Source: Candidatus Brocadiia bacterium
GTDB lineage: Bacteria; Planctomycetota; MHYJ01; JACQXL01; JACQZI01
Assembly (NCBI GenBank): GCA_020051675.1
Contig: JAGVQN010000023.1
Coordinates: forward strand, 1 to 41,587
Length of the DNA stretch: 41,587 nucleotides
Direction of reading: 5' to 3'
In this document: positions 1 through 41,587 of the stretch, in pieces
Numbering within the stretch: the first letter of the stretch is position 1
How the letters are laid out: every line of letters begins with the position of its first letter
Made by a program: the position numbers and the translations under genes
Notes under the pieces: generated by a model
Told to the model about the DNA's origin: nothing
Seen by the model: only the letters and a program-made list of their open reading frames with translations
Database searches by the model: none

Positions 1-3000
1 CGGATACGTGTTTATCTGGTAACTACCGTTGTGCGCCAGATAGACGTCTGTGCCCGCCGCTACCGGATTGTTCACCACCAGCTTACCGCGAATCTTGAAA
101 GGCAACGTTTCCCCTTCCGTTGCCAATGCCGCAGCTACTCCTATTTGCTTCACCCGCACCTTGACATCATCACGAATTAGATTCGGTATATTTATCCAGG
201 TATAAGTCCCCTGATTCCCCACGGTCTTAGCCGGTGTCGATGAAGTTATTTCTTTCCATTCCCCTATCCCTGAATTATCCCAATAATCCAACTGCACAGT
301 TGTTACATCGCCTGTTACCGTCCAAGTTATTGCCTCACTATTTCCTACCTTAAAGATACTATTACTGTCAGGATAATTCACCTGAATATTCCCTTTCACC
401 TTAATATCATAATCGCATTCATCATATACAGCCAGGTCGTTAACCATCCGAACCCTAACACGGAAAGTGGTGGTAATCGCATCAGGAACGGTTACATTCA
501 TTGTATAAGCACCGTTACCTGTGCCGATAACACCCGCTTCATTTCCGGCAAATGTCGTCCACGAGCCATCTCCTTTTGTCCACTGCGGATAAACTAAAAC
601 CACTCCGCCGGTTGAACCGGTTGTCGTCCAGGTAATCGCCTTGGTTTCTCCGACTTTCCAGGTCAATAAATCAGAATTAGGCGAATCCATATGATATTTA
701 CCGCGGACTTTAAATAAACCGCCCTGTGATGTTACATCTGTAATATTTACATCTGTTTTATCCGTTACCTTAATCCGTGCGGTGCCTGTCGTGGTTATCG
801 TTGAAATATTATCGTCTACGGTCCATCCGTTAAATTGCCATGTCGTTAATCCGCCAACAGCCTGATTATCATACGTCCTGTCCGGCGTCCCATCATCATT
901 ATAATCTATCTCAATCTTTACAGTGGTAACCGAGGTGGATTTTGTGCCGGTAATTACAGCCGTTGGCGAAGTGTCCCCTACGGCAAAGGTCTGACCTCCT
1001 GTCGGATACCCTAATGTTACACTTCCCTTTATAATAAAAGCGGTATTATTAGTATCGGAGATACCCTGCCAGCCATCCTGATTGGCAATCTGAATAAAAC
1101 ATTGTGATGACACGCGGTCCGGAACAGTCCAGACATAAGAATTATTTGTTCCGCTGATATTGGAAACATCTGTAGTAAAGCCTACTCCTGAATTATCCAT
1201 CTTATACCAGGTAACACCGTTATCCGTGCTAAAGGCAAGTTTAACCTTGTTAAAAGGCCCTGTTCCGCCCCATGCTTTCCAGGTAATCGTGGTTGTTACC
1301 GGAGTGCTCGGAGGAGGAAGATATTGCACTGCCGTCCCGCCTGTTGGAACCTGCACCTCCAGTTTTCCCCTAATCTGAAACACCCCTGAATCCGCATTAA
1401 CCAATGTCTCATCAACATCATTAGCCACCCTGACCACCACATTCTGCGCAATATTATCCGGTATTTTCCACGGGATAGATACGTTTTTGGCATTGGCAGA
1501 CCCGACATCAAAATTACTGGTAATTGTATTAGTAGTGACAAAATTATCTGTCGTATAAAAGACCTTGATTTTGGTAAGATTAGCGCCGGTTACCGTGCAG
1601 TTAATAAAAATATCATCATCAACCGTATACGGACTGCTGCCCGTAAGCGCTACATTACCAATCTCCCCCCTGATTTTAAAGGAAGCGTCGGAAAGGTCAA
1701 CTGTATCTCTTAACGGATCAGGAGGCAACGCGTCAGCTGCATTCACGATGCGCACCTTAATATTAGGAGCCGCGCCTGATAATTTCGCGTCAAGCGGAAT
1801 AGGCCAGGAATATGTCTGCGCACCATCCGTCCTGACATTGTTCACCAGAATATCATTGATATCGGAACCGAACTCGTCCGTGGAATACTTGATAGTGACG
1901 TTAAAATCGCCGACCTGTTCCCACTGGATATTTTCCGAAGTCCCTATCTTCCAAACCTCGGATGACAGATTCGGCCTGGTGACTATTACCTTTCCGCGTA
2001 TCTTGAAACTATTCGCGGAAAAACCGTTGATATTTATATCCGCCGTATTGGTCGCGGAAATGCGGACATTGGCGGAAACCGCGTCATTAGGCACGGGCCA
2101 ATAATATACATATGTCCCGGAAGAACCGCAGGGAGTAGTCACGATGGAATTCCACGGACCAGCCAAACCGTTAACGGAATAATATAATGTAACCTGCGAC
2201 ATTGGCCCGTTAACCGTCCAGGTAATCGGGAATTTCTCGGTTTGTTGCGCCGCATCCCATACCGTGAATACTTCATTTCCCGTATCAGGAGAAACCATGG
2301 TGATACCGCCTTTAATCTTAAACGGATTGGCTGAAATTGAATAGACATCATTCTTGAAATCCAGGCTGGCGTCTTCAACACGAATCTTTACCCGGTCGTT
2401 CGGGTCAGGAGTCAAATCCGAAGGAATCTGCCAGCTGACGCCGGTATTCGGATCAGATACGGTCGAATAGTTATTCCCATAAGGATTACCGGCAAACGCA
2501 ACCGTGGTTTCATATGTCCCGTTCTTATCCGTATCCTTTAGATAATAGAGGTTTACCGAGGTGATTACGCCCGTGGTCGTCCAGGTAATCGGCGTATTAT
2601 TACTAATCAGGTATTCTTCCCCGGAGAATTGTCCCGGATGGGTATTTGCCAGGTCTAACCTGCCGCGAATAATAAAGTTTGGAGGAGCCTCGGTTTCCGT
2701 TGATACCTCCGGGTCGTTAAAATCAGTAACCTTGATACGCGCCGTTAAAGTGGGAGTAATCAGGCGCGATATTGTCCAATCAATCCCGTCCACATCGCCG
2801 CTGACCGCTTTATTCGGGTTAATAGTAAAGGTCGCCGTAACTCCGCCATATGTGCCGATACACTCTATCTTTACATTAGTAATATTACCGGCCCTAGTCC
2901 AGGTAATCGGGCCGCTGGCATTGACATATCTGGGCTCGTTCACGGTGGGGTTATTTGCCACCAGTTTACCGCACAGCTTAAAATACTTGGAGGCATCGAT

Positions 3001-3910
3001 AATAGTTTCAGAATACGGCTGGGTTCCGCCTTCATCCGCCCTCAATGTCCTTAAACGCATCTTGACATCATAATTAGCGCCTAAAGTAGAGGTGGACGGA
3101 ATATTCCAGGCATACTGCGTGCCGGTAATAGGCTTGGCTATAAGTGTTTCCCCACCTGTAAAATCACTCCTGTCCCATTCAAAGACCAACGGATTGGTAT
3201 CACCTGTCGGTCCGGTATTGGTCCAGTCAAGAATCTTCTGGGTTCCCACCACCCACTTCAAGCTACTCCATATAGCCGTGCCGGTATCAATCGTTAATTT
3301 ACACCTAACGACAAATCCGCCTGAAACATTGACCACGGTCGGTTCGCCTGTTTCAAATATCTTAATCTTCCCTCCGGGCGCAATATCCGCTGCCGCAGGA
3401 GTCCATGGTTCTATTCCGTCATTACCGGTTCCGGTTGCGACATTGTATTCATCACCGTTAAAAAGGCCTGATTTTGAATATTGAATCGTGACAGCCCCGA
3501 CGCCGCCGGTTGAAGACCATTCAATATCATAAGAAGTTCCGACATACCATTTGGTTGTAGCGCTTGGAGTCAAGACCGAAATCGTTTTAGCCGCCAGGCT
3601 GGTTATGCTGAAATAATAATCAGAATCGTCCGTCACCCCGGTATCGCCATCTTTAGTCACCCTGATTTTACAATAATTCGAAGGAGAGTTCGGGACATAC
3701 CATGAAAGAGCCGTGCCGATTGGCTGAGCTGTGCTGATTGCATTCCAGGTCGGGATAGCTTCATTGGCATTAATCGTATATGAAATAACAACGTTTGCCC
3801 CGCCAATATTACCAATCGCCGTCCAGGTAATATTGTGCGTAGTCCCAACTGTCCAGGGCGGCGGGTCACTGCCTAATCCGTCTCCGTTAGGCTCTGATAC
3901 GACGATTTTA
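1..3910 (-). repeat. Array of about 13 Ig-like (Kre9/Knh1-like) protein repeats
   Basis: In the minus-strand protein, units of about 300 bp repeat with the pattern hydrophobic strand, Pro, VG or equivalent, ITWT, G, V.L.YS, Y.W.IP, VR or KIRV, then F.IRGK at the junction to the next unit. The units are diverged at DNA level, so this is an old protein-domain array rather than a recent tandem duplication. The last visible unit is cut by the window edge, so the true count is higher or equal. Confidence 0.75.
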
Positions 3911-6900
3911 GCGTCCGCGCATCTTACCTGATCCAGCTGGCAGGTATCCAACCCGCTGGAAAAAAGGAACGCCTTGAAATAAAAAGTCCCTGAACCGAAT
4001 TGCGTATAAAACTGGCTGATATTCGTGTCAACTTCATTCTTTGTATTAGTCTCGGCTGGGTAACCGGCGCCTGTCTGCAATGTCCATTGTGTCCCGTTAT
4101 GATAATACCAGTTGGTGCTACTGGCGGCAATCTGGTATTCCACGCCGCTATTGGTAGTGGTAATAACCGTATCGGAAAATCCGGCCAATCCGCTATATGG
4201 GCCCCATCCGGTGATATTAGCCACGGTCGGCGCGTCATAAGGATAATAATTGCCTGTAACCGTAACCGTCTCCATGGCCGGTGAATATCTCGGTGCACCT
4301 GTATTAAAAATAGCCTTATATTGGAAATACTTACCTGCCTCAGTCGTGTAATCGGCGAAACCGGATACGGCATAATTACATTTAGTAATCGTCTCGGTCA
4401 GAGCGGTACTATCATCATAATAAGTATTCTTAGTTCCATCCGGTCCGACAAAATCCGCACCTATTCCAATTACATCAGGCTTGTCAAAATTACCGTTATT
4501 ATCTGAAGACCGCACCTGGAATCTCAGCCCGAGTTGTCCGTGTTTATAATGCGCTTTTACTTCCGTCTCTGAGATGGCAATGTTATGGAGTGCCGCCTCA
4601 TCAATCTGTCCCTTAAATCCCCAGAGATATTCCTCATCTGAACCAACCCAGAGGTCGTTAGAGGTGTTATAGTTTACATCGCCGGCGGTGCCAATCGGAC
4701 TTCCCGCCACCCCATCTACGTAAACAATACACTGACTGCCATTATAAACCCCGACAACATGATGCCATTTGTCATCTGTCACCGAAGCCGGACCCCAGGC
4801 CGGTGGGTCAGGAATCGATACCCCGTCCGTGGAAACCCAAAAATATGGCCGATAATCCTGGGTCGTTGAATTATAAGCAATACCCAGATTAAATTCTAAC
4901 GCGGGATTAACACCTCGGGCAACAATGGTCTGTTGCACCAGCGACCCTGTTTTAACCCAAGCCTCTACGGTTAACTTATCCGTCCAGACCGTATCTGGCT
5001 TATCAGGCACGACGGCATAATCATCCACCCCGTCAAATTTACCGGCATAACCGCCGAATTTATAGTTGCCCGGACTACTATCAAAACCAGCCCCGTTTTG
5101 AGGTTGAAGCGTCATGCCGGACCCCGAAGAATCGTTCCAATTATTATTCATATACCAGAGACCCACGAGCCCGGTTGCCTGTTTCAACTCATCGCCGTAA
5201 AACTCATCTTCACCCCAGGCGAGTGTTTCCCATTTAACCGTCGGGGTGCCCGCCACCGAAATAACCGGCGAGATATAATCACCCTGACTGCGATAGCCAA
5301 TCGGTGTATTCTTATAAATAGCGACATCGTCCAGCCGTCCCTTAAAGCTCTTGCCTATAATCACCGGTTCGGTAGATGGTTTGACAACAAATGACCTCAG
5401 AGTTGAATTCTCTTTGTTACCATTAACCGCTATCTCCATCGTGTTACCGTCAAATCCAGCCACAATATGATACCATGTTCCGGCCGTCCAAGTAACCGTC
5501 TGTGAGGAGATACTATAATAAGGGGTCGTTCCGTAGCGGAAGATATCGCAGTCGTCCAATACCAGCCCTGCTTCATCCGCCTCGTAACCGCAACCGATAT
5601 AAAGTCCGTCCGCATCGCTCGTCATTGCCCAGGCCATCGCATAGTTATCGTTAAATGCCTTGCCTAAAGAGCCCAGACTGGCAGTGCTGCCATCATAGAC
5701 CTTGGTCCAGGACGAACCATCAAAAGACCAAAGATTGGCATATGCGTAACTGCCGGTTCGGGGACGACCGGAAGAGGAATAGAGTTTGTTATTAAAGACC
5801 TCTAAATCATAGACATAGTAATCGCCGGCCGTGGTCAGGTTTTTAGAGATAGTCCAGTTTGTCCCGTTAGAACTCGCCCAGATATCGGCCTGCCCTGTTC
5901 CGGCACCGCCCGTGCCGGCATAAAGTTTAGTGCCATAGGCACAGAGTGAATAGGCATAATAATAAATCGGGGCAGCACCCGTGAAATCTGTGCCTACGGC
6001 TGTTCCACCTGCCGCGAGTGACCACCCCACCCCGGCTTCATAACAAAATATATCGGCATCACCAAGACTCGCGCCGGTTCCACAATATAATTTGTCATTA
6101 AATACGGCCATTGAATTGACATATTCATAAATAGCCGCACCGGTGTTGCCAATATCGTTGGCGGTGAGTCTGGTTCCCCGAACATAGGACCAGTTACCGA
6201 GAACCGTATAGTCACCGTTTAATTCCACCACATCCGCATCACCGGCGGTCGCCCCGAGCCCGATATATAGTCTCCCGTCATAGACACACATAGACTGGAT
6301 ATACTCATAAACAGCGCCATCCGCATCGTTTTTGACCCCATCCGCAAAATCACCGATGTCATTGGTGGTCGTTGCTGTCCCCATTGCGTAATCCCAATTA
6401 GTCCCGTCATAAACCAGGACATCCGCATCGCCGGCCGTTAGCCCCATCCCGACATATAACTTATCATTATAGACGGCCATACATCTGACATATTCATAAA
6501 CAGACCTGACCGTTGGTTTGGCGGGTGCCCCGGCCGTCGTGCCGCCGGTCTTGGAGTAAAAAGCCGTATCCTCTTTCCAGGAAACGCCGTCATAGACAAA
6601 GATGGCGGCATCACCGGCCCCGATACCCGTCCCGGCATAGACCTTATCCTTATAAACCGCCATCGCGGTAACGGACTCCCAGCCGTTGGTAGCTCCACCC
6701 GGAGTGAGGTCGTCAAATGCCTTATCATAGGACCAGGAAGGAGCCGGTGGCGAGTTGTTATAAAGGATGAAATCTAATTTACCGTTTGCCGCATTAAACC
6801 GCAGTTCATAACCCTTCTTTTTCTGGACCACAGACATATGGGCGGGCGCGCCCGCCTGAAAGGTATCAGTAAACCTGACCCAGGACTCTATCCCTAACGA

Positions 6901-8700
6901 ATATTTCAGGAGTGTATCTGTGGTATGGGTTACATTGATATAATCATCTACGCCGTCTAAGGCTACGGCGCCTGAGAACTGACCGCCGCCCGGAATAATC
7001 GTCGCACCATTCTTCAGATTGCCCCAATCTGCCTTTGTGCCGGCCGAGGGCGTGCCTGAAGCCGCATCAGTAACCGTAATCCCACCGGTGGCGCTATCCA
7101 ATGGCCATAAGGCAACGATATTATCTGCGGATACATTACGAGCTTCACTGGCATTATAAGTCGGCAGTAGCCGGACAAAATCCGTATTCCAAATAGTCTG
7201 ATTAAACACACCTGTTGCCTCGAATTCTGATTGAGCATCATCCTTATTATCCGCCGCCGAACCATTGACCGTTACATCATATAATTTGGGAGAGAAGGCA
7301 TTAGAGCCGGTTTGCAGGTAGACCCGATACTGAAGGTATCTATTCGCATCCGGTATCTCGCCTCCAAAGGTAACGGTGCCCGGCAGGGCAACCGAGGTGT
7401 AATATGAATTAGATGTCCCATCCGACCCGACAAAAGGTATGGCTCCTTCATCCGGCGGTGTGGAAGTAGCAAATGAGCGTGCCTGGAACCTGAGATCTGT
7501 CCCGTATTGATAATGAGCGCTCATCTCCTCGCTACTGAGCACCCGTCCATATATCGCGACTTCATCCATCTGTCCCTGAAAATTAGTGGTCAGAGTCGTG
7601 CTGACCGGTAGAGCCATATAAAGGAGATAGGCATTGGTCATATTCCAACTATTATCAGAACTTCCCTGTGTCGTCCTGTCGCCGGCCTGTCCATCCACAT
7701 AAATCGCCACATCTGAAGTATCCCTGAAGGCAATGATATGGTGCCATTTGCCGTCATTAACAGCCTGGTTAGAGACCGCATCGGTATAAACGGTTTCCAA
7801 GCCATCCGGACCGGTCCAGGGGGCAATCAGGCGGAAATATGCCTTACCAAATCCATTTATACCCAATTCCCAGCCATAATAATCGGTCGCGTCATCACGG
7901 CCTTTTTGAATAATCGTTCTGTCAATAATCCCGACGGCTGGTTTTAGCCAGCATTCTACGGTAAAATTGCCTGTGCCGAAATCAAGGTCGTTACTATCAT
8001 TTACTGAAACATAATCAGCCGCGGCGCCCGGGAAATTGCCGCCATTATTAAACTTCTGGGCGGTATTATTACTGGCCGCACCGGAAGGAGTTCCGGTATC
8101 AGTAGAGGCATCAACCGTAGAGTTATCAACCCAATCACCATTCATATGCCAGATTGCCTTGAGGTCTGATGTAGTATTGGCAATTTCAGCCCGGCCATCG
8201 TTCCAGGTAAGTCCGGTCCAGTTTGGTGTGCCGGTGCCATCAAAGACGCGTGAGGTAAAAGTCCCGGTCGTGGTCGTAAAACCGCCGTTAGGCAAACGAA
8301 CTAAACGAAGATAATCAGGGTCGGCATAAGCGAGGGTATTACTAAAGGCGTAACCGGTCTGGGTAAAACCACGAGGGGCAGAATTATCGTATTTATCGTG
8401 TGTGGTCGTGGCGGTTTGCTGCTTGAGCCGTGCCACGCCGCCGACAAATTCTATCTTAGCCGAATCAAAGGTGTAATCTTCCGGAGGAACGGTTCCCGGC
8501 GCGGCCAGGTCCCAGGTTTGGGAAGCCGCGTAGATAAGAAGAACCGAAACAACGATAATCGTAACAGAAAGAAGAAGCGGACGCAGGATACGGCCCAGGC
8601 GGCCGCGCGGTGTAGAGTGTGGAGCGTTAAGAGTAGAGTGCTCACACCACTTCGTATCTTCCGTTGTTCCGTCTACTTGCTTGTCTTTATTATCGTTCAT
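1..8700 (-). CDS. Giant LamG / beta-propeller / Ig-repeat surface protein, 3' end outside window
   Basis: The frame starts at ATG 8698-8700 and reads on to position 1 (2900 codons); the C-terminus is missing. Residues 1-40 are polar and basic, 41-60 a single hydrophobic segment (signal anchor or long signal peptide), so the rest is probably outside the inner membrane. Order of domains: LamG-like jelly roll (about 175-395, with DGKWHHI and VYVDG-type strands), a spacer with LRFQARS, a second LamG (about 520-1130) split by a seven-bladed propeller (about 650-1055), a third LamG (about 1170-1380), then from about residue 1600 some 13 repeats of about 100 residues with W.VG...ITWT..G and F.IRGK boundaries, like Kre9/Knh1-type Ig domains. 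LamG and propellers usually bind carbohydrates or proteins, so adhesion or surface binding is inferred. It starts 30 bp after the zinc-finger gene and may be cotranscribed with it. Plus-strand frames inside are shadows. Confidence 0.88.
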   Translation of the reverse strand, partial: MNDNKDKQVDGTTEDTKWCEHSTLNAPHSTPRGRLGRILRPLLLSVTIIVVSVLLIYAASQTWDLAAPGTVPPEDYTFDSAKIEFVGGVARLKQQTATTTHDKYDNSAPRGFTQTGYAFSNTLAYADPDYLRLVRLPNGGFTTTTGTFTSRVFDGTGTPNWTGLTWNDGRAEIANTTSDLKAIWHMNGDWVDNSTVDASTDTGTPSGAASNNTAQKFNNGGNFPGAAADYVSVNDSNDLDFGTGNFTVECWLKPAVGIIDRTIIQKGRDDATDYYGWELGINGFGKAYFRLIAPWTGPDGLETVYTDAVSNQAVNDGKWHHIIAFRDTSDVAIYVDGQAGDRTTQGSSDNSWNMTNAYLLYMALPVSTTLTTNFQGQMDEVAIYGRVLSSEEMSAHYQYGTDLRFQARSFATSTPPDEGAIPFVGSDGTSNSYYTSVALPGTVTFGGEIPDANRYLQYRVYLQTGSNAFSPKLYDVTVNGSAADNKDDAQSEFEATGVFNQTIWNTDFVRLLPTYNASEARNVSADNIVALWPLDSATGGITVTDAASGTPSAGTKADWGNLKNGATIIPGGGQFSGAVALDGVDDYINVTHTTDTLLKYSLGIESWVRFTDTFQAGAPAHMSVVQKKKGYELRFNAANGKLDFILYNNSPPAPSWSYDKAFDDLTPGGATNGWESVTAMAVYKDKVYAGTGIGAGDAAIFVYDGVSWKEDTAFYSKTGGTTAGAPAKPTVRSVYEYVRCMAVYNDKLYVGMGLTAGDADVLVYDGTNWDYAMGTATTTNDIGDFADGVKNDADGAVYEYIQSMCVYDGRLYIGLGATAGDADVVELNGDYTVLGNWSYVRGTRLTANDIGNTGAAIYEYVNSMAVFNDKLYCGTGASLGDADIFCYEAGVGWSLAAGGTAVGTDFTGAAPIYYYAYSLCAYGTKLYAGTGGAGTGQADIWASSNGTNWTISKNLTTAGDYYVYDLEVFNNKLYSSSGRPRTGSYAYANLWSFDGSSWTKVYDGSTASLGSLGKAFNDNYAMAWAMTSDADGLYIGCGYEADEAGLVLDDCDIFRYGTTPYYSISSQTVTWTAGTWYHIVAGFDGNTMEIAVNGNKENSTLRSFVVKPSTEPVIIGKSFKGRLDDVAIYKNTPIGYRSQGDYISPVISVAGTPTVKWETLAWGEDEFYGDELKQATGLVGLWYMNNNWNDSSGSGMTLQPQNGAGFDSSPGNYKFGGYAGKFDGVDDYAVVPDKPDTVWTDKLTVEAWVKTGSLVQQTIVARGVNPALEFNLGIAYNSTTQDYRPYFWVSTDGVSIPDPPAWGPASVTDDKWHHVVGVYNGSQCIVYVDGVAGSPIGTAGDVNYNTSNDLWVGSDEEYLWGFKGQIDEAALHNIAISETEVKAHYKHGQLGLRFQVRSSDNNGNFDKPDVIGIGADFVGPDGTKNTYYDDSTALTETITKCNYAVSGFADYTTEAGKYFQYKAIFNTGAPRYSPAMETVTVTGNYYPYDAPTVANITGWGPYSGLAGFSDTVITTTNSGVEYQIAASSTNWYYHNGTQWTLQTGAGYPAETNTKNEVDTNISQFYTQFGSGTFYFKAFLFSSGLDTCQLDQVRCADAKIVVSEPNGDGLGSDPPPWTVGTTHNITWTAIGNIGGANVVISYTINANEAIPTWNAISTAQPIGTALSWYVPNSPSNYCKIRVTKDGDTGVTDDSDYYFSITSLAAKTISVLTPSATTKWYVGTSYDIEWSSTGGVGAVTIQYSKSGLFNGDEYNVATGTGNDGIEPWTPAAADIAPGGKIKIFETGEPTVVNVSGGFVVRCKLTIDTGTAIWSSLKWVVGTQKILDWTNTGPTGDTNPLVFEWDRSDFTGGETLIAKPITGTQYAWNIPSTSTLGANYDVKMRLRTLRADEGGTQPYSETIIDASKYFKLCGKLVANNPTVNEPRYVNASGPITWTRAGNITNVKIECIGTYGGVTATFTINPNKAVSGDVDGIDWTISRLITPTLTARIKVTDFNDPEVSTETEAPPNFIIRGRLDLANTHPGQFSGEEYLISNNTPITWTTTGVITSVNLYYLKDTDKNGTYETTVAFAGNPYGNNYSTVSDPNTGVSWQIPSDLTPDPNDRVKIRVEDASLDFKNDVYSISANPFKIKGGITMVSPDTGNEVFTVWDAAQQTEKFPITWTVNGPMSQVTLYYSVNGLAGPWNSIVTTPCGSSGTYVYYWPVPNDAVSANVRISATNTADININGFSANSFKIRGKVIVTRPNLSSEVWKIGTSENIQWEQVGDFNVTIKYSTDEFGSDINDILVNNVRTDGAQTYSWPIPLDAKLSGAAPNIKVRIVNAADALPPDPLRDTVDLSDASFKIRGEIGNVALTGSSPYTVDDDIFINCTVTGANLTKIKVFYTTDNFVTTNTITSNFDVGSANAKNVSIPWKIPDNIAQNVVVRVANDVDETLVNADSGVFQIRGKLEVQVPTGGTAVQYLPPPSTPVTTTITWKAWGGTGPFNKVKLAFSTDNGVTWYKMDNSGVGFTTDVSNISGTNNSYVWTVPDRVSSQCFIQIANQDGWQGISDTNNTAFIIKGSVTLGYPTGGQTFAVGDTSPTAVITGTKSTSVTTVKIEIDYNDDGTPDRTYDNQAVGGLTTWQFNGWTVDDNISTITTTGTARIKVTDKTDVNITDVTSQGGLFKVRGKYHMDSPNSDLLTWKVGETKAITWTTTGSTGGVVLVYPQWTKGDGSWTTFAGNEAGVIGTGNGAYTMNVTVPDAITTTFRVRVRMVNDLAVYDECDYDIKVKGNIQVNYPDSNSIFKVGNSEAITWTVTGDVTTVQLDYWDNSGIGEWKEITSSTPAKTVGNQGTYTWINIPNLIRDDVKVRVKQIGVAAALATEGETLPFKIRGKLVVNNPVAAGTDVYLAHNGSYQINTYP
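5535..6750 (-). other. Seven-bladed propeller domain inserted in a LamG domain
   Basis: Seven consecutive segments share the pattern Y-x-Y-V-x-x-MAVYNDKLYVG-x-G-x-x-x-GDADI-x-x-YDG-x-x-W. The LamG strand just before (KLDFILYNNS) and the strand just after (WTAGTWYHIVAGFDG) belong to one jelly roll, so the propeller sits in a LamG loop. Blade count is by eye. Confidence 0.7.
8612..8639 (-). repeat. Heptanucleotide repeat in the N-terminus of the giant gene
   Basis: On the minus strand four 7-nt units follow each other: ACTCTAC, TCTTAAC, GCTCCAC, ACTCTAC. They encode roughly residues 21-30 of the giant protein, before its membrane segment. Confidence 0.6.
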
Positions 8701-8730
8701 TTCCAGTCTCCATCTGTGGAATCTGTGGCT

Positions 8731-8946
8731 TTACCCCGCGATAGCCAATACCTTTCTAAAATCCTTATCCAGATGCTCCAACATCTTCTGAATCGCATCA
8801 ACCTCTTCCTCCTTGAAATACCTCGCCCCGCAGGAGGGGCAACCGAATGCCGGGACGCCTTCCAGCGCCAGCTGGTATCCATGCCGGTTAATGGTATACC
8901 GGGATTTAATCTCCGCTATTTCATGGCCGCAATTTGAACATTTCAT
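8731..8946 (-). CDS. YgiT-type zinc-finger protein (orphan antitoxin-like)
   Basis: A 71-residue protein with two CxxC pairs, C3-x2-C6 and C36-x2-C39, as in the YgiT/MqsA N-terminal zinc-finger family. The spacing between pairs and the ELEGVPAFGCPSCG-like context fit this family. Its C-terminus is a short helix (EEEVDAIQKMLEHLDKDF) and there is no helix-turn-helix, so it matches the short single-domain type. A strong ribosome site (GAGGAGG) precedes ATG 8944-8946. Family members often pair with a small toxin gene (DUF4258 or MqsR) just upstream, but the upstream 420 bp hold no such gene. The giant surface-protein gene follows after 30 bp in the same direction. Whether it acts as an antitoxin, a regulator or a remnant cannot be told. 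Confidence 0.8.
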   Translation of the reverse strand: MKCSNCGHEIAEIKSRYTINRHGYQLALEGVPAFGCPSCGARYFKEEEVDAIQKMLEHLDKDFRKVLAIAG

Positions 8947-9181
8947 AAATCACCTCCTCTTTTTTCGCCACGAAGGCACTAAGACACTAATTAATTCTTC
9001 GTGCCTTTGTGTCTTAGTGGCTAACTTATATAGCAAATACCGTGCCAACTGCAGAGCAATCTGCCACAGAGACACAGAGAACACAGAGGAAACACCTGAA
9101 TATCATTTTAATCAACATTTAAGCCCATCAATCACTATTTATATCTATTAATCTGTGTTTAAATCCGTGTAATCTGTGTAA

Positions 9182-9202
9182 CCTGCCTCGCCGTCAGGTG
9201 GG
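9182..9202. repeat. Degenerate copy of the CCTGCCTCGCCGGCAGG palindrome
   Basis: Reads CCTGCCTCGCCGTCAGGTGG, differing at few positions from the copies inside the HEAT-repeat gene (17044-17065) and the GltD-like gene (36226-36246). Here it is intergenic. Confidence 0.6.
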
Positions 9203-9217
9203 TCTGTGGCTGGTTTT

Positions 9218-9283
9218 GTTACGATAGGGTAACATCCCATTACCAAAAGGTGCTTACCCCTTATTACGTTACATAACGGTAAC
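9218..9283. promoter_or_regulatory. Two palindromic sites GTTAC-N6-GTAAC, 50 bp apart
   Basis: Perfect 5-bp half sites with identical 6-bp spacers occur at 9218-9233 and 9268-9283, both followed by AT. Spacing of 50 bp puts them on about the same helical face. Looks like a dimeric regulator operator; the gene it controls is uncertain because the IS66 element now separates it from anything on the right. Confidence 0.4.
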
Positions 9284-9359
9284 ATTTCCGATAAATTACG
9301 GTAAAAGTCCGTATTTTTCCGTAACTCATTACTCCATGATTTATAAATAGTTATGTAAA

Positions 9360-9367
9360 GTTGCTAG
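9360..9367. repeat. Left 8-bp target site duplication of the IS66 element
   Basis: GTTGCTAG immediately left of the left terminal inverted repeat; the identical octamer follows the right end at 11090-11097. IS66 elements typically make 8-bp duplications. Confidence 0.9.
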
Positions 9368-11089
9368 GTAAATGTTCACTCATCCCCGTGTTATATACTA
9401 TAGAAGGCTTTTAAATACCAACATTTTTTCCGATAATATAATCATGACCGGTTCGGTTAACCTTTTACTGGAAAAGGCTCAGAACATCAAACCATCGGAA
9501 GTATTTTCATACGAAACACAAGATTTTAGAATTCTTTATGAGCGCGAATATTGGGCACACCAAGAGACTAAAAGAGGACTCCAAAAAGCCAAAGACCATA
9601 TTGAATATCTGGAAACCAAGATTCAAAAACTAGAAGGTGATATTGCCTATCTTAAGAAATTATTCTTTGATAAAAAGACAGAAGTTAATCAAAAGCCCGC
9701 TACAGAGACTAACCCGACTGCAGGCGCCAAACCGCACGGCGCTCAGACAGGCCATCCAGCGCATCATCGGAAGATTCCTTGGCATTTACCGACTCAAGAT
9801 GTGATTCATTCTCTCCAAGAAAAAGATTGTTTTTGCTCGGACTGTGGCTTACCTTTAGTAACTTTAGAAGCAGAAGAAATTTCATATGAGGTTACCACGG
9901 AAACTCGCTACATTTTGCTGAGACACCGCCGGGGAAAATATAAGAAAACCTGTCAATGTTCTCACCCGATTGTAACAGCGCCTGGACCGGTCAAACTCCT
10001 GCCCAAAGGGCTATATAGCGCGGATTTTTGGATTCAGGTGTTACTGGATAAATACGCTTATAGCATGCCGCTAAGCAGACAAATCTGTCGGATGCAATCG
10101 GCCGGAGTAAATATATCTAATGGCGTGCTGACCGACGGCTTATCGCGTTTGTCACCGATGTTAAAACCGTTATATGACCTGATGACCGGACGGCAAAATT
10201 GCCTTTGAAAAACTGGTACATGCAGATGAAACCGGCTGGTGGAATTGGGCTGGCCAATATTATTTAGAAAGCCCTGGGAAGAAGCCTCAACAGTGGCTCT
10301 GGGGATTCTTCTCTCAATTATATCATATCTTTGTGATTGACCCCAGCCGTGGGGCAAAAGTAATCAAAAAGACATTGGGGCAAGGTCCCGAACAAACCAT
10401 CATTCCAACCATATTTTGTGACCGTTATCGAGCATATCAGACCTGTGGTAATACATTAGCTTTTTGTTGGGCGCATGTGAGGCGGGATTTTATAAAACTT
10501 AAAACGAAATACCCAACCGATAATCTTATATCTACTTGGGCAAATACATGGATAAGTTTAATCGGGGACATGTATGCTCTGAATAAGTTACGTCTGGCTC
10601 ATTTGAGAGACCCGCCAATGTTTGAAGCGTTTCAAAAGCAGCTACAAGAAGTGCTGGAGAAAATGCGGAATCTAATGAATCCAGATGTCTATCGGACAAA
10701 GATTCATTTGGCACAGATTAAGAGTATGCGGCATCATTGGTCCGGTTTGACTCTATTTATCAGCGACCCGGAGATTCCCTTAGACAATAATTTGGCTGAA
10801 CGTGCTCTGCGTACTCCGGTGGTAGGTAGGAAAAACTTCTATGGCAATCATTCCGACAGGGCGGCTGAATCTACGGCTATATTTTACTCGGTGATAGCCA
10901 CCTGCAAATTACATAAAATTGAGCCTAAGAAATTCCTGAAACGCTATTTAACGACGTATACGCTAAAAGAATCCCATGCTTTAACCCAAGAACAAATGGA
11001 ATCTTTTCTCCCTCATAAATATGCCCGGATTTATCCAGAAGATATAATCAAATCCTAAGATTTCCATACGGTCATCAGTGAACATTTAC
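9368..11089 (+). mobile_element. IS66-family insertion sequence, single-transposase (ISBst12-like) type
   Basis: A 1722-bp element. Left end GTAAATGTTCACT (9368-9380) and right end AGTGAACATTTAC (11077-11089) are perfect 13-bp inverted repeats, with weaker similarity continuing inward to about 24 bp. Ends beginning GTAA and an 8-bp target duplication are typical of IS66. Only the tnpC-type transposase is present; tnpA and tnpB are absent, as in the ISBst12 subgroup. Intact ends and perfect duplication indicate a fairly recent insertion even though the transposase frame is broken. Confidence 0.92.
9444..11058 (+). pseudogene. tnpC: IS66-family transposase TnpC, frameshifted
   Basis: DDE transposase in two frames. 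The first part runs to a stop at 10206-10208; the same protein continues in the +1 frame from about 10189 (DGKIAFEKLVHADETGWW) to the stop at 11056-11058. One extra base near 10185-10191 explains the break. Start: an in-frame ATG at 9372 lies inside the terminal repeat, so ATG 9444 (MTGSVNLLLEK) is preferred. Features: N-terminal coiled coil (QKLEGDIAYLKKLFF), IS66 zinc-binding region (CFCSDCG ... CQCSHP), then catalytic residues: D in HADETGWW, D in the CDRYRAY region, E in DNNLAERALR. As it stands it should not give a full transposase unless ribosomes shift frame; an assembly error is also possible. Confidence 0.88.
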
Positions 11090-11097
11090 GTTGCTAG
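11090..11097. repeat. Right 8-bp target site duplication of the IS66 element
   Basis: GTTGCTAG, identical to 9360-9367. Confidence 0.9.
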
Positions 11098-11126
11098 CGT
11101 AGAAGGTTAACTGTACAACATACGTC

Positions 11127-11180
11127 GGGGGGCGGGAGGGTGGGGAGGGGGCAGCCTCACCCCCACCTCCATATCCCGCC
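11127..11180. other. G-rich tract (possible G-quadruplex) with C-rich partner
   Basis: 11127-11151 holds five G runs of 3 to 6 separated by single bases, a strong quadruplex-type pattern on the plus strand. GGCGGGA (11131-11137) is matched by TCCCGCC (11174-11180), so a long imperfect hairpin is also possible. It directly precedes the 22-bp C-rich repeat array. Confidence 0.55.
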
Positions 11181-11508
11181 ACCCCAGCTACGTGATACAG
11201 CCACCCCAGTTAGTCCATATACCCACCCCGATTAGACCATACACTCACCCTAGTTAGTCTATACACTCACCCCCATTAGTCTATATACCCACCCCAGTTA
11301 GTCCATACACTCACCCTCATTAGTCTATATACCCACCCCGATTAGTCCATACACTCACCCCCATTAGTCTATACACCCACCCCAGTTAGTCCATACAGCC
11401 ACCCTCATTAGACCATACACCCACCCCAGATACGTAATGCACCCACCCCGGTTAGACCATGCCCCCACCCCGGCTACGTAATATACCCACCCCTACGGGC
11501 GGTTGGCA
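11179..11508. repeat. 22-bp tandem repeat array, about 14 units plus a degenerate one
   Basis: Units of exactly 22 bp begin CCACCCC or TCACCCC and continue with a variable core of two kinds: TTAGTCYATAYAC or TTAGACCATACAC in most units, and CTACGTRATA-type in units 1, 12 and 14. The last unit (11487-11508) is degenerate. There are no spacers, so it is not a CRISPR array. No open frame across it looks like a protein. Together with 11098-11178 and 11509-11842 it makes a 745-bp gene-free region. Confidence 0.85.
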
Positions 11509-11516
11509 CCACCACC

Positions 11517-11555
11517 CCCGCATATAAATTAAATTATGTGCGGGTTATTTTTCTT
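11517..11555 (+). terminator. Hairpin with T-rich tail
   Basis: CCCGCATATAA (11517-11527) pairs with TTATGTGCGGG (11534-11544) with one G-T pair and a 6-base loop, followed by TTATTTTTCTT. It resembles a Rho-independent terminator on the plus strand, but no plus-strand gene except the transposase lies upstream. Confidence 0.45.
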
Positions 11556-11706
11556 GCAGTAGAGGAAAGTATAAACACGAATGATACGAATAAAACCCGC
11601 ACCTCATGGTGGTGCGTGGATAAACATTTAAATACCGTATGAATAATCAGGGATAGGGGATTCGGAGCAGAAGAATAAAAATTTACATAGAAATTAAATA
11701 TTTCAC

Positions 11707-11735
11707 TTGACCCCGTTAGAGATATGTGATATACT
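11707..11735 (+). promoter_or_regulatory. Sigma-70-type promoter P1 upstream of the pilin operon
   Basis: TTGACC (11707-11712), 17-bp spacer, TATACT (11730-11735). The spacer begins with one arm (11711-11723) of a 13-bp perfect inverted repeat CCCCGTTAGAGAT, whose other arm is at 11779-11791. Confidence 0.55.
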
Positions 11736-11791
11736 ATTATTAGAAACGACGGTCCTTATTAGAAATATTGAAAGTAAAATCTCTAACGGGG
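11711..11791. promoter_or_regulatory. 13-bp perfect inverted repeat linking two promoters
   Basis: CCCCGTTAGAGAT at 11711-11723 and ATCTCTAACGGGG at 11779-11791. The first arm overlaps and follows the -35 box of P1, the second abuts the -35 box of P2. Candidate operator pair or a hairpin in the P1 transcript. Confidence 0.45.
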
Positions 11792-11820
11792 TTGACAGAA
11801 CCTCTTTTTTAGGGTAAATT
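11792..11820 (+). promoter_or_regulatory. Sigma-70-type promoter P2 of the pilin operon
   Basis: TTGACA (11792-11797), 17-bp spacer, TAAATT (11815-11820); a transcript would start near 11827, about 28 bp before the ATG at 11855. Confidence 0.55.
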
Positions 11821-11854
11821 AATAGTGGAATAAGTTATAAGGGTGCGATTTAAT

Positions 11855-12247
11855 ATGTCAAATAAAAATAATCTAAACGGCTTCACATTAATGGAACTCA
11901 CTTTAGCCATTGTGATTTTGACCATCGGCATTATGTCGCTCATGGCAACCATCTTGCCGGCAATGAAACTGGAAGAAACATCAAGAAGTTTTGATATCGC
12001 CAAATCCGCGGCGGCCAATAAACTGGAAGAAATCGCCGGATATGATTTTAACAGCATCTGCACCGTATTCAGCGGGACTAATTTCGCGGCAGGCGAACTG
12101 GGGGACACCGCCGGTTATATCAGCATCGACAACTCAAATACGGAATTGCTTGATATAACCGTAACAATCAGCTGGTCAAGCACGGCTTTTCAAAACACCC
12201 CTTTAAGTTTACAGATGAAAACAATGCTCACGAGGTCAGACCAATGA
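11855..12247 (+). CDS. Type IV prepilin, PilV/GspI-like minor (pseudo)pilin
   Basis: Short basic leader then the prepilin peptidase site G9|FTLMEL with Glu at +5 and a hydrophobic helix (LAIVILTIGIMSLMATIL), the hallmark of class III prepilins. About 130 residues; the body after the helix contains a KLEEIAGYDF segment as in PilV/GspI-type minor pilins. It would sit in the inner membrane before assembly into a pilus or pseudopilus. A GTG at 11843 is in frame, but ATG 11855 is preferred because AAGGG lies about 11 bases upstream and the leader is then of normal length. First gene of a tightly packed operon, and it overlaps the next gene by 4 bp (ATGA). Whether it belongs to type IV pili or type II secretion cannot be decided from this gene. 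Confidence 0.85.
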   Translation: MSNKNNLNGFTLMELTLAIVILTIGIMSLMATILPAMKLEETSRSFDIAKSAAANKLEEIAGYDFNSICTVFSGTNFAAGELGDTAGYISIDNSNTELLDITVTISWSSTAFQNTPLSLQMKTMLTRSDQ

Positions 12248-13044
12248 TTATGAATAAAACACGGAAATCCCCTAACTTGAGATTGCCGCGCCCCGTTGGG
12301 GCTCGTCCCGATGTCCATCGGGGCGAGGGAACAAAGAGACCGAAGCAATCTCAAGGTTTTACTTTAATGGAACTGGTTATCACCATGTCAATCCTGGCAT
12401 TAATATTAACCCTGATATTATCCATGTTTATGAAAACCCAGGAAAGTTTCGACTTCTCCAGCAACAAAGCGTGGCTCGAAACGCGCGCTTCATCGCTGAT
12501 AGACCGCATGACCCAATACCTGCCGGAATGTAAAATAGTTTCCGCTCCCGTCACCGGCACCCACCACGGCTCTATTACCATCCAGGTGCCTGTCCTGGTA
12601 ACCGGCACTTACTGGTCTGCGGATGGCAGCTCCATTAACTGGGGAGCAAAGGACCAGCTGGGCTGGACATTAACATACCAGTATGTCGTTTCAAAAACTA
12701 TTTCGGAAACCGCAACCGGTTTTGATTATAACGGCGACGGCGACCTTGGCGAATCATATGATTCGGGTGAAATCCAGATGGTCTTCAAAGATTCAGTCGG
12801 CACGGTGCAAAACACCTACTCCATAGGAAACGATATCGTAACTGTCCATACTAATTGGGAAAACGATTTAGACGGCGACGGCGCTCTTGACCCCATCTTC
12901 TACCGCGTCAACCAATCCGGAACAGAAAGCACCATTAACGGAAACAGGATTATCGTCAATTTCTTTATGATTACCATAGACGGAAAAGGACGGGTTATAT
13001 TCATGCATAAAAAAGAATCCCGAACATTAAGGAATCCGCAATGA
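12244..13044 (+). CDS. Type IV prepilin, PilW/GspJ-like, with repeat-extended leader
   Basis: The prepilin site is QG38|FTLMEL followed by a membrane helix (VITMSILALILTLILSMF). The protein of 266 residues resembles PilW/GspJ-type minor pilins (…RASSLIDRMTQYL after the helix). The leader is unusually long, 37 residues before the Gly, because an 80-bp hairpin repeat lies inside it (12276-12355) without breaking the frame. Two Asp-rich loops, YNGDGDLGES and DLDGDGALD, look like calcium sites. Start ATG 12244 overlaps the previous stop by 4 bp. A further in-frame ATG (12250) is possible. Whether prepilin peptidase accepts such a long leader is unknown, although long leaders exist in some pilins. 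Confidence 0.82.
   Translation: MIMNKTRKSPNLRLPRPVGARPDVHRGEGTKRPKQSQGFTLMELVITMSILALILTLILSMFMKTQESFDFSSNKAWLETRASSLIDRMTQYLPECKIVSAPVTGTHHGSITIQVPVLVTGTYWSADGSSINWGAKDQLGWTLTYQYVVSKTISETATGFDYNGDGDLGESYDSGEIQMVFKDSVGTVQNTYSIGNDIVTVHTNWENDLDGDGALDPIFYRVNQSGTESTINGNRIIVNFFMITIDGKGRVIFMHKKESRTLRNPQ
12276..12355. repeat. 80-bp palindromic repeat inserted in a prepilin leader
   Basis: Outer arms CTTGAGATTGC (12276-12286) and GCAATCTCAAG (12345-12355) are perfect complements. Inside are two more hairpins: GCCCCGTTGGGGC and CTCGTCCCGATG paired with CATCGGGGCGAG. Looks like a dispersed structural repeat (REP- or MITE-like), here translated as part of the leader. Confidence 0.75.
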
Positions 13045-14369
13045 TGAAAAAGAATAAAGGCTCTGCGTTATTTACCTCGCTGGTCGTCATTATCATGGTT
13101 TTGGGGCTGGTGCTTGCTTATTTCGGGCTGGCTATCTCCCAGAATAAGCAAACCATGCAAGGCGCACAGGTAAGCAATGTAAAACAGATTGCCAATGCCG
13201 GCCTGGAAATGGCGCGCCTGGCGCTCCTTACCGGCCATGCCGATAAATGGGATGATGAACTGACGACAAGCCATAATAATGAATTATCCTATAATCCCAA
13301 TGATACGCCGGTTAACGCCGGTACAAATCCCGCTCTCTTCCAATGGGCGCGGGATATCAGCTATAACGACGGCCGTTACTGGGTTATTATTTACGATAAC
13401 AACGATGGCGACGGCAACCTCTTCACGGATAAAGACGATAAAGTAAACGTCAAGGTGAAGAGCTTTATTTCCGCCTCAACCATAAATCCCGCCATACCGA
13501 CCGAAAGCATAATAATCGCTATGCTGCGCTACAAGCCGCCCCTTTACCAGCCAAATGCGGCAATCGTCTCGGGCGGCGATATGAAAATAAGCGGCAACCC
13601 TGAAATATTAGGCGCTAACGGAACCGTTATAGTCAACGGCAATATCGATATCGGAGGCAATTCAACCATCGCCCAGGATGTCATTGCGACCGGTGAAATC
13701 AATATAACCGGCATCCCGTCAATCGGCGGCGACCAGCAGGAATTCGCACCCCCGCCGGATATCCCCCCGATAACCCCGTCCGATTACTATTCCTACCGCG
13801 ACTACCGCCTTGCTTCAAACGGCAAAGTCTATGACACCTCGGAAACAATGGTCTGGGATACCATCGCTTCCGGCGCATACCAGGGCTGGTTATATGACGG
13901 CGCGGGCAAATGGACCTTAAATGGCGATTCAGCGGCAAATCATACATATTATATAGAAGGCAATGTAAAGATTTCCGGCAATCCCGGCTCGGCCGAAATC
14001 CCCTGGCGCACGACATTGATTATAACCGGTTATCTTGATATCTCCGGCAGCCCCAAAATAGCCCCGAATGAACCGGGAACTTTGTATATCGTAGGGAAAG
14101 ATGTCAAAATAAGCGGCGCCAATTACCAGCAGACCGAACAGGCATTGATTGCCGCCCATGAACAGGTTAATATCTCCGGAACATCTTCTTACCTGGGCTC
14201 AATACTCGCGGAAGATGCCGAAGATATTTGCAGCCTGGTTACCAGCAAAAGCGAGCTCTCCATGGATATCAGCGGCAATCCGACCGTGACTTATAACGGC
14301 TCTTTAACCACCATACTAAAAGCAGGCGACCCGGTAGTAATAATACTTGGAAGAAAAGATGAGAAATAG
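13041..14369 (+). CDS. PilX-like membrane-anchored protein with beta-solenoid-like body (paralogue 1)
   Basis: 442 residues. The N-terminus (KGSALFTSLVVIIMVLGLVLAYF) is a hydrophobic helix after a short basic stretch, as in PilX/GspK-type minor pilins, but lacks a clear Glu at +5. A DNNDGDGNLFTDKDD loop (about residues 117-131) looks like a calcium site. From about residue 170 the sequence is made of short strands such as MKISGNPEILGANGTVIVNG, suggesting a beta-solenoid like the bactofilin/DUF7305 type. Start ATG 13041 overlaps the previous gene by 4 bp, so it is translationally linked to the two prepilins. Its paralogue lies at 14921-16252 and a more distant one at 23279-24421. Likely role: large minor-pilin or assembly protein exposed to the periplasm or surface. 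Confidence 0.75.
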   Translation: MMKKNKGSALFTSLVVIIMVLGLVLAYFGLAISQNKQTMQGAQVSNVKQIANAGLEMARLALLTGHADKWDDELTTSHNNELSYNPNDTPVNAGTNPALFQWARDISYNDGRYWVIIYDNNDGDGNLFTDKDDKVNVKVKSFISASTINPAIPTESIIIAMLRYKPPLYQPNAAIVSGGDMKISGNPEILGANGTVIVNGNIDIGGNSTIAQDVIATGEINITGIPSIGGDQQEFAPPPDIPPITPSDYYSYRDYRLASNGKVYDTSETMVWDTIASGAYQGWLYDGAGKWTLNGDSAANHTYYIEGNVKISGNPGSAEIPWRTTLIITGYLDISGSPKIAPNEPGTLYIVGKDVKISGANYQQTEQALIAAHEQVNISGTSSYLGSILAEDAEDICSLVTSKSELSMDISGNPTVTYNGSLTTILKAGDPVVIILGRKDEK

Positions 14370-14453
14370 TAAACACGAAGACACGGAAGAACACCACGAA
14401 AACACGAAACGGAAGGCATAAAAAACGGAAAGAATAGAGACGGAAACATAGAA
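14370..14453 (+). repeat. CACGAA-type short-period repeat, left flank of GxxExxY gene
   Basis: Repeated AACACGAAGACACGGAAG-like units and ACGGAAA-like units fill the gap between the pilin-like gene and the GxxExxY start. Confidence 0.65.
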
Positions 14454-14825
14454 ATGGGTAATTATAAATTTGAGGAGATAACCAGTAAAATTATAGGGGC
14501 CGCCGTCAATGTCCATAAGACGTTAAAATCTGGATTGCCTGAGAATATATACCAACGGGCATTAAAAATAGAATTACGGAATCAAAAAGTAGCTGTAGAA
14601 ACGGAGAAGGAAATAAAAATATACTACGAAGGCGAAAAAGTTGGCACGCAAAGATTGGATTTGGTTGTAAACAATATGGTGATTGTTGAATTAAAAGCCA
14701 TAAAAGGATTGGAAGACATAAATAAAGCCCAATTATTATCTTATTTGAAAGCAAGCGGATTAAAAATAGGATTATTATTAAACTTCGGAAAACCGGTATT
14801 GGAAATAAAAAGATTAGTAATGTGA
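14454..14825 (+). CDS. GxxExxY protein (PD-(D/E)XK nuclease-like)
   Basis: 123 residues. The signature GLPENIY (G27, E30, Y33) identifies the GxxExxY family. D69 in QRLDLVV and E79-x-K81 in IVELK, together with E30, match the E...D...ExK active-site pattern of PD-(D/E)XK nuclease folds, so a nuclease function is plausible but unproven for the family. ATG 14454 has no strong ribosome site. The gene is held between two blocks of CACGAA-type repeats (14370-14453 and 14826-14905) and splits two tandem paralogous pilin-like genes, suggesting it came in with its repeats as a unit. Function in the cell is unknown. Confidence 0.88.
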   Translation: MGNYKFEEITSKIIGAAVNVHKTLKSGLPENIYQRALKIELRNQKVAVETEKEIKIYYEGEKVGTQRLDLVVNNMVIVELKAIKGLEDINKAQLLSYLKASGLKIGLLLNFGKPVLEIKRLVM

Positions 14826-14905
14826 TACACGAAAACACAGAATTGCTGCTCGAAGACACGGAATTTTTCGTGCTTTCGTGTATTAAGTTTCGTGCTTTCG
14901 TGTAA
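14826..14905 (-). repeat. CACGAA-type repeat, right flank of GxxExxY gene, partly inverted
   Basis: Starts with ACACGAAAACACAG in the same orientation as the left block, then TTTCGTGCTTTCGTGT twice, which is the inverted orientation of the left-flank motif. Confidence 0.65.
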
Positions 14906-14920
14906 CGGAAAGGAGAATAT

Positions 14921-16252
14921 ATGATAAACAACACGCCACTTAGAACGGGGGAGCGGGGCGCGGCACTTTTCATTTCTCTAATCGTCCTCTTCATGGTTCT
15001 GGCTATTTCGGTTTCTTACTCGGAACTCACGTTTACCCAAAACAAAGCGGTCAACAGCGCGATTAACTACGCCACCGCCTCGGAAACCGTCATGGCAGGC
15101 TTTGACATGACCAGGGTGGTTTTAGGAACAGGCCACTCCAACGGCTGGGATGACGAGCTGGTTACCAGTAATAATAACAAAGCTACTTATTCCGAAGGCG
15201 ATGCCCCACTCACAGTCGGAACATCAACCGCCGGATTCCAGTGGGCGCGTAAAATAGCCTATGAAAATGGGTGGTTTGTTACCGAGATTATAGATAATAA
15301 TGACGGGGACGGCGACCTCCTGAATGATTTTGACAGTAAAGTAATTATAAAAGTCACCTCCCAGCTTCCGGATGGCTCAATCAGCGAAGTGCAATCACTT
15401 GTGCGTTACCTGCCTCCGGTTTACGAGCCGGATACGGCTATCGTAACCAACGGCACACTCCAGCTTGACGGCAACGCCACGATTACCGGAACCAACGGGA
15501 CCATCTATGCCAATGATGACGTTGAAATAAAAGGAGCGGCAGTGGTTTTGCAGGATGTCTATTCAACCGGCACGGTTACCGGAGATGAAAAAGTCGGCGG
15601 GACGTGTTACGAAGGCGCCGCGCCCACGGACGTCCCGGGAATCACCCCGTCCGACTATGCCAACCTCATGGATTATCGCATGGCAAGCGACGGCAAGATA
15701 TACACCGCGGCAGGCGCTTTGGTCGGCAATGCCGCTGCCGGGCAGGTGCTGGGCTGGGATTTCATCACCGCCGGAGGCAAAAACGAATGGAAATATAACG
15801 CCGCCGCCTGCAACAACGGAACTTTTTACGTTGAAGGCGCGAGAGATGTTGATATCGCCGGCTCGCCGGGCAGTATCGCCGTTCCCTGGCAATTAACGCT
15901 CCTGGCAACGGGAAATGTCAAAATCACCGGCTCGCCGGTAATGACGCCGGATGAAACCGGGGTATGTATCATGGCGGGAAAGGATATATCCTGCGCCGGT
16001 AATCTTACGGTTCTTGATGGCGTGGTCGGCTGCCACGAGCAAATGGAAATAGCCGGTTCAGTTAACATCCAGGGAAACCTTGTCATTGAAGACGCAACCG
16101 ATTCCGTAGGAAGCCTGGTAACCCTTAAACCAAATGCCTTTGACGTCGCCATCGGCGGTTCAGCCATTATTAATTATAACGGAGGCTTGACCACCTTCCT
16201 GGAAGCCGGCGACCCGTGTCTTGTAATAATGGGCTTAAAAATAATAAGATGA
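14921..16252 (+). CDS. PilX-like membrane-anchored protein with beta-solenoid-like body (paralogue 2)
   Basis: 443 residues, same layout and length as the protein at 13041-14369: N-terminal helix (GAALFISLIVLFMVLAISVSY), shared blocks such as GH-x-x-x-WDDEL, FQWAR and DNNDGDGDLLND, the PGSIAVPW / PGSAEIPW block, and an ending rich in short strands. AAAGGAG lies at a good distance before ATG 14921. It contains Cys residues in the solenoid part (CYEGAAP, CNNGTFYVEG) that paralogue 1 lacks. It overlaps the HEAT-protein gene by 4 bp. The pair arose by tandem duplication, and the GxxExxY unit now lies between the copies. Role as for paralogue 1. Confidence 0.76.
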   Translation: MINNTPLRTGERGAALFISLIVLFMVLAISVSYSELTFTQNKAVNSAINYATASETVMAGFDMTRVVLGTGHSNGWDDELVTSNNNKATYSEGDAPLTVGTSTAGFQWARKIAYENGWFVTEIIDNNDGDGDLLNDFDSKVIIKVTSQLPDGSISEVQSLVRYLPPVYEPDTAIVTNGTLQLDGNATITGTNGTIYANDDVEIKGAAVVLQDVYSTGTVTGDEKVGGTCYEGAAPTDVPGITPSDYANLMDYRMASDGKIYTAAGALVGNAAAGQVLGWDFITAGGKNEWKYNAAACNNGTFYVEGARDVDIAGSPGSIAVPWQLTLLATGNVKITGSPVMTPDETGVCIMAGKDISCAGNLTVLDGVVGCHEQMEIAGSVNIQGNLVIEDATDSVGSLVTLKPNAFDVAIGGSAIINYNGGLTTFLEAGDPCLVIMGLKIIR

Positions 16253-17772
16253 GAAACAAAATTCATTTGTCAGTTGTTAGTTGTCAGTTGTTAGTTGTCA
16301 GCTGTTTGTTGTTAACAGGATTGTTAGCATTTGCATATATCGTCCCGTTGTCCGCGGATACCGTGACCTTAAAAAACGGCTCAACACTGGAAGGCATCGT
16401 CGTTTCGGAAGACGAAGAATCCATCATCCTTGATGCGGATGATATGAAAATGACCATTAAAAAGAAGGATATCGAATCCATTACCAAATCCGAATATATA
16501 CCGCCTTCGGAAAGCTATAAACCGCCCGAGGTAAAACCAAAAAACCCACTCCCCGCTGAGATTAATCCCGTAAAGCCTATTACACCCTCAGACTCAACAA
16601 AACCTGATTTCTCTTCAGATTCCGGCGCAAACAACATATCCGGAATCGCCTTAAGCGATGAGGGCAAGACTCCTGAACAAATAGAGATAAACAATCTCTT
16701 GAGGAAACTCGTCGATAAGAACGAAAAAGAACCATGGAAAATATCGCCTGAATTAACCGAAAAAGGAAAAAGCGATACCGCCTACCTAATATCACTGATG
16801 GCCTTACCTTCAAACGACGCCAATATTAGACGCTGGATTATTTACTCCCTGGGGCAGATAATGCAAAGCAGCAGTCCCGCCTTGGCGGAAACCGCAGCAG
16901 CGTCGGGAGAAAAACCCACAGACAATGAACAAATCATCAATGCGCTCAAATTGGTATTATCCGACCCGGATGAAATAATCCGCTCTGCGGCAGTGGAAGC
17001 GCTCGGTCATTTTAAGGCACCTGAAAAAACAGCGTATTTAAAACCTGCCTCGCCGGCAGGCAGGGAGGAAAAAGATGTTTTAGGACAGCTTAAAAACCTG
17101 ATGAAATCAATTATGGAAACGGATACTTCTGTTTCCGTCCGTTTCCAGGCGATTAACAACCTCGCCGCCTGGTATGATTTTTCCGCGATTCCGCCTTTAA
17201 TTAAAGCGCTCGGCAATGAGGACGGCACAATCCGTTCGGCCGCTTCAGACGCGCTGGTAAAATTCATCAACCTGCCAGAAGAAGAGCAAGCAAAATACAC
17301 AAACCCGCCTGCCGCCGAGGCAAGAATCACTTATGATATCATCCCGATGCTCCTGCCAAAGCTAAGGGAGGATAAATTGCTCATCCGCAAGGAAATACTG
17401 GCTATTCTGGGTAAGGTAAAGGATAAACGCGCCTTTGACACTTTAAAGCAATTGATTGCCGACCGAGACCCGGAAATCAGGATGCTCGCCGTGGTTGCTT
17501 TGGGAAGCATGGTGGATAAAGAGACCGTTGATGTATTGCTTGATATGATGGAAAACGACCCTGATAAAACAACCAGGATACAAATACTGCAGGTATTGCA
17601 AACCCTTAAGATGCAAGAAACAATACCGCGCATTATAGAACTCCTCAAAGACCCTGATAAAGAAATCCGCTATTCCGCCTCGCGGGCATTGCGGCAAATC
17701 ACCGGCAAGGCGCTGGGCGCCACCTATGAATTATGGAAAGACTGGTGGGATAAGCTTCAGGGGATTAAGTAA
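16249..17772 (+). CDS. Exported HEAT-repeat (PBS lyase-type) protein
   Basis: 507 residues from ATG 16249, which overlaps the previous stop by 4 bp. Signal peptide of about 35 residues ending near LSADTV; its hydrophobic core is written by a 49-nt heptamer repeat. After it comes a small beta domain (TLKNGSTLEGIVVSEDEESI), a Pro-rich linker, and from about residue 170 a series of HEAT repeats (for example IRSAAVEALGHF, IRSAASDALVKF, IRMLAVVALGSM, IRYSASRALRQI). HEAT solenoids bind other proteins, so a scaffold role beside the pilin-like proteins in the periplasm is inferred. The copy of the CCTGCCTCGCC palindrome (17044-17065) adds KPASPAGR between two HEAT units. Confidence 0.82.
   Translation: MRNKIHLSVVSCQLLVVSCLLLTGLLAFAYIVPLSADTVTLKNGSTLEGIVVSEDEESIILDADDMKMTIKKKDIESITKSEYIPPSESYKPPEVKPKNPLPAEINPVKPITPSDSTKPDFSSDSGANNISGIALSDEGKTPEQIEINNLLRKLVDKNEKEPWKISPELTEKGKSDTAYLISLMALPSNDANIRRWIIYSLGQIMQSSSPALAETAAASGEKPTDNEQIINALKLVLSDPDEIIRSAAVEALGHFKAPEKTAYLKPASPAGREEKDVLGQLKNLMKSIMETDTSVSVRFQAINNLAAWYDFSAIPPLIKALGNEDGTIRSAASDALVKFINLPEEEQAKYTNPPAAEARITYDIIPMLLPKLREDKLLIRKEILAILGKVKDKRAFDTLKQLIADRDPEIRMLAVVALGSMVDKETVDVLLDMMENDPDKTTRIQILQVLQTLKMQETIPRIIELLKDPDKEIRYSASRALRQITGKALGATYELWKDWWDKLQGIK
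16267..16315 (+). repeat. Heptanucleotide repeat forming the signal-peptide core
   Basis: Seven 7-nt units: TTGTCAG and TTGTTAG alternating five times, then CTGTTTG and TTGTTAA. Three units make seven codons, so the protein repeats as LSVVSCQ / LLVVSCL. Confidence 0.9.
17042..17065 (+). repeat. CCTGCCTCGCCGGCAGGC palindrome inside the HEAT gene
   Basis: GC-rich palindrome read here as K-P-A-S-P-A-G-R. The same DNA string occurs in the GltD-like gene at 36224-36246, read in another frame. Confidence 0.8.
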
Positions 17773-18035
17773 AGATTAACACTCCGCTTGTGAATCCTGA
17801 CAAATCGTGTTATGGGTTTAGCTCAATTATTCGGAGGTGATTTAATACCTGTATGAACGGTTCACACTGGTAGTTGAACGGTTGAACGCATGCGTGGAAA
17901 GGGTCACCGCATGCGGGGTTAATTATTCATAATGGGATCCCGAATCCCGTCCCGCAAAGCGGGACGTGGTCGGGGGGACAGAAAGAAAAGTTATTATGGG
18001 TTATGTTCCGCGAAAGGACGATGATTTATTTAATC
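17773..18035. other. Gap between convergent clusters with several dyads
   Basis: 263 bp without a gene. TGAACGGTTCA (near 17857) is a palindrome and TGAACGGTTGAA follows near 17876. GCATGCG and CGCATGC (about 17889-17915) form a stem around GTGGAAAGGGTCAC. GTCCCGC-AAA-GCGGGAC (about 17951-17967) is a perfect 7-bp hairpin that could end transcription or be another dispersed repeat; it has no T tail. Confidence 0.6.
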
Positions 18036-19040
18036 TCAGAACTCGTGCATGACGGCGATGGTCGTGCTTTCCCAGCCCAATAAAGTCATTTTTGAAGCCA
18101 TGAAATAAGCTATTACCAAACGGACCATCACCTGACGCGCGCCGGTCGGCCCGATAATCTGCACCTCAAACCCATGCGGAAACCCGGTCCCCGTCTGGTC
18201 AGCTATGGCGAATTTGGGAACGGTAACGGGAACCGTAAAAGTGGCAGTCTTATTCCAGGAAATACTGCTTGAACCGAATCCTAAAAGTCCGATTACGCTA
18301 TCGCTCCTCTCTTTTTGCATTACGTATAACGCGTTAGGGTCATCGTCAATATTATCATCATCGTCGTCGTCAATATCGTCGGTATCATATTCATAAAAAG
18401 CCGTATCTGGCGTATTGCGCGGAAGCCAGTAATAAGTGATGCCGCGTTCGTTATACAAAGCATTGGCTATTGTCTGGCGCGAAATCACCGCGGACATCGC
18501 CGTTATCTGCTCGTAATCTGCGAATTCCTTGCTCTGCCACCTTACCAGGCGCAGGCTGGAGGACCTGCCGCCAAAAGAGTTATTGTTGGGCGAAAGGTAA
18601 TAATACACCATCCGGTAAATATTCACCCTGCGTAGCGTACTGCCTATGGTCGTGCTGAAAGGGGTCATTTCCTGTATGAATAATAACGCGTTGCCGGTCC
18701 GGGTGACCGTGGTATCCAACCGGAAAGTGCCGGTTGAATCCACCTTAGGTAAAAGAGTCCCGGTAAGCACCGGATAGGCCGCTTCAATCTGCAACCTGCC
18801 CTGGTAAGCCACCCCAATCGAATTATTTTCATAAATCATGCGCGACTGGGTCACGTCCAGGTTAATCCGGTCTATCGCCTTCTGTCCCCATTCGGTCATG
18901 AATGAAGTGCCCTGCATAAGCTCGCTTGATGAGTTGATAGAAGAAATCAATTCAAAAGAAGCGATCATAACCATGGAAAACAAAGTAAGCACTATCATTA
19001 CTTCCAGCAACGTGAAGCCGCTTATTTTATTATGCTTCAT
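18036..19040 (-). CDS. Type IV prepilin, PilW/GspJ-like
   Basis: 334 residues. Prepilin site SG8|FTLLEV with Glu at +5 and a hydrophobic helix (MIVLTLFSMVMIASFELI). The QKAIDRINLDVTQSRMIYEN segment fits the PilW/GspJ group. An Asp tract (DTDDIDDDDDDNIDDD) in the middle may bind cations. Last gene of the minus-strand cluster, 16 bp after the giant prepilin. Larger than usual for this group (about 200-260 residues). It corresponds by position and type to the 12244-13044 gene of the opposite cluster. Confidence 0.82.
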   Translation of the reverse strand: MKHNKISGFTLLEVMIVLTLFSMVMIASFELISSINSSSELMQGTSFMTEWGQKAIDRINLDVTQSRMIYENNSIGVAYQGRLQIEAAYPVLTGTLLPKVDSTGTFRLDTTVTRTGNALLFIQEMTPFSTTIGSTLRRVNIYRMVYYYLSPNNNSFGGRSSSLRLVRWQSKEFADYEQITAMSAVISRQTIANALYNERGITYYWLPRNTPDTAFYEYDTDDIDDDDDDNIDDDPNALYVMQKERSDSVIGLLGFGSSSISWNKTATFTVPVTVPKFAIADQTGTGFPHGFEVQIIGPTGARQVMVRLVIAYFMASKMTLLGWESTTIAVMHEF

Positions 19041-19056
19041 ACTTAGTTGATACGTT

Positions 19057-22000
19057 TCAACGGTTAATAAATATCCTCTGCCGGTGGTAAGAATAATGCC
19101 TCATCTGATTAAGGCGATACGCCTCCAGCCTGAGAATATAACTGCCCTCAGGGAAAATATCTAAATCGGAAACATCCCAGTCATAGCCTTCATTTGCGCC
19201 GGCATTTACATCCGTAATCCATAAACCCTGATTAGGGATGCCCAAGGTTGCCGCGGAATTATCCGCGACATGTTTCCAGGTATCACCGTTATCATCTGAA
19301 TAAAGCAGGACATACCGCAAATCAGCCTCTGTCTCGGCAAAACCATCCGCGTAAGCCGAGGTATATTTCTGCCCGTCCCATCTTTTCCATTCTATTGACC
19401 AGGTGATGGAAATCGCGGACGGGTCATTAAGCTCGGTGGCAACATTCGGCGTTTCCAGTTCTACCCGTGGAAGCTGGACAATCCGGCTGGGTGTGCCGGT
19501 CAATCCGCAGGTCAGGAAACTGTGCACTAAACTGACAACCGCGTAACGCCCGATAAATGCCGAACCGCTTTCCACGGTTTTATCCAGTCCGTTCACCACG
19601 ATAAACGCGTTTGAAGCCGCCGGATTGGCAAGCATGATAAGCGAGCTTCCCTGCCAGGTCCCGCCATCCTGATGCCCGTAAAGCTGTGTATTTACCGTTG
19701 CGGTGCAACGAAGATTTGAATATTCGGTAATGCTGAATTCCGTGGGGGCCGCTCCCCAGTCATTATCCAACCTGAACGGGCGGCTGATAGGAGCGCTTGA
19801 AGGCATGGGGAAATTATAACCATTAGCCATAATCGTCCCGTCTGCGGTTATCGTGCCGGTCGTGCCGTCACGGCCAGTATGGCGGAAAGTGGAAGTGGTC
19901 GTCCCGATATTAAAGAATGAGGTGCAGCCATAAGCCTGTGTCCGGCGGACGCAAGCCAGCCCGGAAAAGGTCGTTCCCCGGTTAAGCCATTTGGCGCTTG
20001 CCGCCGTAATATCCTGCCGGCGGATGCGGACAAAGGTGTTTGCCCCGCTGCCGCTGGTTAAGTTCCCGTTTGCCGTCCACTGGGCGGAGTAAACTCCGTC
20101 CGGATAATTCTCGCCCAGCCAGGGCATTCCCCACCAATACGGAGTAGTGCTTTCCCTGATATATTTAACGCCGCCGGTCTGGTCCGTGGTAATTGATTGC
20201 TCGTTACGCGTGCCGGTCCCCCCGTCAAACGGCTTGCGCGAGGTCGGGATACTGTTGGTAAATCCGTTGGCAGAGTCATACCCGATTTCATTGCCTATAC
20301 CCATATAATAATAAGACCATCCAGTAATGCTGGTATAAACACAATTCGCTCCGGTCAGCGCCGTCCTGATAAACTGGAAATACCTGGGCACATCTATTTC
20401 CATCCGGTCTCCGCCGACGACGCCGCCACCGTGCCAGCCGTCGTCGCTATCGGCGCTTCCATTCACCAGGGTAGAGCTGATACCGGGCCATTCGCTGATA
20501 GTATTAACGGTCGCATCCCGCAGGTTATCAAAATACCAGTTATAACCGTTATACGCGCGGACATCGGAATAAGGGCAATGGCGCGGGTCGCCCTGGAATT
20601 GGTAGCGCTCGCTAAAGGGAACATTGGCAATACTATTCGTCCGCCAGATATAGGTGGAAGAAAGGTTCGGCGGTTTGTTCTTGGCGGGCCAGACCGTGCC
20701 GGCAGTCAGGTCGTCATTTATCCGCGTCTGGATTTCGATTGTCCCGGTCGCGGGATTCCCTAATTCACGGACTAAAGCGGCGTTAGTTACCGTAACAATC
20801 CAGCGTGCGGTATTTTTAGGAACGGTTGAACAACGCAGGAACGGAAGGCTGCTGTTACCCTGTAATCCATATATATAACCGCTTGAAGCGGAATAAACCA
20901 AAGCGCCTCCCGCGCCAACATTATAAGGGTTAGTAGCGGTCATCACAGTCCATGAATTTCCGGAGATGGAATAACGCCAGAATGCGGTGTTTCCGGCGCC
21001 CTGGAAGGCATAGATAAAATCGCCTGACCCCGGATAAACCAACGCGCCGCCGCTGATAGCGCCTGTGCCGACATTACCCGGAGCATTAGTCATTGCCACC
21101 CAGGCATTTCCGAAAATGGAATAGCGCCAAAAGGCATTGGTCGCAGCTCCGCGGAAAGCATAAATAAAATCACCGCCGGTGGAAACTAGGGCCCCGCCTG
21201 AACCGACAGTAGCCGGGGCAACCGCCATAGCGGTCCATGTATTTCCTGAAATAGAATAGCGCCAGAAAGTATTTGTCGTGGCTCCGCGGAAGGCATAGAT
21301 AAAACCGGCGGTAGAAGTGCATGCCAGCGCACCGCCATCACCAACCGTAGCAGGAGCATCCGCACATGCTGTCCAGGAATCTTCAGTATAATACTTAAAG
21401 GTTGCCTGAGTGTTTCCCCTAAGGGCATAAATACGGCCGTTTGAAGAGACATAAACCAAGGCGCCGCCTGCTCCAACATTCGCGCCGTAATTCGCCTTTC
21501 CGACCCAGGAGTTGCCGGATATAGAATACCGCGATAAAACCTGGCTATTTCCTCCCCTCAAAGCATAAATAAAATCTCCTCCTGTGGAAGCCAAAGCGCC
21601 GCCTGCGGCAATAGTGCTCGGCGAATTCGCCATTACATCCCATAAATTGGTCGTATTAGTAAGATTCTGACTAAAATTATTTGCCGCTTCAACCGGGCAG
21701 GGAATATAATCCATCCCGTATAACCGGCGGTTAGTATCCAACCCGCCATTCTCTCCAGAGTACGGCGTCCTTAAAGGCGTAAAATAAAGCTTGACGACAG
21801 TCTGATCATTACCCGCATCATAACTGGTCGTCGCATACATCTTATTCATGGAAGAGCCTGTCCCGGTGGTCGTCGGCGCCGGAGAAATCACCGTATAAGC
21901 ATCGGCAATATTATTAACCGGGTTCTGGTCGGTTCCGCCTTCAATGCAGGAAATCGACATATCAGTTGCCGTGGTCAGGTTCATATTGGGAATCACCAGG

Positions 22001-23292
22001 CTGATACAGGTTGCCGTGGTCATAAAATTATTACCGCCTATGGAAGGGTCCTTGAGATACGCATAAACACGGAGTTTCAAATCGTCCGTAAGATTATAGC
22101 GTATTTGCTGCGGGTGAGTCACCGCGCGCCACTGCGGGTAAGCCGCCGGGTCTTTTGCCGCATCGGAATAATTGCGGATAGAAGGCATCGGAATCAACTC
22201 GCCGTGCAGATTGATAAAAAGAGAATTACGGTAATTGGTCGGATTAAGAATCATATCATCCAAAAGAAGGCGGTAAGTCAGGTCGCCTTCTGCTTCCTGC
22301 CCTGCCGCCAGGCGGTTGTTATATAAAGCCAGTTCATCCGGGTAACGCATGGCATGATTATACTGGTCTGCCAGGGCATAAGGATAAGGATTGCTTGTTG
22401 CATTGTAATCGTTGGTCGTGGTGCCGTCGATATTCACCCGCGCCTTGACATTGCCCGGAACATAATACTGGTTGACCGCCGAGCCTGAAGGCATGCTTCC
22501 CGGGTAAAAATAGGCGTAGTTAATATCAGCGTTTGAATCAACCGCATCGTTGAAAAACGGCTTGTATTCCTGGTCGCGCCCGTAAGCGGCTTTGGTCACC
22601 CAATGGCGGCGGAATTCCATTCCCGGATTGCGCGACTCCATATCGCTCAGGGCATTCTCAATAAACGGGGTCAGGTACGCCAGATACACCCACCAGCCGG
22701 GAATATTTTCCACGCCAAGCATATAAACATCGTATACCTGGGTAGTCGGGTCGGTATCGCCGCTGGTTGAAACGACCGAGGTTATATCCGCCATAATCGT
22801 GGCATCGTTCTGACCCGTTTCCGTCTTAAATATTTTCACCGTGACAATCCGGACATTGGAGGCTTCAAACGAGGCAAACTTCCTGACCGTAATGCGCCTG
22901 GCGTAATACCACCGGCCGGAAGTCCAGGTATTACCGCTTAAGATATGGTCCGGATTAGAAACAGTTGAATCAATTGTAAGAATAGGATTTGTCCCGACGC
23001 CGTCATCAAATATATCCAGGGTTGAAGCGCCGCCGGCAGATTCATTCGCTTCGGCATAGCCGCGCAACTCGCTTATGATTGAGATGGCTTTCTGGATGGC
23101 AAAAGAACGGTCCTGGGTCGCGCTTATGGATACATTCATCGTTCCGAAAAAACTGACTGAAGCGGTAATGGCAATCGCCAAAACCATTATGGCAATCATC
23201 AGCTCAATAATGGTAAAACCGTTTAACCTGTTGAAGATTATCTTTTTATCTGCGGATAATGCTGTCGTATCGCTTACCTCATTTAACCTCAT
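19057..23292 (-). CDS. Giant prepilin (1411 residues) with a six-bladed propeller
   Basis: The N-terminus has a 25-residue leader and the cleavage site LNG25|FTIIEL with Glu at +5, then a hydrophobic helix (MIAIMVLAIAITASVSFF), so it is a genuine class III prepilin by sequence. PilV/GspI-type pilins are normally below 250 residues; this one is 1411. Residues about 550-820 hold six kelch-like blades of the form GGALV-x-x-GGDFIYAF-x-G-x-x-x-x-x-FWRYSISGN-x-W. The flanking regions are mostly beta-rich and unrecognised; the C-terminal part has a fibronectin-like segment (about 1290-1400, VLLYSDDNGDTWKHVADNS). Start ATG 23290-23292 overlaps the upstream gene by 14 bp. Likely a surface-exposed adhesin or tip subunit carried on a pilus; this is an inference. 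Confidence 0.85.
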   Translation of the reverse strand: MRLNEVSDTTALSADKKIIFNRLNGFTIIELMIAIMVLAIAITASVSFFGTMNVSISATQDRSFAIQKAISIISELRGYAEANESAGGASTLDIFDDGVGTNPILTIDSTVSNPDHILSGNTWTSGRWYYARRITVRKFASFEASNVRIVTVKIFKTETGQNDATIMADITSVVSTSGDTDPTTQVYDVYMLGVENIPGWWVYLAYLTPFIENALSDMESRNPGMEFRRHWVTKAAYGRDQEYKPFFNDAVDSNADINYAYFYPGSMPSGSAVNQYYVPGNVKARVNIDGTTTNDYNATSNPYPYALADQYNHAMRYPDELALYNNRLAAGQEAEGDLTYRLLLDDMILNPTNYRNSLFINLHGELIPMPSIRNYSDAAKDPAAYPQWRAVTHPQQIRYNLTDDLKLRVYAYLKDPSIGGNNFMTTATCISLVIPNMNLTTATDMSISCIEGGTDQNPVNNIADAYTVISPAPTTTGTGSSMNKMYATTSYDAGNDQTVVKLYFTPLRTPYSGENGGLDTNRRLYGMDYIPCPVEAANNFSQNLTNTTNLWDVMANSPSTIAAGGALASTGGDFIYALRGGNSQVLSRYSISGNSWVGKANYGANVGAGGALVYVSSNGRIYALRGNTQATFKYYTEDSWTACADAPATVGDGGALACTSTAGFIYAFRGATTNTFWRYSISGNTWTAMAVAPATVGSGGALVSTGGDFIYAFRGAATNAFWRYSIFGNAWVAMTNAPGNVGTGAISGGALVYPGSGDFIYAFQGAGNTAFWRYSISGNSWTVMTATNPYNVGAGGALVYSASSGYIYGLQGNSSLPFLRCSTVPKNTARWIVTVTNAALVRELGNPATGTIEIQTRINDDLTAGTVWPAKNKPPNLSSTYIWRTNSIANVPFSERYQFQGDPRHCPYSDVRAYNGYNWYFDNLRDATVNTISEWPGISSTLVNGSADSDDGWHGGGVVGGDRMEIDVPRYFQFIRTALTGANCVYTSITGWSYYYMGIGNEIGYDSANGFTNSIPTSRKPFDGGTGTRNEQSITTDQTGGVKYIRESTTPYWWGMPWLGENYPDGVYSAQWTANGNLTSGSGANTFVRIRRQDITAASAKWLNRGTTFSGLACVRRTQAYGCTSFFNIGTTTSTFRHTGRDGTTGTITADGTIMANGYNFPMPSSAPISRPFRLDNDWGAAPTEFSITEYSNLRCTATVNTQLYGHQDGGTWQGSSLIMLANPAASNAFIVVNGLDKTVESGSAFIGRYAVVSLVHSFLTCGLTGTPSRIVQLPRVELETPNVATELNDPSAISITWSIEWKRWDGQKYTSAYADGFAETEADLRYVLLYSDDNGDTWKHVADNSAATLGIPNQGLWITDVNAGANEGYDWDVSDLDIFPEGSYILRLEAYRLNQMRHYSYHRQRIFINR

Positions 23293-24421
23293 AAATTCCT
23301 TTAGCCAGACGATACTGTCCGGTATATATGGCTATCTGCGAAATGACATTTGCGTCATAATCTATTTCGGAAATATCGCCGGTTGATTCGATATTCACCT
23401 GGTCAAGAGCGACCACCGAACCGTTGATAATGGAAGGCGCATGCTGGTGGTAATGACCCTTGCAATAAATGATGCCGTTATATGCTGACCCGCTGTTGGC
23501 GGCAATGGTCATATTACCGGTAATATAAAAAATGCCAGTGCCTTTCAAAGGATGGTCGGAATTAAAAGTGGCATTTCCTTCAAAAAAGACTATTTTGTAA
23601 TCGGGAATCGGGTCGGGCAAATCATCCACCGAATCAACAGAATAATCGGCAATGGACTTAAGTTCGGCCTCGGTCATTCCAAAAACATTAATGGTTGAAG
23701 TATTATAAGGAGTAAGCGCTGAGGTTGCACCAAGCGTTCCGGTTACCGTAGCATTAGGATTAATATTGGGCGTTCCGGAACCGGAAGGATAAATTATGCC
23801 GAACTTATTTCCCCCCTCAATCTTAACATTATTTCCGATAACTGTCTGTCCCGGATCACCCGCGCAAAGCGCCGCCTGGCCGGGTAAAACCATGCTCACC
23901 CGCCGGATTTCAGTCGCCAGCTTTATAGAACCCACCATATAGTTGGGCCAGGTATTATACGCCAATGAAGGATTCTTTTTTGCATATATTATACCCTGCG
24001 ATTCAATATACCATAATGTCCCGTTACTTAAACCGCGCTGTGTTGAAATATCGGAAACGATTGTCTTGGAAACGACATACATTCCGTAAAGATCACGGTT
24101 TTGGGCAACTTCAATCTCTCTTACTAAACCGGCATCAGAATCATCCGTTTCATTAATAACCGGCGTATGGTCCATATCCCGTTGCGGGGCAAATGTCGTC
24201 ACTGGCTGGCCGGTCTGCCGGCGAAACCAGGAAAGCGTATCTAATATGCCTGCCTTGGCAATCGACGTGGTCTGACCGTAATATTCCAAATGCGAATCAA
24301 GGATAAGCATGCTATTCATAAGCATGTTCATGCCGGCAGTAATAGCGGCGACTAAGACCATCATGGTAAGCATCGTCCAGATTAATATAGAGCCTTTTTG
24401 CGCTTGCTTATTTTTATTCAT
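23279..24421 (-). CDS. PilX-like membrane-anchored protein, minus cluster
   Basis: 380 residues. N-terminus KGSILIWTMLTMMVLVAAIT is a hydrophobic helix after a basic stretch, as in PilX/GspK-type proteins. Later segments (IKEIEGGNKFGIIYPSG-like strands and IFYITGNMTIAANSG) repeat short strands as in the two plus-strand paralogues, though similarity is weaker. First gene of the minus cluster, preceded by a good sigma-70 promoter, and it overlaps the giant prepilin gene. Probably the assembly partner of that prepilin. The family assignment rests on the N-terminus and gene order. Confidence 0.72.
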   Translation of the reverse strand: MNKNKQAQKGSILIWTMLTMMVLVAAITAGMNMLMNSMLILDSHLEYYGQTTSIAKAGILDTLSWFRRQTGQPVTTFAPQRDMDHTPVINETDDSDAGLVREIEVAQNRDLYGMYVVSKTIVSDISTQRGLSNGTLWYIESQGIIYAKKNPSLAYNTWPNYMVGSIKLATEIRRVSMVLPGQAALCAGDPGQTVIGNNVKIEGGNKFGIIYPSGSGTPNINPNATVTGTLGATSALTPYNTSTINVFGMTEAELKSIADYSVDSVDDLPDPIPDYKIVFFEGNATFNSDHPLKGTGIFYITGNMTIAANSGSAYNGIIYCKGHYHQHAPSIINGSVVALDQVNIESTGDISEIDYDANVISQIAIYTGQYRLAKGIYEVK

Positions 24422-24465
24422 ATATTTATTGCTGTTATTACTACTATCATTCTCTCTCCACCTAT

Positions 24466-24494
24466 AGTTTACCCCATAAATATCGTTTTGTCAA
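24466..24494 (-). promoter_or_regulatory. Sigma-70-type promoter of the minus pilin cluster
   Basis: On the minus strand: TTGACA (24489-24494), 17-bp spacer, TAAACT (24466-24471). About 45 bp before the ATG at 24421. No gene lies between it and thiF. Confidence 0.6.
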
Positions 24495-24524
24495 CATCTT
24501 TTTTAAATATACCTATATATTTTT

Positions 24525-25412
24525 TCATCGCCCGGAACATTCGAAACGAGCCAAATCAACCGCTGTTTTTATGGTAGGATTGTCTCCGCAGACCGGGCAA
24601 TTGTCAGATGGGCGGATATCCACTATCCTGAAGTTCATTGCAAGCAAATCAAAGACAAGCAGGCGGTTAATAAGAAGTTTTCCCCCTCCCCACTCCCCTC
24701 CCACATTGGGGAGTGGTTGGGGGAGGGTAATCAGCTTTATCGCCTCGGTCGCCTGGATAAGGCCTCCGATACCGGCAACCGTATTAAGTATCCCGGCTTC
24801 ACTGCAGGTCTGGATAGCGCCGGCCGGCGGCGGCTCCGGAAACACACATCTGTAACAAGCTGAGCGATTCCCGATTGGTTTTTTATTGCTCACTGTTCCT
24901 TGCTCATTGCTCATTTTCGGCACAACCGTCATTACCTGCCCTCCGTACCTCAATACTCCCCCATGGATAAAGGGCTTGCCGGAAATCACGCAGGCATCGT
25001 TAATTAAGTACTTGGCGGCGAAATTATCCGTCCCGTCTACTATCACATCATAAGCACTGATTATCTTACATATATTATCCGCCTTTAACCTAAACGGAAA
25101 TGTTTCTATATCAATCTTCGGATTAAGCTCTTTCAGCCTTTCAGTTGCGGATTCAACCTTGGGCCTGCCGATATTTTGCTCCTTATGGACAATCTGTCTG
25201 GGGAGATTAGAAAGCTCCACGGCATCCGGGTCGGCGATGCCGAGTTTACCGACGCCGGCCCCGGCGAGGTATGTCATGGCAGGCGAACCCAGCCCGCCCG
25301 CGCCGGCAATTAACACTTTTGCGCGGCTCAATTTTTCCTGCGCGTCCCTGCCGAAATTCGGCAGGCGCATGTGGCGGCTGAACTGTTCCAGATACTCTGC
25401 TGAAAAACTCAT
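24525..25412 (-). CDS. ThiF/MoeB/HesA-family sulfur-carrier activating enzyme
   Basis: E1-like enzyme that adenylates the C-terminus of a small sulfur-carrier protein (ThiS or MoaD type). Visible: GAGGLGSP nucleotide loop (about residue 37), NLPRQ, DGTDNFAAKYLINDAC (Asp that binds Mg-ATP), zinc ligands CYRC and CPVC, and the Cys of TCSEAGIL that in this family takes part in sulfur transfer. Start ATG 25410-25412 (MSFSAEYLEQ) fits family N-termini. Two repeat-derived insertions interrupt the usual sequence: after VVPK (heptamer array) and before LLINRLLVFD (GC palindrome), both in loops by position. No partner gene nearby, so thiamine or molybdopterin use is open. It stands alone, upstream of the pilin promoter. 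Confidence 0.88.
   Translation of the reverse strand: MSFSAEYLEQFSRHMRLPNFGRDAQEKLSRAKVLIAGAGGLGSPAMTYLAGAGVGKLGIADPDAVELSNLPRQIVHKEQNIGRPKVESATERLKELNPKIDIETFPFRLKADNICKIISAYDVIVDGTDNFAAKYLINDACVISGKPFIHGGVLRYGGQVMTVVPKMSNEQGTVSNKKPIGNRSACYRCVFPEPPPAGAIQTCSEAGILNTVAGIGGLIQATEAIKLITLPQPLPNVGGEWGGGKLLINRLLVFDLLAMNFRIVDIRPSDNCPVCGDNPTIKTAVDLARFECSGR
24682..24727. repeat. G/C-rich palindrome inside thiF-like gene
   Basis: CCCCCTCCCCACTCCCC pairs with GGGGAGTGGTTGGGGGAGGG around a short centre. On the coding strand it writes PQPLPNVGGEWGGGK, absent from usual ThiF/MoeB proteins. Confidence 0.75.
24887..24914. repeat. Heptanucleotide repeat inside thiF-like gene
   Basis: Four 7-nt units TGCTCAC, TGTTCCT, TGCTCAT, TGCTCAT on the plus strand; the coding strand reads MSNEQGTVSN. 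Confidence 0.75.
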
Positions 25413-25544
25413 ATGCAAACAGATTACATAATATAATAAAAGCGGTCAAGAAATAGGTAAAAGCCAGATAACCGCAGAGTATACTGATTAAACTGAACAA
25501 ATATCAGCGTGAAATATTATATGTAAAGGCTTCAAACGAGATGA

Positions 25545-26252
25545 TTAGCTTTTAAGTTTCAGACGGCTCGCATCACGGAAGATGCCCTGGATGACCGAAC
25601 GTCCGTCCAGTTCCATCACCCGGGCGCTGATAAGAACCGGGATAATCTTCCCGTCTTTTCGGATTACCTCCGCCGGCCTTAATTCGGAAACCGCCCCCTG
25701 GCGGACATGATCCTTGAAAAATGAACGATAGAAGTCCTGTTTAGCTGGCGGATGAAGTTTGATAAAACTCATCCCGATAATCTCCTTACGCGGGCGCCTG
25801 ATTAATTCTTCCGCTTTCTCGTTGCAGTCAATCAGCACACCGGTTATGGTATCCGCCACAAAAATGGCGTCGCCGGCTTGATGAAATAGTTTTTTGTAGC
25901 GCTGTTCAGATTCTTTCAGGGTTTTATATGCCTGCCCGAAAATGCGGGGCGCCGGATCGATCCTGCCCTTTAAGTGGAGTTTCTTAATCATGTGGTAGAC
26001 CCGCTGGGAGGGAGTGCCTTTTGCCACCTCGTAAACGAAATGGTCGCTCACCCGTAATATCTTAGCCAGGGAAGACAAGCGTTCCACCCGCGGCACCGGG
26101 TGTTTGCCGACCTTAAAATCATGGAAGTTTTTGACATCCATATCCCAGCGCCGGGCAATCCACCGGTCGGGAACCGTCGCGCCTAATATCAGGCGGATGA
26201 ACTGGTAGAGATTGGAAAACCGGGGAGGAGCGGTTGGTTTTCTTTTAGGCAT
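25545..26252 (-). CDS. XRE-type HTH plus PAS domain protein
   Basis: 235 residues. N-terminal part (about 25-85; IARRWDMDVKNFHDFKVG, LSSLAKILRVSDHFVYEVA) looks like an XRE-type helix-turn-helix DNA-binding region. Residues about 118-230 are a PAS domain (YKKLFHQAGDAIFVADTITG, IDCNEKAEELI, RKDGKIIPVLISARVMELDG). There is no kinase, GGDEF or other output domain after the PAS, so it may be a one-component sensor-regulator. GGAGAAG lies about 6 bases before ATG 26250-26252. The PAS ligand is unknown. No neighbouring target gene is evident. Confidence 0.78.
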   Translation of the reverse strand: MPKRKPTAPPRFSNLYQFIRLILGATVPDRWIARRWDMDVKNFHDFKVGKHPVPRVERLSSLAKILRVSDHFVYEVAKGTPSQRVYHMIKKLHLKGRIDPAPRIFGQAYKTLKESEQRYKKLFHQAGDAIFVADTITGVLIDCNEKAEELIRRPRKEIIGMSFIKLHPPAKQDFYRSFFKDHVRQGAVSELRPAEVIRKDGKIIPVLISARVMELDGRSVIQGIFRDASRLKLKS

Positions 26253-26370
26253 AATTGCTTCTCCTTTACTGATTTTACCAGGCTTTTAATGTATTATCGG
26301 CAAATCCGGCGCCAAGCTGAAACAGGAACGGCAAAAGGAGCACGGAATAACACACGGAGCAGTGGATACC

Positions 26371-26391
26371 CACGATAATCTGTCGTGGGAA
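26371..26391. other. Perfect 7-bp hairpin
   Basis: CCCACGA-N7-TCGTGGG in the 277-bp gap between the PAS gene and tRNA-Arg. No T tail. The rest of that gap shows the tRNA promoter and a CACGGAATAACACACGG-type short repeat near 26340-26360. Confidence 0.4.
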
Positions 26392-26439
26392 TGCGCCAGT
26401 CTCACCCCTACCCAACACCTAAACACAGGCGGTTTTATA

Positions 26440-26468
26440 TTGACTTTGAGTTATTTTCAAGATAATAC
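26440..26468 (+). promoter_or_regulatory. Sigma-70-type promoter for tRNA-Arg (and possibly lptD)
   Basis: TTGACT (26440-26445), 17-bp spacer, TAATAC (26463-26468), about 60 bp before the tRNA. Confidence 0.5.
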
Positions 26469-26529
26469 TACTTAACTAAAACCGGTTTTAAGGCGTGCGC
26501 CTATAGCGGATACCCCGCACTTTTGAAAT

Positions 26530-26602
26530 GCTCCCGTAGTTCAACTGGATAGAGCACTGGCTTCCGAAGCCAGCAATACAGGTTCGAGTCCTGTCGGGAG
26601 TA
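26530..26602 (+). tRNA. tRNA-Arg (anticodon CCG)
   Basis: Complete cloverleaf of 73 nt. Acceptor GCTCCCG with CGGGAGT, D arm GTTC/GAGC, anticodon arm CTGGC-TTCCGAA-GCCAG with anticodon CCG, T arm ACAGG-TTCGAGT-CCTGT, discriminator A. CCA is not encoded. No integrated element is visible at its 3' end. Confidence 0.93.
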
Positions 26603-26630
26603 ATAAAAAAATACCGGATAAAACGTAAAA

Positions 26631-28973
26631 ATGAGATTTAAGATTTACTGTTTTTGCCTGTCTACTATCTGCTTAATGCTCTCTGCTATTGTTTCTATTG
26701 CCCAGGAAAAGCCCCCGGAAAACGGTAAGGCGCCGAAGGAAACCGAACTAAGCGCCTACATTAACTATAAAAAGTTCACAATAGTTAAAGAAGAGCCTTT
26801 CATTGTCGCCTTTGAGGATGTCCTTGCCTACCTGCCGGACCGGACTATTAAGGCGGATTACCTGATTGCCTGGCGCTACGGAAAAGCAGAGGACAAAACC
26901 GATTTCCCTTTTGATGAAATCTACTGCGAGGGAAACATCCAGATAACCATAGAAAAAGATACCATTCGCGCGGATCGGGCTTATTACAATATTAAAAACG
27001 GACAGGGCATCATAAAGAATATCGAATGGCGCACGGTCCTGACGGATGAAAAAGGAAATGTCTCGTCCAACAGCCTTCCGGTGGTAATCCGCTCAGCTGA
27101 AATCATCCAGACCAGCCAGAATGTTTTTAAGGCGTATAAAGCATCTGTAACCACCTGCCCTCACGGTAAGCCGCATTATGATTTCTTTGCCTGGAAAGTG
27201 GTTTTCACCAAGGTGGGCACGAGTAAAGCGATAAGCCTGTACCACGTAATTCCCCGGTACGAAGGCATCCCATTTTTTTACATACCGTATATGTATAAAG
27301 TAATCGGCAACGAACCGATAATCCGTTCGTTACGCGGTGAACGCAACACCCGCTTCGGGTTCACCAGCATTATTGAACTGGGGGTTAATATTAACAAATA
27401 CGAGCTTGATGAAAACGGAGCCCCGGTAAAAGATAAAAACGGATTCTACATACCAAAGCGCTGGGGAGATTTGACGCTTGAAAACGATTATTACAGGAAG
27501 CGCGGCCTTGCCTGGAGGCCGGAACTTGAATACAAATGGGATAACTACTACGGAAAAATCGGCGGGTTTTATATAAGGGATAAGGGCCCTGACCCGAACA
27601 ACGCCTATGACCGCCAGTTCCTGCCCATGGAGGAAGAAAGGCGATGGCGCGTGAATGTTTTTAACCGACATTATGATTTTATGGGAGTCCCGGGATTACG
27701 ATATGATGTGGAATATTCCGGCATGAGCGACCGCAATGTCCTGCTGGAATATTTTGAGAAAGAAGCCAGAGAGGATAAGGAACAGGAAACTTACGGATAC
27801 CTGCGCTGGACAAAGGAAAACGCGGGGTTGACGCTTCTGGAACGCCCGCGCATAAACGATTTCCAGACGCAAACCGAATACCTGCCCCGGGTCCAGGCGC
27901 AGCTCTTTAAAATATCCAAGGATGTTTTCCTGCCCCTTTATTTTTCTTCCTTTAATGAGCTGTCAAATATCAGGCGCCGGTTTGACGAAATCAATCCTAG
28001 CTCGGATATGCTCCGCCTGATAAGGTTCGACAGCCTGAACGAATTATCAACCTCTTTCGGGCTGGCGTTCGTCAATTTCACGCCTTTTGCTTCCAGCAGA
28101 TTCACCACTTATGAAAACGGCGCCCTGGAAGAAGGCTATACGGACCGTTTCATCGGTTCGCAGGGGTTAAGAGCCTTCAGCCAATTCCACCGCTTCATTA
28201 ACACCAAGTCTCCAAAATTCGGAATAGACAAAATACATCATTTGCTCTCGCTTGACATCCGATATAGTAACAATATGGTCGTAAGCGACAAACCCGCGGA
28301 ACTGATTCAATACGATAATACGGATAAGCTGGATTATTTTTCCGAGTACTATCTGGAAATCCGTAACAGGTTCGAAACCGGCTCCGAAGAAAAATATTTC
28401 CAGTTTATGGAACTCGGGATAGCGGCGGAATATTATCCCAGAGCCGAAAGGGATACGGTCAGCGAAAAATACTCCAATTACCTTTACCCGATGAACTGGA
28501 TTACCTTATCGCCGGAAAACCCGGCCGCAGCCGCGCCGGCTTTTCCCAAACGGCATCTTTCAAATATCAACATGGATTTGACCTTAACCCCCAGAGCGAT
28601 ATTTTCCGTGAATTCATCAGCCGAGTATAATACTTACGAAAAACTGGTTGAGGTAATGAACAGCGCGTTGAATATTACGCCCTACCCGGAATGGAACCTG
28701 GGGCTTTTCCACCATTACCTCAGAGACCAGACAAACACAGTCGGTTTTTCCCTGTCCTGCAGCCCGATTGATAAATGGTGGCTTAAAATATCCGAGCAAT
28801 ACGATTTTGAATCCAATAAGTTTAATACAATCTCGTACAACCTCCAGCGCGATTTGCATGAGTTTTTGCTGGAATTCGGAATAGTCCGCGATACGGGAAA
28901 AGACGAGTTTATGTTTTACGTCAATATAAACCCGAAAGGGCTGTTCAAACGGAAAATAGGTTTTTCTTATTAA
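26631..28973 (+). CDS. lptD: LPS-assembly outer membrane protein LptD
   Basis: 780 residues. Signal peptide about 1-25 ending AIVSIAQ. Residues about 55-190 form an OstA/LptA-like domain (IYCEGNIQITIEKDTIRAD and the SVTTCPHGKPHYDF block, comparable to the conserved region at the start of the LptD barrel). The rest, with IPFFYIPYMY and many alternating aromatic strands, is the outer membrane beta-barrel. LptD with LptE inserts lipopolysaccharide in the outer leaflet, so the organism has an LPS-type outer membrane. It follows tRNA-Arg by 28 bp; the UDP-glucose dehydrogenase gene follows 27 bp later. The Cys pattern of the E. coli protein is not conserved. The signal peptide core is written by a degenerate heptamer repeat. 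Confidence 0.82.
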   Translation: MRFKIYCFCLSTICLMLSAIVSIAQEKPPENGKAPKETELSAYINYKKFTIVKEEPFIVAFEDVLAYLPDRTIKADYLIAWRYGKAEDKTDFPFDEIYCEGNIQITIEKDTIRADRAYYNIKNGQGIIKNIEWRTVLTDEKGNVSSNSLPVVIRSAEIIQTSQNVFKAYKASVTTCPHGKPHYDFFAWKVVFTKVGTSKAISLYHVIPRYEGIPFFYIPYMYKVIGNEPIIRSLRGERNTRFGFTSIIELGVNINKYELDENGAPVKDKNGFYIPKRWGDLTLENDYYRKRGLAWRPELEYKWDNYYGKIGGFYIRDKGPDPNNAYDRQFLPMEEERRWRVNVFNRHYDFMGVPGLRYDVEYSGMSDRNVLLEYFEKEAREDKEQETYGYLRWTKENAGLTLLERPRINDFQTQTEYLPRVQAQLFKISKDVFLPLYFSSFNELSNIRRRFDEINPSSDMLRLIRFDSLNELSTSFGLAFVNFTPFASSRFTTYENGALEEGYTDRFIGSQGLRAFSQFHRFINTKSPKFGIDKIHHLLSLDIRYSNNMVVSDKPAELIQYDNTDKLDYFSEYYLEIRNRFETGSEEKYFQFMELGIAAEYYPRAERDTVSEKYSNYLYPMNWITLSPENPAAAAPAFPKRHLSNINMDLTLTPRAIFSVNSSAEYNTYEKLVEVMNSALNITPYPEWNLGLFHHYLRDQTNTVGFSLSCSPIDKWWLKISEQYDFESNKFNTISYNLQRDLHEFLLEFGIVRDTGKDEFMFYVNINPKGLFKRKIGFSY
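26658..26692 (+). repeat. Degenerate heptanucleotide repeat in the LptD signal peptide
   Basis: Five 7-nt units CTGTCTA, CTATCTG, CTTAATG, CTCTCTG, CTATTGT, coding for the hydrophobic core of the signal peptide. Confidence 0.55.
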
Positions 28974-29000
28974 AGGATTTTTATCAATAAAGGACGGCTT

Positions 29001-30293
29001 ATGAAATTAACGATTATCGGAAGCGGCCATGTGGGACTCGTAACCGGACTATGCTTCGCCAGAAAAGGATACCGGGTGCTTTGCGTTGATAATGACAAGA
29101 AAAAAATATCACTCCTTAAAAAAGGCATCGTCCCTTTTTATGAACCGGGGCTGGATAAAATGCTCAAGGAAAGCATGCGTAAAAAGCGCATTGCATTTTC
29201 CGCATCGGTCAAGGAAGGCGTTAATCACGCTGAGGTGTTGTTTATCGCCGTCGGTACGCCATTGGGAGACGACGGTTCGGCAGACCTTTCTTATATAGAA
29301 AATGTATGCCGGGGAATCGCCCGGTCTTTGAAAACTTACCGGGTTATCGTGGAAAAAAGCACCGTTCCTGTCCGGACCGGCGAAAGAATGAAACGATTGA
29401 TAAAAAAATATTCCGGCGGAACCTGTTTTGATATCGTCTCAAACCCGGAATTCCTGCAGGAAGGAAGAGCCTTCCAAACCACACTTTACCCGGATAGGAT
29501 TGTCATCGGCGTGGAATCCAAAAAAGCCGAACGAATAATGCGGAAGTTATACGCCCGGTTTAAAGCGCCGATAATCGTAACCGATTTAGCCAGCGCCGAG
29601 TTAATCAAGCACGCTTCCAATTCTTTCCTGGCATTGAAAATTTCTTATATCAATGCGGTGGCCCGAGTATGCGAATTAAGCGGCGCCGACATCACGCAGG
29701 TGGCCTACGGCATCGGATTGGATAAACGAATCGGGCGGGACTTCCTGAAAGCCGGGTTGGGATACGGCGGTTATTGCCTGCCGAAAGATGTGGCAGCTTT
29801 TGCGTATATTTCAGAACATCTGGGGCATAAATTTAACCTGCTCCATGAAATACAGAAGATAAATCTGGGGCAACGAAACCTGTTTATCAAAAAGGCGGAA
29901 AAAGCCTTGGGCTCGCTAAAGGGGAAAAAAGTGGCGCTCTGGGGGCTTTCTTTCAAGCCCGATACGGATGATATCCGGGAATCGCCTGCCGTGGCAATTG
30001 CATACCGTCTGGTGAAGCTGGGCGCAAAAGTGCAAGCCTATGACCCTAAAGTGAAACCGTCTAAAATCCCTTCCCTTAAAAATAGGATGAAATTCTGCGC
30101 CTCGCCTTATGAAGCGGTTAAAGAAGCGCACGGACTCTTGATTGCCACGGATTGGAAAGAGTTCAAAAGAATCGATTTTAAGCATGTAAAAAAAGAAATG
30201 TTACGCCCTATTATTATAGACGGACGGAATATGTTTGACCCGGCAAAGATGAAAAAATCAGGATTTGTCTACCACGGAATCGGAAGGTCCTAA
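29001..30293 (+). CDS. ugd: UDP-glucose 6-dehydrogenase (UDP-glucose/GDP-mannose dehydrogenase family)
   Basis: 430 residues, normal length. Oxidises UDP-glucose to UDP-glucuronate with two NAD+, supplying surface polysaccharide or LPS synthesis in the cytoplasm. Visible: Rossmann motif GSGHVGLVTGLCFA at the N-terminus, NPEFLQEG, the central helix HASNSFLALKISYINA, the catalytic Cys in GYGGYCLPKD (about residue 259), and the C-terminal GLSFKPDTDDIRESP. AAAGGAC before ATG 29001 gives a plausible ribosome site. A GDP-mannose dehydrogenase cannot be fully excluded. It is followed by coaD after 20 bp, probably in one transcript. Confidence 0.9.
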   Translation: MKLTIIGSGHVGLVTGLCFARKGYRVLCVDNDKKKISLLKKGIVPFYEPGLDKMLKESMRKKRIAFSASVKEGVNHAEVLFIAVGTPLGDDGSADLSYIENVCRGIARSLKTYRVIVEKSTVPVRTGERMKRLIKKYSGGTCFDIVSNPEFLQEGRAFQTTLYPDRIVIGVESKKAERIMRKLYARFKAPIIVTDLASAELIKHASNSFLALKISYINAVARVCELSGADITQVAYGIGLDKRIGRDFLKAGLGYGGYCLPKDVAAFAYISEHLGHKFNLLHEIQKINLGQRNLFIKKAEKALGSLKGKKVALWGLSFKPDTDDIRESPAVAIAYRLVKLGAKVQAYDPKVKPSKIPSLKNRMKFCASPYEAVKEAHGLLIATDWKEFKRIDFKHVKKEMLRPIIIDGRNMFDPAKMKKSGFVYHGIGRS

Positions 30294-30313
30294 AAACATA
30301 AGGAGATTAAAAG

Positions 30314-30793
30314 ATGAGCAAAGTAATCTACGCCGGTTCATTTGACCCGGTAACCAAGGGACACCTTGATGTTATCGAACGCGGAAGCAAGATTTTCTCT
30401 GAGCTGATCGTGGCGGTGGCGGATAACCTTTCGAAACCGCCTCTGTTTACCAAAGATGAACGAAAAATGATGATAGAAAGCGGCGTGAAAAAATACAAAA
30501 ACGTCAGCGTTGATTCGTTTGAAGGGCTTTTGATAGATTATGTCCGTAAGCAAAAAACAAATATCATATTACGAGGCATCCGGACAATGTCGGATTTTGA
30601 ATATGAATTCCAGATGGCGCTCACCAACCGGGCAATCGCGCCGGATATCGAAACCGTTTTTGTCATGACCTGCGAAAAGTTTTCTTACATCAGTTCCAGG
30701 CTTCTTAAGGAAGCGGCCTTCTTGGGCGCGGATATTTCAAAATTCGTTACGCCGGAAGTTTCAGTCGCATTGAATAAAAAAATAATTAAATAG
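30314..30793 (+). CDS. coaD: Pantetheine-phosphate adenylyltransferase
   Basis: 159 residues, family length. Transfers AMP to 4'-phosphopantetheine to make dephospho-CoA, the fourth step of CoA synthesis. Motifs: GSFDPVTKGHLDVI (T-x-G-H nucleotide site), the Arg of LRGIRTMSDFEYE, and SYISSRLLKE. AAGGAG lies about 8 bases before ATG 30314. Cotranscribed with ugd and the dehydratase gene by spacing. Confidence 0.96.
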   Translation: MSKVIYAGSFDPVTKGHLDVIERGSKIFSELIVAVADNLSKPPLFTKDERKMMIESGVKKYKNVSVDSFEGLLIDYVRKQKTNIILRGIRTMSDFEYEFQMALTNRAIAPDIETVFVMTCEKFSYISSRLLKEAAFLGADISKFVTPEVSVALNKKIIK

Positions 30794-30805
30794 AGGAGGA
30801 TGCCT

Positions 30806-31288
30806 ATGGCGCCTATTTTCCTTATCGGATTGAACCGGTTTGACACTAATAAAATAGTGTTTGATTCTAAAGTAATCGAACAGGTAAACCCGCACCGGTT
30901 TGAAATGAGGCTGTTGGACGGAATCCTTCTTTTTAAACCGGAGGAATGTTTGGCGGTGGCTTATAAAGACAGCCGAGCCGATGAATTCTGGGTGCGCGGC
31001 CATATCCCCGGACGGCCTCTTATGCCAGGCGTATTAATGATAGAAGCGGCCGCCCAGCTAGCCAGCTTCTATTATAAAATGACGGAAGGTAAAAACGACC
31101 AGAGATTTTTGGGTTTCGGCGGGGTCAATGACGTTAAATTCCGCCATACGGTTATACCGGGAGATAAACTTATTATCCTTGGGAAGTGCCTTGAAATGCG
31201 CGCCCAGAGGCGTATTATATTTGCCAGCCAAGGTGTGGTAAACGGTAAACTTGCATTCGAAGCGACTATTATCGGGATGGCCGTGTAA
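30806..31288 (+). CDS. fabZ: FabZ-like 3-hydroxyacyl-ACP dehydratase
   Basis: 160 residues. Hot-dog fold enzyme that dehydrates 3-hydroxyacyl-ACP in fatty acid elongation. The signature RGHIPGRPLMPGVLMIEAAA contains the catalytic His (about residue 66) and the acidic residue on the following helix. GAGGAGG ends right at an ATG at 30800, so the second ATG, 30806, with a 6-base spacing is preferred. The N-terminal part (RFDTNKIVFDSKVIEQVNP) is longer than in typical FabZ, so it may act on a special acyl chain. Placed after coaD, consistent with a CoA/acyl chain role. Confidence 0.85.
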   Translation: MAPIFLIGLNRFDTNKIVFDSKVIEQVNPHRFEMRLLDGILLFKPEECLAVAYKDSRADEFWVRGHIPGRPLMPGVLMIEAAAQLASFYYKMTEGKNDQRFLGFGGVNDVKFRHTVIPGDKLIILGKCLEMRAQRRIIFASQGVVNGKLAFEATIIGMAV

Positions 31289-31349
31289 TAAACACGTAAC
31301 AACGCATTCAACCTTGGCACGGTTTAAAGAAAAAGCTTTTTTGCTTTAA

Positions 31350-32417
31350 TTATTCTTCTTCAACGGGAAGCAATTCACCACTCGAGCCATCGATATCAGC
31401 TTCAGGAGGAGAACCATTCTCTTTTTTGGCTTCCGTTTTTTGCTCCTTGGCTTCCGCAGGCTCCACCTCAAAAGAATCGCCTTTCTTGGCTTTTTCTATC
31501 GCAGCCTGTATTGCTGTTTCGGCGGGAAGATCTTTGCTCTCTTTACGCAAGTCTTCCAGTTGCGCGACAGTTTCTTTTCTATTAGACTCATCGTTTCTGT
31601 CGCCTGCCATATATTTTCTCGTAATCTCTTTCAGCCTGAGATTCAGCGGTTCATTCAACCCGTTAAGCTCTTTCTCCGCAGCGACAAACACCTCATAGCC
31701 GCGCCAGTTATTGTTTTTAATGATCTGGTTTAATTCCTTAATCATTTCGGCTTTGTTTTCTTTTTCTTTATGTTTTTTCACTTTATCCCATCTTTTACTC
31801 AAATCCTTCTTGCTCTCTTCAGTTTTCTGCTCTGCCCTTTCAAAAGCATCAAGTATCATACTGCTTGGTGACGAAATCGACAGTTTTTCCATGAGATTAC
31901 CGTATTTATCAAGTATAACGGCAACGCCGCTTTTGCTTAACCTGTTGTTCTTATAAAACTCGCCTATTTTCTCGTCTGTGATTTCCCCCTTTTTATTCAC
32001 CTCGACAAACACATTGGCAAAAACCGCTTTTTCTTCGGAATATTTCAACAACTCCTTGTCGTAATTCGGAGGAAACTTTTCTTTCTCGGAAAAATAAAAG
32101 TATATATACAGGGGCTTTTTTTCTTTTTGTCTTAAATTGGATGATTCGTCAAACTTATTTGTTTTCCATTTAATGCCTACTTCATCAACTGTTGAACCAC
32201 TGGAAGAAGATGATGATGAAGACGAATTGTTTTGCTGCTCCTGCTTTTTGTTAACCCATTCTTCTATCTTTTTCTTCGTTTTCTCTGCCCGTTTCTGCGC
32301 CGGATTCTTTTGCTGGTTTGGAGGGGGCGCCTTCCCCTCTGCTAAAACAATAGCCGGAATTGGACCCAACCCTAAAATAAAGCAAATTACAAGCCCGCAT
32401 AATGTGTATCTGGACAT
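31350..32417 (-). CDS. Exported Ser-rich protein with a thioredoxin-fold-like domain, function unknown
   Basis: 355 residues from ATG 32415-32417, preceded by AGGAGG at 7 bases; an upstream start is possible but weaker. Signal peptide about 1-28 (MSRYTLCGLVICFILGLGPI). Then a Lys/Gln-rich segment, a run of nine Ser, a domain at about 80-200 with KPLYIYFYFSEKEKFPPNYD and GVAVILDKYGNLMEKLS strands like a thioredoxin fold but without a CxxC pair, and a highly charged helical C-terminus ending in acidic residues. Probably a periplasmic or surface protein. It faces the fabZ gene tail to tail. Function unknown. Confidence 0.75.
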   Translation of the reverse strand: MSRYTLCGLVICFILGLGPIPAIVLAEGKAPPPNQQKNPAQKRAEKTKKKIEEWVNKKQEQQNNSSSSSSSSSGSTVDEVGIKWKTNKFDESSNLRQKEKKPLYIYFYFSEKEKFPPNYDKELLKYSEEKAVFANVFVEVNKKGEITDEKIGEFYKNNRLSKSGVAVILDKYGNLMEKLSISSPSSMILDAFERAEQKTEESKKDLSKRWDKVKKHKEKENKAEMIKELNQIIKNNNWRGYEVFVAAEKELNGLNEPLNLRLKEITRKYMAGDRNDESNRKETVAQLEDLRKESKDLPAETAIQAAIEKAKKGDSFEVEPAEAKEQKTEAKKENGSPPEADIDGSSGELLPVEEE

Positions 32418-32487
32418 CTTAGTTCCTCCTGTTTTAAATAAATACAATCCTTATATAACCCCATTATAACAGAGAAGTTGCGCAAAA

Positions 32488-33252
32488 TCAAGTTCCTTTT
32501 CTTAATCTTATCCATAATGATTTATCCAGCGTCATCAGCGATTGCATCGTGGTAACCGTCTTTTCGATATCATAAATCACCCTTCTATGAATAACTGTGG
32601 CCCCGTCAAAAATAGCGTAACATGCCCGCGGGTCGCCGTCACGCGGCTGCCCGACCGAACCAGGATTAATCAGCGTCTTGGTGCCCAACAACAAAGGATA
32701 TGTTTCATAATTCTGCCATTCCGGATGGACCAGATAAAAATCAGATGTGCAAACATAAGGAATATGGGTATGCCCGACAAACCCGATGGTCTCCACCAGC
32801 TCAAAATTATATTTAAGAGACATTTTTACCTCGGGCGTCAGATTGAAAAAATCATCCTTCTTAATAACGTATTCATCGATCTCTCCGCGCGGAGAACCGT
32901 GCGTGTAAATAATGCCGTCTTTTTTATATTCGTATTGCAAGCTGTCAAAGAAATGTTTTACCTGCGGATGCCTTTTGTTGTAATTTATGACTTCCTTGGT
33001 CCAGTTAATGGCCCTTTGGGCGGTCGGATTAAAGTTTGTTTTATCCTTGAAAAGGGCCAATTCATGGTTGCCGTAAATATTAATCACATTGTTTTCAAGC
33101 GATTTAACAATGCACTCAACCGGATTAGGCCCGTAACCGACCAGGTCGCCAAGGGAAATTATTTCGGTAATCCCCTGGGCTTTGATATCGTCCAAAACCG
33201 CCGTAAAGGCTTCTAAATTGGAATGAACGTCGGCAATAATGGCTTGTAGCAT
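32488..33252 (-). CDS. Calcineurin-like metallophosphoesterase (YfcE/MJ0936-type)
   Basis: 254 residues. Motifs of the dimetal site are all present: DVHSN, GDLVGYGP, GNHE, THGSPR and GHTHIP. Proteins of this type hydrolyse phosphodiester or phosphomonoester bonds on unknown small substrates. The ATG 33250-33252 has no ribosome site; a CACGAA-type repeat lies directly upstream. The gene ends 70 bp from the start of the gene at 32417 on the same strand. Confidence 0.88.
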   Translation of the reverse strand: MLQAIIADVHSNLEAFTAVLDDIKAQGITEIISLGDLVGYGPNPVECIVKSLENNVINIYGNHELALFKDKTNFNPTAQRAINWTKEVINYNKRHPQVKHFFDSLQYEYKKDGIIYTHGSPRGEIDEYVIKKDDFFNLTPEVKMSLKYNFELVETIGFVGHTHIPYVCTSDFYLVHPEWQNYETYPLLLGTKTLINPGSVGQPRDGDPRACYAIFDGATVIHRRVIYDIEKTVTTMQSLMTLDKSLWIRLRKGT

Positions 33253-33290
33253 AACGCGAAGGCACGAAACTAATAACGCGAAAGCACCCC
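33251..33290. repeat. Short CACGAA-type repeat between metallophosphoesterase and acsC
   Basis: AACGCGAAGGCACGAAAC and AACGCGAAAGCACCCC, the same kind of short-period sequence as around the GxxExxY gene. It fills the gap right before the ATG at 33252. Confidence 0.5.
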
Positions 33291-33315
33291 AAAAGTATAC
33301 GGGGCGATTCCATTT

Positions 33316-34653
33316 TTACTTCCAAACATTCTTTAAGTAAGAAGGGATGGCCGAAGCTTCTCTCGGGCCGACCATTACCTGCCAGCCTGATTCCGCTTCC
33401 AGCTTGCCGCTTAAGACCGCGATATAACCGGGAATAATCAGTTTTTTATGTTTTACCTGGTCCGCTACTTTACAATCATTAAGCGCCTTGGAAATTATTT
33501 TCTCATTCAATTTATCAGCCGCAAAAGCGGTCAAAACAGACATTCCTTCCGTATTGACAACCACGATATAACTCGGGATCTTGCTTCCCTCAACTTCCGG
33601 CTGCATGGTAAAATAGGTCAGAGAAAAATTAGTGGTCACTAAAACAGGCGATTGTTCGTTAACATTGCCAACCGTATATATTTTCGCTTCTACCTGTATC
33701 GGTTTCTGCGGATCTGTGTAAATATTTTGCCTGATGCTGACCAGCGGCAATCCCTGCCACAGGGAGGCCTCCGGCATAACCACAACGCCGGCATACTTGG
33801 CAATAAAAGTTCCCACAAAAATAACGGATTGGTACGCATCGCCGGCCGGCGCAAACACGATGACCGGAAAACCAAACGGGCGGAACGCCTTCTTTAAAGC
33901 CAACCGCCTGATTTGCGTAATATCAGAAAGTAATTTAGCCGGCTCCGTGCTGCCTGGATTTATGACCAGTTCTTTCACGCCTAAAGCGGCGATCTTCGGC
34001 GTCAGCTCCGCCAGTTCGTCAAGGTTCTTGCCGGCAACCCCCAATGGGCAATTATATTTCTTGGCAAGTTCCGCCATTGCCTGGTAATTTTCCGCATTCG
34101 CCCCGTAAAGCAACGGGCGCCTATCCGCGCATAACTTGGCTCCGGCTTCCATCACCGCCGGATTCACGCTGGACAAAATAAGCGAAAGCTTTGAATTCGC
34201 CGCGACTGTTTTTACCGCCTCGGCAAATTTATTCGCATCGCTGCTTTTATCCGTTACGGCAATAAGTTCAAACCGAACCTTCTTGCCGACGCGGTCGAAT
34301 TCCATGGCATTAATGCTTTTAACTTTTGCCGCTATATCGGAAACCGGTAAATTATCCGCAATCGCAACGGCCAAGCCGGGCTGATGATAAAATGTCTGCT
34401 CGTGCCTGAAAAGAACTGTTTCATTCCCGATCTCAACCTTGTTATCGCCGCTACCTATGGTCACCAGCTGGATCGGAGGCGCTGATGCGTTATCCAAAGC
34501 CGATTTGGCTTGGGCTGAAACATCAGGGCATTTATCCAGAGAAGTCTTCTTGCCGGCTAAAGCCATCGCAAAAGCCAGGCATGTCGGAACACCGCATTTA
34601 CCGCAGTTTGTCTTGGGTAAAAGCTTATAGATATCTAATCCTGTTAATGCCAT
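33316..34653 (-). CDS. acsC: Corrinoid iron-sulfur protein large subunit (acetyl-CoA synthase/CODH gamma)
   Basis: 445 residues, family length. It carries the [4Fe-4S] cluster that reduces the corrinoid and binds the corrinoid with AcsD; it passes a methyl group from methyltetrahydrofolate to acetyl-CoA synthase in the Wood-Ljungdahl pathway. Cluster ligands: C17-x2-C20-x4-C25-x16-C42 (NCGKCGVPTC ... KCPD). A TIM barrel-like middle (INPGSTEPAKLL) and C-terminal corrinoid-binding part follow (VVNTEGMSVLTAFAA). ATG 34651-34653 has AAAGGAG upstream and its own promoter. No other acs or cdh gene is near, which is unusual. It shares a divergent control region with the por operon, which can supply or use acetyl-CoA. 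Confidence 0.93.
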   Translation of the reverse strand: MALTGLDIYKLLPKTNCGKCGVPTCLAFAMALAGKKTSLDKCPDVSAQAKSALDNASAPPIQLVTIGSGDNKVEIGNETVLFRHEQTFYHQPGLAVAIADNLPVSDIAAKVKSINAMEFDRVGKKVRFELIAVTDKSSDANKFAEAVKTVAANSKLSLILSSVNPAVMEAGAKLCADRRPLLYGANAENYQAMAELAKKYNCPLGVAGKNLDELAELTPKIAALGVKELVINPGSTEPAKLLSDITQIRRLALKKAFRPFGFPVIVFAPAGDAYQSVIFVGTFIAKYAGVVVMPEASLWQGLPLVSIRQNIYTDPQKPIQVEAKIYTVGNVNEQSPVLVTTNFSLTYFTMQPEVEGSKIPSYIVVVNTEGMSVLTAFAADKLNEKIISKALNDCKVADQVKHKKLIIPGYIAVLSGKLEAESGWQVMVGPREASAIPSYLKNVWK

Positions 34654-34698
34654 AATCCACCCGCTCCTTTCTGTTAATCAATTAACCCGTTAGTTCAA

Positions 34699-34727
34699 AC
34701 TATATAACCATAGGCAAAATCCGTCAA
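34699..34727 (-). promoter_or_regulatory. Sigma-70-type promoter of acsC
   Basis: Minus strand: TTGACG (34722-34727), 17-bp spacer, TATAGT (34699-34704), about 45 bp from the ATG. Confidence 0.6.
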
Positions 34728-34820
34728 GAAAATTACTACCTACTAACCTCAATATTATTTCCTACAGTAAGGACTATCGCCCTATAATACAAGAAAAAAC
34801 ACTAATTAAAACCATTTTTC

Positions 34821-34850
34821 TTGACCCTTTTGCTGAGCTTCGGTTATACT
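34821..34850 (+). promoter_or_regulatory. Sigma-70-type promoter of the por operon
   Basis: TTGACC (34821-34826), 18-bp spacer, TATACT (34845-34850). Transcript would begin near 34857, 27 bp before ATG 34884. Confidence 0.6.
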
Positions 34851-34883
34851 AACCAAACTAACAATAGCAAGCTTGATATTATT

Positions 34884-35468
34884 ATGATTGAAATAAGATT
34901 CCACGGACGAGGCGGACAGGGAGCGGTGGTTGCCTCGGAAATACTCGCCAACGCGTTTTTCTTCGAAGATAATTCAGTCCAAACATTCCCGGAATTCGGC
35001 GTGGAACGCCGCGGCGCTCCGGTAGCCGCTTATTTAAGGATTGATAAATCACAGGTCCTGGTCCGTTGCAAGATATACGAGCCGGACCATATCATTGTCC
35101 TTGACCCGACACTGCTTAACGCGGTTGATGTCACTGTCGGATTAAAGCCCGGCGGCTGGATTCTGGTTAACAGCAATCATAAACCTGATGAATTGGGATT
35201 CCCCTCTAAATTCCGCGTGGCAACCATAGACGCAACCAGCCTGGCGATAAAATACCACCTGGGACCGAGGACTTCCCCTATCGTCAACACCGCCATACTC
35301 GGGGCGTTTTCCAATATCAGCCAATTCATGCCGATTAAAGTATCAATGAAAAGTATCTGCGGCGCCATTAAGAAAAAAGTCCCGATTCAAAGGGAAAATA
35401 ATATCAAAGCCGCCAAAGAAGCTTATAACATGGTGATAATTGATAAGGAACTATGCAAAGCAAAATAA
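34884..35468 (+). CDS. porG: 2-oxoacid:ferredoxin oxidoreductase gamma subunit
   Basis: 194 residues. First gene of a four-gene operon (gamma, fused delta/flavoprotein, alpha, beta) for CoA-dependent oxidation of a 2-oxoacid (pyruvate or a related acid) with ferredoxin. Typical gamma motifs: [15 protein letters not shown] at the N-terminus, [13 protein letters not shown], and [16 protein letters not shown]. Start ATG 34884 (MIEIRFHG) matches family N-termini; longer in-frame starts lie in the promoter. It overlaps the next gene by 16 bp. The subunit type cannot tell pyruvate from 2-oxoisovalerate. Confidence 0.92.
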
Positions 35469-37159
35469 AAGTTATTCCGACGACCCTAAAGGTTAAAGAC
35501 CTTCCGCCGACCGCCATTTCTATGTCCAATATGCTCTTTAATAAAACCGGCTCCTGGCGTAATTATAAACCTGTCTATGATGAAAAACTGCCGCCCTGCA
35601 ACGCAACCTGCCCGTCAGGCGAAAAGATACAGGGCTATCTCTACCTCGTAAAGAATAACAAATTTGCCGAGGCATGGCAGCTCATCAAACAGGATAATCC
35701 ACTGCCGGCCGTCTGCGGGCGCGTCTGCTTCCACCCATGCGAAGTGGAATGCAACCGCAACGATTATGACGAGTCTGTCGGAATCCATAATGTCGAACGC
35801 CTTATCGGCGATTACGGACTCAGGCATAATTTGCGTGTCAAAATAGGGATTAAAAAGAAACAGCAAATCGCTATTATCGGCGGCGGACCGGCCGGAATAT
35901 CTGCGGCTTATCACCTCGCACGGATGGGTTATAAGCCGACTATATTCGAAGCGGAAAGGCAACTGGGCGGCATGCTCCAATATGGAATCCCCTCTTACCG
36001 CCTGCCTAAAAACATATTGCAAAAAGAAATAAATTCCATCATAAAAATGGGCGTGAAGGTAAAAACCGGAATGCGCGTCGGCAAGAACCTCTTTATCGAA
36101 GAACTCGCCAAGAAATACCATGCCGTCCTCATCGCCACCGGAGCATATAAGGAAAGAAACCTCGATATCCCTGGAGAGGAAGCACGCGGCGTAATCGGCG
36201 CGCTCGATTTCCTGCATGAAGCAAACCTGCCTCGCCGGCAGGCGGGTTCCGGGAAAAAGCCCACAATATCCAAAGACGTCGTTATCATCGGAGGCGGCAA
36301 CGCGGCAATGGACGCGGCCAGGAGCGCCTTAAGAATGGGCGCTCATCCAAAGGTCATCTACCGCCGGACCAGGAACGAAATGCCCGCCATCCCGGATGAA
36401 ATACGCGATACCGAAGAGGAAAAAATAGATTTCATCTTCTTGGCCGCCCCGGTAAAAGTAATCACTAAAAACAATAAAACTGTCGCGCTAGAATGTATCA
36501 GGATGAAACTCGGTTCAGCCGATTCTTCCGGGCGCCGTAAACCCATCCCGGTTAAAGGCTCCAACTTCCGTATAAAAACCGGCACCATCATAAAAGCCAT
36601 CGGTGAATCTCCCGAAACAAGCTTTATCCCGGCAAGTCTCCTTAAAGACAATCTGGTCTGCACAGATAAATGGGGAATGACCGCACAAAACAATATATTC
36701 GCGGCGGGCGATGCAGTTACCGGTCCGAAAACGGTTGTGGAAGCCATCGGCGCTGGCAAACGCTCCGCACAGGCAATTGATAAATACGTAAGAACCGGGA
36801 AAGTTACGCATACGGAAATACCAGAAGTAAAACCCGTCCGGTTTGAACAGCTCAACACTGCTTATTTCGAACACGCCCCGCGCGTTTCGATGCCCCACCT
36901 CGAATTCAAGCAGCGGGTTAAGAGCACCAAAGAGGTGTATCTCGGCTACAAGCCCAATGAAGCCATAACCGAATCAGATCGCTGTTTTAGCTGCGGAGTC
37001 TGTAACTTCTGCGATAACTGCTGGGTCTTCTGCCCGGATATGGCCGTAATAAAGAAGAAGAATAAATACGAATTCAATTACGATTACTGCAAAGGATGCG
37101 GCATCTGCGCCTCTGAATGCCCGCACAACGTAATTTCATTAGTGGAAGAAAAGAAATGA
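35453..37159 (+). CDS. GltD/NfnB-like flavoprotein fused to a 2x[4Fe-4S] ferredoxin (POR delta)
   Basis: 568 residues. N-terminal cluster region CNATCPSG ... CGRVCFHPCEVEC as in GltD; FAD site GGGPAGISAAYHLARMGY (about 142-160); NAD(P)H site GGGNAAMDAARSALRMGA (about 282-300); redox-site region FAAGDAVTGPKTVVEA; C-terminal ferredoxin with two clusters (CFSCGVCNFC ... and CKGCGICASECP) like the delta subunit of 2-oxoacid oxidoreductases. It likely passes electrons between the oxidoreductase's ferredoxin clusters and NAD(P)H within the complex. AAGGA before ATG 35453. A palindromic repeat (36226-36246) adds LPRRQAGSG between the two nucleotide domains. The next gene overlaps by 4 bp. Confidence 0.9.
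   Translation: MQSKIKVIPTTLKVKDLPPTAISMSNMLFNKTGSWRNYKPVYDEKLPPCNATCPSGEKIQGYLYLVKNNKFAEAWQLIKQDNPLPAVCGRVCFHPCEVECNRNDYDESVGIHNVERLIGDYGLRHNLRVKIGIKKKQQIAIIGGGPAGISAAYHLARMGYKPTIFEAERQLGGMLQYGIPSYRLPKNILQKEINSIIKMGVKVKTGMRVGKNLFIEELAKKYHAVLIATGAYKERNLDIPGEEARGVIGALDFLHEANLPRRQAGSGKKPTISKDVVIIGGGNAAMDAARSALRMGAHPKVIYRRTRNEMPAIPDEIRDTEEEKIDFIFLAAPVKVITKNNKTVALECIRMKLGSADSSGRRKPIPVKGSNFRIKTGTIIKAIGESPETSFIPASLLKDNLVCTDKWGMTAQNNIFAAGDAVTGPKTVVEAIGAGKRSAQAIDKYVRTGKVTHTEIPEVKPVRFEQLNTAYFEHAPRVSMPHLEFKQRVKSTKEVYLGYKPNEAITESDRCFSCGVCNFCDNCWVFCPDMAVIKKKNKYEFNYDYCKGCGICASECPHNVISLVEEKK
36224..36246 (+). repeat. CCTGCCTCGCCGGCAGGC palindrome inside the GltD-like gene
   Basis: Same 18-nt palindrome as in the HEAT-repeat gene (17044), with matching A's in front. 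Here the frame reads N-L-P-R-R-Q-A-G. Confidence 0.8.
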
Positions 37160-38313
37160 AAGAAGTAACCACCGGTAATCACGCGGTATCTTACGGCGCG
37201 ATGTTAAGCCGTGCGCAGGTAATCGCGGCATACCCGATTACCCCGCAGACCCAAATCGTGGAGTTACTCTCCAATTTCTGCGCCACAGGCAAGCTTAAAG
37301 CCAAGTTCCTTAAAGTGGAATCGGAACACTCAGTCATGGCGGCTTCTATCGGCGCATCCCTTGCCGGAGCGCGCGCCTTTACCGCCACCAGCGGACAGGG
37401 ACTCGCCTTAATGCACGAAATGATTCACTGGGCGGCTAACGGACGTCTCCCCATCGTCATGGCGGATGTCAACCGCTCCATGGCGCCGGGCTGGTCTATC
37501 TGGACCGACCAGAACGATTCGCTTTCCCAGCGCGATACCGGCTGGATACAGCTCTATTGCGAATCTTCCCAGGAAGTAACCGACAGCATCATCCAGGGAT
37601 TCAAAATCGCCGAAAAGGTCTACCTGCCGGTAATGGTCATCCTGGATGCATTTGTGCTGTCGCATACTTCGGAAGTGATAGATTTACCGGATATCAAACT
37701 GGTGGATAAATACCTGCCGCCCTTTAAAGCCCGCGATATGATGGACATGAAAAACCCGCGCGCCTTCGGCGGATTGGTCACGCCGGATTTTAACTTCGAA
37801 CTGAAATATAAAATACAGGAAGCCATGAACCAGACAATTCCGGTTGCCAAATGGGCGGACCGCGAATTCAAGCGTATTCTCGGCCGCTCCTACGGAATCA
37901 TCGAAGCCTATAAATGCGAAAAAGCCGATACGATTCTGGTCACTTCCGGTACGATTACCTCGACCAGCCGTTACGTAATAAACCAGTTGCACGCCCAGGG
38001 TAAAAAGAACGTCGGGATATTGAAAATTAGGATGTTCCGCCCCTTCCCGGCAAAAGAAGTCGTTGCGGTATTAAGCAAAGCCAAAAAGGTCGCCGTAATA
38101 GACCGCAATATCGGCTACGGAGTCGGCGGCATATTCTGCCAGGAAGTCAAAGCCGCTTTCGGGAATGAAAAGAAACACCCGGAATTCTTTAACTTCATTA
38201 CCGGCATCGGTGGGCGCGACGTTACCCCCAAGGATATCCAAGGAATTATTGATTATACCGAAACCCATAAAAAGCCCAAAGAGGATATTATCTGGGTAGG
38301 TCTAAGGAAATAA
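37156..38313 (+). CDS. porA: 2-oxoacid:ferredoxin oxidoreductase alpha subunit
   Basis: 385 residues from ATG 37156, which overlaps the previous stop by 4 bp (ATGA); an earlier in-frame ATG is inside the previous gene. Motifs: GNHAVSYGAMLSRAQVIAAY with YPITPQT, the block SGQGLALMHEMIHWA and MADVNRSMAPG, all typical of the alpha chain domains I and II. Together with the beta chain it binds thiamine diphosphate and the 2-oxoacid. Alpha and beta are separate genes, as in archaeal-type enzymes, unlike the single-chain bacterial PFOR. Confidence 0.93.
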   Translation: MKEVTTGNHAVSYGAMLSRAQVIAAYPITPQTQIVELLSNFCATGKLKAKFLKVESEHSVMAASIGASLAGARAFTATSGQGLALMHEMIHWAANGRLPIVMADVNRSMAPGWSIWTDQNDSLSQRDTGWIQLYCESSQEVTDSIIQGFKIAEKVYLPVMVILDAFVLSHTSEVIDLPDIKLVDKYLPPFKARDMMDMKNPRAFGGLVTPDFNFELKYKIQEAMNQTIPVAKWADREFKRILGRSYGIIEAYKCEKADTILVTSGTITSTSRYVINQLHAQGKKNVGILKIRMFRPFPAKEVVAVLSKAKKVAVIDRNIGYGVGGIFCQEVKAAFGNEKKHPEFFNFITGIGGRDVTPKDIQGIIDYTETHKKPKEDIIWVGLRK

Positions 38314-38316
38314 ATT

Positions 38317-39198
38317 ATGCGGAATGAAATACCGTTAGAAGAAAACCTGAATTCAGGGCATCTGGCATGTCCCGGCTGCGGCGGCTCTCTTTCCATGCGC
38401 CTTGCCTTAAAAGCGCTCGGCAGGAAAACATATCTGGTCCTGACCGCCTGCTGCTGGTCGATTATAGACGGTCCCTTCCCCTATTCCGCGGTTAAAATAC
38501 CATTGATGCATACGGCGTTTGAAACCGCCGGCTCGGCAGCCTCCGGCATACGAGCGGCGCTTGATATACTCGGCAAAAAAGATATCACCGTCATGGCATG
38601 GGCAGGCGACGGCGGCACGTTTGATATCGGGATACAGGCTCTTTCCGGCGCCGCGGAACGCAACGAGGATTTTATCTACTCCTGTTATGATAACGAGGCA
38701 TACATGAATACCGGCATCCAGCGCTCTTCAGGCACGCCCTGGGGCGCCTGGACCACAACCACCCCGGAAAGCAAAGGTGAGCAGAAAAAGAAAATCATGG
38801 AAATCATGGCCGCGCACCGGATTCCTTACGCCGCCACACTTTCTCCGGCTTATCCGGAAGATTTTATCAGGAAATACAAGAAAGCCAAATCAATCAAAGG
38901 CACTAAGTTCATGCACATACTTTCTCCCTGCCCGCCCGGATGGAAGACATCGTCAGAGCAATCAATGAAGCTCTCGCGGATGGCGGTTGAAAGCGGAGTC
39001 TTCCCGCTCTATGAAATAGAAAACGGGACAAAGTATACATTGAACAATCCGACCGCGGACTTTAAAATCAAGCCGATTAACGAATACATCTCGATGCAAG
39101 GGCGCTTCAGGCATCTCAACAAAGAGCAGATTAAGTTCATGCAGGAAAACGTCACCTCCGAATGGCAGCGGCTATTGCGCAAACTTAAATACGCTTAA
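38317..39198 (+). CDS. porB: 2-oxoacid:ferredoxin oxidoreductase beta subunit
   Basis: 293 residues. The thiamine diphosphate site is GDGGTFDIGIQALSGA with the NEAYMNTG loop, and cluster ligands are seen in CPGCGG (C18, C21), the TACCW region and SPCPPGW. AAGGA lies about 9 bases before ATG 38317, 3 bp after porA. Last gene of the operon. The central motif has Phe where Ala is usual (GDGGTADIG), a small departure. 2-oxoacid specificity is not evident. Confidence 0.93.
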   Translation: MRNEIPLEENLNSGHLACPGCGGSLSMRLALKALGRKTYLVLTACCWSIIDGPFPYSAVKIPLMHTAFETAGSAASGIRAALDILGKKDITVMAWAGDGGTFDIGIQALSGAAERNEDFIYSCYDNEAYMNTGIQRSSGTPWGAWTTTTPESKGEQKKKIMEIMAAHRIPYAATLSPAYPEDFIRKYKKAKSIKGTKFMHILSPCPPGWKTSSEQSMKLSRMAVESGVFPLYEIENGTKYTLNNPTADFKIKPINEYISMQGRFRHLNKEQIKFMQENVTSEWQRLLRKLKYA

Positions 39199-39206
39199 TT
39201 AAGTTC

Positions 39207-39241
39207 CCTAACCTATAACTCTTCAACCTCTAACCTGTAAC
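39207..39241. repeat. Heptanucleotide repeat after the por operon
   Basis: Five units: CCTAACC, TATAACT, CTTCAAC, CTCTAAC, CTGTAAC. Intergenic. Confidence 0.5.
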
Positions 39242-39252
39242 CACTTTAAACA

Positions 39253-39339
39253 TTGACTCTTCCCACGGGAAAAGTAGAATATCAAATTAAGGATATCGGC
39301 AAGGCGTCTCCGGAATTATGATTAGAGAAAGGAGAAAAA
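39253..39339 (+). repeat. Leader copy A, duplicated upstream of ORF6N gene
   Basis: Aligns with copy B (about 39862-39920) over CGGGAAA, GTAGAATATCA, AAGGCGT, CGGAATTAT and AGAAAGGA. From TTG 39253 it could encode a 22-residue peptide (PTGKVEYQIKDIGKASPEL) ending at TGA 39319-39321. Confidence 0.55.
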
Positions 39340-39858
39340 ATGACCGAATTAGTGCCGGTTGAAAAGATAGAAAATAAAATATTACAGATAAGAGGTAAAA
39401 AAGTTATGCTTGATAGTGACCTGGCAAAACTATATGAGGTTCCGACTAAAGCCTTGAATCAAGCTGTAAAAAGAAATATAAAACGGTTCCCCGATGATTT
39501 TATGTTACGACTGACCAAAAACGAGAAAGATAAACTGGTCACAAATTGTGACCACCTTAAAGCATTGAAGTTTTCGCCACAATTGCCCTATGTTTTTACA
39601 GAACAAGGAGTAGCGATGTTATCCAGCGTTTTAAATAGCGAACGAGCCGTTATGGTAAATATTCAGATAATGCGTGCTTTTGTCAGCTTAAAAAGAGAAA
39701 TCTTAACTTATACCGCCTTAAAACGAAAGCTTGAGTCAATGGAAAAGAAGTATGATGTGCAATTCAAGGTGGTATTTGAAGCTATCAAACAGTTAATGGT
39801 ACCGCTTAAGGATGCGGAAGAAAAACCTAAGCCAAGAATCGGGTTTCATAGGAGTTAA
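39340..39858 (+). CDS. ORF6N domain protein
   Basis: 172 residues. The N-terminal ORF6N domain is clear: IENKILQIRGKKVMLDSDLA, LYEVPTKALNQAVKRN, RFPDDFMLRLT and LPYVFTEQGVAMLSSVLNS. ORF6N occurs in phage anti-repressor-like and mobile-element proteins and is thought to bind DNA. The C-terminus is a coiled coil (LKRKLESMEKKYDVQ). AAAGGAG before ATG 39340. Sits in an accessory stretch after the por operon. Its cellular target is unknown. Confidence 0.93.
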   Translation: MTELVPVEKIENKILQIRGKKVMLDSDLAKLYEVPTKALNQAVKRNIKRFPDDFMLRLTKNEKDKLVTNCDHLKALKFSPQLPYVFTEQGVAMLSSVLNSERAVMVNIQIMRAFVSLKREILTYTALKRKLESMEKKYDVQFKVVFEAIKQLMVPLKDAEEKPKPRIGFHRS

Positions 39859-39861
39859 TCC

Positions 39862-39920
39862 GCGGGAAATATAAAATATCAGGTAAGGCGTTCCTGGAAT
39901 TATCAGAAAGGAAAATTAAG
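39862..39920 (+). repeat. Leader copy B, duplicated upstream of the DUF4288-like gene
   Basis: Same sequence pattern as copy A, lacking about 13 bases in the middle. Here the frame GKYKISGKAFLELSERKIK runs directly into the ATG at 39921, so an upstream extension is possible but has no start codon. Confidence 0.55.
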
Positions 39921-40367
39921 ATGAAAAAGAAAAAACAAAGATATATTGAACCTTGGTATGCTGTTAAGTGCCTTTTTCAGAATCCAGAAACAAAAACAGG
40001 TCCCCGTCAGCGATATGAGGAAAGAATCATTTTAGTAAAATCAAATAACTTTCCAAACGCGTTAAAAAAGGCAGATAGAGAAGCAAAAAAATATGCGAAA
40101 GATTCTAGCAATTGCAAGTATGTCGGGAGAATCTGCGATTTTCATTTGTTTGACAATTATGTTGGAGACCTTACTGAAATATATTCAGAAATTAGAAGGA
40201 GCAATTTAAGCCCAAAGGAATATATCGCTAAATATTATCCGGAAGACAGACTGGATGATTGTGAAAAAGACGGCTTAACACATAGATGGTATAATAAAGA
40301 TAACAAAAACAGCGCTTGCTATGAGTGTAATGTTGTTAAACCAGGCAGATTATGGGAAGAAGAATAG
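39921..40367 (+). CDS. DUF4288-like protein with C-terminal Cys/His segment
   Basis: 148 residues. The first part (WYAVKCLFQN, YEERIILVKSNNFPNALKKA) looks like the DUF4288 family, whose function is unknown. The C-terminal segment has THRWYNKD ... CYECN, possibly a metal site with Cys and His. AAAGGA lies before ATG 39921. Low GC compared with the housekeeping genes suggests accessory origin. No function can be assigned. Confidence 0.65.
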   Translation: MKKKKQRYIEPWYAVKCLFQNPETKTGPRQRYEERIILVKSNNFPNALKKADREAKKYAKDSSNCKYVGRICDFHLFDNYVGDLTEIYSEIRRSNLSPKEYIAKYYPEDRLDDCEKDGLTHRWYNKDNKNSACYECNVVKPGRLWEEE

Positions 40368-40395
40368 TGCTTTTCTGGGTAGTTCTGTCGATATC

Positions 40396-40479
40396 AGTAT
40401 AAAAAATACTGCCTCAAGTATACAAGATACTGATTCAAGTATAAGAAATACTTCTCTCAGTATAAACGATACCGAAGGG
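40396..40479 (+). repeat. Four 21-bp units, each a small hairpin
   Basis: Each unit begins AGTATA and contains ATACT seven to eleven bases later, so each can fold (for example AGTATAAAAAATACT). Units are exactly 21 bp, i.e. seven codons; one plus-strand frame reads SIKNTAS / SIQDTDS / SIRNTSL / SINDTEG but has no start codon. It lies just before the gene at 40491. Confidence 0.85.
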
Positions 40480-40490
40480 AGGGAATGGCT

Positions 40491-41150
40491 ATGAAAAGAG
40501 ATTATATCCCTGAAAGGGATGCTACATTTGATGAATGGCTTGCCAAATTCACTGGCTATGTATCGGCTCATTATGCGGAATTGGGCTTATCCGCTACGGA
40601 CAAGGATAATCTGGTTGCCGCTAATAACGATTGGAAAGCGAGCTTTTCCGCTCATCTAACGGCAAAGAACGCGGCCCGCGGCGCAAAGGCAACCAAAAAT
40701 AACAAGCGAAAAACGGCTGAATCGCTTGCCAGGAATCTTGCCCAACGGGCGACTGTTTATCCAGGGATAACAAATGACCGCCGCGCATCAATGGGCCTAA
40801 CGGTTCCGGATACCAATCCTACCCCGACCGCGCCGGAATATGTGGCAACTTTAAACCCGCCCCTTTTAGTTCTGGACTGGTCAGGACGCGGGCAGGTGGT
40901 GATTCATTTCGGAGTCAATCCGGAAAATGAAAAGGAGAATTCCAAGCCAAAGGATATTGCCGGCGTTAAGATATGGTATCGTATAGAGACTGGGGTGTGG
41001 ACATTTTTGGCGGACGATACCAACAGTCCTTATACGCATCAATTATCCATAACTGAGCCGGCGACTGTGGAATACAAGGCGCAGTGGTTTGATAAAAAGA
41101 TGCGCACCGGTCCTTTTGGCCAGACGGCTAAATGCGTTGTTACTCCGTAG
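40491..41150 (+). CDS. Two-part hypothetical protein, planctomycete/Bacteroidetes-type
   Basis: 219 residues. N-terminal helical part (MKRDYIPERDATFDEWLAKF, then LAANNDWKASFSAHLTAKN-like helices) and TVPDTNPTPTAPE linker, followed by a beta-rich C-terminal part (LLVLDWSGRGQVVIHFGV, VKIWYRIETGVW, VEYKAQWFDKKMRTGPFG) like a fibronectin/Ig fold. The pattern is known from many uncharacterised proteins in environmental genomes. Start: GGAGGG lies 7 bases before ATG 40491, so this is preferred to ATG 40485. No signal peptide. The 21-bp array directly upstream may control it. Function unknown. Confidence 0.78.
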   Translation: MKRDYIPERDATFDEWLAKFTGYVSAHYAELGLSATDKDNLVAANNDWKASFSAHLTAKNAARGAKATKNNKRKTAESLARNLAQRATVYPGITNDRRASMGLTVPDTNPTPTAPEYVATLNPPLLVLDWSGRGQVVIHFGVNPENEKENSKPKDIAGVKIWYRIETGVWTFLADDTNSPYTHQLSITEPATVEYKAQWFDKKMRTGPFGQTAKCVVTP

Positions 41151-41349
41151 TCCTAATCAGAACGGTTAGTCGTGGATGGTAGGCGAACCCTACAACCCGT
41201 GAAATGCCGCTAGTTATAAAAACCTGCCGCAAGATAGGCATGGGCTGGAAAATATCATTAGACTGTCCCATCAATAATTAATTTCCAAAGAGAGATCTTA
41301 AATACTTCTTGTTTAACTTCTTTTCTTGATGCTTACGGAACAATAATCT

Positions 41350-41587
41350 CTACTTTTGAGAAATAACAAGCATCTCAAAATCCCCTGTCGTCAGCTTGTC
41401 GTTTCTTGAGTACGCCCCGAGCTTGGCGCCGAAAATATCGATTTTTTTATACCCCAACGTCTTTAAAAGCCATGTGAGTTCACTTGGCACATAGTAGCGC
41501 TCGTTACAGGTTAATTCCTTTTTAGTTCCCGCATCGTCCTCGAACACGACGGTGTTGTGGTCCCGGAACGTCATCAGATCGAAAGAA
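41350..41587 (-). CDS. C-terminal part of a SAM-dependent methyltransferase, 5' end outside window
   Basis: Open at the right edge; at least 78 codons. The segment SFDLMTFRDHNTVVFED, then ERYYVPSELTWLLKTLGYKK and DFEMLVISQK, resembles the last third of class I (UbiE/BioC-like) methyltransferases, where the final strand and the helix before it have this arrangement. Catalytic and SAM-binding parts are outside. Reads toward the gene at 40491. The 199 bp between show no gene. Confidence 0.65.
   Translation of the reverse strand, partial: SFDLMTFRDHNTVVFEDDAGTKKELTCNERYYVPSELTWLLKTLGYKKIDIFGAKLGAYSRNDKLTTGDFEMLVISQK

What the first reader, a model, noticed from the sequence alone, without database searches (positions are those of the whole stretch)
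17042..17065. Same palindrome translated in two genes in different frames
AAACCTGCCTCGCCGGCAGGC occurs in the HEAT-protein gene (read KPASPAG) and in the GltD-like gene at 36224-36246 (read NLPRRQAG), with a degenerate copy at 9182. This resembles Rickettsia palindromic elements: a DNA element that settles in genes without breaking them and adds peptide loops.
Basis: partly seen in the sequence, partly recalled or inferred. Interest (0 to 1): 0.66.

Follow-up and report, generated by a model that had tools for sequence, protein, structure and literature searches.

The report
21-base mobile palindrome inside genes
A 21-base DNA palindrome has repeatedly inserted itself, base-exact and without breaking the reading frame, into ordinary genes of this uncultured Planctomycetota genome, adding seven amino acids each time, and the same palindrome is scattered through genomes of at least seven phyla, so it looks like one of the smallest mobile DNA elements known.

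Summary
Orthologues in a second species of the genus lack exactly 21 nt / 7 aa at all three genic sites; that species has its own 21-nt insertion elsewhere in GltD. Across the two genomes I found 12 sites with a net 21-nt presence/absence difference and one shared site. Clean junctions show no target duplication; all three codon phases are used. The exact 21-mer lies in at least 115 stretches of named genomes from at least seven phyla (about 0.5 expected by chance), with up to about 40 copies per genome. Copies sit inside other copies, hairpins and 7-nt tandem arrays far more often than in controls. It works like a Rickettsia palindromic element or cyanobacterial small dispersed repeat, but lacks defining features of RPEs and REPs. 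The mobilising enzyme is unknown: HUH/Y1 transposase genes occur in 35 of 40 carrier genomes, but the element is not concentrated near them. New variant of a known kind.

The parts
17044..17064 (.). 21-nt palindromic element CCTGCCTCGCCGGCAGGCAGG inserted in the HEAT-repeat gene (adds PASPAGR, codon phase 0)
   Evidence: Absent as exactly 21 nt / 7 aa from the G001 orthologue: TTAAAA|GAGGA; 7-bp perfect arms
17304..17324 (.). Second, decayed 21-nt element CCCGCCTGCCGCCGAGGCAAG in the same HEAT gene (codon phase 2, adds 7 aa, NPPAAEA)
   Evidence: Found by degenerate pattern; absent as exactly 21 nt / 7 aa from G001: ACAAA|AATCAC
36226..36246 (.). 21-nt element CCTGCCTCGCCGGCAGGCGGG inserted in the GltD/NfnB-like gene (adds LPRRQAG, codon phase 2)
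   Evidence: Absent from G001 and from orthologues L034, L035 and from aligned PDB homologues 9bov, 9n5u
9182..9202 (.). Intergenic copy CCTGCCTCGCCGTCAGGTGGG with one arm mismatch
   Evidence: only ORFs of up to 71 codons cover it
16216..17772 (+). HEAT-repeat protein gene (518 aa), host of two copies
   Evidence: Pfam HEAT_2 8.9e-40; orthologue in G001 81% identical
35453..37159 (+). GltD/NfnB-like FAD/NAD oxidoreductase gene with ferredoxin domain (568 aa), host of one copy
   Evidence: Pfam Pyr_redox_2 3.5e-34, Fer4_20 3.1e-21; orthologue in G001 93% identical

Best explanation
The string is a very small mobile palindromic element, exactly 21 nt long, that copies itself to new places and inserts base-exactly without target duplication. 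Shown: presence/absence between two congeneric species at a net 21 nt, no duplication at clean junctions, insertion in all three codon phases, insertion into other copies, hairpins and heptanucleotide arrays, and genomes in which nearly all copies are one variant. Inferred: because the unit is 7 codons long and its main form has no stop in any of six frames, an insertion in a gene only adds a 7-aa peptide, so selection removes genic copies weakly and they persist as selfish DNA. Inferred, weaker (below half): it moves as a single-stranded hairpin, cut and rejoined in trans at single-stranded or hairpin DNA (replication forks, cruciforms) by an HUH enzyme (Y1, TnpA-REP/RAYT-like) or a similar nuclease.
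For: Empty sites: 3 in the window and 1 reciprocal in G001 GltD; 8 more with net 21 nt. No duplication at clean junctions. Same 21-mer in at least 115 stretches of named genomes, about 0.5 expected; 1-40 copies per carrier genome, reversed control 0 in 44 genomes, one variant per genome in several. Nesting 6 against 0.2 and flanking stems 23 against 7.4 in shuffled-flank controls; +1 base C/T in 89%. Period-7 flanks 17/116 against 0.4, 0.5% at random positions. Length 21 dominates in and out of ORFs. 53 of 118 copies lie inside long ORFs, all six frames used. Y1 transposase genes in 35 of 40 carriers.
Against: No enzyme is linked: element density near Y1 genes (0.031 per kb) is not above that in other carrier loci (0.043), and Y1 genes are common anyway (8 of 10 relatives). 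5 of 40 carriers have no Y1 gene found (drafts). Movement itself was not observed, and for most sites gain rather than precise loss is inferred from the repeat nature of the insert; only GltD has outgroups. Element-like palindromes of 20 and 22 nt exist and are unexplained.
Confidence: 0.85

Rival explanations
1. A REP-type system: the palindrome is a REP sequence of a RAYT/TnpA-REP transposase that spreads it, as GTAG/CGTC REPs are thought to spread.
For: Palindromic, no duplication, single-strand-like targeting; REPs are known inside ORFs and inside tnpA-REP genes (PMC3733652; PMC6006769); Y1 genes in 35 of 40 carriers.
Against: No GT[AG]G or CGTC foot within the exact 21-nt insert; Y1 loci not enriched in copies; in L307 the copies are inserted into REP hairpins, not part of them; one family over many phyla.
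Confidence: 0.25
2. Copying without a dedicated enzyme: hairpins at stalled forks are copied by template switching, and the palindrome spreads because it is a good hairpin.
For: Preference for hairpins, other copies and period-7 repeats, which are prone to slippage.
Against: Exact 21-nt ends at unrelated sites and a strong +1 C/T preference suggest an enzyme; the same sequence in distant phyla needs transfer or a shared recogniser.
Confidence: 0.15
3. A host-useful sequence, such as a protein-level module, a binding site or an uptake signal, kept by selection.
For: The same core recurs across phyla; uneven frame use.
Against: All six frames give different peptides; absent from close orthologues; depleted in long ORFs (45% against 68% at random positions); few copies in many genomes.
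Confidence: 0.05
4. Sequencing or assembly artefact such as a ligated oligonucleotide.
For: The identical 21-mer occurs in many metagenome assemblies from different laboratories.
Against: Present in isolate genomes (Arenibacter, Zunongwangia, Aequorivita, Agriterribacter); decayed copies, and a diverged copy shared at one orthologous site; reading frames stay open; variants differ by genome.
Confidence: 0.02

Closest known systems
Small dispersed repeats (SDRs) of cyanobacteria (Elhai et al. 2008, Genome Res 18:1484; paper not held; described as about 20 bp and possibly mobile in PMC2884548)
   Same: About 20 nt, dispersed, without genes, proposed to be mobile
   Different: Different phylum; from memory not one family over many phyla; sequences could not be compared
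Rickettsia palindromic elements (RPE)
   Same: Palindromic DNA inserted in frame in unrelated genes (PMC10969869)
   Different: About 150 bp with conserved encoded peptides in one genus; here 21 nt, six frames, many phyla. RPE-4 and RPE-6 are short CGTC REPs (PMC3733652)
REP sequences / REPINs with RAYT (TnpA-REP)
   Same: Short palindromes, hairpins, sometimes in ORFs and inside tnpA-REP genes in frame (PMC3733652, PMC6006769)
   Different: No GTAG/CGTC foot, no clustering at the transposase gene, nearly half inside long ORFs
Mitochondrial GC clusters, double-hairpin elements and repetitive hairpin-forming elements (PMC2800124, listed; otherwise from memory)
   Same: Short mobile hairpins without coding capacity and without a known enzyme
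   Different: Organelle genomes; no common origin implied, sequences not compared

Membership tests
Rickettsia palindromic element (RPE) | Palindrome inserted in frame into unrelated protein genes | tested here: met
   HEAT (two copies), GltD and eight further sites with a net 21-nt difference
Rickettsia palindromic element (RPE) | About 100-150 bp with a conserved encoded peptide | tested here: not met
   Insert is 21 nt; all six frames are used, giving different peptides
REP / RAYT system | GTAG or CGTC tetranucleotide at the foot of the hairpin | tested here: not met
   The exact 21-nt inserts start CCY and end RGG, and the flanks are not conserved apart from a C/T at +1
REP / RAYT system | Copies clustered around a Y1 (TnpA-REP) gene | tested here: not met
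   0.031 per kb near Y1 genes against 0.043 per kb in other carrier loci. Not every Y1 gene of every carrier was examined
REP / RAYT system | Y1 transposase gene in the genome | tested here: met
   35 of 40 carriers, 8 of 10 relatives; not specific
Small dispersed repeat (SDR, cyanobacteria) | Dispersed unit of about 20 nt with insertion polymorphism between relatives | tested here: met
Small dispersed repeat (SDR, cyanobacteria) | Sequence relation to the published SDR families | not testable with these tools
   Elhai 2008 is not held
MITE | 70-300 bp, terminal inverted repeats of an IS, target-site duplication | tested here: not met
   21 nt, no duplication at clean empty sites

The most novel reading that the evidence does not exclude
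One family of 21-nt mobile DNA, without genes, has spread through at least seven bacterial phyla (and is seen in one archaeal assembly) and has been amplifying recently. Its length of seven codons and stop-free frames let it live inside genes, it targets hairpins, its own copies and heptanucleotide arrays, and it is moved by machinery that is not the known REP/RAYT or MITE route.
Probability: 0.45. Interest if true: 0.9.

Novelty: new variant of a known kind. Interest (0 to 1): 0.74.

Why it matters
It would be among the shortest mobile elements known, with a reach over phyla that no REP, RPE or SDR family described has, to my knowledge. It is a general, countable source of 7-residue insertions in conserved proteins, and it makes the question of how gene-less hairpins move testable, because isolates such as Zunongwangia pacifica carry it in many copies. 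It may also account for short peptides such as PASPAGR and LPRRQAG seen as odd inserts in proteins of uncultured bacteria.

Tried and rejected
Rfam on the window: only a tRNA. Link to Y1 transposases: no excess of copies near them; L307 looked like a hit, but there the copies are nested in REP hairpins. A 7-bp target-site duplication, suggested by period-7 flanks: rejected for the one testable case, because the G001 empty site of C76:3880 already has the heptad repeat without the element. Literature by sequence or peptide: no description found; broader searches gave only REP, RPE, MITE and mitochondrial precedents. Viral vectors: 4 exact hits in 2.9 million viral contigs, not pursued. Plasmid search with the GltD protein added nothing. 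Structure prediction was not run: relatives fetched by the genome search are not among the sequences that tool says it accepts, and a single-sequence model would be weak.

Full report
WHAT IS THERE. The repeated unit is a 21-nt palindrome, CCYGCCT-N7-AGGCRGG. The window holds four: 9182-9202 (intergenic), 17044-17064 and 17304-17324 (both in the HEAT-repeat gene 16216-17772), and 36226-36246 (in the GltD/NfnB-like gene 35453-37159, which lies among pyruvate:ferredoxin oxidoreductase genes). The assembly is a 1.2-Mb, 57%-complete genome. It is very probably Planctomycetota: genome G005 of the same order has the same Y1 gene coordinates and scores as G097, the genome of locus L152, 'Planctomycetota bacterium Yes70-35'.

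INSERTION SHOWN. Genome G001 (same genus, 97% complete) has both orthologues, 93% and 81% identical. They lack exactly seven residues where each palindrome sits: HEAN[LPRRQAG]SGKK against HEVN-SGKK, LK[PASPAGR]EEKD against LK-EEKD, and KYT[NPPAAEA]RITY against KYT-KITY. Orthologues at 57-58% identity and the aligned solved homologues (9bov, 9n5u) also lack the GltD peptide. The DNA gaps are 21 nt; the empty sides read TTAAAA|GAGGA, ACAAA|AATCAC and GAA|TTCCGG. G001 GltD in turn carries its own 21-nt palindrome CCTGCCCGACAGTCAGGCGGG at AGCAAA|TACGAA, absent from the window. Joined flanks of 28 further copies (30 were prepared; the 4197 nt searched held 28) gave eight more sites with a net 21-nt absence: C55:9087, C76:3880 and 3911 (ten bases apart, both absent), C114:150 and 888, G001 C41:1546, G001 C7:221246, and a paralogue of G001 C12:6695. 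One site is filled in both species (C37/C38) and one is unclean (C48:8209, net 30 nt). At C114:888 and C7:221246 the alignment places the gap imperfectly, and the net length is what is counted. The flank set was chosen mostly from copies in long ORFs, so it says nothing about the genic fraction.

CHANCE AND SPREAD. The exact pattern CCTGCCTCGCCGKCAGGCRGG would be expected about 0.5 times in the 257 Gb of genome contigs on both strands (my arithmetic, equal base frequencies). In 44 carrier genomes there are 1 to 40 exact copies and no match of the reversed control; several genomes carry a single variant throughout the listed rows, for instance G081 all ...GGCGGG and G059, G062 and G091 all ...GGCAGG. 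That is expected if each genome amplifies its own copy. Viral contigs hold only four.

ANATOMY OF INSERTION. In 116 named instances the base after the element is C or T in 89% (chi2 112) and the base before it is rarely T. Joined flanks rebuild another 21-nt element, cut near its centre, in 6 cases against 0.2 with shuffled flanks. Flanking stems of 6 bp or more number 23 against 7.4 (maximum 14 in 40 shuffles). In G001, L091 and L073 show the same nesting by eye. In 17 of 116 the flanks are a period-7 direct repeat, against 0.4 in shuffles and 0.5% (1.2% outside ORFs) at random positions; periods 6 and 9 show none, period 8 three. This is a target preference rather than a duplication in the one case that can be tested, since the unfilled G001 site of C76:3880 already has the heptad repeat. 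Length 21 dominates in and out of ORFs. In the main variant no frame holds a stop; in the T variant (CGCCGTC) the -0 frame holds TGA, and no such coding copy was seen. Frame use in 53 coding copies is uneven (+0 23, -2 12, -0 1), and coding copies are fewer than random positions would give (45% against 68%), so selection seems to act but tolerates many. RNA folding gives a hairpin of about -11 kcal/mol; single-stranded DNA folding is modest, z about -1.4.

MECHANISM. Base-exact 21-nt ends, no duplication, hairpin form and preference for hairpin targets fit a single-strand hairpin route of the HUH/Y1 kind. Y1 genes are in 35 of 40 carriers, but PF01797 is common anyway (8 of 10 relatives) and the element is not concentrated near these genes. 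The best hit, L307, shows copies inserted into REP-like hairpins in and beside a Y1 gene, which again is targeting rather than origin. I put the mobile-element reading at 0.85 and any given enzyme well below half.

KNOWN KINDS. RPEs do the same to genes but are described as about 150 bp with conserved peptides (PMC10969869), although RPE-4 and RPE-6 have been equated with short CGTC REPs (PMC3733652). REPs have GTAG/CGTC feet, and five TnpA-REP subclasses have REPs around the gene; some REPs lie in ORFs, and subclass 2.4 REPs insert in frame in their own transposase gene (PMC6006769). REPINs are thought to be the replicating unit of REPs (PMC3116915). SDRs of cyanobacteria are the nearest in size; their paper was not held. 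No paper was found that describes this sequence or its peptides, but the library lacks most subscription journals, so earlier description cannot be excluded.

LIMITS. Genomes are mostly drafts; ORFs are open frames, not annotated genes; gain rather than loss at G000/G001 sites rests on the repeat nature of the insert and, for GltD only, on wider orthologues and PDB homologues; surface position and expression of the peptides are not shown.

Noticed in passing
flanks of element copies in L107-L221: In 17 of 116 instances the element sits inside a period-7 direct repeat (caatatc, caaagtc, caacccc and the like), 0.4 expected; only period 7 stands out. Cause unknown.
   Followed up: partly
about 16290-16345: The start of the HEAT gene holds a heptanucleotide array (TCAGTTGT/TTAGTTGT) that encodes SVVSCQLLVVSCLLL in what looks like a signal peptide; the protein is 7 aa longer there than in G001.
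   Followed up: no
16870-16910: The HEAT protein differs by about 11 aa from G001 at a second short palindrome-like stretch, CCCGCCTTGGCGGA; possibly another small palindrome family.
   Followed up: no
14870-14903 and 33254-33287: Another dispersed repeat, GTGCTTTCGTGT.../ACGCGAAGGCACGAAAC, in inverted copies; G001 has a large array of it beside the orthologue of the gene cluster downstream of GltD.
   Followed up: no
11135-11508: Tandem array of about 17 units of 22 nt, unexplained.
   Followed up: no
9372-10208: ORF with an IS66-type DDE transposase match at its C-terminus, just downstream of the intergenic copy.
   Followed up: no
L307:1884-1925 and 2518-2538: In a Patescibacteria genome, three 21-nt elements lie within REP-like hairpins, two of them in tandem and in frame inside a Y1 transposase gene.
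   Followed up: partly
L114, L118, L140, L147, L168, L185, L196, L206 and others: A perfect 20-nt form, CCTGCCTGCCGGCAGGCAGG, recurs, partly in long open frames; how 20 nt stays in frame is unexplained.
   Followed up: no
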